DNA from: Microvirga terrae
Lineage (GTDB): Bacteria; Pseudomonadota; Alphaproteobacteria; Rhizobiales; Beijerinckiaceae
DNA: 64,000 bases
Direction of reading: 5' to 3'
Assembly: GCF_013307435.2 (NCBI RefSeq)
Contig: NZ_CP102847.1
Location: forward strand, 1 to 64,000
The translations under genes and the position numbers were made by a program. Each line of letters begins with the position of its first letter. Positions within the stretch are counted from its first letter, which is position 1. Positions 1 to 64,000 of the stretch are shown here, piece by piece. The notes beneath the pieces are model-generated. The model did not search any database and was not told the origin of the DNA. It saw only the letters and a list, made by a program, of their open reading frames with translations.

Positions 1-1257
1 CACCCTCCCAGCTGCGAGCCTGCCCCAGGCAAGACCGGCCTGAACCGACGCCAAATCGCCGTGGCGGCCGCCGGGGTTCTCGGCAGCCTCTTCGGTCCGA
101 GCGTCGGGCTCGCGGCCCAGCGCAAGGGCCAGCGTCGTGCGGATCGGCCCGAGCCAGAGCGCACTTCCGTTACCTCGGAGGCGGCCGCGGCCGCCGAGAT
201 CGCCAGCATGGCGGGGGTGCGCTCGTGGGCTGACGTCCCGGGCGACTTCCTTTCGCTCGTGCAAGACCTGTCAGGACAGGCGGACGCATCCTGGCTTGCG
301 CTTTCGGGCGGCGGTGGCGACGGAGCCTATGGGGCGGGCGTGCTCGCGGGCTGGACGGCCTCCGGGAGCCGGCCCGACTTCGCGGTCGTGACCGGCGTCA
401 GCACGGGCGCGCTCATCGCCCCCTATGCCTTCCTCGGACCGCGCTACGACGAAGCGTTGAAGCAGGCCTACACGACAATCACCGCCGCCGACGTGTTCGA
501 ATTCGGCGGCAGCGCCGAAAGCCTTCTCCGCAGCTGGCCGCTGGGTGAGACGATTGCCCGCCGGATAACGCCCGAGCTCCTTCTCGCGGTGGCGGCGGAA
601 CATCGGCGCGGCCGCCGGTTGTTCGTGCTGACCACGAATGTCGATGCCCAGCGGCCCGTGTTGTGGAACATGGGCGCGATCGCGACCTATGGCGGGCCCG
701 AGGCGCTGGCTCTGTTCCGCAAGGTTCTGCTCGCGTCGGCCAGCATCCCGGGGATCTTCGAGCCCGTCATGATCGACGTCGTCAGCCAAGGCCGGCGCTT
801 TCAGGAGATGCATGTCGACGGGGGCGCGAGTGCGTACCTGTTCGTGGCGCCACAGCCGATGCTGCTGGACACTCAGGCGGCCAAGCGCCTGCCGATCGAG
901 CGCCTGTACCTGGTGGTCAACAACACGCTCCGTTCCGATTTTGCGCTCACCGAGCACACCACCTTGGCGGTCCTCGGCCGCGCCATGTCGACGGGCACCA
1001 AGGCCCTCACGGCTCTCGAGCTCGCTGCAATCTTTCAGGTGTGCCGAAGCCAGGACATCGATTTCAACCTGACCTCCGTGGGTGAGGGCTTCACCGCGTC
1101 GAGCTCAGGCCCGTTTGATCCGACCTACATGACGGCGCTGTTCGAATACGGCTACGAGCGTGCCGCTTCAGGGATGGCCTTCGGCAAGGCGTTCCCGGCC
1201 GCTCCCGAGAGGCTGGAACGCGATGTTGCGGACCGGAAGCTTTTAGAGCTGCGGTGA
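1..1257 (+). CDS. Patatin-like phospholipase, 5' end outside window
   Basis: Predicted serine acyl hydrolase of the patatin/RssA fold. Counting from the GTG at 61, the glycine-rich oxyanion loop GGGGDG is at about residues 83-88, the nucleophile elbow GVSTG at 112-116 (Ser114) and the dyad Asp in VDGG at about 253, so the active site is complete. The frame is open to base 1 without an ATG and encodes LNRRQIAVAAAGVLG just around the GTG, a Tat-like or signal-anchor sequence, so the true start probably lies before the window and the protein is probably exported. It is clearly paralogous to the lipoprotein at 23541-24764 (shared VVTGVSTGAL, AFLGPRYDE and NVDAQRPV/NIDAQRPV segments). The family is clear; the substrate is unknown. 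Confidence 0.85.
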   Translation, partial: HPPSCEPAPGKTGLNRRQIAVAAAGVLGSLFGPSVGLAAQRKGQRRADRPEPERTSVTSEAAAAAEIASMAGVRSWADVPGDFLSLVQDLSGQADASWLALSGGGGDGAYGAGVLAGWTASGSRPDFAVVTGVSTGALIAPYAFLGPRYDEALKQAYTTITAADVFEFGGSAESLLRSWPLGETIARRITPELLLAVAAEHRRGRRLFVLTTNVDAQRPVLWNMGAIATYGGPEALALFRKVLLASASIPGIFEPVMIDVVSQGRRFQEMHVDGGASAYLFVAPQPMLLDTQAAKRLPIERLYLVVNNTLRSDFALTEHTTLAVLGRAMSTGTKALTALELAAIFQVCRSQDIDFNLTSVGEGFTASSSGPFDPTYMTALFEYGYERAASGMAFGKAFPAAPERLERDVADRKLLELR

Positions 1258-1283
1258 TGCCGGGTCTGTCCAGTGCAACTCGC

Positions 1284-1374
1284 ATCGGGCATGTGGCGTA
1301 GGATCAGAGGCTGACAAAGTATGCCGGTTATATCTTACACTGAGTGGAAACTCGCCTTAGCTGAATCGAGCAGT
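1284..1374. repeat. 91-bp dispersed repeat, copy 1
   Basis: Aligns without gaps to 37709-37799 with about 11 mismatches in 91 positions (counted by eye). It covers the upstream region and first 18 codons of the cyclase reading frame. The other copy lies in a gene-poor interval, so the conserved unit is probably not selected as the cyclase N-terminus. Both copies can encode MP(V/D)ISY(T/A)EWKLALAESSS, so a short peptide cannot be excluded. Confidence 0.7.
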
Positions 1375-2631
1375 TGCAGGTATCCACGGAACCGGACAAA
1401 GCGTTTGGGGCTGAGCTGGGATGGTGGCCAGGGACCCGTCCAAGTCGAGCGGCGGCTCGCGGCAATCGTCGTGGCGGACATCGTCGGCTATTCCCGCCTC
1501 GTCGAGAGAGACGAGAATGGCACGCTCGCCGCCATCAAAACCCTGCGGCGCGAGATTATCCATCCGTTGCTGATCGAGCACCACGGCCGCATCGTCAAGC
1601 TCATGGGCGATGGCGCGATTGCTGAATTCGGCTCGGTTGTGGACGCAGCAACCTTCACGATCAGGATGCAGCAACAGGTCACCGCAGCGCAGACCCAGGT
1701 TTCGCCGGACCGTCGCATCGTGTTCCGGATCGGGATCAACTTGGGCGATGTCGTGGTCGAAGACGGCGATCTCCTCGGCGATGGCGTGAATGTCGCGGCC
1801 CGCCTGGAGCAGCTGTGCGACCCAGGCGGAGTTCTCATCTCCGGCACGGCCTACGACCACCTGCATGGCAAGCTCGAACTCCCGCTGGAGTTCACAGGCG
1901 AGCAGCACGTCAAGAACATCTCGCGGCCGGTGCGGATCTACCGCATCCGGCTCGACGGTCGACTGGCGAGATGGCGACCCAAGCTCACCTGGCCACGCCA
2001 ATGGCACGTCCCCACGGCCGCCTTGGCCGCCTTGGCCGGCTTGGCCGGAGGAGCATTCCTATGGGGCCCGCCGGAGGAGCTGCAGGTTGCGGCGGCCCTC
2101 GTCGAACGCGCAGCCCGGTCGCTGTCGGATGATCCATCCATTGCCGATAACCTGATCGCTGACCTCTTGATGCCTTCCAGCGCCTTCGCCATTGCCGGCA
2201 ATTTGAGGTGGGACGACAAAGGCAAACCCTCAAAGGTGCAGAAGGTGGCGGCGGAGCCGGGTGTCCGCTACGTGCTGAAAGGCAGCGTACGTAGGATGGG
2301 AGACCATCTACGCATCAATGCCAAGTTAAATGTAGCAACGAGCGGCCGCCAGCGCTGGGTGGACCGCGAAGACGTCCCGTTCGGCGCTATGTTCGCATTC
2401 CAGGACGAGGGCATAGGCCAGATTGTGGCTGCGCTGGCGATGGAATTCGCCGGCGATCATCAGGCAAGAATCGCAGACGCCGAGACAGAGCTCCCGATTG
2501 CACGGAACGACCCCAGAATAAGCCAGGTCAAACGCTGCATGATGCCAAGAACGCTAACCCAAGGTATAGGTCTCCTGAACCTTCCGACTGCCGACATAGA
2601 TGCGCGTTTAATGGAAATCAGGCGGCGGTAA
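1321..2631 (+). CDS. Class III adenylate/guanylate cyclase, membrane-anchored, C-terminally short
   Basis: The catalytic domain covers roughly residues 43-210 from the ATG at 1321. It holds the metal aspartates in VADIVGYS (Asp53) and GDGAIAEF (Asp97) and the Asn/Arg pair in GDGVNVAARLE, so it should make cAMP or cGMP. One membrane segment follows at about 228-248, then the beta-rich region (YVLKGSVRR, LRINAKLN) common in rhizobial cyclases. Such proteins usually continue into TPR repeats; here the chain ends soon after, in sequence of low family likeness, so the C-terminus looks truncated. The first 18 residues lie in the 91-bp repeat. The family normally begins at the (V)ERRLAAI segment, so translation may start downstream, for example at TTG 1405. 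Confidence 0.8.
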   Translation: MPVISYTEWKLALAESSSCRYPRNRTKRLGLSWDGGQGPVQVERRLAAIVVADIVGYSRLVERDENGTLAAIKTLRREIIHPLLIEHHGRIVKLMGDGAIAEFGSVVDAATFTIRMQQQVTAAQTQVSPDRRIVFRIGINLGDVVVEDGDLLGDGVNVAARLEQLCDPGGVLISGTAYDHLHGKLELPLEFTGEQHVKNISRPVRIYRIRLDGRLARWRPKLTWPRQWHVPTAALAALAGLAGGAFLWGPPEELQVAAALVERAARSLSDDPSIADNLIADLLMPSSAFAIAGNLRWDDKGKPSKVQKVAAEPGVRYVLKGSVRRMGDHLRINAKLNVATSGRQRWVDREDVPFGAMFAFQDEGIGQIVAALAMEFAGDHQARIADAETELPIARNDPRISQVKRCMMPRTLTQGIGLLNLPTADIDARLMEIRRR

Positions 2632-2713
2632 GTGGTAACTTACTAGTATTAAAATGTTCTATGGAAATTCTACTGGACCTTCCAGAACGATGATTTGGTA
2701 TCAGGAGGTCGCT

Positions 2714-3130
2714 ATGACTACGACCAATCGGGAACGCATCCTCCTCGTCGATACCAACCCGCTGTTTCTGGAGAGGCTCGCACAGAAACTTCGGGCACGG
2801 AACTTCGACGTCGTGGCGACAGGGTCTGGTGAGCAGGCCTTTCATGTCCTGAGGGACTGGACCCTCCCCGTCGACTGGCTCTTCAGCCGTGCCAGTCTGC
2901 CTGGCCTGATCGATGGCTGGATTTTGGCCGATGAGTATCACGATGATCATCCCAATCGGGCCGCGGTGATTGCTGCCGCGCAAGCGAGGGTCTCGGCCCA
3001 AGGGCACACCGTCCTTGAGGATCCGTCACCGGCTGCCGTGCTCGACACCCTCAGCGGCCTCATGGCCCAGCACCACGCGTCGGAGATTCTGAGCCATGCC
3101 GAACGTGAAGAGGGGCAACTGGCCGCCTAA
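2714..3130 (+). CDS. Degenerate receiver-domain (pseudo-receiver) protein, copy 1
   Basis: A 138-aa stand-alone response-regulator-like protein. The N-terminal ILLVD (Asp13) and the LPGLIDGW segment fit a REC fold, but the phosphoacceptor position three residues before LPG is Arg59, and the usual Lys-Pro near the end is EDP. Phosphorylation of the classical kind is therefore unlikely; a protein-interaction or phosphate-independent role is inferred. The ATG at 2714 has a strong AGGAGGT ribosome-binding site at 2703-2709. There is no output domain. The paralogue at 37048-37464 has the same length and the same Arg59, so the substitution is conserved rather than random decay. Confidence 0.75.
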   Translation: MTTTNRERILLVDTNPLFLERLAQKLRARNFDVVATGSGEQAFHVLRDWTLPVDWLFSRASLPGLIDGWILADEYHDDHPNRAAVIAAAQARVSAQGHTVLEDPSPAAVLDTLSGLMAQHHASEILSHAEREEGQLAA

Positions 3131-3244
3131 GGGATCTCGCTTGTACCCCATCCTGAACCGCAGTTCGCCGCAGCCGTGCTGGCAGTCTGAAGCCACGCTT
3201 GTGGAAGCACTGTCAATGTTCACCAACGAAATCGCGAAGCAAGC

Positions 3245-3559
3245 ATGCGTCGATACCCCATTTTGTTCGATCTCTCTGCCGATGAGATCGAATAGGGCAC
3301 CATCCGGGCTTATGTCCGGCTTGTGTTTCGGGATGCGGACAACTCGCGACCCGTCGTCGTGATGCGGTTCGGACCACGTGACGTCCACGTGAGCGAAACG
3401 CCTCCGAAAGACGCCTCTTCTAGCCTGCCGCAATTCTGGATCGAGGTCTTCGATAGGACGATTCGGGCTTCCATCGACAGCATCGGATTCCACGAGATTG
3501 ACGATGCTGAATTGGCAGCCGCTGTCGAGATGATCCTGAGCGTCGCAGGAAGCCAGTAG
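3245..3559 (+). pseudogene. Small hypothetical gene broken by an amber codon
   Basis: The frame from ATG 3245 reads MRRYPILFDLSADEIE, then TAG at 3293-3295, then continues in the same frame as 88 codons of protein-like sequence (VVVMRFGPRDVHVSE, FWIEVFDRTIRASID) to the stop at 3559. A shorter protein could begin at GTG 3323. The family is not recognised. It is either a gene inactivated by one nonsense change or a 78-aa gene with an alternative start. Confidence 0.35.
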
Positions 3560-3750
3560 TAGGATGATTCCGCCGAACTGCGTGCCTCAGTGGGCAGATC
3601 CGAGTGCTCATCCACCGACGAGAACGCTGTCGGCGACAAGGAAACCAATCTGTCGGGGACCCTGTCAAGGCAGCAGTCAATCACACGCCAGGTCCAATGC
3701 AGCTGCATCGGCACTTGCGCTGTCCCAATCGATGCTGTCACGCAATCAAC

Positions 3751-3838
3751 CTAAACCTCGGTATAGTCATCGTAGACTTTTCGAGTGGGCGCGCACGCCC
3801 CCAACCCAGTAGCGCGATCGCCGGCGGACCGGCATGCT
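3751..3838 (+). promoter_or_regulatory. Conserved palindromic promoter-leader element, copy A
   Basis: Contains the imperfect palindrome CTAAACC-TC-GGTATAG at 3751-3766, a -10-like TAGACT at 3773-3778 (offset 22) and GCATGCT at 3832-3838 (offset 81). The same three blocks at exactly the same offsets occur at 28855 (+) and 15364 (-), aligned without gaps. Similarity to copy B extends about 40 nt further upstream. It lies 138 nt before the decarboxylase-family operon at 3976. The binding regulator is unknown. Confidence 0.65.
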
Positions 3839-3877
3839 CCGAAGCCATGTACCCACAGCGTGCGTCCCAGAGCGACT

Positions 3878-3975
3878 GGCAGCAATTGCTCTTCAAGGAC
3901 ATCAATTGCTCTGGCGCACCAGCGGACCCAGTCCGGTAGATTGCGACCCATTGGCTGAATGCCAGGAGATACCGT
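3878..3975 (+). repeat. 98-nt leader repeat upstream of the decarboxylase-like gene
   Basis: Starts with GGCAGCAAT and runs to the ATG at 3976. It aligns with 36951-37047, directly upstream of the second pseudo-receiver gene, with one single-base indel. Best-conserved blocks are GCTCTGGCGCA and GTCCGGTAGATT and the ribosome-binding-site region GCCAGGAG. Two unrelated genes therefore share one leader, which suggests a copied promoter. Confidence 0.55.
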
Positions 3976-4497
3976 ATGAACATCTCGATTTCAGAACCCG
4001 CCAAGACATCAAGGACTTCCGTTCCGCGTCTGAACTATGCGGCGCAATCGCCCGAGCTCTTTAAAAAGCTCGCCGACCTCTCGGCTGCCATCCGCAAGGG
4101 CACCATTGAGGCGTCGATTATCCACCTCGTTGAGATCCGCGCGTCCCAGCTCAACGGCTGCAGCTTCTGCCTCGACATGCATGTGAAGGAGGCGAAGCTC
4201 CATGGTGAGCGCGAACTGCGGCTTCACCATATCGCAACGTGGCACGAGTCGCCGCTGTTCGAGCCGCGGGAGCGCGCCGCCCTTGCCTGGACCGAAGCGC
4301 TGACACGGCTGCCCGAGGGCGGCGTGCCGGACGATCTGTATGACTACGTCCGCGGCCAACTCTCCGAGAAGGAATTGGCCGACCTGACCTTTGTGGTCAT
4401 GGCAATCAACGCCTGGAACCGGGCAGGCGTGGCCTTCCGGTCCGTGCCGGGATCAGCCGACAAGCTCTACGGCTTGGATAAGGCAGGCCTGATTTAA
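3976..4497 (+). CDS. Carboxymuconolactone decarboxylase / AhpD-like protein
   Basis: A 173-aa protein of the CMD/AhpD fold with the redox motif Cys-Ser-Phe-Cys in NGCSFCLDMHVKEA at about residues 56-69. The CxxC plus downstream His is typical of the peroxidase-type (AhpD-like) branch rather than true decarboxylases, so a thiol-dependent hydroperoxidase role is more likely (family knowledge). The ATG at 3976 follows AGGAGA. It is the first gene of a run with the NmrA-like, cupin and isochorismatase genes, behind the palindromic element at 3751. Confidence 0.85.
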   Translation: MNISISEPAKTSRTSVPRLNYAAQSPELFKKLADLSAAIRKGTIEASIIHLVEIRASQLNGCSFCLDMHVKEAKLHGERELRLHHIATWHESPLFEPRERAALAWTEALTRLPEGGVPDDLYDYVRGQLSEKELADLTFVVMAINAWNRAGVAFRSVPGSADKLYGLDKAGLI

Positions 4498-4564
4498 GCC
4501 GGGCCAGCCCACAGGCATCCGTCCCCGAACGTCGCCGTAAAGGCTCTGTTACAGGAGATTGAGC

Positions 4565-5320
4565 ATGAAGATCGTCGTCAATGGCGGGACCGGCCTGATC
4601 GGTTCGAGAACCGTCACCCGTTTGCGGGGTGCCGGTCACGAGGTAGTCGCGGCATCGCCGCAAGGCGGCATCAACTCGGTCACGGGTGTGGGCCTCGCCG
4701 AAGCGGTGAGGGGAGCCCAGGTCATCGTCGACCTGTCGAACTCGCCGTCCTGGGAGGATGCCGCCGTTCTCGAATTCTTTCAGAAATCGACGATTAATCT
4801 TATCGCTGCCGCGAAGGCGAACGATGTCAAGCATTACGTCGCCCTGTCCGTCGTCGGAACGGAGCGGCTGCAGGCGAGCGGCTACTTCGTGGCCAAACAG
4901 GCACAGGAGACGCTGATCAAGAAGTCCGGTGTCCCCTTCACCATCGTCCACGCGACGCAGTTCTTCGACCTGCTGGGCTTCCTGGTCAACTCGTGGGGGA
5001 TTGGCGAGAAGGTGGTTGTGCCCGCCGCGATGATCCAGCCCATCGCCCCGGACGATGTCGCCGACGTCATGGCGGAAGTGGCGTTGGCACCGCCCCACAA
5101 CGGCATCGTCGAAATCGCCGGCCCGGAGCGTTTCCGCATCCGCGACCTGATTGCGAAGTACCTGGCGGCGACGGGGGATCCTCGGACTGTCGAAGCCTCG
5201 GCGGAGGTTCCCTATTCCGGGGCCAAGCTTGAAGAGACCACGCTGGTGTCGGACAACAATCCACGTCTTGGCAAGATCGTTTTCGACCAGTGGTTCACGT
5301 CCCGAGCCAAGGCCGCCTGA
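4565..5320 (+). CDS. NmrA-like NAD(P)-binding SDR-family protein
   Basis: A 251-aa atypical short-chain dehydrogenase. The N-terminal dinucleotide motif GGTGLIG is at residues 8-14, with a one-domain Rossmann fold ending near residue 250. The family includes NAD(P)H:quinone reductases and redox sensors that bind without turning over. The ATG at 4565 is preferred to the TTG at 4559 because CAGGAGA lies at the right distance. It is 67 nt behind the decarboxylase-like gene and the putative operon continues downstream. Confidence 0.85.
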   Translation: MKIVVNGGTGLIGSRTVTRLRGAGHEVVAASPQGGINSVTGVGLAEAVRGAQVIVDLSNSPSWEDAAVLEFFQKSTINLIAAAKANDVKHYVALSVVGTERLQASGYFVAKQAQETLIKKSGVPFTIVHATQFFDLLGFLVNSWGIGEKVVVPAAMIQPIAPDDVADVMAEVALAPPHNGIVEIAGPERFRIRDLIAKYLAATGDPRTVEASAEVPYSGAKLEETTLVSDNNPRLGKIVFDQWFTSRAKAA

Positions 5321-5373
5321 GCGCTCACGGCCACCAGCGATCCAACGCAAACTTTATCAGAAGGGCATCCAAG

Positions 5374-5799
5374 ATGATCAAGGAACTCTGCAACGCAGCC
5401 GTTGTGCTGCTCCTGACCGCAAGCGCTGCCGGTGCTCACGAGACCGGAGAAGTCGGGAAGGTCACACTTGTCTTCGAGCATGAGCTTCCGAATGTGCCAG
5501 GCAAGAGCATGAAGGGCGTTCTGGTTGAATACGGGCCTGGGGCGTCCAACGAAGCCCATACACACCCGCCGTCGGCCTTCATCTATGCCACCGTTCTGGA
5601 AGGAGCGGTCAAAAGCCAGGTCAATGATGGACCCGTCAAGACCTACCGCGTGGGCGAGAGCTTCACAGAGTCCCCCGGCGATCGCCACCTTGTGAGCGCT
5701 AACGCCAGCACGACGGAGCCTGCTCGCCTGCTGGCCGTCTTCGTGGTCGACACCACCGCAAAGGAACTGGTTTTCCCGCTCCAGCCGGCCACAAGGTAG
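5374..5799 (+). CDS. Exported cupin-domain protein
   Basis: A 141-aa protein with a Sec signal peptide (hydrophobic AAVVLLLTASAAGA, cleavage predicted before HETGE) and one cupin barrel. Metal-ligand candidates are the histidines in NEAHTHPPSAF and the His in GDRHLVSAN. It is a single-domain cupin, so a small periplasmic sensor, dioxygenase or isomerase-type role is possible. ATG 5374 places the signal peptide at the N-terminus, which decides this start. It is the third gene of the operon starting at 3976. Confidence 0.8.
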   Translation: MIKELCNAAVVLLLTASAAGAHETGEVGKVTLVFEHELPNVPGKSMKGVLVEYGPGASNEAHTHPPSAFIYATVLEGAVKSQVNDGPVKTYRVGESFTESPGDRHLVSANASTTEPARLLAVFVVDTTAKELVFPLQPATR

Positions 5800-5847
5800 G
5801 ACGGCTGTGATTCTGTTAATGCGTCTGCAAAGCAGAAGGAGGTAGAC

Positions 5848-6663
5848 ATGCATAACGATGATTGCTGTAAACCGCACCGGCGTTCATTCCTAGCGGCCAT
5901 GGCCGGCATGACGGCAACCGGTTTGACGGCGGCAGGATCAGGTGCTGCTGCCCAAACTGCGGCCCCCAATTTTTATGCTGATCCCGTCAACCCGGCTCTT
6001 CCGAAAGGGAGCATGAAGTTGGACGCGTCCAGGGCAGCCCTGGTCGTCGTTGATCCGCAGATCGACTTCATGAGCCCGCAAGGCAAGGCATGGCCGGTCG
6101 TGGGCGAAAGCGTCACCGAGCACAATGTGGTCCCGAACCTCGGCCGCTTGTTCGCGGCCGCAAAGGCCGCCGGAATCGTCGTCGCGATCTCTCCTCATCA
6201 TTACTACCCCTGGGATCACGACTGGAAAGTCCAAGGTCCGCTCGAGGTCTTCCAACATGAAGTGGGTGTCTTTGATCGGTCAGGACCCTACACGGTTGAT
6301 GGCTTCAGCGGGTCCGGCGCCGACTTCCTGCCGGAGTTCAAGAAGTACATCGAGGACGGTAAGACGATCATCTGCTCGCCGCACAAACTGTATGGACCGC
6401 AGGCCAACGACCTGCCCCTGCAACTCCGCAAGCAGCGTGTCGATCAGATCGTTCTGGCGGGGATGCTGGCCAATATGTGCATCGAGTCTCACTGCCGGGA
6501 ATTCCTCGAACAGGGCTTCGAGGTTGCTGTCGTCCGCGATGCCATAGCGGCTCCGAAGTTTCCGGAAGGCGATGGCTATCTCGCGGCGCTGATCAACTTC
6601 CGCTATATGGCGAATGGCCTTTGGACAACGGACGAAACGATCCGGATGCTTCAGAAGACCTGA
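5848..6663 (+). CDS. Tat-exported isochorismatase-family cysteine hydrolase
   Basis: A 271-aa protein. The N-terminus HRRSFLAAMAGMTATG is a twin-arginine signal; the mature part is an isochorismatase-like alpha/beta fold with the Asp of VVDPQIDF and the nucleophile Cys of ANMCIES. The usual cis-peptide region is represented by VLAGMLANMC. It is predicted to hydrolyse an amide or related bond in the periplasm; the substrate is unknown. AGGAGG precedes ATG 5848. It is the last gene of the operon and is followed by a hairpin. A cytosolic family member lies at 27840-28523. Confidence 0.85.
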   Translation: MHNDDCCKPHRRSFLAAMAGMTATGLTAAGSGAAAQTAAPNFYADPVNPALPKGSMKLDASRAALVVVDPQIDFMSPQGKAWPVVGESVTEHNVVPNLGRLFAAAKAAGIVVAISPHHYYPWDHDWKVQGPLEVFQHEVGVFDRSGPYTVDGFSGSGADFLPEFKKYIEDGKTIICSPHKLYGPQANDLPLQLRKQRVDQIVLAGMLANMCIESHCREFLEQGFEVAVVRDAIAAPKFPEGDGYLAALINFRYMANGLWTTDETIRMLQKT

Positions 6664-6987
6664 GGCGCATTGACGAAGTGGATTTCCCTATCCACTGATT
6701 GCAGATCCACGGCTGCTCTCTTCGGAGAGCAGCTTTGGTCCGTCGCTTGATACCGGACAAGGGTTGGACGTTTTTCGCGCTGTTCGACACGGAGCCGCCG
6801 CGTGGCTGACGGCCGAGCGACCATCGCGTGGTTCTGGACGGGGTGCTCTGAATCGCGCGGATGGGTTCGCCATGGCGCGATCGGCACGACAGTTTCGGCT
6901 AGTAGAGCTCGATCTGCCGGCAGGTCCGATGAGGGATGCTTTCCGGGGTCCAGTTCTTGACGGTGATGGAGATGATGGAAGGTGCTT
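6664..6987. other. Intergenic region with two hairpins
   Basis: Holds GTGGAT-TTCCCT-ATCCAC at 6679-6696 and the stronger terminator hairpin at 6712. Between 6740 and 6976 no convincing gene or promoter is seen; GGAAGG at 6977-6982 is the ribosome-binding site of the next gene. Confidence 0.5.
6712..6736 (+). terminator. Rho-independent-type hairpin
   Basis: GCTGCTCTC (6712-6720) pairs perfectly with GAGAGCAGC (6725-6733) around a TTCG tetraloop, followed by a short TTT. It lies 49 nt after the isochorismatase stop and probably ends the 3976-6663 transcript. The T-run is short. Confidence 0.65.
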
Positions 6988-7443
6988 ATGGTGTTAGCTT
7001 TCTTGATGGGCGTGATTGCCGGCCTTCGAGCCATGACGGCGCCGGCGGTCGTCAGTTGGGCCGCCTTCTTCGGAATCCTCGATCTTGAGGGAACCTGGTT
7101 TGCCTTTCTCGGCTATCAATTCACACCATGGATTCTAACGGTGCTCGCACTTGGAGAGCTGATTACCGATCAGCTGCCGACCACCCCGAGCCGCAAGCTG
7201 CTACTGCCTTTCGCCACTCGGATCATCGTGGGCGCCTTGTGCGGCGCAGCGATCGCCGCGAAGAGTAGCTCCCTCCTCGGCGGGCTCGTTGCCGGAGCCC
7301 TGGGAGGGATTGTCGGCACGCTTGGAGGAGCGGAAGGCCGCGCACGTCTAGCTGCTGGCTTCGGCAAGGATCGTCCTGCCGCCCTGATCGAAGATTCAGT
7401 CGCGATCCTCGGCGCGATGCTGGTCGTGGTCGCTTTACCCTGA
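6988..7443 (+). CDS. DUF4126 family membrane protein
   Basis: A 151-aa hydrophobic protein with about four membrane segments and the DUF4126 signature features (GLRAMTAPAVVSW near the N-terminus, LGELITDQLPTTPSR in the middle, glycine-rich GALGGIVGTLGG later). The function of the family is unknown. ATG 6988 has GGAAGG six bases upstream; a GTG at 6982 is in the same frame. It stands alone between a terminator and the next gene. Confidence 0.75.
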   Translation: MVLAFLMGVIAGLRAMTAPAVVSWAAFFGILDLEGTWFAFLGYQFTPWILTVLALGELITDQLPTTPSRKLLLPFATRIIVGALCGAAIAAKSSSLLGGLVAGALGGIVGTLGGAEGRARLAAGFGKDRPAALIEDSVAILGAMLVVVALP

Positions 7444-7554
7444 CCCAGACTTCCGGCGCCATATTCATCGGCGCCGGTCAAGCCAGTCCCCCGCTCGCCG
7501 CTCGGTCGACCACATCCGGCATGCTCTCAGAGGAGCGAATTTCAGGAGTTCATC

Positions 7555-8205
7555 ATGATCTTGGTCAGTTCCATTTTGGTGATGATCACGCGGTTCGGGA
7601 AGCACGACCTCGCGGCGGGCAAGTCGCCGTGGATGCGGCATTCTCGAAAACCCAAGGAAGTCGGCGGCCGCATCCTCCCACACGCAAAGAGATTCCTCAC
7701 GCTCGACCTCAACGATCCGGACTGGGACGGGACCCGTTCTGTTGGATTATACCTGATGCCGAATCCCGCCTCATACGCAGACGGCACGAGAGTTTATGGA
7801 GCGACAATTCTCGATCAGAGCGCGGTCGCTCATTCCGCCAGGTTCATCACGGACGGGCGGAATTGCCTGATCATTTTTGTAAATACCGCAGGGCCCTCCA
7901 TGCCGTTTCGAATGAGGCCGTGGTCCCGCAGGATTGCGGTTACAGGCACGCTCCCGGACACGGTGACATCGTCCGAGCCTCATGATGAGACCTCGACGTG
8001 TGTGCAGAAGCTCTGTGATGCTGCCAGATCCATCATCAATTCGGATCACCCCAAGTCACGATCCGATGTCAACAAGATCCGCCGCCGCATCGCCAAACTC
8101 CTCCATCCTGACCTTGATCAGGCAATGAATGGCACCTGTCGCGCCCGTGCCATGGCCATCATGAACGCGGAGCTTGACGAAATGGTGTTCCGGTTAGCCG
8201 CGTGA
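7555..8205 (+). CDS. Hypothetical protein with C-terminal J-domain-like segment
   Basis: A 216-aa protein. Residues 1-150 are not recognised. The last 50 residues resemble the second half of a DnaJ domain: a basic helix IRRRIAKLL, the HPD tripeptide in LLHPDLDQ, then the helix MAIMNAELDEMV matching helix III of J-domains. The HPD motif is what stimulates Hsp70 ATPase in true J-proteins, so a DnaK co-chaperone role is possible (inference). GGAG precedes ATG 7555. It is convergent with the TehA-like gene. Confidence 0.6.
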   Translation: MILVSSILVMITRFGKHDLAAGKSPWMRHSRKPKEVGGRILPHAKRFLTLDLNDPDWDGTRSVGLYLMPNPASYADGTRVYGATILDQSAVAHSARFITDGRNCLIIFVNTAGPSMPFRMRPWSRRIAVTGTLPDTVTSSEPHDETSTCVQKLCDAARSIINSDHPKSRSDVNKIRRRIAKLLHPDLDQAMNGTCRARAMAIMNAELDEMVFRLAA

Positions 8206-8236
8206 TCCCGCCTTGCCACCCTTGGATCGGGCAAGA

Positions 8237-9226
8237 TCATCTCCGGGGTAGGAGCTTCCCCATGAAGGCAAGGCGTACGGTCTGGAGTGCAACCCAGCCG
8301 ATGATCAAGTTGGCGCCGATGAAGAGTGGAATGGCCAAGAGGGGAATTGGTCCCGTCTGTCCCCGCTCGACAAAACGCAGAGCCGCGAGCGGCAGGGCGG
8401 AGACGCCGAAGGTGTATGCCCAGGCCGCGGGCGAGAACGGCTGCTGGCGGAGCCAGGGCACAAGACGCAGCATGACGAGCGCCTGAAGCAGCGCATATCC
8501 GAACAGCATCTGGCCGAAGCGGTCCGGCGGGCCGTTGGTCACGGCGAGGTATGCTACGGATCCGACGGCAGGGGTCGCAAGGTGAAGACCCATCGTAGCA
8601 CGCAGGCTCACGGGCAGCGTATGGATCATCAGCCGGTGCAGCACGATCGATTCCAGCACGACGAGCGACAGGAAGCCTGCTCCGAAGAACAGCAATCCGG
8701 CTTCGGGATGTCCGAAGCTCCCGCAGGCGATGGCGCTGACGAAGCTCCCGCCGACGGTTGGCATGTACAGGGTCGGGGTTGTCGCGTCCGTGTGGCGCCC
8801 GCCCTGCCACAGCTCGCCCACCACCCAGGTGCTGAACCCGATCTGACATGTTATCCCCAGCACGAACATCGCCCAAGCGATGGCCGGGATGTACGGAGAG
8901 ACTGCCGTGGCGGCGATCATGGTTGCCACGGGCACCAGGGCGATGAAGAAGGCTTGGATGGGATGCCGGAGTTCGGCAAGGGCCTCCTCACGGGACATGG
9001 CCCATTTCCATCCGTAGAGGACGATCCAGAAAAACCACACTGATCCAGCGGCGAGCGAGAGGGCTTCACCCGGGAGGGCAGGGGCATCCCAGACCCGCGC
9101 GGCCGTGCGCCATCCGTTGCCGAGCCCACCCAGGCCGAGAACCATCCCAAAGAAGGTCGCCGGAACGACCGGCGGGGACGGCAGACCCGTTGGTCGCAAT
9201 CCGTCGTGTTGTCTCGAGTCCTGCAT
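8237..9226 (-). CDS. tehA: TehA/SLAC1-family transporter
   Basis: A 329-aa polytopic protein with about ten hydrophobic segments of the voltage-dependent anion channel/TehA family (tellurite resistance, C4-dicarboxylate or anion export). Family-like segments are PATFFGMVLGLGGLGNGWR and YMPTVGGSFVSAIACGSFG. ATG 9226 lies 12 nt past the malic enzyme stop; a TTG at 9241 would overlap that gene. Sitting directly behind malic enzyme suggests handling of malate or a related dicarboxylate (inference), but tellurite or sulfite efflux are other options. Confidence 0.75.
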   Translation of the reverse strand: MQDSRQHDGLRPTGLPSPPVVPATFFGMVLGLGGLGNGWRTAARVWDAPALPGEALSLAAGSVWFFWIVLYGWKWAMSREEALAELRHPIQAFFIALVPVATMIAATAVSPYIPAIAWAMFVLGITCQIGFSTWVVGELWQGGRHTDATTPTLYMPTVGGSFVSAIACGSFGHPEAGLLFFGAGFLSLVVLESIVLHRLMIHTLPVSLRATMGLHLATPAVGSVAYLAVTNGPPDRFGQMLFGYALLQALVMLRLVPWLRQQPFSPAAWAYTFGVSALPLAALRFVERGQTGPIPLLAIPLFIGANLIIGWVALQTVRLAFMGKLLPRR

Positions 9227-9237
9227 GTGCCGTCGGG

Positions 9238-11532
9238 TCAATCAGAGGAGACGGTGGAGGCCTGCACCTCCACCACAGCGATAGCCGTGAGGTTGACGAT
9301 GCCGCGTGCCGTCACGGACGGGGTCAGGATATGCGCGGGCTTGGCCGGGCCAATGAGGATCGGGCCGACGGGAAGAGAATCCGCCAGGATCTTAGTAAAC
9401 TGGAAGGCGATGTTGGTGGCGTCCAAGTTCGGCATGATCAGCACATTGGCCTCGCCTTTCAGGCGGGAGTTCGGATTCACCCGGTCGCGGATCATCTGGG
9501 ACAGGGCTGAATCCGCCTGCATCTCGCCATCAACCTCGAGATCCGGCGCACGCTCGTTGATGCAGGCCAGCGCCTCACGCATCTTGAGCGCCGAGCGGCT
9601 GTCGGCAGCACCGAAATCCGAGTGCGACAGGAGCGCGATCTTAGGCTCCATGCCGAAGCGACGCACGTGGCTCGCGCAGGCGATCGTCATATCGGCGATC
9701 TGCTCCGCGGTCGGGTCGACCTGCACATGGGTGTCGGCCAGGAAGTAAGCACCCTTGGATGTGATCACCAGGGACAGGGCCGCCATCTCGTGGACACCGG
9801 GAGCCAGCCCGATGATGTCCTTGATGTGCTTGACCCGGGACTGAAAGCGGCCCTCTAGGCCGCAGATCAGCGCATCCGCATCTCCTCGCTTTACCGCGAG
9901 GGCCCCGATGACGGTGTTGTTGGTGCGCACCAGGGTCTTGGCTGCATCCGGCGTGATGCCCTTGCGGCCTGCGGCCTCGACATAGGTTGAGACGTATTCT
10001 CGGTAACGCGGATCGTCTTCCGGGTTCACCAGCTCGAAATGCCGGCCGATCTCCATGGACAGGCCGAAGCGCTTGATCCGGGCCTCGACCACGTTGGGGC
10101 GGCCGATCAGGATCGGCTTAGCGGTGCCTTCCTCGACGATGACCTGCACCGCACGGAGGACCCGCTCGTCTTCGCCTTCGGCGTAGATGACCCGCTTCGG
10201 GTCGGCCTTGGCCTGCGAGAACAGCGGCTTCATGATGAAGCCGGAGCGGAACACGAAGCGGCCGAGCGATTCAGCATAAGCCTCAAGGTCCGCCAGCGGC
10301 CGCGTGGCGACGCCGGAATCCATGGCAGCCTGGGCGACGGCCGGCGCAATGCGTAGGATGAGGCGGGGGTCGAACGGACTTGGGATCAGGGACTTGCGGC
10401 CGAAGGGATGCGCCTCGCCGCCATAGGCACGGGCGACCACCTCCGACGGAGCCTCGCGGGCAAGCCCTGCGATGGCCTTCACGGCGGCCGCCTTCATCTC
10501 TTCGTTGATGGTGGTTGCCGCCACGTCGAGGGCGCCGCGGAAGATGTAGGGGAAGCACAGGACGTTGTTGACCTGGTTCGGGTAATCCGAGCGTCCGGTG
10601 CAGATCATGGCATCAGGCCGCGCGGCTTCCGCCTCCTCCGGCATGATCTCGGGAACCGGATTAGCCAGAGCCATGATGAGCGGATTGGGCGCCATCCCCT
10701 TCAGAAGATGGGGTTTGAGCACACCTTCGGCGGAGACGCCGAGGAAGACATCGGCATCGCCAATCACTTCCGCGAGCGTGCGGGCATCGGTCTTCTGGGC
10801 ATAGACCGACTTCCAGCGGTCCATGAGCTTCTCGCGGCCCTTATAGACAACGCCTTCGATATCCGTGACCCAGATGTTCTCGCGCCTGGCGCCAAGCGAC
10901 ACCAGCAGGTTGAGGCAGGCGAGAGCCGCGGCGCCCGCGCCTGAGGTGACGATCTTCACGTCCCCGATGCGCTTGCCCGCCAGCTCCAGCGCGTTCATCA
11001 CGGCAGCGCCGACGATGATAGCCGTTCCGTGCTGGTCGTCATGGAACACCGGAATGCCCATGCGGGCTTTCAGGCGCTCCTCGACCTCGAAGCATTCGGG
11101 GGCCTTGATGTCCTCGAGGTTGATGCCGCCGAAAGTGGGCTCCAGCGCGGCAATGACCTCGACGAGCTTGTCGACGTTCTTTTCCGCCACCTCGATGTCG
11201 AACACGTCGATGCCGGAGAACTTCTTGAACAGGACCGCCTTGCCTTCCATCACGGGCTTGGAGGCGAGCGGTCCGATATCGCCGAGGCCCAGCACGGCCG
11301 TGCCGTTGGAGATCACGGCCACGAGGTTCTGGCGTGAGGTGAGGTTGGCGGCCTGCGCCGGGTCGGCCGCGATGGCTTCGCAGGGGGCGGCGACACCCGG
11401 GGAATAGGCGAGCGCCAAGTCGCGCTGGTTGCCAAGGGGCTTGGTGGGCTGGATCTCGAGCTTTCCGGGGCGTGGGTGCTGATGGTAGAACATCGCTCCC
11501 GATTTCAGATCCTGCGAGATGTTATTAGACAT
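9238..11532 (-). CDS. maeB: NADP-dependent malic enzyme with phosphotransacetylase-like domain
   Basis: A 764-aa protein matching the MaeB architecture. The N-terminal malic domain ([10 protein letters not shown]) and NAD(P)-binding domain ([13 protein letters not shown]) occupy roughly residues 1-430 and convert malate to pyruvate plus CO2. The C-terminal phosphotransacetylase-like domain ([14 protein letters not shown]) is normally regulatory and binds acetyl-CoA. The start at ATG 11532 (MSNNISQDL) gives the usual length; the frame stays open for 54 more codons upstream, which are not family-like. It is followed by the TehA-type transporter and preceded by the cytochrome bd genes. Confidence 0.93.
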
Positions 11533-11615
11533 TCCAAACGACCCTGTTGCGGGATATGGTTTTCGATCCTTGGGTGTCTGGGACTTGAGTTTGCCCGGCT
11601 TCATCGCGCCGCACT

Positions 11616-11738
11616 TCAGTTCAGCCAGAATTTGATGACGAGGCCCAAGGCCGCTGTCGTGCCCACACCTCCGGCCCAGAGGCTGACGAACCACAGCCAG
11701 CGGCTCAGGACGGAGCCCGGTTCGTGATCGTTGGTCAT
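11616..11738 (-). CDS. DUF2474-type small cytochrome bd-associated protein
   Basis: A 40-aa gene: MTNDHEPGSVLSRWLWFV begins it, and one membrane segment (tryptophan-rich, then GGVGTTAALGLVIKF) ends in WLN. Its ATG (11738-11736) shares one base with the cydB stop (TGATG), giving translational coupling. Size, single helix and place behind cydAB match DUF2474 proteins, which accompany CIO-type bd oxidases as CydX-like subunits (family knowledge). It is short enough to be missed by standard gene finders. Confidence 0.8.
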   Translation of the reverse strand: MTNDHEPGSVLSRWLWFVSLWAGGVGTTAALGLVIKFWLN

Positions 11739-12745
11739 CAGTGATATCCCTCGTGGCCCGTCTTGCCGCGGAACACCCAGTACGAGTACCCGGTATAGGA
11801 CAGAATGATCGGGATCAGCACGCTCGCACCCACCAGCATGAACAGCAGGCTGGAATGCGGAGCCGCGGCCTCATGGATGGTGACGGCGTTCGGCACCACG
11901 TGCGGGAACATGCTCACGCCCAAGCCAAGCAGGCAGAGGGCGAACAGCCCCAGGGTCAGCAGGAACGGCCAGTACTCCCAGCGACGCATCAGGCTCACCA
12001 GCAGCATCCCCGAACAGAGGCCGACGAGCAGCGGCACCTGAGCCGTAAACAGGACCTGCGGCCAAGCAAACCAGCGCTCGTAATAGGCGCCGTTGAGGAA
12101 GGGCGTCGCCGCGCTCACCAGACCGATGCAGCCGATGAGTGCGATGGCGAGCTTGCCGGCCAGGCGGAAGCTGTGGTCCTGCACGGCGCCCTCGGTCTTC
12201 ATCACCAGCCAGGTCGCGCCGAGGAGGGCATAGCCGATCACGAGGCTGACCCCGACCAGCAGGCTGAACGGCGTGAGCCAGTCCCACCAGCCGCCCGCGT
12301 AGGAACGTCCCTCGACCGCGATGCCCTGGAGCAGGGCGCCGAGCGTGATGCCCTGAGCCAGGGTTGCGACGACGGAGCCCGTGGTAAAGGCGAAATCCCA
12401 ATAGCGGCGATGACCCGGGTCGCGCCAGCGGAACTCGAAGGCGACACCGCGGAAGACCAGCGCCAGCACCATGGCGAGGATCGGTGCGTAAAGGGCCGGC
12501 AGGATGATCGCGTAGGCCAGCGGGAAAGCGGCCATCAGGCCGCCGCCGCCGAGCACCAGCCAGGTTTCGTTGCCGTCCCAGACCGGGGCAACCGAGTTCA
12601 TGGCGCTGTCACGCTCGGGCCCCGGAGCGAAGAAGGGAAACAGGATGCCGATGCCGAGATCGAAGCCGTCCATCACCACATAGGCGAAGACCGCAAAGGC
12701 GATCACGAAAGCCCAGAGGGTGGGCAGATCAAGAACGGGGGTCAT
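11738..12745 (-). CDS. cydB: Cytochrome bd ubiquinol oxidase subunit II
   Basis: A 335-aa polytopic protein with the CydB N-terminus (YVVMDGFDLGIGILFPF, VWDGNETWLVLGGGGL) and eight to nine membrane segments. With CydA it forms the quinol oxidase that reduces O2 at high affinity without proton pumping. It starts 3 nt after the cydA stop and overlaps the DUF2474 gene, so cydA-cydB-DUF2474 is one transcript on the minus strand. Confidence 0.95.
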   Translation of the reverse strand: MTPVLDLPTLWAFVIAFAVFAYVVMDGFDLGIGILFPFFAPGPERDSAMNSVAPVWDGNETWLVLGGGGLMAAFPLAYAIILPALYAPILAMVLALVFRGVAFEFRWRDPGHRRYWDFAFTTGSVVATLAQGITLGALLQGIAVEGRSYAGGWWDWLTPFSLLVGVSLVIGYALLGATWLVMKTEGAVQDHSFRLAGKLAIALIGCIGLVSAATPFLNGAYYERWFAWPQVLFTAQVPLLVGLCSGMLLVSLMRRWEYWPFLLTLGLFALCLLGLGVSMFPHVVPNAVTIHEAAAPHSSLLFMLVGASVLIPIILSYTGYSYWVFRGKTGHEGYH

Positions 12746-12748
12746 GGT

Positions 12749-14173
12749 TCAAGCCTCCACGCCAAGGGTGCGGGTCGGGTCGACCGAGGGGGCCGGCGTG
12801 ATGCCAGCAGTGCGGATAGGATGGTCGGGGCCAGCCTCGGGCCCGGTTTCACTCCGATGGGGCGGCTTGCTCATGAGTTTCAGGATGTATCCGGTGCCGG
12901 CGCCGAACACGATGAAGTACACGATGATGAAAGTCAGCAACGACGCGGCTACGGCCGGGGCCTCGAGCGGCGAGGCCGACGCGGCTGTCTTGAGAAGGCC
13001 ATAGACGGTGAACGGCTGCCGCCCGACCTCCGTGGTGACCCAGCCCGCAAGCACGGCCACGAAGCCCGCAGGGCCCATGGCCAGCGCCAGCCCGTGCAGC
13101 GGGCGCCAGTCGTAGAGCTTGCCGCGCCAGCGGGCCCACAGGCTAAGCACCCCGAGGGTCAGCATCGCGAAGCCCAACCCTACCATGATGCGGAAGGACC
13201 AGAACACCACCGGCACATAGGGCCAGTTCTCGCGGGGGACCGTATCGAGTCCGTTCAGCGGGGCATTGAGCTCGTGCTTGAGGATGAGCGAGGACGCCTT
13301 CGGGATCTCGATGGCATAGCGGACGGTGCCGGCCTCCTGGTCGGGAATGCCGAACAGAATCAGGGGTGCACCCTCAGGATGGCTTGCGAAGTGCCCTTCC
13401 ATGGCCATGACCTTGGCGGGCTGATGCTCGAGCGTGTTGAGGCCGTGCATGTCGCCGGCGAGGATCTGGAGCGGGGCGACGACCGATATCATGCCCATGG
13501 CCATCGAGAACATCACCCGAGCGCCCTTGTTGGCGCGCTCGCGCAGGAGATGCCAGGCGCCGACACCGCCCACGACCAGGGCCGTGGTGAGATAGGCCGC
13601 CATCACCGTGTGGACGAGGCGGTAGGGGAAGGACGGGTTGAACACGATGGCCCACCAGTCCTGTGGCGCGAACTGCCCGGCCGCATTGATCGTGTAGCCG
13701 ACCGGGGTCTGCATCCACGAGTTGGCGGACAGGATCCAGAACGCCGAGATGCAGGTGCCGACGGCAACCGCAAGCGTGGCGGCAAAGTGCAGCTTGCGTC
13801 CGACCCGGCCCATGCCAAACAGCATGATGCCGAGGAAGCCGGCCTCCAAGAAGAAAGCAGTCAGAACCTCATAGGCCATCAGCGGCCCGACGATTGGCCC
13901 GGCCTTGTCGGAAAACACGGCCCAGTTGGTACCGAACTGGTAGGACATGACGATGCCGGAGACCACGCCCATGGCAAAGGCGAGGGCGAAGATCTTGAGC
14001 CAGTACTTGAACAGGTTGAGGTAGACCTCGCGCCCGGTCCACAGCCACAGCCCCTCCAGCACAGCGAGGTAGCTCGCCAGCCCGATCGAGAACGACGGGA
14101 AGATGAAGTGGAACGAGAGCGTGAACGCGAACTGGAACCGCGCCAGGAGCAGCGCGTCGAACTGGTCAAACAT
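12749..14173 (-). CDS. cydA: Cytochrome bd ubiquinol oxidase subunit I
   Basis: A 474-aa polytopic protein. SFHFIFPSFSIG near the N-terminus carries the conserved haem-ligand His (His22 here), NSWMQTPVGY and GRQPFTVYGLLKT are CydA signatures, and the length indicates the short-Q-loop, cyanide-insensitive (CIO) subgroup. The start at ATG 14173 has GGAAGGGGA upstream. A roughly 40-residue C-terminal tail rich in Pro and Thr extends past the last helix. It heads the cydAB-DUF2474 operon. A 132-bp gap to the MBL gene may hold the promoter; no clear FNR/ANR box was seen. Confidence 0.95.
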   Translation of the reverse strand: MFDQFDALLLARFQFAFTLSFHFIFPSFSIGLASYLAVLEGLWLWTGREVYLNLFKYWLKIFALAFAMGVVSGIVMSYQFGTNWAVFSDKAGPIVGPLMAYEVLTAFFLEAGFLGIMLFGMGRVGRKLHFAATLAVAVGTCISAFWILSANSWMQTPVGYTINAAGQFAPQDWWAIVFNPSFPYRLVHTVMAAYLTTALVVGGVGAWHLLRERANKGARVMFSMAMGMISVVAPLQILAGDMHGLNTLEHQPAKVMAMEGHFASHPEGAPLILFGIPDQEAGTVRYAIEIPKASSLILKHELNAPLNGLDTVPRENWPYVPVVFWSFRIMVGLGFAMLTLGVLSLWARWRGKLYDWRPLHGLALAMGPAGFVAVLAGWVTTEVGRQPFTVYGLLKTAASASPLEAPAVAASLLTFIIVYFIVFGAGTGYILKLMSKPPHRSETGPEAGPDHPIRTAGITPAPSVDPTRTLGVEA

Positions 14174-14305
14174 CGGATTCCCCTTCCGAACAGGGCAACG
14201 GCCAACTGGGCCTGCTCGTTGATGTGGAGACGGAAAACGTCGGGGCGGGAATTGCCGAGCGGCCCCACGCCGCGGCCCCATCCCGATCGCCGGCCGCGCT
14301 GGCGG

Positions 14306-15223
14306 TCAGTAGTCCCAGAAGACCGGCACCCAACGAAAGGCGTCGCCGGCGCTCGCCACCCGTCCGACGGACGGGAATGGCAGGTGGGTGGCCACCAGCT
14401 GTTCGCCCGTCGACGCCAGCTCCCGTAAAAGACGGACTCGAACACGGGCCGCCTCCTCGGGGTCGTGTTCGAAACCGTTGTGCCAGTCGGGGTGGTCGAA
14501 CCCGACCGCGAAAACGGCGTCGCCGGCAAACGTTAGCCGATCGCCGCCGGATGCCAGGCGGACCACACTGTGCCCGGGGGTGTGGCCGCCGGTGCGAGTG
14601 ACGAGCACGCCAGGCGCCACCTCGTGCTCGTCATCGAACTGCAGCAGTTGGCTGCGGTACTCTTCCACGAACCGCTTGGCGGTGGCCCTGAGCGCGTCCG
14701 GGAACCCCGCCGGCATGTGGACATGGGTGAAGTCGGGCGACTCCCAAAACTTGACCTCGGCGGCGGCCACGTGGATCCGCAGGTCCGGACGTAGCCGGTC
14801 CTTTACTCCTTCGACGAGAAGCCCGCCGATGTGGTCCATGTGCATGTGGGTAAGCACTACGTCGGTCACAGAGGCAAGATCGATGCCGGCGGATTCCAGT
14901 CGCTTGATCAACTGCCCAGCCCGCGGCAGGTTCAAGTTCGGATCCGGTCCCAGCCCAGCGTCGATGAGTATGGTCTGATTGCCGCTACGTACCATGACCA
15001 CGTTCAACGCCCAGTCGAAAGCGTCCGGCGGCAGGAACATGTCGTTCAGCCAGGCCGCTCGCGCGGCGGCGTCGGCGTTGTATCCCAACATCTCGGTCGG
15101 AAGCGGCAGCACTCCATCGCTGACCACCAGCACGTCAATCTCGCCGACTCGTACCATGTAGCGCGACGGAACCAACTCTTCGGGCCCACGTGTCTCGAGG
15201 TGTAAGGTGTTGTCCAAGCTCAT
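14306..15223 (-). CDS. Metallo-beta-lactamase-fold hydrolase
   Basis: A 305-aa protein with the zinc motif HMHMDH in VVLTHMHMDHIGGL, the later His of GGHTPGHS, the Asp of FAGDAVF and the His of VATHLPFPS, so a dinuclear site is complete. The length and DAGLGPDPN segment fit the AHL-lactonase/AttM-like group, which opens lactones, but other esters are possible. It is preceded on its strand by conserved element C, shared with the decarboxylase-type operon at 3976 and the exported hydrolase at 29006, suggesting co-regulation. Confidence 0.85.
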   Translation of the reverse strand: MSLDNTLHLETRGPEELVPSRYMVRVGEIDVLVVSDGVLPLPTEMLGYNADAAARAAWLNDMFLPPDAFDWALNVVMVRSGNQTILIDAGLGPDPNLNLPRAGQLIKRLESAGIDLASVTDVVLTHMHMDHIGGLLVEGVKDRLRPDLRIHVAAAEVKFWESPDFTHVHMPAGFPDALRATAKRFVEEYRSQLLQFDDEHEVAPGVLVTRTGGHTPGHSVVRLASGGDRLTFAGDAVFAVGFDHPDWHNGFEHDPEEAARVRVRLLRELASTGEQLVATHLPFPSVGRVASAGDAFRWVPVFWDY

Positions 15224-15276
15224 GTTCGTCTCCTGCTGATCGCCTTACCCACGGCCGCCTCTAGGGAGGTGTTTCA

Positions 15277-15364
15277 AGCATGCGCGCCTCCCGGAGATCG
15301 TTCCATTGAGCCGGCGGCGTAAATGTCCACTCAAATAGTCTATGATGCCTATACCGAAGATTAG
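15277..15364 (-). promoter_or_regulatory. Conserved palindromic promoter-leader element, copy C
   Basis: Read on the minus strand: CTAATCT-TC-GGTATAG (15364-15349), TAGACT starting at 15342 (offset 22) and GCATGCT starting at 15283 (offset 81), the same offsets as copies A and B. The block after TAGACT also shares GAGTGG with copy A. Similarity stops just upstream of the palindrome. It lies 54 nt before the MBL hydrolase start. Confidence 0.65.
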
Positions 15365-15397
15365 GTCCGTCCTTGGGGAGCCGGACCTTGCCGGTTC

Positions 15398-15590
15398 CTA
15401 GCTGTCAGACGGACTTCCCTCATCGTCTCGCGGGATCTCCTTGCCCTTCAGCGCGGTCTTGAGGCTCTGAAGAAGGACGCCATCGGTGACCGGCTTTGTC
15501 AGATACTTCGCGCATGACCTGCCGCTTGTGCTGTGTCAGCGGTGCAAAGAGGTCGAAATGCTGTTTGGCCCGACGGGCCTCTGCCATGTG
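15398..15590 (-). pseudogene. Remnant of response-regulator genes
   Basis: Minus-strand translation of 15517-15398 gives KYLTKPVTDGVLLQSLKTAL and a short tail to a stop, the typical end of a receiver domain (Lys-Pro then the last helix). In another frame, just upstream, APLTQHKRQVMREV resembles the start of a FixJ-type HTH. No start codon or complete domain is left, so this looks like decayed two-component regulator sequence. The rest of 15224-15734 holds only element C. Confidence 0.4.
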
Positions 15591-15734
15591 CACAACATCC
15601 TTCTCGATGTCGAACGAGGCGGCCCTGCGTTGTAGCAGCCTGGGAGGCTGTGTGGACTAGAACCATGACTTTACCGCAGGGAGCGCGCGCTGGATCGAGA
15701 ACGATAGCGAATTCGATCCAGCGCAGTGGGCTAT

Positions 15735-16946
15735 TCAGTGCGCCTCATCCGCCGGACCGAAGAACTCGTAGTGAATCCGGTCGGACGGGACGCCGGCCCG
15801 AGCGAGATCGCCGGTGAAAGCACGGAGGAAGGGCTTGGGCCCGCAGAGGTAAAAATCCGCCTCATGCAGCGGCGTATGGTCCTGAAGCCATTCTATGCTG
15901 ATAAAACCGTCGGCATCGTGGGTTTGGCCCACCGCGTCGTTTGGATGTGGCTCGCTGTAGAAAGTCGCGACCCGAATCTTGCCATGGGCTTCGGCCAATG
16001 CTCTGACATGACCGTCCATCGCGTGAGTGGCACTGTTCATGGTTCCATGAACGTAATGGGTCTCCAGAGCAGGGTGTTGGTCAGCAATGGTTTCAACCAT
16101 GCTCACCATCGGCGTCAGGCCCACGCCGCCGGAGAGCAGCACCACCGGCCGCAGTGGTGCTTCGGGCAGGAAGAAGTCGCCGGCTGGCGGCGTCGCTTCC
16201 AGGATGTCACCGATTTTGACTTCATCATGCAGGAACCGCGATCCGCCTTGGCCACTCGCCTCCCGTTTCACAGAAATCCGGTAGAAGTCTGAATTGGGTC
16301 CGCAGGAGATGGAATAATTGCGCTTGAGTTGTGCTCCACTCGCCGGGTGAAAGCGGAAGGTCAGGTATTGACCCGGCTTGTGCTGTATAATTGGCTGCCC
16401 ATCAACAGGACGAAGGACAAAGGACGTGATAACCGCACTTTCGCGGATTTTTTCTGCCACCGCAAATTGACGCCAGCCCGACCAGCCTCCTTCCAGATGC
16501 TCGATTTCCGCACGGATGGCGGTTTCACGCGATATCAAGATTTTGGCGAGGAACCAATAGGCCTCACCCCAGGCGTTGACGATCTCGTCGGTGGCGGCAT
16601 CCCCCAGCACGTCAGCGATTGCACTGAGGAGAGCTGTAGCGACATATGGGTAGTGCTCTGGGAGAATATGAAACCCGATGTGCTTATGGGCGACGCGTTC
16701 GACGACGGGCGCAAGAGCGCCCAAATCTTCGATGTTACGGGCATAGGTCAAAATGGCAGCGGCGAGGGCATGGACCTGTGCTCCACCGTCTCCCTGGTTC
16801 GCGTGGTTGAAGAGTGCGCGAATATGCTCATCCTGAAACAGCCGGGCATACATGAGCTTGGTGATGGTTGTCCCATGCTCCGCAAGGGCCGGCACTGTCG
16901 CTTTCACAATCGCGATTGTTTGCGGGCTTAAAGGTTGTTGCATCAT
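15735..16946 (-). CDS. hmp: Flavohaemoglobin (nitric oxide dioxygenase)
   Basis: A 403-aa protein. The globin domain (1-140; proximal His in VAHKHIGFHI) is followed by a ferredoxin-reductase-type FAD domain (RNYSIS) and an NAD(P)H domain (LLSGGVGLTPM, FYLCGPKPF). It oxidises NO to nitrate using O2 and NADH in the cytosol. The first ATG (16946-16944) overlaps the stop of the truncated haemoglobin gene (ATGA), so the two are translationally coupled. Confidence 0.95.
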   Translation of the reverse strand: MMQQPLSPQTIAIVKATVPALAEHGTTITKLMYARLFQDEHIRALFNHANQGDGGAQVHALAAAILTYARNIEDLGALAPVVERVAHKHIGFHILPEHYPYVATALLSAIADVLGDAATDEIVNAWGEAYWFLAKILISRETAIRAEIEHLEGGWSGWRQFAVAEKIRESAVITSFVLRPVDGQPIIQHKPGQYLTFRFHPASGAQLKRNYSISCGPNSDFYRISVKREASGQGGSRFLHDEVKIGDILEATPPAGDFFLPEAPLRPVVLLSGGVGLTPMVSMVETIADQHPALETHYVHGTMNSATHAMDGHVRALAEAHGKIRVATFYSEPHPNDAVGQTHDADGFISIEWLQDHTPLHEADFYLCGPKPFLRAFTGDLARAGVPSDRIHYEFFGPADEAH

Positions 16947-17374
16947 TGATCTCCTTTGGTAGTGAAATTTGTCAGCGAGGTCTCGCCGGGTGTGCGAAGG
17001 CGGATGGCAACCTGCAGGCTCTTGGCGATACGCCGTGCTTTCGCCTGAGCGGTCCTAGCCACCTCGTCGGGCAGCAGCTCGGTGGTGGCCTGTTCCCAAA
17101 GCTCGAGCCAGCGGCTGAACATGCCGGGTGTGATCCGATCGGCATGGATCAGGTGGATAACGACGGGATTTCCCTTGTACCGGCCTGAGGCCAGCATCAC
17201 CGATGACCAGAAATCCTCCAGGCGGTCGAGGTGCTCAGCCCAGTCGTGTACGGCGTCGTTGAACACGGGGCCGAGCTCGGCGTCGCTTCGAACCCGGTCG
17301 TAGAAGCGCCTCAGGAGCTCTGGCAGGTCTGCCTGGTCAAGTTCGAGGGCACTGCGCACGGCGGTGATCTCCAT
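16943..17374 (-). CDS. Group III truncated haemoglobin
   Basis: A 143-aa globin of the trHb3/P family: FYDRVRSDAELGPVFNDAV near the N-terminus, WAEHLDRLEDFWSSVML, and the proximal His region HLIHADRITPGMFSRWLELW. ATG 17374 with GGAGA upstream is chosen; the frame remains open for 24 codons without family likeness. Such proteins bind O2 and NO; together with the overlapping hmp a NO-detoxification pair is inferred. The upstream region carries ATGTATGG-type half-sites shared with hemA and the MocR gene. Confidence 0.9.
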   Translation of the reverse strand: MEITAVRSALELDQADLPELLRRFYDRVRSDAELGPVFNDAVHDWAEHLDRLEDFWSSVMLASGRYKGNPVVIHLIHADRITPGMFSRWLELWEQATTELLPDEVARTAQAKARRIAKSLQVAIRLRTPGETSLTNFTTKGDQ

Positions 17375-17460
17375 CGCTTGTCTCCAAGGGTGTCGTAGCG
17401 GAAGCGCCAAGCGACGCTTTGGTTTGCGGGTCGCCCGGGACAGCATCGAGTTCGGGTTAA

Positions 17461-17496
17461 ATGTATGGTTTCGTTATGCATGGACAATGCATACAT
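17461..17496. promoter_or_regulatory. ATGTATGG-type half-sites upstream of the haemoglobin operon
   Basis: ATGTATGG (17461-17468), ATGCATGG (17476-17483) and the inverted GCATACAT (17489-17496) lie within 36 bp, 87 bp before the truncated haemoglobin start. ATGCATACATTT also resembles an NsrR half-site, so either NsrR or the MocR-type regulator could act here. Confidence 0.5.
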
Positions 17497-17598
17497 TTGC
17501 GCCTCATGATACGCCGCAGGTCACCGGTAATCCGGAGGTCGGCCGCTGCTTCTGCGACATTTGGCGGGGATACCGATGGACGGCAATGCAGTAATTAT

Positions 17599-17644
17599 AC
17601 GTATGTTCGAACCGCAATGTATGGCATACAAGAACCGTACACAT
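17599..17644. promoter_or_regulatory. ATGTATGG-type half-sites upstream of hemA
   Basis: ACGTATGT (17599-17606), ATGTATGG (17617-17624) and GTACACAT (17637-17644) lie 23-68 bp before the hemA start. They match the half-sites flanking the MocR-type gene. Confidence 0.5.
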
Positions 17645-17666
17645 CGCCCATGGAGGCCAAGGAACA

Positions 17667-18926
17667 ATGATGGATCCGAGTCTCGGCTCCCGTAGAGCAG
17701 TACTGCATGGCGCGTTCGACCCTGACAGCTTCTTCCGAAGCTCCCTGGCCGAACTGAAGGCGGACGGGCGCTACCGCACCTTCCTTGAGCTGGAACGCAG
17801 GGCGGGGGCGTTCCCGCTCGCGGACGTCCCGGGGCGACAGGATTCCGTCGTGGTCTGGTGCTCGAACGACTACCTCGGCATGGGTCAGCACCCAGTGGTG
17901 CTCAACGCCATGCACGAGGCCATCGACAGGGTAGGGACCGGGGCCGGGGGGACCCGCAACATCTCCGGCAACACCCGCGACCACGTCCTGCTCGAGCGCG
18001 AGCTCGCCGACCTGCACGGCAAGGAGGCGGCGCTTGTCTTCGCGACGGGCTACGTGACCAACGAGGCGGCCCTCTCGACGCTGGCGGGATTGATCCCGGG
18101 CTGCATCGTCTACTCGGACGCTCTGAACCACGCCTCGATGATCGCAGGCATCCGCCACTCCAAGGCCGAGAAGCGGATCTTCCGCCACAACGACGTGGGG
18201 GATCTCGAGCGCCTGATGGCGGCCGACGACCCGGCCCGACCCAAGCTGGTGTGCTTCGAGAGTGTGTACTCGATGGATGCGGATGTCGGTCCGATCAAGG
18301 CGATCTGCGACGTGGCTGAGCACTACAGCGCCATGACCTATCTCGACGAGGTCCACGCGGTTGGATTGTACGGCGAGCGTGGGGCCGGGGTGGCCGAGCG
18401 CGAGGGCCAGATGCACCGCCTGACGGTGATCCAGGGAACTCTGGGTAAGGCGTTCGGCTGCGGCGGCGGTTACATTGCGGCCTCGGCTCTGCTGATCGAC
18501 TTCGTGCGCAGCCATGCACCAGGCTTCATCTTCACCACGTCGATGCCGCCAGCCGTCGCGGCCGCAGCCCGGGCGAGCGTGGCGCACCTCAAGGCGAGCA
18601 GCACCGAGCGACAGTCCCACCAGAAGATCGTGGCCGATGTGAAGAGCCGCCTGAAGGAAGCCGGAGTTCCCGTGATGCCGTCCGAGACGCACCTGGTTCC
18701 GGTGTTCGTCGGCGACGCCCATCTGGTCCGGAGGATCTCGGACGAGCTGCTGGAGCAGCACGGAATTTACATCCAGCCAATCAACTACCCCACGGTGCCA
18801 CGCGGCACAGAGCGGCTGCGGATCACGCCGACCCCGCTCCACACGGGCGAGCAGGTGGAGCACTTGGTCGAAGCCGTCGTGTCGGTGTTCCAGTCACATG
18901 GGCTCTCGATAGGACAGGCAGCATGA
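17667..18926 (+). CDS. hemA: 5-aminolevulinate synthase
   Basis: A 419-aa PLP enzyme of the alpha-oxoamine synthase family that condenses glycine and succinyl-CoA to ALA. Signatures: [38 protein letters not shown] and the PLP lysine in [13 protein letters not shown]. The length is normal (about 405), with a few extra residues at the N-terminus. AAGGA precedes ATG 17667. The hisC start overlaps its stop (ATGA), so hemA-hisC is one transcript, probably controlled by the ATGTATGG sites upstream. It may be a second, regulated ALAS copy (inference). Confidence 0.95.
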
Positions 18927-20005
18927 CGTTCGAGCGCGAGAACGTGCGGCGCCTTGCCGGCTATGTCCCGGGCGAGCAACCCGCCCGGGCGGTGGCCAAG
19001 CTCAATACGAACGAGAACCCGTTTCCGCCAAGTGATGCCGTCCTCGCGGCCCTGAAGGAAGTCGACGGAGAGATGCTACGGCGCTACCCCGATCCCACGG
19101 CCTGGGCGTTCCGCACCGAAGCGGCACGCCTGCACGGTCTGACGCCGGATCACATCATCGCCACCAATGGCGGCGACGAGCTCCTGCGGCTGGCGCTGAC
19201 CACGTTCCTACCGCCCGGTTCTCCACTCGGTTTGGCGGACCCGAGCTACTCGCTCTATCCGGTGCTGGCGGCCATCCACGGCAGCCCGAAAAGTGCGGTG
19301 TCTCTGAACGCCGACTGGTGGGTTCCGGCGGATACCGCGCGACGATGGAACAAAGCCGGTGCCAAGGTGGCGATGCTCGTCAATCCGCATGCCCCATCGG
19401 GGCGGCTCGCGTCACCGGGAGAGCTGGCTGAGGTGGCACGGGTCTTCAAGGGCGTGCTGGTGGTCGACGAGGCCTATGTTGACTTCGTCGATCCGGTGAT
19501 TGCACATGATACGATCCGTCTGGTGCGGGAGTTCGACAACGTCCTGCTCCTGCGGTCCATGAGCAAGGGCTATTCCCTGGCCGGCCTGCGCCTGGGCTAC
19601 GGGATCGGCTCGCCTGGGCTTGTCGCGCCGATGCTGTCGAAGACCAAGGACTCGTACAACGTCGACGCGGTCGCCCAGAAGGTAGGGGAGGCGGCCCTGC
19701 GCCACCAGCACACGGCGGCTGCGAGTTGGGCGTTCGTCCGGGAAGAGCGGCTTCGCCTGACGGCCGAACTCACGAGGAGAGGCTTCCTCTGTGCGCCCTC
19801 ACAGGCGAATTTTCTGCTGGCGACGGTGCCGGGTCCTTCGGGCACGGCGGAGAGGCTGCTGTGGAGACTGGCCGGCGAGGGGATCTTCGTCCGCTGGTTC
19901 GATCAGGATCGGCTTCGCAACAACCTGCGGATCTCAATCGGAACGAAGAACGAGAACAACGCGCTCCTGGCCGCCCTCGATCGGCTGATCCGACAAGAGC
20001 CTTGA
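18923..20005 (+). CDS. hisC: Histidinol-phosphate aminotransferase-like enzyme
   Basis: A 360-aa class I/II PLP aminotransferase. [12 protein letters not shown] at the N-terminus, [19 protein letters not shown] and the PLP lysine in [17 protein letters not shown] are HisC signatures. In histidine biosynthesis it converts imidazole-acetol phosphate to histidinol phosphate. Its coupling to hemA through an ATGA overlap is unusual for a his gene, so a broader amino-acid aminotransferase role is possible. Confidence 0.88.
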
Positions 20006-20010
20006 GTGCC

Positions 20011-20778
20011 TCAGCGGGCCGCCTTCAGGGCAACCTGAGCGCCCGTACGCAGGAAGCTCGTATCCGTTCCGATGGAGACCAAGTCGAAGCCTTTCTTCGC
20101 CAGGTCCCCACCCCGCTCGCCTGAGGACGCATAGACCCCGATGAACTTGCCCGCCGCTTTGGCTCGCGCGAGGGCATGCTCGAGGGCCGCCGAGGCCTCT
20201 GGACCCGTGGGGTTGTTCTCGGCACCGTTCGAGAGCGCGATCGACAGATCGGACGGGCCAACGAAGATCCCGTCGATCTCGGGAGCCCCAAGGATCGCGT
20301 CCACCGCGCCGAGCGCCTCGCGGGTTTCGATCATCGCGAAGGCGAGCGAGAACCCGTTGGCCTGCGCGAAGTAGGTCCTGGGCTCCAGGCCCGATAGAGG
20401 CACGGCGCCGTGCGGGCCCCAGCTCCGCTGCCCCAGCGGCGGATACTTGACGAAGCCGCCGAAGCGGCGTGCATCCTCCACCCTGTTGATCATGGGCGCG
20501 ATCACGGCCGCGGCGCCGGCATCCAGCACACGCGAGGCGGCGGCGAACTCCCCGACGGGGATCCGGACGAGGGCGGGCTTGCCGGCCGCCGCAACGAGCG
20601 GGATTGCCCGTAGGGTGGCGGCGAAGTCGATCGCGCCGTGCTGCATGTCGATGGTGATCGCGTCGAAATCCTCGCGGGCCAGCAGGCCGGCAACGGATGG
20701 GTCGGGCAGGCCGCACCAGGCGGATAGAACCGGCGTGCCCGACCGAAGCTTGTTGGTCAGGATGCTGATGGTGGACAT
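20011..20778 (-). CDS. HpcH/HpaI-family aldolase
   Basis: A 255-aa class II (metal) aldolase of the HpaI type: DAITIDMQHGAID, the arginine-containing VRIPVG, the metal Glu in AMIETREAL and the Asp in IFVGPSDLSIAL. It makes or splits 4-hydroxy-2-oxoacids (pyruvate donor). It is convergent with hisC (5 nt apart) and may be co-transcribed with ctaG, 75 nt upstream. The physiological substrate cannot be read from the sequence. Confidence 0.88.
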   Translation of the reverse strand: MSTISILTNKLRSGTPVLSAWCGLPDPSVAGLLAREDFDAITIDMQHGAIDFAATLRAIPLVAAAGKPALVRIPVGEFAAASRVLDAGAAAVIAPMINRVEDARRFGGFVKYPPLGQRSWGPHGAVPLSGLEPRTYFAQANGFSLAFAMIETREALGAVDAILGAPEIDGIFVGPSDLSIALSNGAENNPTGPEASAALEHALARAKAAGKFIGVYASSGERGGDLAKKGFDLVSIGTDTSFLRTGAQVALKAAR

Positions 20779-20853
20779 GGGATTCTCCGTTCAGACCACG
20801 CCTGACGACATCAGGCATTGCGGACGGGTGGGCCGGGTTCGGATAGCGGCGAG

Positions 20854-21429
20854 CTACTGATTAGCCGATGCCTCGAGGGTCTTACCGTTCTTCGACGGAA
20901 AGTACGTGTACGACAGCGTGATGTCGTGGGCGTCAGCCATGTTCGGGTCGTCCGCGATGGCAGGGTCGATGTAGAAGACCACCGCCGCCTCCATGGTCTC
21001 GCCCGCCTTGAGGGTGTTCTCCTGGAAGCAGAAGCATTCCAGTTTCATAAAATGGCCGCCCGCCATCTCCGGCAGGACGTTGAAGGTCGCCATCGCCGTA
21101 GCCGGGGCATAGCCCGTGTTCTGGATCTTGTACGTGATGGTCTGGGTCTCGCCGACCTTGACCTTGATCGCCGGCGTTTCGGGCGTGAAGCGCCAGGACA
21201 GATTGGGCGCGACGTTCGCATCGAACCGGATCGTGAGCGTGCGGTCGAGCACCTTGGAAGCCGGCCCGGAGGCCAGCATCGGTGTGCCACCGAAGCCAGT
21301 GACGGTGCAGAACAGGTTGTAGAGCGGGACGGACGCGTACGCGAGGCCGAGCATGCCGGCCGCGACGGCCAGGCAGGTGAGAGCCGTGTTGCGGGTCCGT
21401 CCCGTGGGCGAGGGGCTAGTGTCGGACAT
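20854..21429 (-). CDS. ctaG: Cytochrome c oxidase assembly protein (Cox11)
   Basis: A 191-aa protein with one N-terminal membrane helix (NTALTCLAVAAGMLGLAYA) and a periplasmic Ig-like copper domain. It carries a Cys in YNLFCTVTGFGG and the CFCF copper motif in KLECFCFQENTL. It delivers copper to the CuB site of cytochrome oxidase subunit I. No cox structural genes accompany it here; only the DUF983 gene, 32 nt upstream, usual in cox operons, is present. Confidence 0.93.
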   Translation of the reverse strand: MSDTSPSPTGRTRNTALTCLAVAAGMLGLAYASVPLYNLFCTVTGFGGTPMLASGPASKVLDRTLTIRFDANVAPNLSWRFTPETPAIKVKVGETQTITYKIQNTGYAPATAMATFNVLPEMAGGHFMKLECFCFQENTLKAGETMEAAVVFYIDPAIADDPNMADAHDITLSYTYFPSKNGKTLEASANQ

Positions 21430-21461
21430 GGCAGAAGCCTTCAGGGGGAGGGGATAAAGGC

Positions 21462-21896
21462 TCAGCCGGCGGACACAGCAGACTCGGGAGAGTTCACTTC
21501 ATCATTCGTGGCTGCCCGGTGCGGGCTCTCGAAGCGGCCTTCCTCAGCCTTGTAGAAGTACTGACTTGCGACCAGCATGCCCTTGAAGGGCCGGATCGTT
21601 GGCACGCAGCTCAACAGCAGGAACGGCAGCGTCGTCAGGAGGTGCACCCACAGGCCCGGCTCGTAGGCCATCTCGATCCACACACCAAAGGCCGTTGCCG
21701 GGATGGCCATCGTCATCATGACGAAGAAGGCCGGGCCGTCGGCCGGGTCGGCGAAGGAGTAGTCGAGGCCGCACGCCTCGCAACGTGGGGCGAGTGTGAG
21801 GAAGCCGTTGAACAGGCGGCCGTTTCCGCATTTGGGGCAGCGGCACTTCAGGCCGTACTTAAGGACAGCGTCCTTGGCGGAGAGACTCGTGGTCAT
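21462..21896 (-). CDS. DUF983 family protein
   Basis: A 144-aa protein with a zinc-ribbon start (CRCPKCGNGRLF, then CEACGLDY) and two membrane helices, as in DUF983 proteins found inside cytochrome c oxidase operons. ATG 21896 follows GAAGGATC. It precedes ctaG in one transcript and has ATGTATGG-type half-sites in its upstream region, shared with the divergent MocR gene. Confidence 0.88.
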   Translation of the reverse strand: MTTSLSAKDAVLKYGLKCRCPKCGNGRLFNGFLTLAPRCEACGLDYSFADPADGPAFFVMMTMAIPATAFGVWIEMAYEPGLWVHLLTTLPFLLLSCVPTIRPFKGMLVASQYFYKAEEGRFESPHRAATNDEVNSPESAVSAG

Positions 21897-21941
21897 GTCG
21901 GATCCTTCAGGTCTGCGCCCGGTTTCCCAGGACAGTTGTAT

Positions 21942-21966
21942 ATGTACGGATTGACTATCCATACAT
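21942..21966. promoter_or_regulatory. ATGTATGG-type half-sites upstream of DUF983-ctaG
   Basis: ATGTACGG (21942-21949) and CCATACAT (21959-21966) form an inverted pair 46-70 bp before the DUF983 start. Confidence 0.5.
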
Positions 21967-22045
21967 TAGGCCGTAGCCTCAATACTCAGACTGATGGAAA
22001 GGTTTCGACCGAAGTCGCGGTTTGCATCAGCCTGCTTCGCACACT

Positions 22046-22071
22046 ATGTATGTCGTACATAAACCATACAT
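22046..22071. promoter_or_regulatory. ATGTATGG-type half-sites upstream of the MocR gene
   Basis: ATGTATGT (22046-22053), TCGTACAT (22053-22060) and CCATACAT (22064-22071); the last two form an 11-bp-spaced direct repeat, as MocR proteins prefer. They lie 27-52 bp before the start, fitting autoregulation. Confidence 0.55.
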
Positions 22072-22097
22072 CTAGAAGACAAGAGGGTCAAGGAAAC

Positions 22098-23483
22098 GTG
22101 TTGTCCTGGATGCCGCAGATTCAGAACGAGAGCGGGCCCAAGTATTTGGCCATCGCCGGGGCGCTGCTGGCCGACGTGCAGTCCGGACGGCTCAAGCCGG
22201 GCCACCGCCTGCCGCCGCAGCGTCAGCTCGCCAAAGAACTCGGGGTCGACCTCACCACCGTCACCCGCGCCTTCAACGAGGCCCGCAAAATGGGGCTGAT
22301 CGAGGCCAACACGGGACGGGGCAGCTATGTCCGGGGAAAGGCGCCGGAACGGGACAACATCGCCCCTGCCGGATCCCCGGTTATCGACCTGAGCATGAAC
22401 ATGCCGCCACAGCCATCTGCCGCAAAGCTGCGTGAGCGCATTCAGGAGGGGATCGCGGGCGTGCTGTCGTCCCCCCACGGACTCATGCACCTGCACTACC
22501 AGGAGAGCGTGGGGGCAGGGCCGGACCGAACTGCTGCCGCCCGCTGGCTCAGCGCACGGCTGGGATCGGTCCCGGTTGACCGTGTTGTGGTGACCAGCGG
22601 CGCCCAAGCGGCGCTCTATGCCGTCGTGCGGGTGATGGCCGGACCAGGCGACGCCATTTGCGTTCCGGATCTCACCTATCCGGGTCTGCGGGCAATCGCC
22701 GAGCAGCTCAAGGTGCGGCTGGTGCCGATAACTATGGACAGGGAGGGACTTGATCCGGCCGCTCTGGAGGAGGCCTGCCGACGCGAGAGCCCGAAAGCCG
22801 TCTACTGCGTACCGACCATCCACAACCCGACGACCGCCACGATGTCCGCCAAGCGGCGCGAAGCCATCGCCGAGGTGGCTCGTCAACAGGGAATCGCGAT
22901 CATTGAGGACGACGCCTACGGGGCGCTGCCCCGGCAGGTTCCGGCCCCGATCGTGGCAGTCGCGCCGGAGATCACTTGGCATATCGCCACACTGTCGAAA
23001 TGCGTCACGCCGGCCCTGCGCACGGCCTACGTGGTCACACCGGGACTGGCCGATACCTTGCGGCTGGCGGCGGAGATCCGCGCCATGTCCCTGATGATGC
23101 CACCCCTTATGGCGGCGCTGGCCTCGAAGTGGATCCTGGACGGCACGCTGGACGCCATCACGGCGGCGATCCGCGAGGAGAGCGCCGCCCGCCAGGCCGT
23201 TGCCCAGCAGGTCCTGCAAGGACTCGAGTTCCAAGCTCACCCGGAGGGGCACCATCTGTGGCTGACCCTGCCCGAGCGCTGGCGCCGGGCCGACCTCAAC
23301 CTTTATGCACGGCAGTCGGGGCTTGCCTTGGTGCCGAGCGAGGCCTTCGCCGTCGGGCCTGCTCCGGATGCCATTCGCGTCTCTCTTGGCGCGGCACAGA
23401 ACCAGGCCGTGCTGGAACGCGGGCTCAACCTGCTGGCGACGGTGTTGTCGCATGGCCCCAGTGCTCTGTCTTCGATCGTGTGA
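22098..23483 (+). CDS. MocR-type (GntR HTH plus aminotransferase fold) regulator
   Basis: A 461-aa protein. Residues 1-75 form a GntR winged helix (GRLKPGHRLPPQRQLAKELG, TTVTRAFNEARKMGL, GRGSYV); the rest is a class I aminotransferase-like domain with the PLP lysine in IATLSKCVTPALRTAYVV. Family members such as GabR and PdxR bind an amine through PLP and act on direct-repeat DNA. The start is uncertain among GTG 22098, TTG 22101 and ATG 22110; the frame is open far upstream. It is divergent from DUF983-ctaG. Shared half-sites suggest it controls hemA and the haem-protein genes (inference). Confidence 0.88.
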   Translation: MLSWMPQIQNESGPKYLAIAGALLADVQSGRLKPGHRLPPQRQLAKELGVDLTTVTRAFNEARKMGLIEANTGRGSYVRGKAPERDNIAPAGSPVIDLSMNMPPQPSAAKLRERIQEGIAGVLSSPHGLMHLHYQESVGAGPDRTAAARWLSARLGSVPVDRVVVTSGAQAALYAVVRVMAGPGDAICVPDLTYPGLRAIAEQLKVRLVPITMDREGLDPAALEEACRRESPKAVYCVPTIHNPTTATMSAKRREAIAEVARQQGIAIIEDDAYGALPRQVPAPIVAVAPEITWHIATLSKCVTPALRTAYVVTPGLADTLRLAAEIRAMSLMMPPLMAALASKWILDGTLDAITAAIREESAARQAVAQQVLQGLEFQAHPEGHHLWLTLPERWRRADLNLYARQSGLALVPSEAFAVGPAPDAIRVSLGAAQNQAVLERGLNLLATVLSHGPSALSSIV

Positions 23484-23540
23484 CCTTGGTGAAGAAGCGT
23501 CACACTAGTGTCTTCGAGCACTGCGAGAGGCATTCACCTG

Positions 23541-24764
23541 TTACAGCGCTAAGGCAGGTGCCGGTGGTGGGCCTGAACGCCAGGCTCGCCCCAACAGCCC
23601 CATCTGTTCGCCGACGAGAAAGAGCTCACCCATGTACTCACGGTCGAAGTCTGACCGAGCCGCCTTCGTGAAGTTCGGCGGAATGGAGGTAAACAACACG
23701 CGTGCGTTGGTCTCACGAGCAATGCGATCGAGTCTCCGTAGGTCCGATAGGCCCTGGTACTTCGTCAGGGTCGTGATCGACCGGATCGCCAGCGGGAAGA
23801 CCCCTTCCTCAGTAGGCTTGTAATCAGGCGTGAGTTTGCCGTTGCGGATGACATACAGAGTGCGCTCGCGCGTGCCGCCAAATGCCATTTGCTCGAAGTG
23901 GGCGAACCGCGTCCGTGGCGGTGCGAAGAAGATTTGCGCCGTGACGCCGCCATCGACATGAAGCTCGTTGTAGCTGCGTCCATCGGCATTGACCTGTATC
24001 CGCACCGGCGGGAAAGCGCCGGGAATGGCGCTCGAGGCGAGCAGAACCTGAACGATCAGGTCCCGGCGATCGGGCTGCCGGCTTGCAGCGATGGCCGAGA
24101 GGTCCCAGATGACGGGGCGCTGGGCATCGATGTTAGTGGTCTGCACGAGCAGACGGCGCCCCTTAGCATATTCCTGCGCAATCGCGTCGAGCACATCATC
24201 CGTCATATACTGCCCGATCAGGCGCTTGAGCGGGGCCGTGTCATAGCGGGAGGATCCCAATAGGCCGACAATCCCGCGATCGATCACAAGGTCAGTGTCG
24301 CCATACCGGGTATAGATGTCCTTCAGCACCTCGTCATAGCGAGGGCCCAAGAACGCGAAGGGCGCTGCGAGAGCGCCTGTCGAGACGCCGGTTACCACCT
24401 CGAAGTGAGGACGTTGTCCACTCCGGGTCCAGCCTGTGAGGAACCCGGCCGCGTAGGCGCCGTCTCCGCCGCCGCCCGAGATGGCCAGAAAGTCGGCCTT
24501 CCGGGTGTTGGCACCCGGTTCGCCAGCCAGGGAAGCCTGCTGGACCTGACGGTACTGGCGACGGATGATCGCCTCAATGGTCGGCGTGACCTCGTCGCCC
24601 CAGAAGCGGATGTCACCATAGCCGCTGACCCGGGCCGCCCCGATCTCGGTGCCGGGCACAGCCGCGCGGTCGCTCGTCGCAAGGCAGCCGCCCAGCACGA
24701 CGGCAAGAGCGATAACGAGAGCTAAGCGGGCGAGAAAACCATAAGCCACCGCTCGAATCCTCAT
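23541..24764 (-). CDS. Patatin-like phospholipase, predicted lipoprotein
   Basis: A 407-aa protein with a lipoprotein signal (hydrophobic LVIALAVVLGGC, lipobox Cys at about residue 27). The patatin active site is complete: GGGGDGAYAAG, GVSTGA (Ser nucleophile) and VDGG (Asp). It is a paralogue of the gene at 1-1257 and probably membrane-anchored on the periplasmic side. Its ATG (24764-24762) overlaps the stop of the second XapX gene (ATGA), placing it last in a chain of overlapping genes. The substrate is unknown. Confidence 0.88.
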   Translation of the reverse strand: MRIRAVAYGFLARLALVIALAVVLGGCLATSDRAAVPGTEIGAARVSGYGDIRFWGDEVTPTIEAIIRRQYRQVQQASLAGEPGANTRKADFLAISGGGGDGAYAAGFLTGWTRSGQRPHFEVVTGVSTGALAAPFAFLGPRYDEVLKDIYTRYGDTDLVIDRGIVGLLGSSRYDTAPLKRLIGQYMTDDVLDAIAQEYAKGRRLLVQTTNIDAQRPVIWDLSAIAASRQPDRRDLIVQVLLASSAIPGAFPPVRIQVNADGRSYNELHVDGGVTAQIFFAPPRTRFAHFEQMAFGGTRERTLYVIRNGKLTPDYKPTEEGVFPLAIRSITTLTKYQGLSDLRRLDRIARETNARVLFTSIPPNFTKAARSDFDREYMGELFLVGEQMGLLGRAWRSGPPPAPALAL

Positions 24765-24925
24765 GAGCCGGCGAGAAGGCTGTCAGTGAGAAGGAAACCG
24801 ACCGTCATGGCGACGACCAGCAGGGCACCAACCAGCCTGGGGGGCGCAGGTGACGGAATGTCGAACCAGCGGCAAAAGGCGCCAATCCCGAACGCCATTA
24901 CGAGGCCCAACGCGATCTGAAGCAT
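24761..24925 (-). CDS. XapX domain protein, copy 2
   Basis: A 54-aa two-helix membrane protein (MLQIALGLVMAFGIGAFCRW, then PAPPRLVGALLVVAM) of the XapX/DUF1427 family: the pattern of glycines, a Cys-Arg between the helices and PxPxPP matches copy 1. It starts 3 nt after the copy 1 stop and its TGA overlaps the patatin ATG. The family is of unknown function, often near hydrolases and transporters. Confidence 0.75.
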   Translation of the reverse strand: MLQIALGLVMAFGIGAFCRWFDIPSPAPPRLVGALLVVAMTVGFLLTDSLLAGS

Positions 24926-24928
24926 GGC

Positions 24929-25171
24929 TCACCCCACGGTTTGGCGGGAGGGGTCGCGGGCAGTCCTGACGCTCCCGTCCAATCCGCCGCAAGTCTTACT
25001 CTGTGTCGTTTCGCGATGGGATGCAAAGCGGTCGACGAACTCGTAGCCGGCGGACATGGCCAGCACGAGCCCGGCCCCGGTGAGTGCCAAGGGCGCCGGC
25101 AGGGGCAGTCCAACGAGACGACACATGACGCCGACGCCCAGCGCCAGCAGCAGTCCGACAACGATCTTCAT
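24929..25171 (-). CDS. XapX domain protein, copy 1
   Basis: An 80-aa protein: two membrane helices of the XapX type (IVVGLLLALGVGVMCRLVGL, then PLPAPLALTGAGLVLAM) and a charged tail of about 35 residues missing from copy 2. GAGGAGA precedes ATG 25171, which overlaps the stop of the 55-aa gene (ATGA). Two adjacent XapX genes of different length suggest a hetero-oligomer (inference). Confidence 0.78.
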   Translation of the reverse strand: MKIVVGLLLALGVGVMCRLVGLPLPAPLALTGAGLVLAMSAGYEFVDRFASHRETTQSKTCGGLDGSVRTARDPSRQTVG

Positions 25172-25335
25172 GGCGACGTCTCCTCTAGGATGGGGGCTCC
25201 TGCCCGTCGCGTCCTGATGTTGCGGAGAAGCGACGCGATCCCACTAACCGTGAAGAGGCGGTGGTGGAGAGAGGCGACAGTGCCGGACGGCGGCGGCACC
25301 GCGTGTTCGGCAGGCGTGCTCTGGCTCGCGGTCAT
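25168..25335 (-). CDS. 55-aa hypothetical protein in an overlapping gene chain
   Basis: Starts at ATG 25335, overlapping the DoxX stop (ATGA), and ends with a TGA overlapping the XapX copy 1 ATG. The N-terminal part is Pro/Ala/Ser-rich and the C-terminal part basic (LHHRLFTVSGIASLL, then RNIRTRR). No family is recognised. The overlaps on both sides are the main evidence that it is translated. Confidence 0.5.
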   Translation of the reverse strand: MTASQSTPAEHAVPPPSGTVASLHHRLFTVSGIASLLRNIRTRRAGAPILEETSP

Positions 25336-25757
25336 GGCCGCGCACTCCGGCTGTTGACGAACAGGACCGCCATTGCAAAGCCGCCGACAATGGCAAGATG
25401 CTCGAAGAAGGTGGCCGTCTGGCGCCCACGATCCAGCCCCTCGAAGGTCCAGAACGGGTGTGCCAGCAGGGTGGCCAAGCCGGTAAACCCCACCAGGATG
25501 CCGGCCCCTAGCCAACAGTACCGCCGAGTCAGGAACAGGAGGGAGCCGCCGAGCTGGGTCAGGATCACCGCCGCCGCAAGAAGGCCTTCCGGCTGCAACC
25601 CGAGACCGGCGACCTCGTTTGCGGCGCCCTCGAAATCGAGGAGTTTGACAGCGCCGCTGATCAGGAAGGGCGAAGCAAGGGCGAGGCGGGCCAGATGGTC
25701 GATGGCTGGCAGGGACAGTACCTGAGCAATCGGTCGGGGGATGGTAAGGTCACTCAT
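25332..25757 (-). CDS. DoxX family membrane protein
   Basis: A 141-aa protein with four membrane segments and the DoxX pattern (LARLALASPFLISGAVKL, LTQLGGSLLFL, HPFWTFEG, EHLAIVGGFAMAVLF). DoxX proteins associate with redox and thiol metabolism. GGGAGG precedes ATG 25757, which decides the start although the frame is open much further upstream. It begins 13 nt after the amidohydrolase stop. A second DoxX gene lies at 33285. Confidence 0.85.
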   Translation of the reverse strand: MSDLTIPRPIAQVLSLPAIDHLARLALASPFLISGAVKLLDFEGAANEVAGLGLQPEGLLAAAVILTQLGGSLLFLTRRYCWLGAGILVGFTGLATLLAHPFWTFEGLDRGRQTATFFEHLAIVGGFAMAVLFVNSRSARP

Positions 25758-25770
25758 GTCAGCCTCCCTC

Positions 25771-27642
25771 TCAAAACGCCCAGCACGAGCAGCCAAGCAC
25801 GCCCCAGAACGCGCGGGGATCGGATGCGGGTGTGTTGGCGCCCCACGCGCTGGCATGGGAATGGCCATGCACGCCACAGGAATTGGCGCAGGCACAAGCA
25901 GCGGCCGTGAAGGCGTACTTGCGGGCTTCGTCACTGCTGGCTCGCTGCTGATAGCCGCCATGAGCACGCACTGGTGACCAGTCCGGCATGGGTGGGGGCA
26001 GCGAAGGGGCGAGATCCTTGAACTCGGCGTCACCATGCACGGGCTTGCCGCCGAGCAACGTCAGAACCGACGTGATGTCCTGGATCGCATCCTCGGGCAC
26101 GGAGAAGTAGTCATCGGACAGCACCGCCAGATCGGCCAGGTGGCCTTGCCGGATCTGACCCTTCTTGCCCGCCTCGTTCGAGAACCAGGAGTTGGCCTCG
26201 GTCCACAGCCGCAGGGCCGTCTCGCGGTCGAGCCGGTTCGCGGCCGGGTAGAGGGTGAGGCCGCCCAGGGTCTTGCCGGTGACGAGCCACGACAGAGACA
26301 CCCATGGATTGTAGGAGGCAACACGGGTGGCATCCGTGCCGGCGCCGACCGGCACGCAGGCCTCCAGCATGCGCTTGATGGGCGGTGTGCGCTCAGCCGC
26401 CTTGGTGCCGTAGCGCTCGACGAAGTCCTCGCCCTGGAACGCCATCCGGTGCTGGACGGCGATGCCCCCGCCCAAGGCTGCGATGCGGTCGATGTTGCGC
26501 TCGTCGATGGTCTCGGCATGATCGAAGAACCAGTGCAGGCCGTCGAAGGGAATGTCCCGGTTCACCTTCTCGAACACGTCGAGCGCCCGCGTGATGGTCT
26601 CGTTGTAGGTGGCGTGCAGCCGCCAAGGCCAACGGTTCTCGACCAGCAGACGAACGACGGGCTCCAGGTCGCCTTCCATGTTCGGCGGCATCTCAGGGCG
26701 CTCGACCTTGAAGTCTTCGAAGTCGGCGGCAGAGTACACCAGCATCTCGCCGGCCCCGTTGTGGCGGTAGAGATCGTCGCCCTGGCCCGGCTTCACCTGC
26801 TTGGCCCAGCTGTCGAAGTCCTTCAGCTCTTCCTTCGGCTTCTGGGTGAACAGGTTGTAGGCCAGGCGCACCGTGAGCTGGCCCTCCCGGTGCAGTTCCT
26901 CGATGATCCGGTAATCGTCCGGATAATTCTGGAAGCCGCCGCCCGCATCGATGACGCCGGTCACGCCGAGCCGATTCACCTCGCGCATGAAGTGGCGCGA
27001 GGAGTTCTTCTGGTACTCGGGCGGAAGCTTCGGTCCCTTGGCCAGGGTGGCGTACAGGATGGTGGCATTCGGTTTGGCGATCAGCAGGCCCGTGGGGTTG
27101 CCGTTCGCGTCGCGTTGGATCTCGCCGCCGGGCGGGTTCGGCGTGTCCTTGGTGTAGCCCACGGCCCGCAAGGCAGCACCGTTGAGCAGGGCGCGGTCGT
27201 AGAGGTGCAGGATGAAGACGGGCGTGTCGGGCGAAACGGCGTTGATCTCGTCGAGCGTCGGCAGCCGCTTCTCGGCGAACTGATGTTCGGTGAAGCCGCC
27301 GACCACGCGCACCCATTGCGGTGCCGGCGTCCGGTCGACCTGTTCCTTGAGCATCCGCATGGCATCGGCCAAGGAGCGAACGCCGTCCCAGCGCAGCTCC
27401 ATGTTGTAGTTGAGGCCACCGCGAATGATGTGCATGTGGCTGTCGATCAATCCCGGGACGACGCGGCGGCCATGGAGGTCGATCCGCTGCGTGGCTGGTC
27501 CGGCGAGCGTCATGATCTCCTGCTCGCTCCCAACGGCCAGAAAGCGTCCGTCCCGGATGGCGGCGGCAGAGGCTTCCGGCTTTTGGCGGTCAAGAGTTGT
27601 GATCTTGCCGCTGAACAGGATGAGATCGGCCGGTGTGTTCAT
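25771..27642 (-). CDS. YtcJ-type amidohydrolase
   Basis: A 623-aa metal-dependent hydrolase of the amidohydrolase superfamily: N-terminal DLILFSGKITTLD, the metal motif SHMHIIRGG in VPGLIDSHMHI, HWFFDHAE and AGTDATRV. It has a Cys/His-rich C-terminal end (CACANSCGVHGHSHA, then CSCWAF) after residue 590. The substrate is not predictable. ATG 27642 gives the family-typical start; ATG 27732, with GAAGAGG upstream, would add 30 residues and may be the real one. It is the first gene of the chain leading to the patatin lipoprotein. Confidence 0.85.
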   Translation of the reverse strand: MNTPADLILFSGKITTLDRQKPEASAAAIRDGRFLAVGSEQEIMTLAGPATQRIDLHGRRVVPGLIDSHMHIIRGGLNYNMELRWDGVRSLADAMRMLKEQVDRTPAPQWVRVVGGFTEHQFAEKRLPTLDEINAVSPDTPVFILHLYDRALLNGAALRAVGYTKDTPNPPGGEIQRDANGNPTGLLIAKPNATILYATLAKGPKLPPEYQKNSSRHFMREVNRLGVTGVIDAGGGFQNYPDDYRIIEELHREGQLTVRLAYNLFTQKPKEELKDFDSWAKQVKPGQGDDLYRHNGAGEMLVYSAADFEDFKVERPEMPPNMEGDLEPVVRLLVENRWPWRLHATYNETITRALDVFEKVNRDIPFDGLHWFFDHAETIDERNIDRIAALGGGIAVQHRMAFQGEDFVERYGTKAAERTPPIKRMLEACVPVGAGTDATRVASYNPWVSLSWLVTGKTLGGLTLYPAANRLDRETALRLWTEANSWFSNEAGKKGQIRQGHLADLAVLSDDYFSVPEDAIQDITSVLTLLGGKPVHGDAEFKDLAPSLPPPMPDWSPVRAHGGYQQRASSDEARKYAFTAAACACANSCGVHGHSHASAWGANTPASDPRAFWGVLGCSCWAF

Positions 27643-27839
27643 GAACTTTGTCTCATAGCGTTCCGGGAGAGAAACCCGCCGCCAACGCGCCAATCCAGCA
27701 ATGACGGTGGGGCGATCTGGGGTGGTGGCCATGGCAAGCCTCTTCATCTGAGACGCCTGCCTCGAAGTCAGCGGCATGGAAATGCGGATGCTTCCAAGCG
27801 GGCGACCGGAACTTCACGCCCGGCCGCCCAGGGCGGGAT

Positions 27840-28523
27840 TTACTCCGCCGCAACGGACGCCTTGGCTGAGTGGTCGCCCTCGCTCGAGCCGAACATGGCC
27901 TTGGCGTAGATCAGGCCGAGGCCGTAGCCGCCGCCAAACCTCTTGGCAATACCTGTAGTCAGTTCATAGGTCTCGGTGCGGGCCCAATCACGCTGCAGCT
28001 CCAGCAGATACTGCAGGGATGTCATCGGGCGTGCACCCGCCTGCACCATGCGATCCATCGCGCGGTTATGGGCCTCGTCGGTGACGTCACCACAGGCATC
28101 GGCAATGACATAGACCTCGAAGCCCTGATCGAGCGCGGATAGGACCGGACCAACAATGCAGACCGAGGTCCACAGACCCGCTAGGACCAGCCGGTTCTTG
28201 CCGATCTCATTGACACGCTGAATGACGGTCGCATCCTCCCAGGTGTTCATTGACGTGCGGTCGAGGAGCGTCTCTTCAGGAAGGGCGTCGGTGATCTCGC
28301 TGAACATCGGACCGGAGAAGCTTTTCTCCGCCACGGTGGTCAGGATGGTCGACACCTGGAAGCCGGCCGCCGCCTCCGCGACCATGGCCGCATTGTTGCG
28401 CAGGGTCACCGTGTCAATCGATTGAGTCGCGAAGGCCATCTGCGACTGGAAGTCAATCATGATCAACGTGTGATCGCCCGGAGTGAGCAAGGTCCTACCG
28501 GGTGTCGGTGTCGCATGAGCCAT
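27840..28523 (-). CDS. Isochorismatase-family hydrolase
   Basis: A 227-aa cytosolic cysteine hydrolase: Asp in LIMIDFQSQMAF, the Lys in AEKSFSGPMF and the Cys in LWTSVCIVGPVLSAL. It resembles the YcaC-like group of unknown substrate. AGGAAG precedes ATG 28523. The upstream intergenic region contains the palindromic elements E and B, oriented away from it. It is related in fold to the exported protein at 5848-6663. Confidence 0.85.
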   Translation of the reverse strand: MAHATPTPGRTLLTPGDHTLIMIDFQSQMAFATQSIDTVTLRNNAAMVAEAAAGFQVSTILTTVAEKSFSGPMFSEITDALPEETLLDRTSMNTWEDATVIQRVNEIGKNRLVLAGLWTSVCIVGPVLSALDQGFEVYVIADACGDVTDEAHNRAMDRMVQAGARPMTSLQYLLELQRDWARTETYELTTGIAKRFGGGYGLGLIYAKAMFGSSEGDHSAKASVAAE

Positions 28524-28707
28524 GGGGATGCTTCCTATGTTTAGTGAGAAGTGTTTTGTGAGAGGAGCGTCGGGATCATTCGCCCTGAAGATCCTGACAA
28601 GCCGAAGCTTTCTGTTGTCCCGACCAGTCACAGGAACGAAGGCCGGGACGTCGGCGCAGGACGTCCTACGCAGCTTGAGGCTTGGCAGAGACGGTCGGTG
28701 AGATCCA

Positions 28708-28735
28708 CTAAACTATGGTACAGGCCGTATATACC
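28708..28735 (+). promoter_or_regulatory. Palindromic promoter element, copy E (partial)
   Basis: CTAAACT-AT-GGTACAG (28708-28723) with TATACC at offset 22 (28730-28735). The downstream leader block of copies A-C is not conserved here; instead a CCCCG-CTCCGT-CGGGG hairpin follows at 28746-28761. It sits 147 bp before copy B, giving tandem sites upstream of the hydrolase at 29006. Confidence 0.45.
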
Positions 28736-28854
28736 TTTGTGGTAGCCCCGCTCCGTCGGGGACCATATCACAGCAGTCGACAGGCAGACGCTCGGGTGTG
28801 ATGCGCTTTCATTGGCACCTGTGCTGTACCGACCCGCACTGACACGAGTCCAAT

Positions 28855-28942
28855 CTAAACCTCGGTATAGTCTTTATAGACTTTCCGATTGGAGTCCCAT
28901 GCCACCCGTTTACTAGCGAGGTCTCCGTCGGGCAGGCATGCT
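28855..28942 (+). promoter_or_regulatory. Conserved palindromic promoter-leader element, copy B
   Basis: CTAAACC-TC-GGTATAG (28855-28870), TAGACT at 28877-28882 (offset 22) and GCATGCT at 28936-28942 (offset 81). It aligns with copy A without gaps over about 130 nt including upstream sequence. It lies 63 nt before the exported hydrolase start. Confidence 0.65.
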
Positions 28943-29005
28943 GCGAAGGTAGTGCACTGAGAAATCCCACCAAGGATGAAACTTACCTTATCAACGGAGC
29001 CAGGG

Positions 29006-29989
29006 ATGGCTGAACCACGACTCTTCACTCCGGCCCGTCGAGAGGTGCTCGGCTTCGGCTTGGGTACCGCACTCCTCGCCGGCTTACCGGTCAGGCAGGC
29101 AGCCGCTCAGCCAGCGGTCCGTATCAACTCACGAAACGAAAGAGACGACACTATGGGTACCATTACGACGAAGGATGGCGTTGAGATCTTTTACAAGGAC
29201 TGGGGATCCAAGAATGCTCAGCCGATCGTCTTCCACCATGGCTGGCCGCTGAGTTCGGACGACTGGGATGCTCAGATGCTCTACTTCATCGACAAGGGCT
29301 ATCGTGTCATCGCTCACGACCGACGCGGCCATGGCCGGTCAAGTCAGGTTGGTGATGGTCACGATATGGACCACTACGCCGCCGACGCGGCGGCGGTGAC
29401 CGAGCACCTCGATCTCAGGAACGCCATCCACATCGGCCATTCGACCGGAGGCGGAGAGGCAACGCGCTACGTGGCCCGCCACGGACAGCCGCAAGGTCGT
29501 GTCGCCAAACTCGTGTTGATCGGTGCCGTTCCGCCGATCATGGTCAAGACCGCGGCGAACGCCGGCGGGCTGCCACTTGAGGTGTTCGACGGCTTTCGGG
29601 CGCAGCTCGCGGCAAACCGCTCTCAGTTCTACCTCGATGTCGCCAGTGGACCTTTCTACAGCTACAATCGTCCCGGAGCCAAGCCGTCCCAGGGGATTAT
29701 CCAGAACTGGTGGCGCCAAGGCATGATGGGCGGCGCCAAGGCTCAGTACGACAGCATCAAGGCCTTCTCCGAAACCGACTTCACCGAGGATCTGAAGATC
29801 ATAACCGTGCCGACGCTCGTCATGCACGGCAACGACGACCAGGTCGTGCCGGTCGCGGATTCCGCGTTGCTTTCGGTGAAATTGCTGAAGAACGGCACGC
29901 TCAAAGTGTATGAGAAGTTCCCGCACGGCATGTGCACCACCCACGCCGAGGTAGTGAATCCTGACCTCCTCGCCTTCATTAAAGGCTAA
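29006..29989 (+). CDS. Exported alpha/beta-hydrolase (non-haem haloperoxidase/esterase type)
   Basis: A 327-aa protein with a Tat-like signal ([16 protein letters not shown]) in front of a haloperoxidase-type domain that begins at MGTITTKDG (codon at 29152). Triad: Ser in GHSTGGGE, Asp in HGNDDQVVP and His in the PHGMCTTH region; the oxyanion His-Gly is in FHHGWPLS. Such enzymes are usually cytosolic esterases with perhydrolase activity; here the signal suggests export. ATG 29006 with GGAG upstream is preferred to ATG 28976. Elements E and B precede it. Confidence 0.85.
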
Positions 29990-30015
29990 GTGCTGTTCTC
30001 CGCCGGTGAGGCAAG

Positions 30016-30039
30016 GATCGGTCGGGCTTCCGACCGATC
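30016..30039 (+). terminator. Hairpin after the exported hydrolase
   Basis: GATCGGTCGG (30016-30025) and CCGACCGATC (30030-30039) form a perfect 10-bp stem with loop GCTT, 27 nt after the stop at 29989. There is no T-run, so termination may be partial. Confidence 0.5.
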
Positions 30040-30154
30040 TCCTCGCACCTCCGGCAGTGGTGCGGAAATCGATACCACGACTGCACTGAGGGCAGTCGCC
30101 ACTGGGTCAGCGGCCCAGTCCGGCTGATGAGACCTTTTCGACAGAGAACGTGCA

Positions 30155-31534
30155 ATGACAACGGTAACGCCGACGGCGGTAGCCCTGGGCTCCCATCAGC
30201 AGGGTCGATGGTACCGGCACCTCTATGTTCAGGTGCTTACCGCAATCCTGCTGGGCGCCCTCCTGGGTCATTTTTATCCTTCCCTCGGCGAAGCGATGAA
30301 GCCCTTGGGCGATGCCTTCGTCAAGATGATCAAGATGCTCATCGCCCCGATCATCTTCTTCACGGTCGTGCATGGCATTGCCAGCATGAAGGACATGAAA
30401 AAGGTCGGCCGGGTTGGCCTGATGGCTCTCGTCTACTTCGAGGTCGTGACGACGTTCGCCCTTGTCATAGGGCTGATTGTCGTCAACCTGTGGCAGCCGG
30501 GGAATGGCATGAATGTCGATCTCTCTCACGTCGATACTTCATCCATCGCGATCTACACCGCGAAGGCAAAGGACCAGAGTACCATCGGGTTCCTGATGGA
30601 GATCATCCCATCGACCGTCGTCGGGGCTTTCGCGACCGGCGAAATCCTGCAGGTTCTGTTCTTCGCGCTCCTGTTTGCCTTCGGCTTGCAGGCGCTTGGC
30701 GAGCACGGCGAGCCGGTGCTGCGCCTCATCGACATTACCGGCCACATCTTCTTTCGCGTGGTCGGCCTGATCATGAAGCTGGCCCCGATCGGCGCGTTCG
30801 GCGCGATGGCGTTCACGATCGGCAAGTACGGCGTGGGCACCCTGCTGTCGCTCGGCAACTTCATGCTGTCGTTCTATACGACCTGCCTGCTGTTCATCTT
30901 TGCCGTCCTGGGTAGCATCGCCGCATTGTGCGGGTTCTCCATCCTGAAGTTTATGCGCTACATCAAGGAGGAGTTGCTGATCGTGCTCGGCACCTCGTCC
31001 TCGGAGTCGGTGCTCCCGCGCATGATGGCCAAGATGGAGAACCTGGGCTGCGAGACCTCGGTCGTCGGGCTGGTCGTCCCAACCGGGTACTCCTTCAATC
31101 TTGACGGAACCTGCATCTATTTGACGATGGCAGCCGTCTTCCTGGCCCAAGCCACCAACACCGATCTGACTCTGGCACAGGAAATCGGCATCATCGCGAT
31201 CCTTCTGCTCACCTCGAAGGGGGCCGCCGGCGTAACCGGCTCCGGTTTCATCGTGCTGGCAGCAACCCTCTCCTCCGTCGGCACGATCCCAGTGGCGAGC
31301 ATTGCTCTGATCCTTGGCATTGATCGCTTCATGTCGGAGGCGCGGGCCCTTACCAACTTGATCGGCAATGGTCTGGCAACGGTCGTTGTTGCCAAGTTGG
31401 AAGGCGCACTCGACGAAAAACAGCTGCACCAGCAACTGAACCAGGAGGCGGATCTCGAAGCGGACGAGCCCGAGACGGTCAAGGTGGAGGACGACGTCGT
31501 CGAGGCAGGTAGGCCTGAATCGGTCCGGGTGTGA
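30155..31534 (+). CDS. dctA: C4-dicarboxylate:cation symporter DctA
   Basis: A 459-aa transporter of the DAACS (glutamate/C4-dicarboxylate) family with about eight helices and two re-entrant loops. It shows the serine-rich loop [13 protein letters not shown], the NLDGTCIY motif and the second hairpin [16 protein letters not shown]. It imports succinate, fumarate and malate. An acidic 30-residue C-terminal tail follows the last helix. No dctBD genes are nearby. Malic enzyme at 9238-11532 would use imported malate. Confidence 0.95.
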
Positions 31535-31604
31535 GCACGACACCCTAAGGACGGGACGTGCCGCTGCAATCCGTCATTCCAAGTCGAGAGCAGGAGGGTT
31601 CATC

Positions 31605-31907
31605 ATGAAGTCGATCAGCACACTCCTTCGTCTGAACTGGCATCTTTTCGTCGGCAGTGTTGTCGCCGCCGCGATGACGGGCTTTGCCGCAACGGCTCAG
31701 GCGCAGTCCCCGCCGTCCGCTCAGCAAACCTCGCCGGCCGCCGAGCCGATGAAGGCGGTGGAACGCAACGGCCGCAGTGTCGCCCGGACCGGCGCGACCG
31801 TTCCCAATCCAGGCACCGCGAAAACCGGTCCTCAGACTGAGGTTGAGCGGCGTGCCCATGAACGCAGCAGCCGGACCATCCGCACAATCTGCAGCGGCTG
31901 CCTGTAG
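31605..31907 (+). CDS. Small exported hypothetical protein
   Basis: A 100-aa protein with a Sec signal peptide (hydrophobic LFVGSVVAAAMTGFAATA, cleavage predicted after AQA) and a mature part of about 66 residues rich in Ala, Arg, Thr and Pro, ending in ICSGCL. AGGAGG lies before ATG 31605. No family is recognised. It is 71 nt behind dctA on the same strand. Confidence 0.6.
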   Translation: MKSISTLLRLNWHLFVGSVVAAAMTGFAATAQAQSPPSAQQTSPAAEPMKAVERNGRSVARTGATVPNPGTAKTGPQTEVERRAHERSSRTIRTICSGCL

Positions 31908-31969
31908 CCACGACGAGCCATGGATCACACCAGCGACTACTGCCGTGCTCGCGCTGACAAGAGAATAAA

Positions 31970-33196
31970 ATGAACAGCCTCAAGGTAGAATTTCCCGGTT
32001 CAAGCGGTGACCCGCTCGCCGCCCGACTCGACCTCCCACCCGGCCAGATCCGCTCCTACGCAATCTTTGCCCATTGCTTCACCTGCTCAAAGGAGTTCCC
32101 CGCCTCCCGGCGGATCGCATCCGAGCTTGCCCTGCGAGGCATTGCGGTTCTGCGGTTCGACTTCACCGGGCTTGGTGCTTCCGGCGGCGAGTTCGCCGCC
32201 AGCAACTTCTCCTCGAATGTGGAGGATCTCCGGCACGCGGCCCAGTATCTTGCCCGCCGTTTCGGTCCCGCCGAACTGCTGATCGGCCACTCGCTCGGGG
32301 GCGCTGCCGTCCTAGCGGTGGCGGCGGACCTGCCAGAGGTCCAGGCGGTGGTGACGATCGGAGCCCCAGCCGATACGGAACACGTGATCCACAACTTCCG
32401 TATGCATGTGCCCGCCATTGAAAGCAACGGTGAGGACGAGGTGGAGCTCGCCGGACGTCCCTTCACCATCCGGCGGCAGTTTCTCGACGACGTGCGGGGG
32501 CAGCAGCTTGAAGCCAAAATCCACGCTCTTGGCCGGCCGCTGCTCGTTCTGCATGCCCCGGGCGATGAAGTGGTCGGGATCGAGAATGCTAAGCGGATCT
32601 TTGTGGCCGCCCGGCACCCGAAGAGCTTCGTCTCCCTTGACGGGAGCGACCACCTCCTGACCCGGCACGGGGATGCGGCTTTCCTTGCCGAGGTCATCAG
32701 CGCCTGGTGCGGGCGGTATCTGCCACCACGGTCGAATCCAGGGGCGGCTGCCCCTCGCGATGGCGTTCGTGTCCGCGCGTCGGGAGAGGGGCGCTTCCAG
32801 CAGGTCGTCGAGGCCGGCCGGCACCGGCTGCTTGCCGACGAGCCTGAGAGCTACGGCGGCTTGGGCAGTGGGCCCAGTCCTTACGACCTTCTGGCGGCGG
32901 GGCTCGGCGCCTGCACCTCGATGACACTTCAGCTGTATGCCGAGCGTAAGGGTTGGCAGCTCCCGCCCTACACAGTCGAGGTGCGGCACGCCAAGGCTCA
33001 CGCGGACGACTGCGTCAGCTGCGCTGGCGGGCAAAGCGGCAAGATCGATCAGTTCGAGCGTCGGATCATCTTTGAAGCCGATCCAGGGCCTGCGGCGACG
33101 GAGAAGATCATGGAGATCGCCGACAAGTGCCCGGTGCACCGGACCCTTGAGGCTCGCTCTCTTATCGTGACCAAAATCGAGACCCAGAAGTCCTAA
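31970..33196 (+). CDS. Alpha/beta-hydrolase fused to OsmC domain
   Basis: A 408-aa bifunctional protein. Residues 1-255 form an alpha/beta-hydrolase (Ser in LIGHSLGGAAV, Asp in HAPGDEVV, His in DGSDHLLTR); residues 270-405 form an OsmC/Ohr-like domain with the peroxidatic Cys in GLGACTSMTLQLYAER and the second Cys in DKCPVHRTLE. This known fusion is presumed to act on organic hydroperoxides or lipid esters in the cytosol. An additional CVSC in the OsmC part is notable. Confidence 0.9.
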   Translation: MNSLKVEFPGSSGDPLAARLDLPPGQIRSYAIFAHCFTCSKEFPASRRIASELALRGIAVLRFDFTGLGASGGEFAASNFSSNVEDLRHAAQYLARRFGPAELLIGHSLGGAAVLAVAADLPEVQAVVTIGAPADTEHVIHNFRMHVPAIESNGEDEVELAGRPFTIRRQFLDDVRGQQLEAKIHALGRPLLVLHAPGDEVVGIENAKRIFVAARHPKSFVSLDGSDHLLTRHGDAAFLAEVISAWCGRYLPPRSNPGAAAPRDGVRVRASGEGRFQQVVEAGRHRLLADEPESYGGLGSGPSPYDLLAAGLGACTSMTLQLYAERKGWQLPPYTVEVRHAKAHADDCVSCAGGQSGKIDQFERRIIFEADPGPAATEKIMEIADKCPVHRTLEARSLIVTKIETQKS

Positions 33197-33284
33197 CAAC
33201 TCACAACGCCTGTCAGGCCTCAACCCAATCGCACGACCGCACCTTCAGCCGGCAACCTTCAGACAGCTTTCAGGAAGACACGCT

Positions 33285-33743
33285 ATGACCGCCTTCAGCG
33301 CCGGACGCCCCAACGACGGGATTATCCTCGTCGCCCGTATTCTTCTCGTCGCCCTGTTCCTCGTCTTTGGCTGGGACAAACTCACCAACTATTCTGGGGC
33401 ATTAGCCTACATGGCACAGGTGGGTGCGCCCGTGCCTGCTCTCGCCGCTCTTGTGGCAATCGTCATGGAAGTTGTTGTCGCATTCGGGCTTGCCGTTGGC
33501 CTCTGGACGGGCCCGCTGGCGCTTCTGCTGGCCGTCTACACGCTGGGGACCGGAATCATCGGACACCCGTTCTGGGCGGGGGAAGGCGCGGCCCGATACA
33601 TGGATGCCATCAACTTCTATAAGAACATCAGTATCATTGGCGGCTGCCTCCTGCTCTATGTCACCGGACCGGGACGGCACTCGGTCGATGCGAGGCTGGG
33701 CCAGCTCGGAACGAACCTTGGTACTGGCGCTGCCAGAGGCTAG
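33285..33743 (+). CDS. DoxX family membrane protein
   Basis: A 152-aa protein with four membrane segments (VARILLVALFLVFGWDKL, ALVAIVMEVVVAFGLAVGL, LLLAVYTLGTGIIGHPFW, IIGGCLLLYVTG), typical of DoxX. It follows the OsmC fusion on the same strand (88 nt), a pairing compatible with thiol-peroxide defence. It is distinct in sequence from the DoxX at 25332. Confidence 0.88.
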   Translation: MTAFSAGRPNDGIILVARILLVALFLVFGWDKLTNYSGALAYMAQVGAPVPALAALVAIVMEVVVAFGLAVGLWTGPLALLLAVYTLGTGIIGHPFWAGEGAARYMDAINFYKNISIIGGCLLLYVTGPGRHSVDARLGQLGTNLGTGAARG

Positions 33744-33795
33744 TTTCCTTGGCTGTGGTGTCGTGATCTGGGCGACTACATACATCAGGCTCATC

Positions 33796-33811
33796 CTATA
33801 CCAAGGTACAG
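33796..33811 (+). promoter_or_regulatory. Palindromic operator, copy D
   Basis: CTATACC-AA-GGTACAG is the most symmetrical copy of the motif (6 of 7 pairs). Downstream similarity to copies A-C needs a one-base insertion. It lies 171 bp before the AraC-family gene and 53 bp after the DoxX stop. Confidence 0.5.
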
Positions 33812-33981
33812 GGCCATCTATCTGTTTCCATGGACCAACCAGACCTGCGGTACGGTACCGTGAGGCGGGATTTCCCATCATGATTGCGGGCATACAAGAG
33901 GCAATGACCCCGGGCCTCATGGGTGCACAGACAGACCTTTGAGGACTGAGCGCACGGCCTCCCGAACGGGAGCACAGGTCC

Positions 33982-34989
33982 ATGACCGACTCGATCCACC
34001 GTGAACCTTCTCAGAACCATCCATCAGCCGCGACTGAACTGCGCCAGAGCGAGCTGTCGACGGCCGACCGACGTCTTGCCGAAAGGGAGATGGAGCGCGT
34101 CCTCGGGACCACACCGTTCCGCATGGCTTTGGATTCCTCCGGGGCGGGGATCGCCCACTGGCAACATGACCCCTTGCACGACGTCGTCGAGCCCATGACC
34201 CACCACGTCATTATGGCATACAACGGCTCGGTTCAGCGCATGCAGAGGCGGACCGGAAAATCGGTTGCGACCGGAACGTTTCGTCCCGGGGTTTTGATTA
34301 TCATTCCTGAAGGATCAAGCTCCCGATGGGATATTCCGAAACCTGTCGATGTCGTTCAGCTCTATCTTCCACACGCGACGCTCCAGCGTGTTGCCGATGA
34401 AGCCCACATTGACAAGCCGATCGATCTCGTGGAGCGAACGGCGCATCCCGACCCCCTTATATCCCGCCTACTCCTGAGCGCGGCGGATTCACCGAGTGGC
34501 AATGAGGCCCTAGATACGTTGTACCGACAGCAGCTGACCGACCTGCTGGCGACGCGGCTCCTGGCTGATCACACCGGCTCGCCGATCACGGTCCAGCCGG
34601 CCTCAGGTGGGCTTTCCCCTACGGCGCTGCGCCGCGCCATGGAACGCTTGCGCTCGGACACCGATGCGGACGTCTCTCTCGCGGCCCTGGCGGCGGACGC
34701 CGGCCTGTCACGCTTCCATTTCTGCCGTGCGTTCAAGGAGAGCACCGGGCTGTCACCGCATGCCTGGCTGCGCCAGCACCAACTCGAGCAGGCCATGGTC
34801 ATGCTGCGAGACACTGATGCATCGATTGTGTCGGTCGCTATGGCGCTTGGCTATTCTTCCCAGACGGCCTTCGCGGCGGCGTTCAGGCGGTTGACGGGCG
34901 AAACCCCATGCAATTGGCGGCGACGTGCGCAATGGGCTTGCATTGATACCGCGGGCGGACCGGTTATGCGCCGATTGAGAGCGGCATGA
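33982..34989 (+). CDS. AraC-family transcriptional regulator
   Basis: A 335-aa protein. The C-terminal AraC HTH pair spans about residues 225-320 (LSRFHFCRAFKESTGLSPHAW, then VAMALGYSSQTAFAAAFRR); the N-terminal 200 residues are a cupin-like effector domain (GVLIIIPEGSSSRWDIP). Its stop overlaps the GH15 start (ATGA). Copy D of the palindromic element lies upstream, so it is the only regulator in the window carrying this motif in its own promoter region and is a candidate for autoregulation (inference). Confidence 0.9.
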   Translation: MTDSIHREPSQNHPSAATELRQSELSTADRRLAEREMERVLGTTPFRMALDSSGAGIAHWQHDPLHDVVEPMTHHVIMAYNGSVQRMQRRTGKSVATGTFRPGVLIIIPEGSSSRWDIPKPVDVVQLYLPHATLQRVADEAHIDKPIDLVERTAHPDPLISRLLLSAADSPSGNEALDTLYRQQLTDLLATRLLADHTGSPITVQPASGGLSPTALRRAMERLRSDTDADVSLAALAADAGLSRFHFCRAFKESTGLSPHAWLRQHQLEQAMVMLRDTDASIVSVAMALGYSSQTAFAAAFRRLTGETPCNWRRRAQWACIDTAGGPVMRRLRAA

Positions 34990-36821
34990 GCTTGGTGAGT
35001 ACGGATCGGTGGATCGAGAATTATGCCCTTATCGGCGACTGTCAGACGGGTGCGCTCGTCGGGCAAGACGGCTCCATTGATTGGCTCTGCTTCCCACGCT
35101 TCGACGCGCCAGCGGTCTTCGCCGCCCTGCTGGGCTCCCATGAGAACGGACGCTGGCGGATCGCGCCCGCCAACGTGGCCGCTATCAGCACACGGCAGTA
35201 CCGGCCCGGCACGTTGATCCTGGAGACGACCTTCAAGACCACGACCGGAACGGCGACCGTTATCGACTTTATGCCGCCGCGGGACGGCGTAGCCAACCTG
35301 ATCCGGATCGTCGAGGGCGTCCGCGGCGAAGTGGATCTCGACTTCGACCTCGTCATGCGGTTCGATTATGGGCGGACCATCCCCTGGGTGAGCCGCATCG
35401 ACGATACCACCCTCCGCGCCATTGCCGGACCGGACGCGCTCACGCTGACGATGCCCGTCGAACTGCAAGGCGAGGACCTGCGCACCAGGGGAAACTTCAC
35501 CGTCCGCGCTGGCGAGCGCCTTGCCTTCAGCCTGATCCACGGATCCTCCCACCTCGGCCCGCCCGACGCCGGGGACCCACTCGATTTGCTCCGCGACACT
35601 GAAGCCTTCTGGACCAGGTTCTCCTCACGCTGTCCCAAGGTCGGGGTCTGGACCGAGGATGTCCGGCGTTCCCTCATTACCCTCAAGGCGCTCACCTACG
35701 AGCCGACGGGCGGTATCGTGGCCGCGGCCACGACCTCGCTGCCGGAGCGGGTCGGTGGCGAACGGAACTGGGACTACCGCTACTGCTGGCTGCGCGACGC
35801 GACCCTGACGCTGATGGCCTTTATGGGACTTGGCTACTACGAGGAGGCCAACGTTTGGCGGGACTGGCTGCTCCGCTCTGTGGCGGGCGACCCGGCCCAG
35901 ATGAAGATAATGTACGGCGTCGCCGGTGAGAGGCATCTCCTGGAGTGGGAGGTGCCGTGGCTTCAGGGCTTCCTTGCGTCGCGTCCGGTGCGGGTCGGCA
36001 ACGCCGCGGCGGGCCAGTTCCAACTCGACGTGTTTGGTGAGGTCGCCGATATGCTCTTGCAGGCGCACAAGGGCGGCCTGCCGCGGCATCCGCGGGCCGA
36101 GGCGCTCAGGCGGGTCATCATGCCGTTCGTGGAGGAGGCATGGAGGCGGCCCGACGAGGGAATCTGGGAGGTACGCGGTGGCCGCCGGCACTTCGTTCAT
36201 TCGAAGGTGATGGCCTGGGTCGCGTTCGACCGGGCGGCGCGACTGACGGAAGGCCTCGACGGCGGTGTGGAACTGGCCTGCCGGTGGCGTCAGGTCGCCG
36301 ATGCCATCCATGGAGAGGTGTGCGAGAAGGGCTTCGACCCCGCGCTTGGCAGCTTTGTCCAGTCCTACGGCTCGACCGCGCTCGACGCGAGCCTGCTCCA
36401 CATCCCGCTCACTGGGTTCCTGCCCGCGGACGACCCGCGGGTCGTCGGGACGGTCGGGGCGATCGAGCGGCGCCTGATGCGTAATGGGTTCCTCCTGCGA
36501 TACGATACCGACCAGGTGGCCGACGGCCTGCATGGGGAGGAGGGAGTGTTCCTCGCGTGCAGTTTCTGGCTGACGGACGTCTATGTCATGATGGGCCGCC
36601 ACGCGGAGGCCGTGGCGCTCTTCGAGCGGATGCGTTCGCTGCAGAACGACGTCGGCCTGCTTGCCGAGGAGTACGATCCAGTGGCAGGCCACATGCTGGG
36701 TAACTTCCCGCAGGCCTTCAGTCATGTCGGCCTGATCATCACGGCTCTGAACCTCGCCCGCACGATCGGGCCAGCTGAAGAGCGGGCGGGACAGCCCGCG
36801 GCCGTTCCGGGAGCCGCGTAA
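34986..36821 (+). CDS. Glycoside hydrolase family 15 enzyme (trehalase/glucoamylase-like)
   Basis: A 611-aa protein. The N-terminal beta domain starts IENYALIGDCQTGALVG and the (alpha/alpha)6 catalytic part contains NWDYRYCWLRDA. Catalytic glutamate candidates are in GEEGVFLACSFW and LLAEEYDP. Members hydrolyse alpha-glucosides such as trehalose or maltodextrins; no signal peptide, so cytosolic. It is translationally coupled to the AraC-type regulator, which may control it. Confidence 0.88.
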   Translation: MSLVSTDRWIENYALIGDCQTGALVGQDGSIDWLCFPRFDAPAVFAALLGSHENGRWRIAPANVAAISTRQYRPGTLILETTFKTTTGTATVIDFMPPRDGVANLIRIVEGVRGEVDLDFDLVMRFDYGRTIPWVSRIDDTTLRAIAGPDALTLTMPVELQGEDLRTRGNFTVRAGERLAFSLIHGSSHLGPPDAGDPLDLLRDTEAFWTRFSSRCPKVGVWTEDVRRSLITLKALTYEPTGGIVAAATTSLPERVGGERNWDYRYCWLRDATLTLMAFMGLGYYEEANVWRDWLLRSVAGDPAQMKIMYGVAGERHLLEWEVPWLQGFLASRPVRVGNAAAGQFQLDVFGEVADMLLQAHKGGLPRHPRAEALRRVIMPFVEEAWRRPDEGIWEVRGGRRHFVHSKVMAWVAFDRAARLTEGLDGGVELACRWRQVADAIHGEVCEKGFDPALGSFVQSYGSTALDASLLHIPLTGFLPADDPRVVGTVGAIERRLMRNGFLLRYDTDQVADGLHGEEGVFLACSFWLTDVYVMMGRHAEAVALFERMRSLQNDVGLLAEEYDPVAGHMLGNFPQAFSHVGLIITALNLARTIGPAEERAGQPAAVPGAA

Positions 36822-36950
36822 GGGCACGTTCGGGCCGGACCCACGGATAGTCATCTGCCGCGGGGCTGGCGCCAAAGTCCCCACAGCCTGAACGCCGACC
36901 CCACCTCAACCGCTTCAACCCTTCGCCAGTGGTATCTATCCCGAAGCAAT

Positions 36951-37047
36951 GGCAGCAATCACGCTGCAAGCACGTCAATCGCTCTGGCGCAGTGGTGAAC
37001 GCGGTCCGGTAGATTCTGGCCCATGAGCTTAGTGCCAGGAGGCCGCT
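36951..37047 (+). repeat. 98-nt leader repeat upstream of pseudo-receiver copy 2
   Basis: Matches 3878-3975 (upstream of the decarboxylase-like gene) with a single 1-nt indel; GCTCTGGCGCA and GTCCGGTAGATT are identical. It ends in the ribosome-binding site GCCAGGAGG before ATG 37048. Confidence 0.55.
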
Positions 37048-37464
37048 ATGAACACAACTGAGCAGGAACGCATCCTCATCGTCGACCCCAACCCGCTGTT
37101 TTTGGAGAAACTCGCACAAGGACTTCGGGCCAGAAACTTCGATGTTGTGACGACCGTGTCCAGCATGCAGGCCTTCCACATCCTGAGGGATTGGAGCCGC
37201 CCTGTTGATTGGCTCTTCAGCCGTGCAACCCTGCCTGGCCTAATCGATGGCTGGATTTTGGCCGATGAATACCACGATAGCCATCCCAATCGTGCTGCCG
37301 TGATTGCCGCTTCGCAAGCGAAGGTCTGCGCCCAAGGACATGTCGTTCTCAAGGATCCGTCGCCGGCCGCCGTGCTCGACACGATGCAGTGCATCATGGC
37401 TCAAAACCAGGCGCCGGAGATAGCAAGCCACACCAAAGGAAGCGAAGAGCGACTTGCCGCCTAA
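37048..37464 (+). CDS. Degenerate receiver-domain (pseudo-receiver) protein, copy 2
   Basis: A 138-aa paralogue of 2714-3130 with the same features: Asp13 in ILIVD, Arg59 at the phosphoacceptor position, and the identical stretch LPGLIDGWILADEYHD. The end of the fold reads LKDPSP, closer to the canonical Lys-Pro than copy 1. There is no output domain. AGGAGG precedes the ATG. It follows the GH15 gene by 226 bp and has its own leader. Probably a conserved stand-alone adaptor; partner unknown. Confidence 0.75.
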   Translation: MNTTEQERILIVDPNPLFLEKLAQGLRARNFDVVTTVSSMQAFHILRDWSRPVDWLFSRATLPGLIDGWILADEYHDSHPNRAAVIAASQAKVCAQGHVVLKDPSPAAVLDTMQCIMAQNQAPEIASHTKGSEERLAA

Positions 37465-37561
37465 GAACTCACAGCAACGTCCGACCGCCGGAGATCGACG
37501 GGATTGCAATCTGTGTCGAATGATCCTGCCGATTCGTCGTCCTACAAGCCAGGAGACCGCC

Positions 37562-37663
37562 ATGGAACGCGACAACGAGCAAGGATCCTTCTGGGCCTCC
37601 GCCACCGCAGTTCTCGCACTGACAGGCGTGGTTGGCATGCTTTATCTGCCGCTGCTTCTCTGA
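37562..37663 (+). CDS. 33-aa single-helix membrane peptide
   Basis: ATG 37562 is preceded by CCAGGAGA; the product has a charged start (MERDNEQGSFW) and one hydrophobic helix (ASATAVLALTGVVGMLYLPLLL). It is 97 nt downstream of pseudo-receiver copy 2. No family is recognised; the ribosome-binding site and clean helix are the support. Confidence 0.45.
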   Translation: MERDNEQGSFWASATAVLALTGVVGMLYLPLLL

Positions 37664-37708
37664 AGCAATTTCAATCTGGGTTTCAATTCGTTGAAGGTCC
37701 GTGTGCTG

Positions 37709-37799
37709 ATCGGGGATGCGGCACAAGATCGGAGACTGACAAAGCATGCCGGATATATCTTACGCTGAGTGGAAACTCGCTTTAGCTGAATCGAGCAGT
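37709..37799. repeat. 91-bp dispersed repeat, copy 2
   Basis: Gap-free match to 1284-1374. Here the possible 18-residue coding stretch (from ATG 37746) runs on for about 28 unrelated codons to a TAA just past 37880. The copy lies between the 33-aa peptide gene and the convergent helicase gene. Confidence 0.7.
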
Positions 37800-37825
37800 A
37801 TTTTATATCGGACACGACCTCAGAA

Positions 37826-37843
37826 AAACCCGCCTGTGGGTTT
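37826..37843. terminator. Small hairpin between convergent genes
   Basis: AAACCC-GCCTGT-GGGTTT, a 6-bp stem with A/T tails on both sides, 35 nt downstream of the helicase stop on the minus strand. It could act in both directions but is weak. Confidence 0.35.
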
Positions 37844-37877
37844 GATCGAAGGTCGGTCGGTTTGCCCGGCGATGTCG

Positions 37878-39929
37878 CTAGCGTAAGGAACGACGAAGAT
37901 ACTCGGCCAACAAAGCGTCATGCGGGTTGCGGTTGGGCAGGAACTTCAAGGCGACGAGCCGGCTGACAATCTCATCAGGCGAGCGCTTCAGGATCAGAGA
38001 CATCTCCTCAAGACTGGTTGAGGATGCATACGCCGCCTGAAGGCGCGTATCCTCACGGGATGTCCACGGTCTTGAGCCAGGTGATGGTGTCTCGCGCGAA
38101 CTCCTGCGAGCGGTTGGGCCGGATGTCGGGTGTGACCTCTTCGTTGCGAGTTGAGCCCGTTCTCCGAGGCTCGCCAAAGGCACGCGACTGTCAGCCCCGG
38201 CCATGTTCGGGCCGGTCCAAATGACCTCCGGATGATGCATCTCGAACAGAAATGGAGAGGGGTCCGACTTTGTCCCGAAACGTTCCGCAGCATAGGTGAG
38301 GGCAAGACGACGCTTGGTCCGCGTGATCGCCACATAGGCGACCCGTCGCTCCTCCTCGGTATCGGCTGAATTGCCGTGGGGCATGACCCCATCCTCAAGC
38401 CCGACAAGGAACACCGTGTCCCACTCAAGCCCCTTCGCGGAATGGACCGTCGACAGAACAACACTGTTCGCGTGCGGGCGCTTGGTCGCTTGGGTCTGCT
38501 CGGCAATCCGCATCTCGAGTTCTTCAACCGACGAACAGGAGGTCGCCAGCATGGCGACTCCGTCGACGATGCTCTCCCATTCCGCCCGCTCCCGGCCGGA
38601 TGCTCGTATGGGGAGAGCCTCAGCGATGATCCGCTGGACGTGAGCGCACGAGCTTTGGAAGTCGCGTCTCGTGCGGCGATCGATCAGGTCCAGACGCTCG
38701 CGGGTGATGTCACCCCGTTTGCCCATCCCCATCTTCTCGAGGGCTGCCGCACTTTTGGAGTCGCGCAAATAGAAGAGGGAGCCGACGAATAGTTTGGCTG
38801 GGGAACTCTGCCAGAAATCTCCAGCACCCCGGACTTCGAAGGGAATGTCGAGAGCGCGAAGCGCTGCCTGGAAGTGGATGCCGATGGTTCCCGACCGGTA
38901 CAGAACAGCCATCTGCCGGGGCTCCAGACCCTTGCTGATGAGCTGTGAAATCGCAGCGGCAACTTGTCGGGCCTCCACAGCCGGCAGGCTGTACCCGCGG
39001 ACGACAATGTCACATGGGCCCTGGTTGACGGCGCTGTAGTCCTTATCCACCCGTCCTTCGTTCTTGCGGATCAACTTCTTTGCGGTTCGGACGATCCCGG
39101 GAGCGGAGCGATAGTTCCGGTCGAGAATGTGAACCTGGCTCCCGGGATAGCGTTCTTGGAAGTTCAAGATGTATCCGACATCAGAGGCCCGAAACGCATA
39201 GAGGGTCTGATCGTCGTCCCCAACAGCCCAGAGCTTCACCCCTACCCGGACAAAATGCGAGATCAGCAGGTCCTGTCCAGGGTTCACGTCCTGGTATTCG
39301 TCGACGAGAAGGTGATCATAGGCTCGTACGATACTCCGGCCGTAATTAGGATCACCGTCCATGGCTTGGACCAGACGGGGCACCATGTCGGCGAAATCGA
39401 TGGCTCCTGCCCGGTTCAAAGCGTCCTCATAGACACGGAAGAACTCGACCGCAGACCGGCCGAGCTCATCCCCTCGGTTGAGCGCCGCCTCAAAGGTCCT
39501 GGCGTCGAGCAGGCGCTCCTTGGCCGATCCGATAATGTCGAGGATGTCCTCATCCTCGTTCCAGTACATGCGCCTCTTCGAGAAAACCGCACGCTGCTCC
39601 GGTGTGTCCCATATCTGGATTGCACTGGGCAGCCCCGCGGCCGCCGGATTGCGTCTCAGGCACCGATAGGCGAAGCCGTGGAATGTGAAGATCTCGAGAT
39701 GTTTCGGCAGGAGGTCGGGCAAGGCGGCGGAAATCCGCTGCCTCATCTCCTCGACCGCTTTCTTGGTGAATGTCACGGCCAGGATCCGCCGTGGATCCAC
39801 CCCCTGCCGCACGAGATGAATAAATCGCCCCGTCAGCGTACTGGTCTTGCCGGATCCCGGGCCGGCCAGGGTGAGCTGGATGGGTGCATCACAGGTGGCG
39901 GCACCCCGCTGAGATGGGTCGAGCGGCAT
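37878..39929 (-). CDS. UvrD/Rep-family DNA helicase
   Basis: A 683-aa superfamily 1A helicase. Walker A AGPGSGKT lies at residues 22-29, then FTKKAVEEMRQR (Ia), VDEYQDVNPGQD (II), GDDDQTLYAFR (III), VHSAKGLEWD (V) and YVAITRTKRRL (VI). The last 60 residues (WTSREDTRL, LILKRSPDEIVSRLVALKFL) form a SANT/Myb-like tail, absent from standard UvrD. The start at ATG 39929 overlaps the exonuclease stop (TGATG), so the pair is coupled. It is probably a 3'-5' helicase of DNA repair or an accessory system. Confidence 0.9.
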   Translation of the reverse strand: MPLDPSQRGAATCDAPIQLTLAGPGSGKTSTLTGRFIHLVRQGVDPRRILAVTFTKKAVEEMRQRISAALPDLLPKHLEIFTFHGFAYRCLRRNPAAAGLPSAIQIWDTPEQRAVFSKRRMYWNEDEDILDIIGSAKERLLDARTFEAALNRGDELGRSAVEFFRVYEDALNRAGAIDFADMVPRLVQAMDGDPNYGRSIVRAYDHLLVDEYQDVNPGQDLLISHFVRVGVKLWAVGDDDQTLYAFRASDVGYILNFQERYPGSQVHILDRNYRSAPGIVRTAKKLIRKNEGRVDKDYSAVNQGPCDIVVRGYSLPAVEARQVAAAISQLISKGLEPRQMAVLYRSGTIGIHFQAALRALDIPFEVRGAGDFWQSSPAKLFVGSLFYLRDSKSAAALEKMGMGKRGDITRERLDLIDRRTRRDFQSSCAHVQRIIAEALPIRASGRERAEWESIVDGVAMLATSCSSVEELEMRIAEQTQATKRPHANSVVLSTVHSAKGLEWDTVFLVGLEDGVMPHGNSADTEEERRVAYVAITRTKRRLALTYAAERFGTKSDPSPFLFEMHHPEVIWTGPNMAGADSRVPLASLGERAQLATKRSHPTSGPTARRSSRETPSPGSRPWTSREDTRLQAAYASSTSLEEMSLILKRSPDEIVSRLVALKFLPNRNPHDALLAEYLRRSLR

Positions 39930-40426
39930 CAGGGTCGATTGAGCTTGAGAAACAAGTGGGCTGCCAGAAGTGCATCGTTCAAGGCGTCGTGCTCGTCGCG
40001 AAGGTGGGCGACGCTGATGCCGGCTTGAGAGCACGCGTGCCGGAGCTTGCCCGGAAGGCCCGATCGCTTGGCCAGGGCCATGGTGCAGGAAAAGCGCTCC
40101 CGGGGATAAACCGGATGGGCGGCGCGCTCGAACTCTCGCTTGAGCGTGTTGTACTCGTAGACATAGTTGTGAGCCACGATCGTGGCGTCACCCACGAACT
40201 CGACAAGCTCCGGGATCACCTCCTCGAAGTACGGCTCCTTCTGCAGATCTTCGAGCGAAATGCGATGAACGGCGTAACAGAACCGGCTCATGGCCGAGTG
40301 CGGCTTGATCCGGCGCACCAGCGAGCGGGATGATATGGTGTTGCGGACCACCTCAACATCGGCGATCTCGACAATGTGGTCGTATGATTGCGCTGTTTCG
40401 ACGTCGATAACCACATGTCTGGTCAT
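39929..40426 (-). CDS. DEDD-family 3'-5' exonuclease (DnaQ-like)
   Basis: A 165-aa stand-alone exonuclease: motif I VVIDVETAQ, motif II VAHNYVYEYNTLKREF and motif III HDALNDALLAAH (DEDDh type). Coupled by overlap to the UvrD-like helicase. A helicase plus exonuclease pair outside uvr or rec operons is common in accessory DNA-processing modules; the role here is inferred only from the neighbours. Confidence 0.85.
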   Translation of the reverse strand: MTRHVVIDVETAQSYDHIVEIADVEVVRNTISSRSLVRRIKPHSAMSRFCYAVHRISLEDLQKEPYFEEVIPELVEFVGDATIVAHNYVYEYNTLKREFERAAHPVYPRERFSCTMALAKRSGLPGKLRHACSQAGISVAHLRDEHDALNDALLAAHLFLKLNRP

Positions 40427-40519
40427 GGTACACTGCGAGGCAAGAGGCTGAGAAAATGGCTCATGAGCAGTTTTCTAGAAGAGAGGCAGCCAAATTGCCA
40501 GACCAGCGGCCAGTCCTGA

Positions 40520-40821
40520 TGCAGGCCCCAGTCGGCTGTTCAGGACTACAATGATCCGAACCGGCTGTGTGTCAGAGCTCGTAAAAAGGGGCACTTGAAG
40601 CGGCTGTTCCCTGACGGCAGATCATCGAGATCCCGAACCGGAATTATGCGTGCCGCATCTTTGTGACCAAGCAGGAGTTCGCCGAACTCTTGGGCTGGCG
40701 GGCCGGACGAATCGACTATCCGAATTTCAAGAACAGCGTCCGGGATTACGGCCTGCACGACCTATACGCTGACTTCTGGGAGCTCCACTGGTCCTACCAG
40801 CAGAGAACTGGTCAACTGTGA
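40520..40821 (+). pseudogene. Frameshifted hypothetical gene remnant
   Basis: Two frames join at about 40618: the first encodes DYNDPNRLCVRARKKGHLKR and LFPDG, the second IIEIPNRNYACRIFVTKQEF through IDYPNFKNSVRD to the stop at 40819-40821. One missing base between them separates the frames. No start codon is evident upstream of 40520. The C-terminal part looks like a small uncharacterised protein family. The rest of 40427-40933 shows nothing else. Confidence 0.5.
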
Positions 40822-40933
40822 CGGCATCCTAGCCCACCAATCCACAACCCGCTCCGACCGGCTGGCCGCATCATTCAAAGACTCCGCCTATGCTGATCCG
40901 CTGACTCCTTCTATGCCTCAGGAAGACTTGCGC

Positions 40934-41533
40934 ATGACGATAGAACCAATCCTTGTCGCCGGCCTCAAGAACCTTGCCACAGAGTTTCATCCCCACGAGT
41001 TGGCCTACCTGGCGGCTACCTGCAAAATCGAATTCCCGATCCGGGACAAGCTCGCCTTCTATCTTCACAGGGAGCTTGCACCATCCGGTCTGATCGTTGC
41101 CCGGGAATGGAGCCACATTGATCTTGCCATCGTGCTCTCAACGGGACAGCCTGCCGCTTTTCTCGAGGCGAAGGCGATGTACACGTTCGATGCCTTGAAG
41201 AACCCATCGCACTTCACCAGTGCAACGTCGGCGGATGAGAAGAAAGCCAAGGCATTGGCGGGACCGGACACGGCAGTCTATTCCCTTCTCCTCGCAACAC
41301 ACCTCGATCAGCCCGTCCTGGCTCCGAACCTGAAGGTCGTCAAATACTCCGCCGGGATCAATCGTGCCCTTCAGACTCACCAGACCGGCGATAAGGTGCG
41401 AGCGAAGGCAATCGAAGCCATCGGACAGGAGCTGGCTCATCGGCATGTGGTGAAGACTGGGGAGATCAGCGGCGGCACCGCTTTTGGGATCGGCGTCTCA
41501 GTGCTCTACTGGCTGGTGCGCAACGATGAGTGA
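40934..41533 (+). CDS. Hypothetical protein, possible PD-(D/E)XK nuclease fold
   Basis: A 199-aa protein without a recognised family. WSHIDLAIVLSTGQPAAFLEAKAM has the spacing of a PD-(D/E)XK core (Asp, then Glu-x-Lys), with mixed hydrophobic strands around it; this is a visual match only. AGGAAG lies before ATG 40934 (an ATG at 40913 is also in frame). Its last codons overlap the start of the small gene at 41526, so the two form an operon now broken by IS630. Confidence 0.5.
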   Translation: MTIEPILVAGLKNLATEFHPHELAYLAATCKIEFPIRDKLAFYLHRELAPSGLIVAREWSHIDLAIVLSTGQPAAFLEAKAMYTFDALKNPSHFTSATSADEKKAKALAGPDTAVYSLLLATHLDQPVLAPNLKVVKYSAGINRALQTHQTGDKVRAKAIEAIGQELAHRHVVKTGEISGGTAFGIGVSVLYWLVRNDE

Positions 41534-41564
41534 GGCACCCGAGATGAGCAAGGCACGGCAACTA

Positions 41565-42973
41565 GTGGGTCGTCTGCCGTGGGATCTGGTATAGTGGTGT
41601 GGTGATCCTCGTGCTGCGAGGTGCCCCATGTCGCGCCACCAGAAAGATCCCTTGCGTCCGCTCACCGCGGCCGAGCGCATAGAACTCACCCGCCTGAGCC
41701 ACTCGCAGAGCGCCCCCGCCGCTGGAGTCGACCGGGCTCGCGCCCTGCTGGCGATTGCCGATGGAGCCAGTTACACAGCAGCCGCCTATCTGGTCGGGCG
41801 CGGCCACAACGAGACCATCTCGGCCTGGGTCAGCCGCTTCAACCGCGAAGGGCTGGCGGCTGTGCGCCCGCACCACGGCGGCGGGCCGCGCATCCGCTAC
41901 GGGGCTCAAGAGCAGCAGCGCATCCTGGCTGAGTGGGCGCGAGCGCCGCAGCGGGAGCAGGATGGCAGCGCCACCTGGTCGTTGAGCCTGCTGCAGAAGG
42001 CGCTGCGCCAAGCCCCTGATGGCCTGCCGCGGGTGAGCCGGTTCACCATCGCCCGTATCCTGCACGAGGCGGGTCTGAGCTGGCAGAAGAGCCGCACCTG
42101 GTGCGAGACCGGCGTGAGCCTGCGGCGGCGTAAGGACGGCGCGGTGCGCGGCAGCGATCCGGATGCGGCTGCCAAAAAAAGCTGATCGAGCAGGCCTATA
42201 CATCCGGCACGCAGCTGGGACTATCGGTCTGGTGCGAGGACGAGGCGGGCCCATTCCAGGCCGTTCCACATCCTGGTGTGTCGTGGCAGCCGCGGCGCCA
42301 CCCTGCCATCCAACCGCACGAGTATGTCCGCGGCGGCACGACCAAGATCCTGACGCTGTTCCATCCCGCCTCCGGCCAAGTGCGCCTGCAATCGGCCGAG
42401 CGATGCACGAATGCGGTGCTGCATCCGTGGCTGCGGGAGCACCTGAGCGCAGTTCTCGCGGAGTTGCCAGCGCCGGCTCCCGTACAAGATCCCGCCGCTA
42501 CGCGCACCGCCTGGGGGATGTGGCAAGCGGGATTGACGCTGCCGTTTACCTTGCCGGAGAAGTTGCCGCCGCTGCGGCTTCTGCTGGTGTGGGATAATCT
42601 CACCGGCCACAAGACGCCCGAACTGGTGCTGTGGTTGTGCGCCCATGGCATCATGCCGTTGTACACGCCCGTGGGTGGCAGTTGGCTCAACATGGCCGAG
42701 TCGATCCAGCGCGTCCTCAAACGCCGCGCGCTCGCCGGGCAACATCCGCACAGCCCTGTGGAGATCGGCAGTTGGTTCGAGCAGACGGCGCGAGGCTGGA
42801 ACGCGCAGCCGACGCCGTTTGTCTGGAATGGCAAACGCCGGCAGCGACGACGGCGCGCGTCTCAGGATCCGCTCCATCGGCTCGGCGGCTCCGGAGCTTG
42901 TACGCGCCAGCCACTCCCTCAGCACAGAGCAAAGGAGCCAGCAAAATGCCAGGTCCTATAGCAGACGACCCAC
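41565..42973 (+). mobile_element. IS630-family insertion sequence
   Basis: A 1409-bp element. Terminal inverted repeats GTGGGTCGTCTGC (41565-41577 and, inverted, 42961-42973) are perfect for 13 bp with weaker similarity further in. TA dinucleotides at 41563-41564 and 42974-42975 are the target duplication expected for the Tc1/mariner-like IS630 family. The element carries a two-frame transposase gene and looks intact and recent, since both ends and the target duplication are unaltered. Confidence 0.92.
41628..42961 (+). CDS. IS630-family transposase made by -1 frameshifting
   Basis: The first frame (41628-42185) encodes the helix-turn-helix N-terminal part ([20 protein letters not shown]). 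It ends after an A7 run at 42174-42180; a -1 shift there enters the second frame ([21 protein letters not shown] onward), which ends at 42961. DDE residues: Asp in VWCEDEAG, Asp in [11 protein letters not shown] and Glu in NMAESIQ. Programmed frameshifting or slippage at A-runs is known for many IS630 members. An inactivating indel is the alternative. Confidence 0.88.
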
Positions 42974-43412
42974 TAGTGGGCCGGTTCCAGGTACTGAAAA
43001 GCGACTTCCTCCGCGAAAAGGCAAACCGGGATGATCCGCGGGCGCCCTTCTATGCGGCAATGCTCGTAGCCGATACGTATGAGGCATATTACCGTCTGGC
43101 GGATTCAGGGCCCGTGACCGTCGAGAGTTATAAGTCCGGCCCGATTACATCGCATATGGAGATCATGTACGCCCGTCGGAGTGGATGGATTCAATATATC
43201 TAAGGGGCGTTTGTTCGTCGGGTCGTCGATCGCCACATCCTGCGTGGCGAGTCGTGGCCATCTCGACCACCAGCGAGCAGTCCTAGCATCTCAAGGAGGG
43301 CCCTCGGCCGTCTCCCCGCAATCACGATACGGAGCCCTCACCTGATCCAGCTGGCCGTGGAACCAGACTTCGGGTGTCAGTGAAAGATCGGCTGGTCCTG
43401 CACTGAGGCCAC

Positions 43413-43790
43413 TCATTCGAAGAACCGGATCAGGTCCTCGTACAGCCCCATGAAAAGATCGGCATCGTACTCCGCCTGGCCGGGCAATTTCTTCGCCATC
43501 TCATTCACCTGGGCGACGGTCCTTCCATATGCAAAGCATTCCTCGTAGATTCGCCGACGGTGGATATTGTCAGCCCGGACGACCTCATCAATGGGTCGTC
43601 CGGTCAGAATGATTCGGCTCCCTGGATTGAAGTGATATCGCTTCCGGAATTCTCGATAGGAACTCTTGTTCGGAAACCCGTCTCGGATCGCAAGCCATTC
43701 CGCTTGGGTGGAAATTTCGCCAGTGCTGATCATTCTTTTGAAGTCTCCCGGCACTGCTGGTTTCAGAACAAGATCCTTGCCCAATCGCAC
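43413..43790 (-). CDS. Hypothetical protein
   Basis: A 125-aa protein starting at GTG 43790 (no strong ribosome-binding site seen). It is charged and mostly helical, with FPNKSSYREFRKRYHFNPGSR in the middle and an acidic end (YDADLFMGLYEDLIRFFE). No family is recognised. It lies between the IS-disrupted locus and the nuclease-like gene at 43902, in a stretch of small unrelated genes typical of an accessory region. Confidence 0.5.
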   Translation of the reverse strand: MRLGKDLVLKPAVPGDFKRMISTGEISTQAEWLAIRDGFPNKSSYREFRKRYHFNPGSRIILTGRPIDEVVRADNIHRRRIYEECFAYGRTVAQVNEMAKKLPGQAEYDADLFMGLYEDLIRFFE

Positions 43791-43901
43791 GATAGGATAG
43801 AATGGACCTGCCGGAAGAGAGAATCCGAATTACACGCCAGCGAATGAGGTCTCATTTGACGGGCCGGGTGATCTCGAGGAAGTTGAACGCGCGGAGAATG
43901 T

Positions 43902-44300
43902 CTAGATTTTCCGGGAGAGATTGATGCCGTATTCAGGGGCGCTTATTCCCTCAGGGTAATCGTTGTCACGAAAGACCCCACAGGGCGTCAACCACCGCGT
44001 CGACGGGATAAAGAACATCTCGAAGCTCGGACCGGAGAACACGATGAGACATAATGCGAGATCAGGCGCGGGCTTGAAATGTTTCTTGCGCATGAAGACA
44101 TAGCCGGTCCCTCGCAACGACTTGACCTGCACCTTCACATAGCCGGTGTCATCCCTGTGAATCAGGAGATCGACGCCTCGGTCATCGACTTCCGGGATGT
44201 AGATCGAAAATCCCTGTTTCGCGAACTCGATCCGCGCGATGTATTCTGCAATCTGCCCAATCTGCTGAGGGCTGACGGAGGACCAGTTCTCGCTAATCAT
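43902..44300 (-). CDS. PD-(D/E)XK nuclease-like protein
   Basis: A 132-aa protein with the core of a restriction-endonuclease-like fold: Glu in GQIAEYIARIEFAKQG, Asp in DRGVDLLIHRD and the Gln-x-Lys in VKVQVKSLRGTGY, as in Holliday-junction-resolvase-like and intron-endonuclase-like families. Catalytic residues appear present. It is divergent from the 79-aa gene at 44342. The substrate and partner are unknown. Confidence 0.65.
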   Translation of the reverse strand: MISENWSSVSPQQIGQIAEYIARIEFAKQGFSIYIPEVDDRGVDLLIHRDDTGYVKVQVKSLRGTGYVFMRKKHFKPAPDLALCLIVFSGPSFEMFFIPSTRWLTPCGVFRDNDYPEGISAPEYGINLSRKI

Positions 44301-44341
44301 GGTGATGTAATTTGGAGCCTGAGAGGAGGAGAGCGCTTTTC

Positions 44342-44581
44342 ATGTCTGACCAAAGCAGCGGCAGCCCGGACGCCTTGGACGAGCGCGAGCATATATCGAT
44401 TTTCGTCTATGAGCACCCGAACGGTGTGCGTGAGATCACCGGTGGGGGCAGAGGTCCCGGAGGGGTCCTCGCAGACATTCATGGGGAGGTGGCCCCAGGT
44501 GAGAGATGGGACGGCATGAGCTACGAGAACCTCACCCCAGGACAGTACAAGCTTGCCGGCAGGATTTGGGTTCGGGTCTGA
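44342..44581 (+). CDS. Small hypothetical protein
   Basis: A 79-aa acidic protein; GGAGGAGAG lies before ATG 44342. Recognisable features are a glycine-rich centre (REITGGGRGPGGVLADIHGE) and an end YKLAGRIWVRV. No family is recognised. It is convergent with the exonuclease gene at 44612. Confidence 0.5.
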   Translation: MSDQSSGSPDALDEREHISIFVYEHPNGVREITGGGRGPGGVLADIHGEVAPGERWDGMSYENLTPGQYKLAGRIWVRV

Positions 44582-44611
44582 TCTGCGTGGCTTGCTGTCC
44601 CTGCGGATTGA

Positions 44612-45613
44612 TCAGGATGAAAAGCGAAACCGCTCGTACGCCGTGATCTTTTGTATGACTGGCTCCACCGAAGAGCGATAAATCTCAGTCTGCAGAAAAC
44701 GGAGCTCGTCCGGATAATCCTCTTCGGGAACCTCGATCCACCAGGATTTCAAGCGTCCGTCGGAACCATCGTTCCAGCGATAGCCTCGCTTCTTGAGCAA
44801 GTCCTTCAGGTCGAAAGGGGAGTTTTCAGCCCAAACCCGGATCGAGCCTTTCCGGGCCGAGGCTAGAAGGTGCTCGAACGGGAGGCCGCTGCCATCGGGG
44901 AGGGGACTGGCAAGAACCTCCAATAGAGCCTCGCAGTCATCGACAGCCCGATGCCCCTGATGGAAGTAGCCGCATTGCCCAATCAAATATCCGAGCCTGG
45001 AGCCTTCAAAGCCTAGGGCTGACCAGGAAATCTCCGAATTCGAGCAGGCCCATGCCTTGTCCGCGAACCCTCCGGCCAAGCGCTCACAGAAGGAGCGGTC
45101 GAAGGAAGCGTTATGAGCGATGACGAGACCGGCCGGAGCAATGAACCGCTCGACCGCGTCCCGATCCATCACCTGACCCGCGACCATTTCGGGTGTGATC
45201 TTGTGAACCTTCATGCTTTCAGGACTGATCGGAACGCCGGGTTCGCGAAGGGCTCCAAATGTACCGATCACGTCACGCACCTGGCCGTCGACGTGGTAGA
45301 TGAAGGCGATCATACCGAGCTCGATGACCTCGTCCCTGGCTTTGTCGAGGCCGGTGGTCTCCGTGTCGACGATCAGTCCGATCTTCTCTCCGTCGGTAAG
45401 AGGGCGAGCCGGGAGAACGGGGCGGGGCTTGAGACGCCGGAGGACACGATAGTCGCCAGAGGTCTCAAGGGCATGAGCGGCGTTCTCGAAATCCGCAGGA
45501 TTGAGGCGGAAGGGCGGTGCCTGGTGTGGGACGATGATGGGATCCATCGTGGGAGGCAGGACCGACCTCTCGCCCGCCACTGGCTCTGAGAACAAATCCC
45601 CTTGCTCTGGCAT
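44612..45613 (-). CDS. DnaQ-like 3'-5' exonuclease with extra domains
   Basis: A 333-aa protein. Residues 75-245 form a DEDDh exonuclease: IVDTETTGLDKARDEVIELG (motif I), VIAHNASFDRSFCERL (II) and HRAVDDCEALLEVL (III). An N-terminal 70 residues and a C-terminal domain (AENSPFDLKDLLKKRGYRW, LKSWWIEVPEEDY) of about 90 residues flank it. The latter appears in stand-alone proofreading-like exonucleases. GGAGGGG precedes ATG 45613. It is divergent from the possible clamp-like gene at 45801. Confidence 0.85.
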   Translation of the reverse strand: MPEQGDLFSEPVAGERSVLPPTMDPIIVPHQAPPFRLNPADFENAAHALETSGDYRVLRRLKPRPVLPARPLTDGEKIGLIVDTETTGLDKARDEVIELGMIAFIYHVDGQVRDVIGTFGALREPGVPISPESMKVHKITPEMVAGQVMDRDAVERFIAPAGLVIAHNASFDRSFCERLAGGFADKAWACSNSEISWSALGFEGSRLGYLIGQCGYFHQGHRAVDDCEALLEVLASPLPDGSGLPFEHLLASARKGSIRVWAENSPFDLKDLLKKRGYRWNDGSDGRLKSWWIEVPEEDYPDELRFLQTEIYRSSVEPVIQKITAYERFRFSS

Positions 45614-45800
45614 CTTACACCCCTCCGATCACTTGGCGGGATGGGAACACAGGCGGGTTAGGAGGATATTACCGAAACTGTGTCCGCTGAAATATTATTG
45701 TGGAGTGCCTTTGGTAGTTGCCATCGGGGGACCGCGCCCACGTAGACTGTGATGGCGGAAGCGAAGGGCGAGACAGGCCCGCTGAGGGTAAGGGGCAGCT

Positions 45801-46358
45801 TTGAGCACGTATGAACTGGCAGTCTCCCGCTCCAATCTGGCTCAAGGCCTCAAGACCGTAACGGCTGGCTTGAGGAAACGGGAGGCGCAAAGGGTCCACT
45901 TCGCGTTTGACGGCGAGATCCTAACCCTGACGGGACCGGGAGCTCAGACCGATGTCGAAGCCTCTGGCACCTGGCCCGGCGGGGTTTTGGCCGATGCGGA
46001 GATGCTCAAGCAACTTGCCACTCGCCTTCCCAATGAGGATCCCCTACGCCTTGGGGTCCAGGATCGACGCCTGTTCGTGGGCGGGTTCAGCATCGGGGCG
46101 GAGCTCCTCGAGATCGCTCCGCCACCGTTATTGCTCCCCATGGGAGATTCGAACCCTGCGATCCTGAAAGCCGTCGAGCGGTACGGCGAGCCACGGGTGC
46201 TCGGGACCGTCTCGAGAGCCTCTCTGGAGAATGCCAAAGCGGACCTCGACATGCGCATCGCGCAGGCGGCCCAATCCTTGGCCCACTATGGTGTCACACG
46301 GGCTGACGTCGCCGCAATGGTGACCAGAGCCATAGCCCGCAGCAACAAGGCATCATAA
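45801..46358 (+). CDS. Hypothetical protein, possibly sliding-clamp-like
   Basis: A 185-aa protein starting at TTG 45801. The first 110 residues resemble one beta-clamp domain by pattern: LAQGLKTVTAGLRKRE (helix), FDGEILTLTGPGAQTDVEA (paired strands), VLADAEMLKQLATRLPNEDP and LRLGVQDRRLFVGGFSI. DnaN has three such domains, so this would be a single-domain relative. This is fold guessing from strand spacing and no family was recognised. Its neighbours are a proofreading-type exonuclease and an Ada-like protein. Confidence 0.45.
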   Translation: MSTYELAVSRSNLAQGLKTVTAGLRKREAQRVHFAFDGEILTLTGPGAQTDVEASGTWPGGVLADAEMLKQLATRLPNEDPLRLGVQDRRLFVGGFSIGAELLEIAPPPLLLPMGDSNPAILKAVERYGEPRVLGTVSRASLENAKADLDMRIAQAAQSLAHYGVTRADVAAMVTRAIARSNKAS

Positions 46359-46388
46359 GCCGCTGTTTAGAGGTTTGAGACCACGAAC

Positions 46389-47087
46389 ATGAGCCTAGAC
46401 ACCGCCCATTGGGTACGACAGGTTTGCCAAGGGGATTTCAGCGAAATTCCAACGCCTCTCACGTGGAACCGATCAGCGGAGTTCGCACATATCCTCGACG
46501 GATATGCCGCTATGGGTGGCCTGACGCAGTGTGGCAAGCTCGCCGCACAGATGGAGCACACCTACCGCGAGACGGGCCGATGGTCTGGAAGCCCGCTGGA
46601 GCTCTGGGCAACCTTGTTCTTCCAGCATCGCGCCTGTCGGCACTCGGGTTGGGATCTCGAGGGTGAGCGCTTGGTTTGGTACGATGATCTCTGCGCAACC
46701 CTCAGGCGTGCTCTGCAGGCGATCACCCCTGCAGAGCGAGAGATGCTGATGCGCTATGTCCGGTCTGAGTGTGCCGATGCTCAGGAGCCAAGGTCGATGC
46801 ACTACAAGCTCCTCAATGCTCAGAGAAAGATCTATTTGACCGAGGCGCCAGGAACGCTCGGGGGATATCGGCCGAACCGAATTTACGGTCGTCTCGATTG
46901 TCCGAGCGCTTTGCGCCATCTGGCAAGTGGGCAATACGCCAAGCACCGGGTCTTCTTTGCCGATGAGGCAACAGCCATAGCCGCTGGGTTTAGACCGTGC
47001 GGCGTCTGCATGAAAGCGCGACATGAGCTTTGGACGGCAGATCCGGGAGCTTGGCTCGCTGCGGTTTTGAGCGATCACAGGGCCTGA
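46389..47087 (+). CDS. Protein with Ada-type zinc-binding domain
   Basis: A 232-aa protein. The N-terminal 155 residues are helical and unrecognised. Residues 160-215 match the metal-binding domain of Ada: IYGRLDCPSALRHL, HRVFFADEATAIAAGFRPC and GVCMKAR. Ada has four cysteines (FCRPSC and PCKRC), with Cys38 taking the methyl group; here only three are visible and the position of Cys38 is not a cysteine. A DNA-binding or structural role is more likely than phosphotriester repair (inference). Confidence 0.65.
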   Translation: MSLDTAHWVRQVCQGDFSEIPTPLTWNRSAEFAHILDGYAAMGGLTQCGKLAAQMEHTYRETGRWSGSPLELWATLFFQHRACRHSGWDLEGERLVWYDDLCATLRRALQAITPAEREMLMRYVRSECADAQEPRSMHYKLLNAQRKIYLTEAPGTLGGYRPNRIYGRLDCPSALRHLASGQYAKHRVFFADEATAIAAGFRPCGVCMKARHELWTADPGAWLAAVLSDHRA

Positions 47088-47117
47088 AAGCGCAGGGGCC
47101 TGTCTTTGATCACAGTC

Positions 47118-47459
47118 TCATCGGTAGGACAGACAGTAAGCGCCGCTGGAGTGATACCCACTCGGACATGACCCGGTTTTCGGGATCGCGTGCTTCGCAT
47201 TCCTGTAGCCGAGGCAATAATCGCCCGAGCTGTGATAGCCGGACGGGCATGTGCCGATCTTCGGCAACGCCGGCCGCGGGTTTCTCGAATACGGCAGACA
47301 GGCGCCACCGCTTGAGTGGTAACCGGACGGACAGGTGCCGACTTTTGGAACGGCCTGGGCGTAAGCTTCAGAGGCAACCGTCGCCATCATCGGGCCAGTC
47401 AGAAGGACAGCGCATGAACGGCAGGCGGTGAACCCGAACAGTATCATCGGCATAGGCAT
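47118..47459 (-). CDS. Exported protein with three cysteine repeats
   Basis: A 113-aa protein with a signal peptide (about residues 1-35, ending AYAQA) followed by three tandem repeats of about 26 residues with the consensus PKxGTCPSGYHSSGxxCLxY. Each repeat holds two cysteines ten residues apart, suggesting three disulfide loops in the periplasm. The last repeat ends at the stop. Its function is unknown. It is divergent from the lysozyme-inhibitor-like gene at 47586. Confidence 0.7.
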   Translation of the reverse strand: MPMPMILFGFTACRSCAVLLTGPMMATVASEAYAQAVPKVGTCPSGYHSSGGACLPYSRNPRPALPKIGTCPSGYHSSGDYCLGYRNAKHAIPKTGSCPSGYHSSGAYCLSYR

Positions 47460-47585
47460 TTACTCTATCGGCAGCTCGGTTCGGCGGGTCTGGTCTGCAG
47501 CGTAGACTGAGCCCGCAGCCTGGATAAAGTCTTGGTCGATCCGTGACACGGCCAATACGCCGGCACGAGATAGGGAGGGGCGGCA

Positions 47586-48026
47586 ATGGCACTTCGGTTT
47601 CTCAGGAACGCTCTCGGCGTCAGCCTTCTGGTCGCCGGGTCGTTTCTGTGCGCGGGGATCTCCGCGCAGGCTGCCTCCCCTGGCCTGCCTGTTTATCCAT
47701 GGGACCTGCGCAAGAAGATGCCTGTCCACTACCAGGCCTATCTGAAAATTTTGCCGACCCGGTTGAAGCGCACAGCCTGGTTCGGCCGCTTTGATGGAAC
47801 CGGCATGCCGGTCGAGAGGGTGGCGGTCGACGGCAAGGCGTACTTTACAGGCGGGATCTGCAAGCCGCATGACTGCGCCGACAACTATCTTACGTTCTTG
47901 ATCACGGCTGATGGATCGCGGGCCGTGGCGATGGTGAAGGCGACAGAGACAGGCGGCCAGATCGTGGAGCTTGGAAATCCGATGACGGCTGAGCGGCAGT
48001 TCATGGCGAAGGAGTTTCAGGATTGA
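47586..48026 (+). CDS. Ivy-type lysozyme inhibitor-like protein
   Basis: A 146-aa protein with a Sec signal (cleavage predicted after AQA, about residue 29) and the Ivy loop motif CKPHDC at residues 92-97, in which the cysteines form a disulfide and the His inserts into the lysozyme active site. The length fits periplasmic Ivy. It would protect peptidoglycan from c-type lysozymes or control autolysins. AGGGAGGGG lies before ATG 47586. Confidence 0.8.
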   Translation: MALRFLRNALGVSLLVAGSFLCAGISAQAASPGLPVYPWDLRKKMPVHYQAYLKILPTRLKRTAWFGRFDGTGMPVERVAVDGKAYFTGGICKPHDCADNYLTFLITADGSRAVAMVKATETGGQIVELGNPMTAERQFMAKEFQD

Positions 48027-48698
48027 ACCGGCCCGTCGCTGAAATGAATGGTTTCCGGTGCCGTCGCCGATGTGGCTCCATCCCCTGGATCGACGGCAAG
48101 CTGCCCGGCATGGGGAAGAACCACCAAATGCTCGGTATCCTGACGAACTATGCCTCCAAGTAGGCCTAATCCTTGGGCTCGCCTTCAGTGTTCGACACCA
48201 CGGCCTGATATTTAGCTACAATCTCTTGGCGTGAACGCGCTTATAGCCGCGCTGAGCCACTTTGTGGTCCAGATAAGGAATTATCAGGGGACCCCAAATT
48301 AGCCTTGTCCTGGCGGCTCTAAATTGGTCGGCATTTTTCCGGGCCGAACTTTATCGCTGACAACGATCTCACCGTCTCCTCTCTTTGAAACCATCTCAAG
48401 CTGATCACCGCGAAACCCGCAGCCTGCTCAACGCCATTTCCCCCAATTGGGAGGAATGCCATCCGCCCATTCCTCCCAATTGGGGTATGGCTCCAAGAAT
48501 GGTGGTGCGATGGAGAATTATGGCAGCCGAAATGGTCCGTGATGGAGATCCATTCCCCCGCGATTGGCCGTGCCACTGTCCATTTCAGCCGCCATATTGT
48601 CCTTCGTTGCCACCATCGGTTCCCATTTCTCGCCATCCGGAAATGGAGAGCCTTTCCGGCAACCTGTAAGGGGAACCGGCCACTCTCGCGCTATCTCG
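48027..48698. other. Gene-poor interval
   Basis: No convincing gene is seen on either strand in 670 bp. The stretch around 48480-48660 is rich in ATGG/CCAT words on both strands. The only clear structure is the long inverted repeat at 48441. Base composition looks lower in GC than the neighbours, and decayed mobile DNA is possible but was not identified. Confidence 0.5.
48441..48485. repeat. Perfect 18-bp inverted repeat
   Basis: CCCCAATTGGGAGGAATG (48441-48458) and its exact complement (48468-48485) enclose a 9-nt loop. Each arm itself contains the palindrome CCCAATTGGG, so the DNA can form one long hairpin or two short ones. There is no T-run, so it does not look like a terminator. Confidence 0.8.
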
Positions 48699-49196
48699 TT
48701 AGGTTCCGGAGGATCTCATGTCCCTTTCGGCAACGGCCGCACCGTTCCAAACATCGCTGACGAGCACGGCGTAGAGCGTCTCGGTACCGCTGGTTGACCG
48801 AAGGCGTGCGGCGACATCGCCCTCCCGAAGGCGTCGCGCCACGCAGGACAGCGCCCGCAGGAGTGTCCTGTGGTCATCTTCTGGGGCGAGGATCATCACG
48901 GCGAGATCGGCGGGTACGCCGTCGACGGCTCCGAAGTCAACAGACGGCTGAAGCCGCACGAAAAACCCAATGGGAGCATCGACTCCCTCTATTGTCGCGT
49001 GCGGGATTGCCATCCCCCGACCGAGGCCGATTGTCGTGCTGTCCTGTCGCTCGAGAAGGGCATCGAACACCTTGCCAGGGTCGAGATTGACCACAGCGGC
49101 CCCGATACGGGCCAGCTCCTTCAGGACGGCGTGCTTGTTCGTACCGGGAAGGCTTGGGATGACCCGGTCAGGCGCGACGAGATCCGCAATTTTCAT
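48699..49196 (-). CDS. ptsN: PTS EIIA-Ntr-like protein
   Basis: A 165-aa EIIA domain of the nitrogen PTS: MKIADLVAPDRVI at the start, the phosphoacceptor His in GRGMAIPHATIEG and LAPEDDHRTLLRALS later. PtsN modulates potassium transport, nitrogen and stress functions through its phosphorylation state. It is usually next to rpoN or hpf, but not here, so this may be an additional copy. Confidence 0.88.
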   Translation of the reverse strand: MKIADLVAPDRVIPSLPGTNKHAVLKELARIGAAVVNLDPGKVFDALLERQDSTTIGLGRGMAIPHATIEGVDAPIGFFVRLQPSVDFGAVDGVPADLAVMILAPEDDHRTLLRALSCVARRLREGDVAARLRSTSGTETLYAVLVSDVWNGAAVAERDMRSSGT

Positions 49197-49655
49197 GATG
49201 TTAGTGTCCCCCGAAGCAAGCCGAGCCGCGCGAGAGCATGGCCGCCATCCTGTTTGTTTTTCTAGTTAGGTTGCCCAGATCGATGTCCCACGCGCCGTCT
49301 CGGGTCCCTGAAATCTGTTTGGTGTCTGCCCGCCCAACGTCGTGTCGGTGGCCAGTTCTCGATGAGCATCGATATGCGCGGCAGTGTCGTCACATCTGCC
49401 TTCGGATCAAGGCATCTTTAGGATGAGCTACCTCGGAGAAGGAGGATGATCGGTGACAGGCAAACGCAGATCGCCTCCAGATGCGTGACCGCCTCATATT
49501 GATTGCCATGGTCAGGCCCTCAAAGGCCATCACTCGGGCGCTCCACAAGCGGGAATCTGTCGCCGAGCCGCGGATGAATGGTTCCAGGTCCCGTTCCTCC
49601 CCGCTATCCACAGACCGGATCCGGCAACCGTCATTGACTCTCTGCGTTGGCTTAT
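49197..49655. other. Intergenic region between ptsN and the mutasome
   Basis: About 460 bp without a supported gene. A minus-strand frame (49390-49695) exists but has no ribosome-binding site, looks like random sequence and would cover the LexA box. Confidence 0.4.
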
Positions 49656-49670
49656 GTTCCTGCTTTGTTC
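49656..49670 (+). promoter_or_regulatory. LexA (SOS) box
   Basis: GTTC-CTGCTTT-GTTC matches the alphaproteobacterial LexA operator GTTC-N7-GTTC exactly. It lies 31 bp before the imuA start, as expected for damage-induced imuA-imuB-dnaE2 cassettes. Confidence 0.85.
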
Positions 49671-49700
49671 TATTTTGTCGCAGAGGGGTCAACATGAGTT

Positions 49701-50450
49701 ATGGGTGCCAGGCGCGAAGTCATCGAGGACTTGCGGCGTCAGATCGACCGGCGTCATGGAGGCTCGCCCTCGCGCAAATCGCTCCCCTTCGGCATCATGC
49801 CAATCGACCGCCATTTGCCCACCAAGGGCCTGGCATTAGGCGCCCTGCACGAGGTGATCGAGCATGGTCCGGCCTCCGAATTTGCCGGGACCGCCACCCT
49901 GTTCACGGCCGGCATTCTCGCCCGCCTCAAAGGGCCTGTTCTGTGGTGTCTGACACGCCGGGACTTGTTCTCCCCCGGGCTCCTGCAGGCGGGACCTCAC
50001 CCCAACCGCGTGATTTACGCCGAGACCAGCCGCGACGGAGAGATCCTGCCCCTGATTGAGGAAGGCCTGCATGAGAAGGGCCTCGGCGCTGTCGTCGGGG
50101 AGGTCACAAAGCTTGGCCTGACGGCTTCCCGGCGCTTGCAACTCGCCGCCGAGGCCTCCGGCGTCACAGCCTTGTTGATCCGACGCTGGTGGACCCTCGC
50201 GCAAAAGGACCTGACTGGTCTTCCGACAGCCGCCCTGACGCGATGGCGCATCACCCCTGCAGTGTCTGAGAGCATGCCTGCCGATGGTCTCGGGCGTGCC
50301 CGCTGGCAGGTCGATCTGATGCGCTGCCGCGGTGCTGAACCCTGTTCCTGGATTGTGGAGGCCTGCGATGCGCAGGGTCGTCTCGCTTTACCTTCCGACC
50401 TGGCCCACGGACCGCATCCGGCGCAAGTTCGAAAGCCCGCCGCCGGATAA
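49701..50450 (+). CDS. imuA: ImuA, mutasome accessory protein
   Basis: A 249-aa RecA-like protein without a standard Walker A motif. LPFGIMPIDRHLPTKGLALGALHEVIE and VLWCLTRRDLFSPGLL match ImuA of alphaproteobacteria. It supports ImuB and DnaE2 in damage-induced mutagenesis. The gene overlaps imuB by 83 nt in a different frame and is controlled by the LexA box at 49656. Confidence 0.9.
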   Translation: MGARREVIEDLRRQIDRRHGGSPSRKSLPFGIMPIDRHLPTKGLALGALHEVIEHGPASEFAGTATLFTAGILARLKGPVLWCLTRRDLFSPGLLQAGPHPNRVIYAETSRDGEILPLIEEGLHEKGLGAVVGEVTKLGLTASRRLQLAAEASGVTALLIRRWWTLAQKDLTGLPTAALTRWRITPAVSESMPADGLGRARWQVDLMRCRGAEPCSWIVEACDAQGRLALPSDLAHGPHPAQVRKPAAG

Positions 50451-51867
50451 GCCGCTCGTCACCGTCCGCACGACGGGGTCTCGCCGGATCATTGCCTCCG
50501 CCTGCCAGGCCGCCCGGCAATGCGGGTTGATTGAGGGAATGCCCGTCGCCCAGGCGCAAGCTCTGGTTCCGGATCTGCACGTCATGGACGCCGATCCGGA
50601 GGGTGAAGCGAAGTCCCTGCTCGAACTCGCCAAGTGGGCGATCCGCTTCTCGCCCGTTGTGGCCCTCGATTCTCCAGACGGCATCTGGATCGACATCGCC
50701 GGCGTCGAGCACCTGTTCGGCGGCGAAGAGGCATTGCTCAAGACACTGATCGCACGATTAGAGATCAACGGTATTCGGGCCTGTGCCGCCATTGCCGATG
50801 TGCCAGGAGCCGCATGGGCCGTAGCACGATACGGGAAGGGTGGGATCATCCCACCGGGTCGAGCTGTCGATGCAGTCTCTTGCCTACCGGTGCAGGCACT
50901 CCGGCTTTCGCCACCTACGATCGGCGCCATGCATCGTCTCGGAGTCGAGCGGATCGGGCAGCTTGCGGCGATGCCGCGAGCTCCGATGGTCCGCCGGTTT
51001 GGGCGGGAGGCCAGCCTGCGGCTCGATCAGGCGTTGGGCCATGCGGCCGAGCCGATCAGCCCGATCATTCCGGAAGAGACAACGGTTGCCACCCGCATCT
51101 TTGCCGAGCCCATTGCACGCCTCGAGGACCTGAAGCTCGTGGTGCGGCAATTATCCGAGGAGGTCTGCCGGACACTTGTCAAGAAAGGGCAGGGGGTCCG
51201 GCGCCTGGACATCGTCTTCCGTCGTGTCGACGAGAAGGGTGCTGCCCTTCGGGCCGGCACCGCCAAAGCCACGCGGGATCATGCCCATCTGGCGAAGCTG
51301 TTCGACGACAGGCTCGAGACGATCGATCCAGGCTTCGGTATCGAGGAAGTGGTGCTGATCGCCAGCCGGACAGAACCTCTCGATGCAACACAGATGGTTG
51401 CCCGCGGCTTGGACGAGGCGGAAGAGGAGGCCGATATCAGCCGCCTGGTTGATCGGCTCGCAGCCAGAGTAGGGGTCGACCGGGTGTATCGTCTGGCTCC
51501 GGTCGAGACCCTCGTGCCGGAGCGCATGGCCGCGAAGGTGCCGGCGCTGTCTCCGCCGGCACGATCGGCCTGGCCGGACGGTCTGCCGCGGCCCACCCGC
51601 CTGCTCGATCCACCGGAAGGGATCATCACGACGGCCTTGCTGCCCGACTATCCGCCGGCTGCCTTCATCTGGCGGCGCGTGCGGTACAAGGTGATCAAAG
51701 CCGATGGACCGGAGCGCATCACCTCCGAGTGGTGGCTGGGCGACCAGCACAGGATGCTTCGGGACTATTACCGGCTCGAGACCGACAAGGGCGCCCGGTT
51801 CTGGGTGTTTCGGGATGCGCCCCTCAGCGAGGGCGGCCGCTGGTGGATGCACGGGTTCTTCGCATGA
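50368..51867 (+). CDS. imuB: ImuB, inactive Y-family polymerase
   Basis: A 499-aa protein starting [19 protein letters not shown] at ATG 50368 (GGAGG upstream). It keeps the Y-family fold ([19 protein letters not shown]) but lacks the usual catalytic acidic cluster, as in all ImuB proteins. It bridges DnaE2 to the beta clamp. Its stop overlaps the dnaE2 start (ATGA). The long overlap with imuA is as in other cassettes. Confidence 0.92.
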
Positions 51868-54800
51868 CCGTGTATGCCGACCTGCAGGTCACGACGCATT
51901 TCTCGTTCCTGCGTGGAGCGTCGAGCCCGGGCGAAATGTTCGAGCAGGCGAAGCTGCTCGGGATCACGGCTTTGGGCATCACCGACCGCAATTCGTTGGC
52001 TGGGATCGTTCGCGCCTATGAGGCCTCGAAGGCAACGGGCGTGCGCCTGGTCGTCGGGTGCCGGCTTGATCTCACCGACGGCACATCGCTTCTCGTCTAC
52101 CCCATAGACCGCCCGGCCTATTCACGCCTGTGCCGGTTGCTGAGCATCGGCAAGAGCCGCGGCGGAAAAGGCAAATGTTTTCTCACCTGGGATGATGTCG
52201 TCCAATGGAACGAAGGCCTTCTCGCGATCCTGCTTGGCGACGACGTCAACGACATCCTCAAAGTGAACCTGCTGCGTCTCAAGACGACGTTTGGCAATCG
52301 CGCCTACATGGCTCTGATCCGGCGTTTTGCTCCGAACGAACACCTCAGGCTCCATTACGTGGAGGAAGCCGCATGGGCTGCAGGTGTGCCGACGGTGGCG
52401 CTCGGCGACATCCTCTACCACCATCCCGACCGGCGTCGGCTCCAGGACGTGGTCACCTGCATCCGGGAAGGCTGCACGATCGACACGGCCGGCTATCGCC
52501 TGGAACGGAATTCGGACCGGCACCTCAAGGATCCCGCCGAGATGCGGCGTCTCTTCGAGCGGCATCCGGAGGCTTTCCGCCGGATCCAGGAGGTGCTGGA
52601 TCGCTGCAGGTTTTCTCTCGACGAGTTGCGGTATCAGTACCCATCTGAGACGGATCCCGGTGAAACTGCTCAGGAGAAACTGGAGCGCCTGACCTGGGAG
52701 GGAGCCAACCGCCGCTACCCGGATGGCGTTCCGGACCCAGTTGCCGGAACGCTCCGGCACGAGCTCCACCTCATCGAGAGGCTGGAATACGCCCCGTATT
52801 TCCTGACTGTGAACGCGATCGTCCAGTTTGCCCGAAGCCGGGGCATCCTGTGCCAGGGGCGAGGCTCGGCCGCCAACTCCGCAGTTTGCTATGTGCTCGG
52901 CATCACCGCCATCAATCCGACGGAACACGACCTCCTGTTCGAGCGCTTCGTCTCCGAGGAAAGGCGCGAGCCGCCGGACATTGATGTCGACTTCGAACAC
53001 GAGCGGCGCGAGGAAGTGATCCAATGGATCTATGACACCTATGGCCGCCACAGGGCTGCCCTGACCGGGGTGGTGATCTGCTATCGTGCCCGAGGAGCCG
53101 TGCGTGAGGTCGGCAAGGTCATGGGCCTGCCCGAGGACGTGACCGCGAGCCTCGCCGGTCTTGTCTGGGGTTGGGGCAGGGACGGCGTATCGGAGAAAGA
53201 GGCGCAGGAGCTCAACCTCAATCTCAGCGATCCGCGGCTTCGGATGACGCTCGAGTTAGCCTCCGAGCTGATCGGAGCGCCCCGGCACCTCTCCCAACAT
53301 CCGGGCGGATTCGTTCTGACCCATGAGCGCCTTGACGACCTGGTGCCGATCGAACCGGCTGCCATGGAAAATCGTCAGGTGATCGAGTGGGACAAGAACG
53401 ATATCGACACCCTGAAATTCATGAAGGTCGATGTTCTCGGTCTCGGCATGCTCGGCTGCATGCGTCGCGCCTTCGATCTCCTGCGTGAGCACAAGGGCGA
53501 AAACCGGGACATCGCGACAATCCCGATGAATGACCGGAAAACCTACGCCATGATCCAGCGGGCGGATACGGTCGGCGTGTTCCAGATCGAAAGCCGGGCC
53601 CAGATGGCTATGCTGCCGCGGATCAAGCCGGACAAGTTCTATGACCTCGTCATTCAGGTGGCGATCGTTAGGCCAGGTCCGATCCAGGGCGACATGGTGC
53701 ACCCTTATCTGCGCCGGAGGGAGAAACGGGAGACGCCGGAGTACCCCCGACCCGAGCTCAAGCGGGTTTTGGAAAAGACGCTCGGCGTACCGCTGTTCCA
53801 GGAGCAGGCGATGCGGGTGGCCATCGAATGCGCCGGGTTCACACCATCCGAGGCCGACCAGCTCAGGCGCGCCATGGCGACCTTTAAGCTGACCGCCGGC
53901 GTGACCAAGTTCCGGGACAAGCTCGTCCGGGGTATGACAGCCCGGGGCTACGATGCCGAGTTCGCCGAGAGGACATTCAAGCAGCTCGAGGGCTTTGGCT
54001 CCTATGGCTTCCCGGAAAGCCATGCAGCGTCATTCGCCAAGATCGCCTACGCCTCGTCCTGGATGAAGTGCCACAATCCGGACGTGTTCTGCTGTGCCAT
54101 CCTGAACTCGCAGCCCATGGGCTTCTATGCGCCCGCTCAGCTGGTGCGGGACGCTCAAAACCATGGAGTGGAGATCCGGCCGCTTGACGTCAACCATTCA
54201 CGATGGGAGTGCACCCTGGAGCCGATGGGTAACCCACGCCGCTTTGCCGTTCGGCTCGGCTTCTGCTTGGTGCGCGGCCTCGCGAATGCGGACGGCGGCA
54301 TGATCTCGATCGCCCGGGGGGATGAGCCGTACACGTCGATCGAGGACCTCTGGCGCAGAGCCGGAATATCCGTCTCTTCCCTTGAGCGTCTGGCCAAAGC
54401 GGACGCCTTCGGATCGCTGACGATCAGCCGCCGCGACGCTCTTTGGGAAATCAAGGGATTGTCCGATGAGCCGTTGCCACTTTTTGCAGCGGCAGACAAA
54501 CGCGACAACCAGATCCGGCCGGAAGGGCACGAGCCAAAGGTCGACCTCACGCCAATGACCGAAGGCCGGGAGGTCGTGGAGGATTACCGGTCGAAGGGCC
54601 TGACGCTCCGGCAGCATCCGCTGGCCTTCCTGCGGGCTGAGCTTACGGCCCGAAAAATTCGCAGCTGCGCTGACCTGAGACAGGTCCGGGACGGCCGCAG
54701 GGTGGCTGTGGCAGGCCTTGTTCTAGTGCGGCAGAAACCGGGGTCAGCCAAGGGCGTGATGTTCATGACGATCGAGGATGAAACCGATGTGGCCAACGTC

Positions 54801-55118
54801 ATTGTCTGGCCGAACCTGTTCGAGAAACATCGCCGCCTGATCCTGTCCTCGAGCATGGTCGGCATCAGAGGACGTTACCAGCGCGAGGGTGGGGTGACCC
54901 ACCTGATTGCCGAAAATCTGGTTGATCTCTCGGACCTGCTACGCAGCGTCAGCGAGCGCGATAGTTTCGCTATGCGGCATGGGCGGGGCGACGAGGCGAA
55001 GATCGGGACGCGTGACCGACTACGCGAGGGGGCGAAAGAAGTCCCGCAAGCCGCGGTTGATATCGCTCATTCGGGAGATGACGGCGGGTTGCGGTTCAAG
55101 GCGCGGCACTTTCACTAG
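51864..55118 (+). CDS. dnaE2: Error-prone DNA polymerase DnaE2
   Basis: A 1084-aa C-family polymerase. The PHP domain ([21 protein letters not shown]) lies at the N-terminus; the palm aspartates are in [15 protein letters not shown] and the fingers region carries [18 protein letters not shown]. An OB-fold ([17 protein letters not shown]) is near the C-terminus. It is translation-coupled to imuB and forms the SOS mutasome. The length and order are standard; nothing is broken. Confidence 0.95.
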
Positions 55119-55384
55119 ATCATCGAAAGGATTCTTCGCGGAGCAGGCCCGCCTTAAAGCGCTAACGAGTGTGATTTCGATCGCTGTCATACGATAGAAG
55201 ACGCGATAGAAAACGAGAGATAATAAAGCTGAAACCTAAGAAAAAGAAAGCTCGATGTCGTTTATAGTTTGTGGCAAGGGCCACGCACCCCGATTCTATT
55301 CCCGACACCCGATTCAGAAGGCAAGATCACGACGAGAACTCTCCAAGGTCGACAGTATTCATTGACTTGGACGCCGTCAGCTTT

Positions 55385-55738
55385 TCAGTTGTATCCTCTG
55401 AGCCCCAGTTTGCTTTTGACCCAGGAATCCGTGCCCGCGTAGACGTCCGAGATTGATTGGCCGGGATATCGGCGGCACAGGTACACCAGGAAAGCATCAT
55501 GACCGTCGTCCGTGTGCTCATGAAGCCACGCCCAGAGATCATCCCAGCGGTCATCTTCACCCAGCACGCCTTCGGGCTCCAGCTCTGGAGGCGGGTCCTT
55601 ATAGCCTGACCGGGCAGCGACCTCCTCGATATGCAATGCCTCTTCGGGCGTGAGTTCCCAATAGTGCTCAAGTGTCGGCATAACCCGGCCTATAAGGCCA
55701 TTGTAGTGAGTGCCTGTTTTTCGCCACTTCAATGCCAT
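55385..55738 (-). CDS. Hypothetical protein
   Basis: A 117-aa acidic protein; the strong GAGGAGGAG before ATG 55738 decides the start (MALKWRKTGTHY). WELTPEEALHIEEVAARSG and EDDRWDDLWAWLHEHTDDGHDAF give it a tryptophan- and acid-rich middle. No family is recognised. It is convergent with dnaE2 at a distance of 266 bp; that gap holds AT-rich sequence near 55200-55250 and no gene. Confidence 0.55.
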   Translation of the reverse strand: MALKWRKTGTHYNGLIGRVMPTLEHYWELTPEEALHIEEVAARSGYKDPPPELEPEGVLGEDDRWDDLWAWLHEHTDDGHDAFLVYLCRRYPGQSISDVYAGTDSWVKSKLGLRGYN

Positions 55739-56125
55739 GTCGCTCCTCCTCAGCAGGCAAGATAACCCGATCTGATGCAAGAATCCTGCCGCCGAGCCAA
55801 ACTACGGGCGTGGCTGCCACTAAAACGACTGCATCGACCTCCCAGGTGATCCTGGTCGCGTGGCAGACGGCGCAAGGCAAATCCTTAAACTTCCGGGACG
55901 ATCACTTCCAAGCTGCAACCGAAGTAAGTCCGAAGTAGATTCCCAACCATTCCACCGCTGAGTGCCCAACCGCCCTGTCGCCGATTACACTCTAAAGGGT
56001 CCTTTTGTGTAACAAAGATACATCCAATGCCTGTATTACGGAAGACGGTTGATTCACCCGCCCCAAGTGGTACGTGGACGGATGATCAGAGAGGGGAGCC
56101 CTCAAAAAACCGTGGAAGCACTCGC
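55739..56125. other. Intergenic region
   Basis: No supported gene in 387 bp. The frame of the next protein is open from ATG 56027, so the first hundred bases before 56126 may be coding. Confidence 0.4.
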
Positions 56126-56434
56126 ATGACCGTCCGAAGCCCGCTTGCTGCATTGGTCTCACGCATTCTGCCGCACGCTCCCGCCGCTCGGCTGTCGCGT
56201 AAGACGGGTGTACGACTTCGTGGCGTGCATTACTGGCTGACTGGCGAGAATGAGCCGCCAGCAGAGATCACGGACTGGATCGACGGGCAGATCCAAGCGG
56301 TCGAACGATTTCCACTCGCTGCAAGGCTTGATGTTCTCATTGAGGAAGCAAAGAAGGCCGGGATCGACGACGAAGTCATCGCATCGTGGCTGGCCCTTGC
56401 ACATGAGTCTCTCGTCAAACGACCGCCTGAATGA
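56126..56434 (+). CDS. Hypothetical protein with HTH-like segment
   Basis: A 102-aa protein. ARLSRKTGVRLRGVHYWLTGE resembles the recognition part of a Cro/XRE-like helix-turn-helix, followed by a helical tail (LDVLIEEAKKAGIDDEV). ATG 56126 has GGAAG upstream; an upstream ATG at 56027 would add 33 residues of unlikely sequence. It could regulate the AAA+ gene that follows at 56565. Confidence 0.5.
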   Translation: MTVRSPLAALVSRILPHAPAARLSRKTGVRLRGVHYWLTGENEPPAEITDWIDGQIQAVERFPLAARLDVLIEEAKKAGIDDEVIASWLALAHESLVKRPPE

Positions 56435-56564
56435 AGGATTGGTCAGTTAATCCTGTGGAGTACGTGCACTGATACGTGCCCTGCGGTCCAAGCTATGTTA
56501 AAGCTATCCTCTGTAGCGGCCTTGCCATTTGGGCGAGGCTGTTTCGCTATTGAGGGTGAAGCAT

Positions 56565-58235
56565 ATGTCCCGTTTTCAGGGTCGGCTGCAGGCTAGCGGC
56601 CGAATTTCCGATTCCGCCGATCCAACAGAGACCTATTTTCAGCTGTGCGAGTTCAGAGATCTCGCGAGGGGCGGCTGGCTCATCGACACAAGCGCACTGT
56701 ATGCGACTATGGCCTTTTGCAGCGGCGATGTTGTCGTCGACGCACGCTTGTACGCTCAAGACGTCATGAGTCATCTCCCGAGCGAGGCACTGAAGGCCGC
56801 AGCAAATCAAGTCATCGAACAGCCAACTCCAGTAAATGTGCGGTCTTTCGCAAACCAATGCCGTGCATACCTCTTCACCGCGGCAGAGACGGCCGATCGC
56901 AATGACCTTGCTGTCGTCCGAGATGCCATGCAGCGTGCTGACTTGTACTCAGCTGCATTCGAACATGTCGGAGCGTGCGAGAGCGCGGCCGGCCACGCTT
57001 ACGATTATGCGTTTCGGCAGCGTAACCCTATTCTAATCGCCCGATGTGTCGCGGTCGCTTTAGGTCTGCTTGATCAAGCGCAAACCATTTCGGCTGGTAA
57101 TCGACCGATCCTATCGATGACGCACGGCGACTGGCTGCGGAGGGCGATTTCCCGATTGCAGTATGCATCGAACGCGCTCGACGAGCACGTCGAAGCGGCG
57201 AAGGCATTTTCGTTAAAGCAGGACGAGACCGACCCAGTCTCTGATCTGCTGTCCGACATTCCAGATGTGGCAGCTGACGCGGACAATTCTGAGCTGCAGG
57301 TGGACTTGGATGCCCTCCTACACGCGGCGACGGCCAGCCGTCCAATGATCGAGCAGCAGTCATTGCCGACGGTCATGGTGTTGCAGTCGCTCAGCCATCT
57401 GCCGGAGCAAAAGTCGACCACCTCGCCGAATCCGAGGCTTGAGTTTGCGCCAATTGCAGGCGTGTACATGACGCTCGCAGAGACGCCAGATCTGCAAGCG
57501 GCATCGAGGGAGCTTGTTGCAGAGATGCCGTGGGCGGAGGACGTCATCACGAGCGTCTTGTTGGATTCTGTGGGCTCGGCGGTAAGCCGTGTCCGAACTA
57601 CCCTTCTGGTCGGCGAGCCTGGCTCAGGAAAGACTAGGCTTGCCAGGAGAATTGGCGAGGTCCTCGGCATGCAGCCGACGATCGTTCCGGCCGCCGGAGC
57701 TGCTGATGCGAGTTTTGGCGGGACAAACCGACAATGGAGTACATCAAGGGCCTCCGTCCCGCTTCAGACTATCCGCCGAACAGGCATCGCGAATCCTCTG
57801 GTTATCATTGATGAGATCGAGAAGGCTGGGGACGGGAAGCACAATGGCAACATGCTGGACGTCTTGCTCCCTTTTTTGGAGATCGAGAGCGCGAAGCGGT
57901 ATCATGATCCATACCTCGAGTGTGCAGTCGATTTGTCGATGATCGGCTATATTTCGACAAGCAACTCGAGATCTACGATCCCTGGTCCTCTGCTCGATCG
58001 ACTGCGGGTACTTGAGGTCCCGCAGCCCCGGAAGCAAGACCTGAAGATCGTAGCTCGGACAATCCTGAGCGAGATCCGGCAGGAGAGGCGAGAGGACGAG
58101 ATTTGGACACCAGATCTCGACGGCGATGAGATCGATCTCCTGGCCAAGCAATGGCGCGGCGGCTCGCTGCGGCCGTTGCGGCGAATGATCGAGGTCATTC
58201 TCAGCGGTCGCATGACGCTCGCACCGCGTCACTAA
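56565..58235 (+). CDS. AAA+ ATPase, Lon-type
   Basis: A 556-aa protein. The N-terminal 330 residues are helical and unrecognised. The AAA+ module has Walker A GEPGSGKT at about 349-356, Walker B LVIIDEIEKAG at about 410-420, and a sensor-like TSNSRSTIPGPLLDRLRV. FGGTNRQWSTSRAS resembles the segment after Walker A in Lon-type ATPases, but no protease domain follows. ATG 56565 is preferred to the start at 56529. It is followed after 54 bp by the metallophosphoesterase; the pair may be an operon. Confidence 0.75.
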   Translation: MSRFQGRLQASGRISDSADPTETYFQLCEFRDLARGGWLIDTSALYATMAFCSGDVVVDARLYAQDVMSHLPSEALKAAANQVIEQPTPVNVRSFANQCRAYLFTAAETADRNDLAVVRDAMQRADLYSAAFEHVGACESAAGHAYDYAFRQRNPILIARCVAVALGLLDQAQTISAGNRPILSMTHGDWLRRAISRLQYASNALDEHVEAAKAFSLKQDETDPVSDLLSDIPDVAADADNSELQVDLDALLHAATASRPMIEQQSLPTVMVLQSLSHLPEQKSTTSPNPRLEFAPIAGVYMTLAETPDLQAASRELVAEMPWAEDVITSVLLDSVGSAVSRVRTTLLVGEPGSGKTRLARRIGEVLGMQPTIVPAAGAADASFGGTNRQWSTSRASVPLQTIRRTGIANPLVIIDEIEKAGDGKHNGNMLDVLLPFLEIESAKRYHDPYLECAVDLSMIGYISTSNSRSTIPGPLLDRLRVLEVPQPRKQDLKIVARTILSEIRQERREDEIWTPDLDGDEIDLLAKQWRGGSLRPLRRMIEVILSGRMTLAPRH

Positions 58236-58289
58236 CTCCGCTCGATTCTTGCATCCTTCCAATTCATCCTCTTCAGAGGAGCATGACTC

Positions 58290-59126
58290 ATGCGTATCTG
58301 GTTTCTGTCCGATCTCCATCACCATAGCTCATGGCCCTTCGCTGCTCCGGCCATCGCTCCTGCTTGCGATGTCATCGTCATTGCTGGAGACAGCGGAGAA
58401 GAGATGAGCCGCAAGGCCCTCCCGTGGACTGCCGAGGTCTTTGGCCGCTACGGCAAGCCCATTCTCTACGTGCCGGGAAATCATGATTTTTATGGTGCCA
58501 ACCTGGCATTCGAAATCCGGAAGGCGCAGCTGGTCGCCGAGCACCACAAGATCACCTTGCTTGCCCAGGGCGAAACGGTGGTCCTCGGCGGCGTACGCTT
58601 TGTCGGCGCGACTTTATGGACCGACTTCGATCTCGGCGGATATGGACACATCAGCGAGCTCGAGGCCATGAAGAATATGAATGATCACCGTTACATTAGG
58701 TTTGGTAGCTCATATTCGAAGGTGCGGCCGAAGGACCTGATCGATATCCACTACGCCCATAGAGCCAGGATCGAGCAGGTCTTGGCGACGCCGTTCGATG
58801 GGCCGACGGTAGTCGTCACGCATCATGCGCCTTTGGAGCGCTCACTCCAGAAGGGTTATCAGGAGGGACCATTGGATGCGGCTTATGCGAGTGATTTATC
58901 GTTGCTGATTGAGATGTACCAGCCGGAGATATGGCTGCATGGGCATGTGCACGTCAGTCATAATTACATCCATGATAACACCTGTGTCCGGAGCAACCCT
59001 CGCGGTTACCTCATGGGAGCCCAAATGGCGGGCCGCGGGAGGACTTGGCCCGAAAATCCGAACTTCGACCCGACACTCGTCATCGAAGTGGAGCCGCGGC
59101 CGAAGCCGATCTTACAACCCACATGA
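58290..59126 (+). CDS. Calcineurin-like metallophosphoesterase
   Basis: A 278-aa protein with all metal motifs: SDLHHHS (D-x-H), IAGDSGEE (GD), PGNHDFYG (GNHD), VVTHHAPL (H) and WLHGHVHVS (GHxH). It is a cytosolic phosphodiesterase or phosphatase of unknown substrate. It lies directly behind the AAA+ gene on the same strand with AGAGGAGC before ATG 58290. Confidence 0.88.
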   Translation: MRIWFLSDLHHHSSWPFAAPAIAPACDVIVIAGDSGEEMSRKALPWTAEVFGRYGKPILYVPGNHDFYGANLAFEIRKAQLVAEHHKITLLAQGETVVLGGVRFVGATLWTDFDLGGYGHISELEAMKNMNDHRYIRFGSSYSKVRPKDLIDIHYAHRARIEQVLATPFDGPTVVVTHHAPLERSLQKGYQEGPLDAAYASDLSLLIEMYQPEIWLHGHVHVSHNYIHDNTCVRSNPRGYLMGAQMAGRGRTWPENPNFDPTLVIEVEPRPKPILQPT

Positions 59127-59380
59127 GAGATGAAGCCGCTTCGGTATCTACCTACAGTAGGTACATTGCGGCCTGAAATTTCTGGAACGCGCTTTGAGCC
59201 TCTTGTAGCGACTTAAGTCACTGGGTAGGCCAACACACCACCCATGCTGTTTTGGAGCCCCTGTAGGCCGTCCTGGACGGTCGCTCCCGACGCCCGCGTC
59301 AACCAAAATGGGGTTGCGGCGAGGTTTTCGGCAAATGCGGGAGAAATCAGTGCTCGTCTTGATATGGGCAGGCACAAATA

Positions 59381-59842
59381 TTGGAGCCCGCGTCGTCGGT
59401 CGCAACCACGACCACTACCAAGAAAGCCCAGGCCCGCAAAGCCGCAGCGCCCAAATCGACTGCAAAGACGGCGGCAAAGGCAGCGAAGGCCGGCACCAAG
59501 GCAGCAGCTCCCAAGGTTCCTGCAAAGGCGTCGAAGAAGACCGTGAAGGCTACCGCCAGCTCCAACGGAATCCTGACGCTGCGGAACATCGCCGACACGC
59601 TCTCAGAGGCGCATGAGCTGCCGAAGCGTCAGGCGAACGAGATGCTGACCCAGGTGGTAGAGATCATTGCGAAGAGCCTGAAGAAGGGCGACAAGATTCG
59701 CCTGAGCGGCCTTGGTATTCTGCAGGTGCGCAAGCGCGCCGCCCGTACGGGTCGCAACCCGCAGACGGGCGAGCCGATCAAGATCAAAGCCTCCAAGAAG
59801 ATCGCCTTCCGACCCGCCAAGGAGCTCAAGGAAGCCGTTTAA
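59381..59842 (+). CDS. HU-family DNA-binding protein with histone H1-like tail
   Basis: A 153-aa protein. Residues 1-60 are a Lys/Ala-rich tail (KKAQARKAAAPKSTAKTAAK, then AAKAGTKAAAPKVPAK) like histone H1; residues 62-153 are an HU/IHF fold (LRNIADTLSEAHELPKRQAN, GLGILQVRKRAARTGRNPQTG). HU alone is about 90 residues, so this is the extended form seen in some bacteria. The start at TTG 59381 is uncertain; no good ATG exists. The tail probably adds nonspecific DNA binding and nucleoid compaction. Confidence 0.85.
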   Translation: MEPASSVATTTTTKKAQARKAAAPKSTAKTAAKAAKAGTKAAAPKVPAKASKKTVKATASSNGILTLRNIADTLSEAHELPKRQANEMLTQVVEIIAKSLKKGDKIRLSGLGILQVRKRAARTGRNPQTGEPIKIKASKKIAFRPAKELKEAV

Positions 59843-60163
59843 CCGAGCACTGTAGCGGGGTGGCTGAGTCCAGGCCCACCTCGTCAGGAACTCGGCGAGA
59901 TGGGCGTACCGCTCCATGAGGAGAAAACTCAGGAGTGGTTGACATACAGAAAGATCCTACAGCTGTTCCATAAGACTTGTTGCCGGCCACAAGTCTTGAA
60001 GCCGCAAAGGTAGAATGTCCCTATTCTGTAAAAAAATATCATTACAATTTAGTAAGCGCGCTGGTGCTATAGAGCCCTTTACGAGAGCGCCGGTACCAAT
60101 GAATCCTGCCTCGGGTTAGAATCCAGCTTCTCAGTCAGACGAGAGAAAACCGAGGGAACGGCA
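59843..60163. other. Intergenic region before the binding protein
   Basis: No gene seen. TTGACA at 59939-59944 has no clear -10 partner. AT-rich sequence at 60025-60055 may belong to the promoter of the amino-acid binding protein. Confidence 0.35.
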
Positions 60164-61009
60164 ATGACTATCATGAGGAGCTTCGCGTTGGCTGCGATCG
60201 TTGCCACTGTGGCAGGTGGTGTGACTGCTGCACAGGACAGAGTCATCAAGATCGCGACGGAAGGCGCCTATGCCCCGTGGAATTTCACCGGCGCGGGCGG
60301 CAAGCTCGAAGGCTTCGACATTGATCTCGCCAACGAACTTTGCCGCCGCATCAAAGTAAAGTGCGAGATTGTGGCCCAGGACTGGGACGGGATCATCCCC
60401 GCTCTTCAGGCGAAAAAATACGATGCCATCATGGCCGGCATGAGCATCACCGACGACCGCAAGCAGGTCATCGATTTCGCTGGCCCCTATGCCGACTCGC
60501 CGAACGGCTTCCTGGTGGCGAAGGACTCGCCACTCGCCAAGATGCCGGGAACGGGGCAAACCTATAATCTGGTAAGTCAGCAAGCGGAGGCCGAGAAGGC
60601 AATTGAGGCGACGAAGCCGTTGCTCAAGGGCAAGACGATCGGCGTGCAGGTTTCCACGACCCATCCAGTCTTCGCCGAGAAGTATCTAAAGGGGATAGCT
60701 GAGATCCGGGAGTACAAGACCACCGAGGCACACGACCTCGATCTTCTGGCCGGCCGCATAGATGCGGTGCTGGCGGACGCCACTGCGATTATCGGCACCC
60801 TCGGTAAGCCGGAATTCAAGGACTACGCCCTCGTCGGGCCTGCTGTCACCGGTGGCATTCAGGGCGACGGGGTCGGCATTGGTCTGCGCAAGGAGGACGC
60901 CGAGTTAAAGCAGAAGCTCAATGAGGCAATCAACGCGGCCACTCAGGACGGCACCATCCAGAACCTCTCGATGAAGTGGTTCAAGATCGACATTGCTCCG
61001 AAAACCTGA
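60164..61009 (+). CDS. Periplasmic amino-acid-binding protein of an ABC transporter
   Basis: A 281-aa type II substrate-binding protein with a signal peptide (cleavage predicted after VTAAQ). IATEGAYAPWNFTGAGGKLEGFD, DWDGIIPALQAKKYDAIMAGM and VGIGLRKEDAELKQKLNEAI match the lysine/arginine/ornithine- and opine-binding group. No permease or ATPase gene is adjacent. It is convergent with the amino-acid catabolism genes at 61095-64000, so a cationic or non-standard amino acid may be the substrate (inference). Confidence 0.9.
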   Translation: MTIMRSFALAAIVATVAGGVTAAQDRVIKIATEGAYAPWNFTGAGGKLEGFDIDLANELCRRIKVKCEIVAQDWDGIIPALQAKKYDAIMAGMSITDDRKQVIDFAGPYADSPNGFLVAKDSPLAKMPGTGQTYNLVSQQAEAEKAIEATKPLLKGKTIGVQVSTTHPVFAEKYLKGIAEIREYKTTEAHDLDLLAGRIDAVLADATAIIGTLGKPEFKDYALVGPAVTGGIQGDGVGIGLRKEDAELKQKLNEAINAATQDGTIQNLSMKWFKIDIAPKT

Positions 61010-61094
61010 GGATAGCAGCGCGATACACACTCATCGGCTCAACTACACACGCCAATGACGCGGCCTCAGCTTACGCCGTGTTCAGCCATGGGGC

Positions 61095-62360
61095 TCAGGA
61101 CATGAAGCGATCAATAGAATAGGGCTTTGGGTCAGTGAACGTTTCCCGGTCAGTCATCATCTCAGCCAGTAAACGCCCGGTAACCGGTCCAAGGGTCAGG
61201 CCATGATGATTGTGGCCAAAGGCGCACCATAGCCCTTTGTGCTTTGGAGCAGCACCAATGACGGGACGCATATCAGGCAGACAGGGGCGGGCTCCCATCC
61301 ACGGCTGCGGATCAATCCGATCCTTAAGAGGAAAAATTTCGCGCGCCAGGGGCTCAGTTCGTTCCAACTGCAGGGGAGTTTGTACGGAGTCTCGGTGGGC
61401 AAACTCGACACCCGTGGTCAGGCGGATACCGCGCGTCATTGGCGCCAAAAGAAACCCGCCGTCCACGTCGACCACAGGATGGTGGAGGACAGCATCGGCC
61501 TGTGGTCGGAGATGTACGTGGTATCCGCGTTTGACGACCAGCGGAACGCGATAGCCTAGAGGACGCAGGACCGTGTCGGACCATGGTCCGAGAGCAATTA
61601 CGACGTCGTGGGCGCGGACTACGCTATCCCGGCTGCGGACTGTCCATTCGATACCGTCCTGCCGGAGCGTGCGGGCCTCACCTTGAACGAAACGGCCGCC
61701 GCGCTGCTGAAACAGGTCAGCGTATCCTTTTACGAGACCGCCGGGGTCGGGAACCGTCGCCGGATCCCGCCAATGAATTCCACCAATGAGGGTCTCGGAT
61801 GTGTGAGGCTCGCGCTGACGAAGGCTCTTGCCGTCGAGGATATCGAAATGCAATCCATAAGGCTCAAGAACCGCTGCATGCTTCGCTGCGTGGTCGAGAG
61901 ACTTCCGACTGCGGAATGCCTCGATCCAGCCCGTCCGGCGCAATTGCCCCAGAAGCCCGGCTTCTGCCATGAGGAGTTCATGCTCTGAAACTGACCGCTC
62001 GATGAGAGGCAGCATGTCGGCCGCTGCCTTTTTCAAGGATCCGGGGGCGGATTCGCGCCAGAATTGCCAGAGCCAAGGGAGGATCCGAGGCAGGAAGCGC
62101 CAGTCGGAACGGACATCTGCGGAGCGGTTCAGGGCATAGCGGAGGACGGTCCTGAGATCGCGGGGGAACCCGTAGGGGATGACGCTCGACCGTTCGATCA
62201 GCCCAGCGTTGCCGTGGCTCGTTTCCTCACCCGCGCCGCGTCGGTCAATCAGAATGACATTGCGCCCCCGCATCTGAAGATGCAGGGCGGCGGAGACGCC
62301 CACGATGCCGGCTCCCAGCACGATGACATCGGCGCGGATTTCAGGATGCGGCTGTGTCAT
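61095..62360 (-). CDS. FAD-dependent D-amino-acid dehydrogenase-like oxidoreductase
   Basis: A 421-aa DadA-type flavoprotein: the N-terminal FAD motif VIVLGAGIVGVSAALHL, the GXG segment HGNAGLIERS and the C-terminal signature FGHNHHGLTLGPVTGRLLAE. It deaminates amino acids to keto acids, passing electrons to the respiratory chain. It starts 4 nt after the ornithine-cyclodeaminase-like stop, so it is in the same operon. Confidence 0.88.
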   Translation of the reverse strand: MTQPHPEIRADVIVLGAGIVGVSAALHLQMRGRNVILIDRRGAGEETSHGNAGLIERSSVIPYGFPRDLRTVLRYALNRSADVRSDWRFLPRILPWLWQFWRESAPGSLKKAAADMLPLIERSVSEHELLMAEAGLLGQLRRTGWIEAFRSRKSLDHAAKHAAVLEPYGLHFDILDGKSLRQREPHTSETLIGGIHWRDPATVPDPGGLVKGYADLFQQRGGRFVQGEARTLRQDGIEWTVRSRDSVVRAHDVVIALGPWSDTVLRPLGYRVPLVVKRGYHVHLRPQADAVLHHPVVDVDGGFLLAPMTRGIRLTTGVEFAHRDSVQTPLQLERTEPLAREIFPLKDRIDPQPWMGARPCLPDMRPVIGAAPKHKGLWCAFGHNHHGLTLGPVTGRLLAEMMTDRETFTDPKPYSIDRFMS

Positions 62361-62364
62361 CGGC

Positions 62365-63321
62365 TTAGGACGCGTGCGAGCTCACGCGGTGGATCTCGAG
62401 CGCCATCTTCACGTCCTCAATCCCAAGGCCCATGGATCGGAAGAAGCTGGCTCGATCAGGGGAGGGGGCCCGCGCTCTGCCGCAGGCAAGTTCACCCAGA
62501 TCGCCGCGGATGTCGTCGCGGGACCACCCGTTTTCGGAGGCCAGGACCATCTCACCCGCAATGAGGGGAGTTGTCGACCGATCATCGCAATAGACATTCA
62601 TTCGCGCCAAGGCATCCGGCGGGATTTCATGGGCTCGCGCGACATTCGTGCTGATCGAGGTCACAAGCATCCCGGGCCTGATATGGTCCATCGATAGAAC
62701 CGGGGTGCCGGAGGACGTACAAAGCAGCACCACATCGGCATCGACCACCGCGCGAAAGCAATCGTCAACGATCTCTGGGATCGGTCGGAGATTGCCGAGG
62801 CTTGCCTCGAGGGTTTCCTTCTTGGCCAAGATGTTGCGTGAATGAATGCGGACCCGCTTCCAGGACCGAAGCGGCAGGACGTGACGCAAGTGAGCCAAGG
62901 CAATGGGGCCGCTGCCGATGATCGCCAGATTGGCGGCATCAGATTGGGCGAGGAGGTCGACCGCCAAAGCCGTTGTTGCGGCGGTTCGCTCTGTCGTCAG
63001 CGCCAGCGAGTCGCAGAACAGCAAGGGCTGTCCCGTCTCAAGGCTCATCAGCATCGTCGTGGCCGTGACCTTGCCGCCGGACGGGGTGACCACATAAGGA
63101 GAAACCTTGACCCCGAAGACACCGTCCTCCGGCAGAACACCCGAGTAGGTGATGAAGTCGCCCCGGTTGTCGGGAAGAAGGGTGAGGACCTGCGGCGGCT
63201 GGGTCACACGGCCTTGTCCGTGCGCCTCGAAGAGGTCGCGCATCGCCGCAACCGCATCAATGCGCCTCGTCCGGTCCTCGACGGCAGCAGCGTCGAGCCA
63301 GGCAGGGGAGGGCTGTGTCAT
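62365..63321 (-). CDS. Ornithine cyclodeaminase/mu-crystallin family protein
   Basis: A 318-aa NAD(P)-binding protein: LAIIGSGPIALAHLRHVL is the dinucleotide motif, KVSPYVVTPSGGKVTATTML the substrate-side segment and TTERTAATTALAVDLLA a family signature. Members cyclise ornithine to proline or reduce imines or alanine-type substrates. ATG 63321 overlaps the stop of the MlrC gene (ATGA); the dehydrogenase-like gene follows. Exact substrate unknown. Confidence 0.88.
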   Translation of the reverse strand: MTQPSPAWLDAAAVEDRTRRIDAVAAMRDLFEAHGQGRVTQPPQVLTLLPDNRGDFITYSGVLPEDGVFGVKVSPYVVTPSGGKVTATTMLMSLETGQPLLFCDSLALTTERTAATTALAVDLLAQSDAANLAIIGSGPIALAHLRHVLPLRSWKRVRIHSRNILAKKETLEASLGNLRPIPEIVDDCFRAVVDADVVLLCTSSGTPVLSMDHIRPGMLVTSISTNVARAHEIPPDALARMNVYCDDRSTTPLIAGEMVLASENGWSRDDIRGDLGELACGRARAPSPDRASFFRSMGLGIEDVKMALEIHRVSSHAS

Positions 63322-64000
63322 GCTCGGCTCTCCACCTTGACAGGCTTTTCAGAGGACCGGGAACGAATAAAGACTTCGGGGTTGTAGGGGGTGTCGGGTT
63401 CGAGCGGATACATTGGTCTCGGCACGCGCGTGAAGGTGAACTTCCTCAGATCCGGGGAGGCCAGCGCCCCGCTGTCGCAGACCAGAACACGACTTGCGAT
63501 CGGCTCGAACGCGGCCCGGAAATGCTGCATGGATTTGACACCAACGATCCTCTTGGCGCGAGGGTCAATACCAAAGGCGAGGAATTGCTGCAGGTCATGA
63601 CACTGGTGAGGCTCGGTGACGATGACGACCTGAACGCGCCCGACCTCGATCACCGCCGTGGGACCAAAGGACATACGGACACCCGCATACATCGGTCCAT
63701 CACAGGTGTAGTTACCGTCGGATACGCTCAGCAGCGTGCCAGTGAGCTCAAGCGGTTCGCCGCCGAAGGTCGCGTTCACCTTGCCACCGAGACGGATCGA
63801 TACCGTTTCACCGGGCTTCCTGCTCTGCAGCTGCGAGGTCGTCTCAGGGTCCACGATCGGGCAGAAGCAGGCGTCTGCGTCTGCCGCAATCAAGGCCCGA
63901 AGCAGGTTCGTGCCGTCGCCGTAACCTCCAGCTCCGGGATTATCGGCATAATCCGCGATGACCACCGGCCGGTCATCGCCCGCAAGCGCGGAAGCCACAG
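63318..64000 (-). CDS. M81-family metallopeptidase (MlrC-like), C-terminal part
   Basis: About 227 residues of the MlrC C-terminal half, open to the window edge, so the N-terminus lies beyond base 64000. VVIADYADNPGAGGYGDGTNLL is the MlrC_C signature; VTEPHQCHDLQQFLAFGIDP and VVGVKSMQHFRAAFEPIA-type segments follow (the latter reading IVGVKSMQHFRAAF). MlrC hydrolyses linear peptides (microcystin degradation). It is coupled by overlap to the cyclodeaminase-like gene, suggesting use of a peptide as amino-acid source. Confidence 0.85.
   Translation of the reverse strand, partial: VASALAGDDRPVVIADYADNPGAGGYGDGTNLLRALIAADADACFCPIVDPETTSQLQSRKPGETVSIRLGGKVNATFGGEPLELTGTLLSVSDGNYTCDGPMYAGVRMSFGPTAVIEVGRVQVVIVTEPHQCHDLQQFLAFGIDPRAKRIVGVKSMQHFRAAFEPIASRVLVCDSGALASPDLRKFTFTRVPRPMYPLEPDTPYNPEVFIRSRSSEKPVKVESRA

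Follow-up and report, generated by a model that had tools for sequence, protein, structure and literature searches.

Three loci of the window, by which we mean the entire 64,000-nt stretch of Microvirga terrae DNA analyzed here, share a genuine, conserved promoter module of about 100 nt, and its proposed assignment to a regulon of a known kind is well supported by the comparisons described below. Each copy probably acts as a promoter module of a two-component regulon of the StyR/FixJ type. According to the mechanism that we propose, a multi-PAS histidine kinase (C3:231497-235021) would respond to a presumed signal by phosphorylating a StyR/FixJ-type response regulator (C3:235226-236011), a dimer of which would bind a 16-bp inverted repeat, with a second dimer possibly occupying the sequence TAGACTT, 21 or 22 bp downstream. 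The regulator, presumably an activator rather than a repressor, would recruit RNA polymerase to a core promoter with a predicted -10 near offset 59-64 and a predicted start near offset 70, placing the box about 64 bp upstream of the start. The genes switched on in this way would encode CMD/NmrA/cupin/isochorismatase proteins, an MBL lactonase-like hydrolase, an alpha/beta hydrolase and an EmrAB-like efflux pump. Where an AraC protein and a leader RNA had initially been suggested, we can thus offer a concrete putative regulator-operator pair, together with a proposed regulon for little-understood gene clusters. Our search of the literature, conducted mostly in journals available without subscription, found no description of such a Microvirga regulon.

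Copies of the Module in the Window

The element is located at 3747-3847 (+; copy 1), upstream of the CMD/NmrA/cupin/isochorismatase genes, at 28851-28950 (+; copy 2), upstream of an alpha/beta hydrolase gene, and at 15269-15368 (-; copy 3), upstream of an MBL hydrolase gene. The ungapped alignment of copies starting at 3751 (+), 28855 (+) and 15364 (-), as reported in the initial annotation, was confirmed over about 100 nt, and TAGACT at offset 22 and GCATGCT at offset 81 (3832-3838, + in copy 1) were found in all three, as it had stated. The palindrome that it quoted, CTAwACC-NN-GGTATAG, is present except in copy 3, where CTAATCT-TC-GGTATAG is read instead. Pairwise identity of the three copies, calculated in blocks, was 0.57-0.95 from offset -4 to +96 vs. 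0.26-0.31 outside this range, the similarity ending near offset 96. In the 56 nt upstream, copies 1 and 2 are 61% alike and copy 3 is not. The palindromic box CTAAACCTCGGTATAG, which we propose as the response-regulator site, is at 3751-3766 (+) in copy 1, with a score of 24.4 under a box matrix that includes this copy. Motif search and box matrix also placed CTAAACCTCGGTATAG at 28855-28870 (+) in copy 2 and CTAATCTTCGGTATAG at 15349-15364 (-) in copy 3. Allowing up to three mismatches, CTAAACCTCGGTATAG has 5 matches in the window vs. 0.07 expected and none of 100 shuffles reached 5, so the match among the three copies is beyond chance.

Downstream of copy 1 are the CMD (carboxymuconolactone decarboxylase/AhpD-like) target gene at 3976-4497 (+; Pfam PF02627, NCBIfam ahpD_dom) and genes for an NAD(P)-binding, NmrA-like protein (4559-5320, +), a cupin recognized via the Cupin_2 protein of a relative (5290-5799, +) and an isochorismatase-family hydrolase (5848-6663, +). 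The alpha/beta hydrolase target of copy 2 is at 28976-29989 (+), and the MBL-fold hydrolase target of copy 3 at 14306-15223 (-). The NCBIfam model closest to the latter is that of the AidB-type acyl-homoserine lactonases; however, at 124.8 bits against a cut-off of 360, this protein is not a member of that family.

Distribution in Microvirga and Downstream Genes

A profile search of this and related genomes, proposed in the initial annotation, returned further copies. The first model (R1), sequence-only and built from the three window copies, detected a fourth copy in the M. terrae genome at C3:215546-215641 (-; E 4.4e-20), beyond which no match in this genome was better than E 0.4. The window and all four copies belong to C3, a replicon of 238,488 bases (plasmid). 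In other genomes R1 found copies outside its training set with E down to 1.2e-23. Across the own genome and 40 relatives (41 genomes), six relatives, all of them Microvirga, had copies at E <1e-9, and some match at E <=1, mostly noise, was present in 30/41. A second model (R2), built from 23 copies, yielded 29 copies in 11/48 Microvirga genomes at E <=0.01. When 297 sampled genomes of the order were searched with strict filters and 13 candidates scored per genome, the own genome was the sole match at E <=0.001, with 0/296 outside the genus. For genomes mentioned below, we infer the labels to correspond to M. lotononidis (G017), M. aerophila (G018), Microvirga sp. VF16 (G020), M. brassicacearum (G022) and M. 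zambiensis (G063).

The next gene in the same direction could be assigned for 28/29 copies, the remaining copy being L063:4544. It encodes an HlyD/EmrA-like adaptor in 11 cases, a CMD (AhpD-like) protein in 9, an MBL hydrolase in 4, an alpha/beta hydrolase in 3 and an NmrA protein in 1; HlyD/MFS/TetR genes follow the fourth own-genome copy. In M. aerophila the copies are in a single cluster comprising MFS-HlyD, TetR, multi-PAS kinase, FixJ-type regulator, receiver protein, MBL and CMD-NmrA-cupin-isochorismatase-hydrolase genes, and in several relatives copies are placed around the kinase, regulator and receiver genes.

Two side observations concern the HlyD-type loci. Between the fourth copy and the gene for TetRa, an AefR-like TetR protein, two TetRa-like reading frames (36% and 30%) are found at L061:7635-9442, the nearer of which (TetR_C_7) ends at the 5′ edge of the element. 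GGTAAC-like inverted repeats are present just ahead of the start codon in the HlyD upstream regions of L062, L064, L066, L067, L069, L070 and L072, with TTGAC near one of them; these repeats could possibly represent a second, TetR-controlled promoter.

The Box and Its Promoter Context in Other Genera

Searching contigs with a profile made from a regulator alignment gave at least 577 loci, of which the best 80, 75 of them outside Microvirga, were analyzed; the counts in this section refer to these best 80 of at least 577. The 75 non-Microvirga loci were picked by regulator similarity alone, and many come from related species and are not independent. Gene types near the regulator in these 75 were NmrA (45), MBL (34), alpha/beta hydrolase (28), cupin (26), HlyD (18) and CMD (14). 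Upstream regions were scored with a matrix from the Microvirga copies, using as threshold the 95% level of random windows, which for both the box and the core backgrounds include coding DNA. Among these best 80 loci, the box exceeded the threshold before 16/35 MBL, 9/21 alpha/beta hydrolase and 4/16 HlyD genes, and was near background before NmrA (10/57), CMD (2/13) and p229 (0/12) genes. Control genes gave 1/104 for the regulator, 3/37 for the receiver, 2/25 for cupin and 0/10 for MFS; under the slightly wider filter of this control count, MBL reached 17/36 and alpha/beta hydrolase 10/27. Boxes with up to two mismatches were found before 9/35 MBL genes (random, 6/350) and 7/19 alpha/beta hydrolase genes (random, 5/190), and before 0/9 RR, 0/4 HK and 0/32 REC genes, again within the best 80 loci.

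Of the 35 MBL upstream regions in this set, 17 contain TCGA[CG]N-N16-18-TAnnnT, as compared to 0.75% of random windows. In those 17 promoters the mean box score peaks exactly 38 nt before the core, at 2.9, with -11.2 for the next best distance, and the core occupies offsets 38-66 from the box. Judging by this spacing, the MBL promoter of the other genera would be sigma-70-like with the box near -66, and the fixed distance between box and core provides a signature for finding the regulon. The TCGAC-N17-TAnnnT core was present in none of the alpha/beta hydrolase (0/21), CMD (0/13) and HlyD (0/11) regions of these loci, and it was also absent from the module-type MBL promoters. Applying the MBL-promoter geometry to the module is therefore an analogy.

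The module itself was found by R2 before CMD genes in two Mesorhizobium loci of this set, L205 (E 2.4e-6) and L207 (E 0.0099, partial). No module match to E 10 was obtained in three CMD loci (Agrobacterium vaccinii, Sinorhizobium and Burkholderia) or in five regulator loci of Rhizobiaceae; three of these five regulator loci, searched again without filters, showed weak matches, the best with E 1.1. Palindromes also precede the kinase gene of Rhizobium, Ensifer and Shinella; we set them aside, as in our reading their codon pattern looks protein-coding.

Layout of the Module and the Leader Hypothesis

Across copies, conservation is concentrated in blocks with variable stretches between them: the box (0-15), TAGACTTATCGAGTGG (22-37), CAATAG (56-61), GATC (65-68) and CATGCTT (82-88). 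The main forms of the palindrome correspond to CTAAAC-N4-GTWTAG, a 16-bp inverted repeat. Its left half recurs 21 bp downstream as TAGACTT (3773-3779, + in copy 1), or 22 bp downstream in 3/29 copies due to an inserted base. TAGACTT is the best half-site outside the box, yet 25/300 column shuffles score as high, and its role as a third half-site is suggestive only.

Several MBL promoters of other genera have TAGCGT at offset 61. Because of this correspondence, we placed the -10 of the module at TAGCG near offset 59, which is exact in 15/29 copies (TAG in 24/29) and reads TAGCGC at 3810-3815 (+) in copy 1. By this analogy the candidate -10 would lie near offset 59-64 and the start site near 70, and the promoter may continue through much of the sequence that follows TAGACT. 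TAGACT and CATGCT were also considered as -10 sites and, on the same comparison with other-genera MBL promoters, ranked below TAGCG. No matching -35 is seen in the module, and the exact TCGAC-N17-TAnnnT core is absent from it.

A different arrangement, which we regard as unlikely, though the least so of the alternatives considered, would have TAGACT as the -10 with a start near offset 34, the palindrome as a repressor operator overlapping the -35, and the remainder as a conserved structured or regulatory 5′ leader. TAGACT is well conserved and fits TAnnnT, the module lacks the core of the other-genera MBL promoters, and the block GCATGCTT at offsets 81-88 is strongly conserved. However, the other-genera MBL promoters place their core at offsets 38-66 from the box, and the structured leader suggested in the initial annotation is not borne out: RNAalifold found no convincing conserved secondary structure, the 23-copy set giving 0 consensus pairs and the 29-copy set 4 weak ones, and no Rfam family reached its gathering score within the window. 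A 25-pair structure predicted by RNAalifold for three copies was lost once more sequences were added. A leader peptide starting at the ATG of GCATGCT was also considered; the frames differ among the three window copies, and a conserved peptide is unlikely since this ATG is missing in 4/29 copies.

A Linked Response Regulator Co-occurs With the Module

The preferred reading of the element as an activator-dependent promoter module points to the kinase and regulator genes introduced above, which are adjacent to each other on the same replicon as the window. Together with a separate receiver protein gene they span C3:231497-236515, a region that adjoins the start of the window if the replicon is circular; the kinase has seven PAS_3 stretches. 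Regulator orthologs were present in 10/11 element-bearing Microvirga genomes vs. 0/37 others, at a cut of E <1e-90 (at least 67% identity), which was chosen once it was apparent that a gap separated these from the next matches, at E 7e-67. Taken by themselves, these counts yield 1.7e-9, a figure to be read in light of the relatedness of the genomes and the linkage of the genes. The exception is G055, in which a single copy precedes HlyD and the regulator has no match at E <=1e-60. The initial suggestion of a common regulator thus gains support, at the sequence level, from the 29 copies, the recurring target genes and this co-occurrence. The specific candidate put forward, the AraC-family protein encoded at 33982, did not fare as well, as its ortholog (E <=1e-60) occurs in 1/48 Microvirga genomes, only its own, compared to 11 with the element. 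The AraC-family gene is more likely a target than the regulator, a possibility raised by the box at 33796 upstream of it.

The NarL/FixJ type of the regulator is evident from its M. aerophila ortholog, L062:11348-12079 (receiver domain, PF00072, 1.4e-26; GerE/LuxR helix-turn-helix, PF00196, 8.8e-18), to which it is 80% identical, and it aligns over both domains with 1yio and FixJ. Among solved structures, 1yio/1zn2 comes closest to it (E 5e-54), with FixJ behind (E 1.3e-38); 1yio is the StyR structure. The best NCBIfam match of the regulator is to FixJ, at 194.7 bits vs. a cut-off of 255.

Alternatively, the box could be used by another FixJ/StyR-like regulator of the genome rather than by the linked one. 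Relatives of 54% and 55% are indeed encoded at C3:143999 and on C2, respectively, and G055 carries the element without a close regulator ortholog. However, relatives at the 54-55% level (E 1e-60 to 1e-67) also occur in three element-free genomes (G003, G007 and G050), and it is the close ortholog that tracks the element, which makes this alternative improbable.

Marginally less credible still is that the palindrome is the operator of a linked AefR-like TetR repressor, TetRa or TetRb. Dimers suit palindromes, and TetRa orthologs (E <1e-100) occur in 9/11 element genomes and 0/37 others, but TetRa has no match at E <=1e-50 in the element carriers G046 and G055 and was found in 1/75 other-genera loci (of the best 80 of at least 577), and TetRb is lacking in G019 and G022 and present in the element-free G009, G043 and G050. 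In our reading, the separate GGTAAC-like repeat of several HlyD upstream regions, which is not seen in the flanks shown of the CMD, MBL and alpha/beta hydrolase copies, makes a better TetR operator. We give very little credence to a dispersed repeat or mobile element, or shared descent without function: up to 100 nt are common to the copies and Microvirga sp. VF16 has two clusters, but a gene of the same small set follows in the same direction in 28/29 copies, conservation is blockwise with variable stretches within, beyond its four copies the own genome shows nothing better than E 0.4, and in other genera, among the best 80 of at least 577 loci, the box is found by itself at a constant spacing.

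Two further features of the regulator loci were noted. A box-like palindrome (score 13.7) lies between the regulator and receiver genes of the own genome at C3:236018-236033, possibly reflecting autoregulation or chance. In L071, L149 and L150 (G017, G054 and G046), the kinase and receiver genes flank a gene for another FixJ-type regulator (43-50% to the first), and similar pairs occur in many other-genera loci among the best 80 of at least 577.

Relation to StyR/TodT and FixL/FixJ

The proposed system resembles StyS/StyR (styrene, Pseudomonas fluorescens) and TodS/TodT (toluene, P. putida) in combining a PAS histidine kinase with a NarL/FixJ-type regulator. According to one report (PMC5874301), StyR, TodT, TutB and TmoT may recognize ATAAACN4GTTTAT, and the StyR recognition residues are Lys175, Val176 and His179. 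The palindrome of the module bears a resemblance to the StyR/TodT operator. The inverted repeat core of that site, TAAAC-N4-GTTTA, is exact in 7/29 copies and in 0/3 of those in the window, which have GTATAG instead of GTTTAG; over the 29 copies the right half is GTATAG in 14, GTTTAG in 10, GTCTAG in 4 and GCTTAG in 1. As placed by us on alignments, the recognition residues are K kept, V replaced by L, and H replaced by G (S in Rhizobiaceae proteins), and since they are not all kept we class the regulator as StyR-like only. There are several sites per StyR promoter (STY1, STY2 and STY3), and according to the corresponding study (PMC2442086) StyR activates from a site at about -40, STY2, with further sites up- and downstream, whereas the Microvirga box is predicted near -64 to -66. 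Other differences are the many scattered promoters of the Microvirga system, the seven PAS_3 stretches of its kinase with the receiver as a separate protein, and targets that by family form no aromatic-ring pathway. FixL/FixJ shares the regulator type, FixJ being the best NCBIfam match although under the cut-off, but the closest solved structure is 1yio and the assigned targets include no nitrogen-fixation gene.

Two Promoter Types on Orthologous MBL Genes

Among the 48 Microvirga genomes, 9 have MBL orthologs (E <=1e-90), and all 9 are element-bearing; the MBL match in G055 spans residues 81-305, without the gene start. The MBL promoters of G046 and G054 have the arrangement box-38-TCGAC-N17-TAGTGT, and in that of G017 the core is present while no clear box is seen at the 38-nt distance. 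The module precedes the MBL gene in the own genome, G015, G018 and G063, and the G020 promoter is clearly of neither type. In a tree of modules, the NmrA copy of G020 clusters with the MBL copies at a support of 0.95, and CMD copies of G019 and G022 join them weakly (0.66). Upstream of copy 3, the DNA resembles that before the M. aerophila module, where the receiver gene precedes the module. These data fit, and do not prove, a takeover of a CMD-type promoter by the MBL gene, and the presence of two promoter types on orthologous genes within one genus constitutes a small natural case of regulatory rewiring. More tentatively, and as something we hold to be possible rather than probable, this may be a widespread alphaproteobacterial StyR-like sensing system, sometimes plasmid-borne, that controls an efflux pump along with hydrolases, perhaps to counter a lactone-type or aromatic signal from competitors or plants, and that has grown in Microvirga through promoter capture of the ~100-bp CMD-type module.

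Isolated Boxes and Neighboring Genes in the Window

Six sites in the window score above 12 with the box matrix, vs. a mean of 0.2 in 10 Markov shuffles, three of the six being the strong copies that form part of the matrix training set. The weaker copies listed in the initial annotation at 28708 and 33796 are among the sites recovered. The former (28708-28723; score 15.1) precedes copy 2 by 147 nt and a divergent isochorismatase-family gene (27840-28631, -) by 77 nt, and the latter (33796-33811; 15.9) is upstream of the AraC-family gene (33982-34989). A further box, CTAACCCAAGGTATAG at 2554-2569 (+; 18.9), is 100 nt before the ORF at 2654-3130, and M. lotononidis (L072) has a corresponding box and flank ahead of the homologous gene. 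This box stands without the 100-nt module, and the product of the gene has a weak receiver-domain match (24.3 of 30.2 bits, under the Pfam cut-off). Finally, the neighborhood of the MBL gene on the minus strand of the window (9238-17446) includes, after it, cytochrome bd genes and a malic enzyme-PTA fusion gene and, before it, a flavohaemoglobin-like gene as well as a weak globin match.
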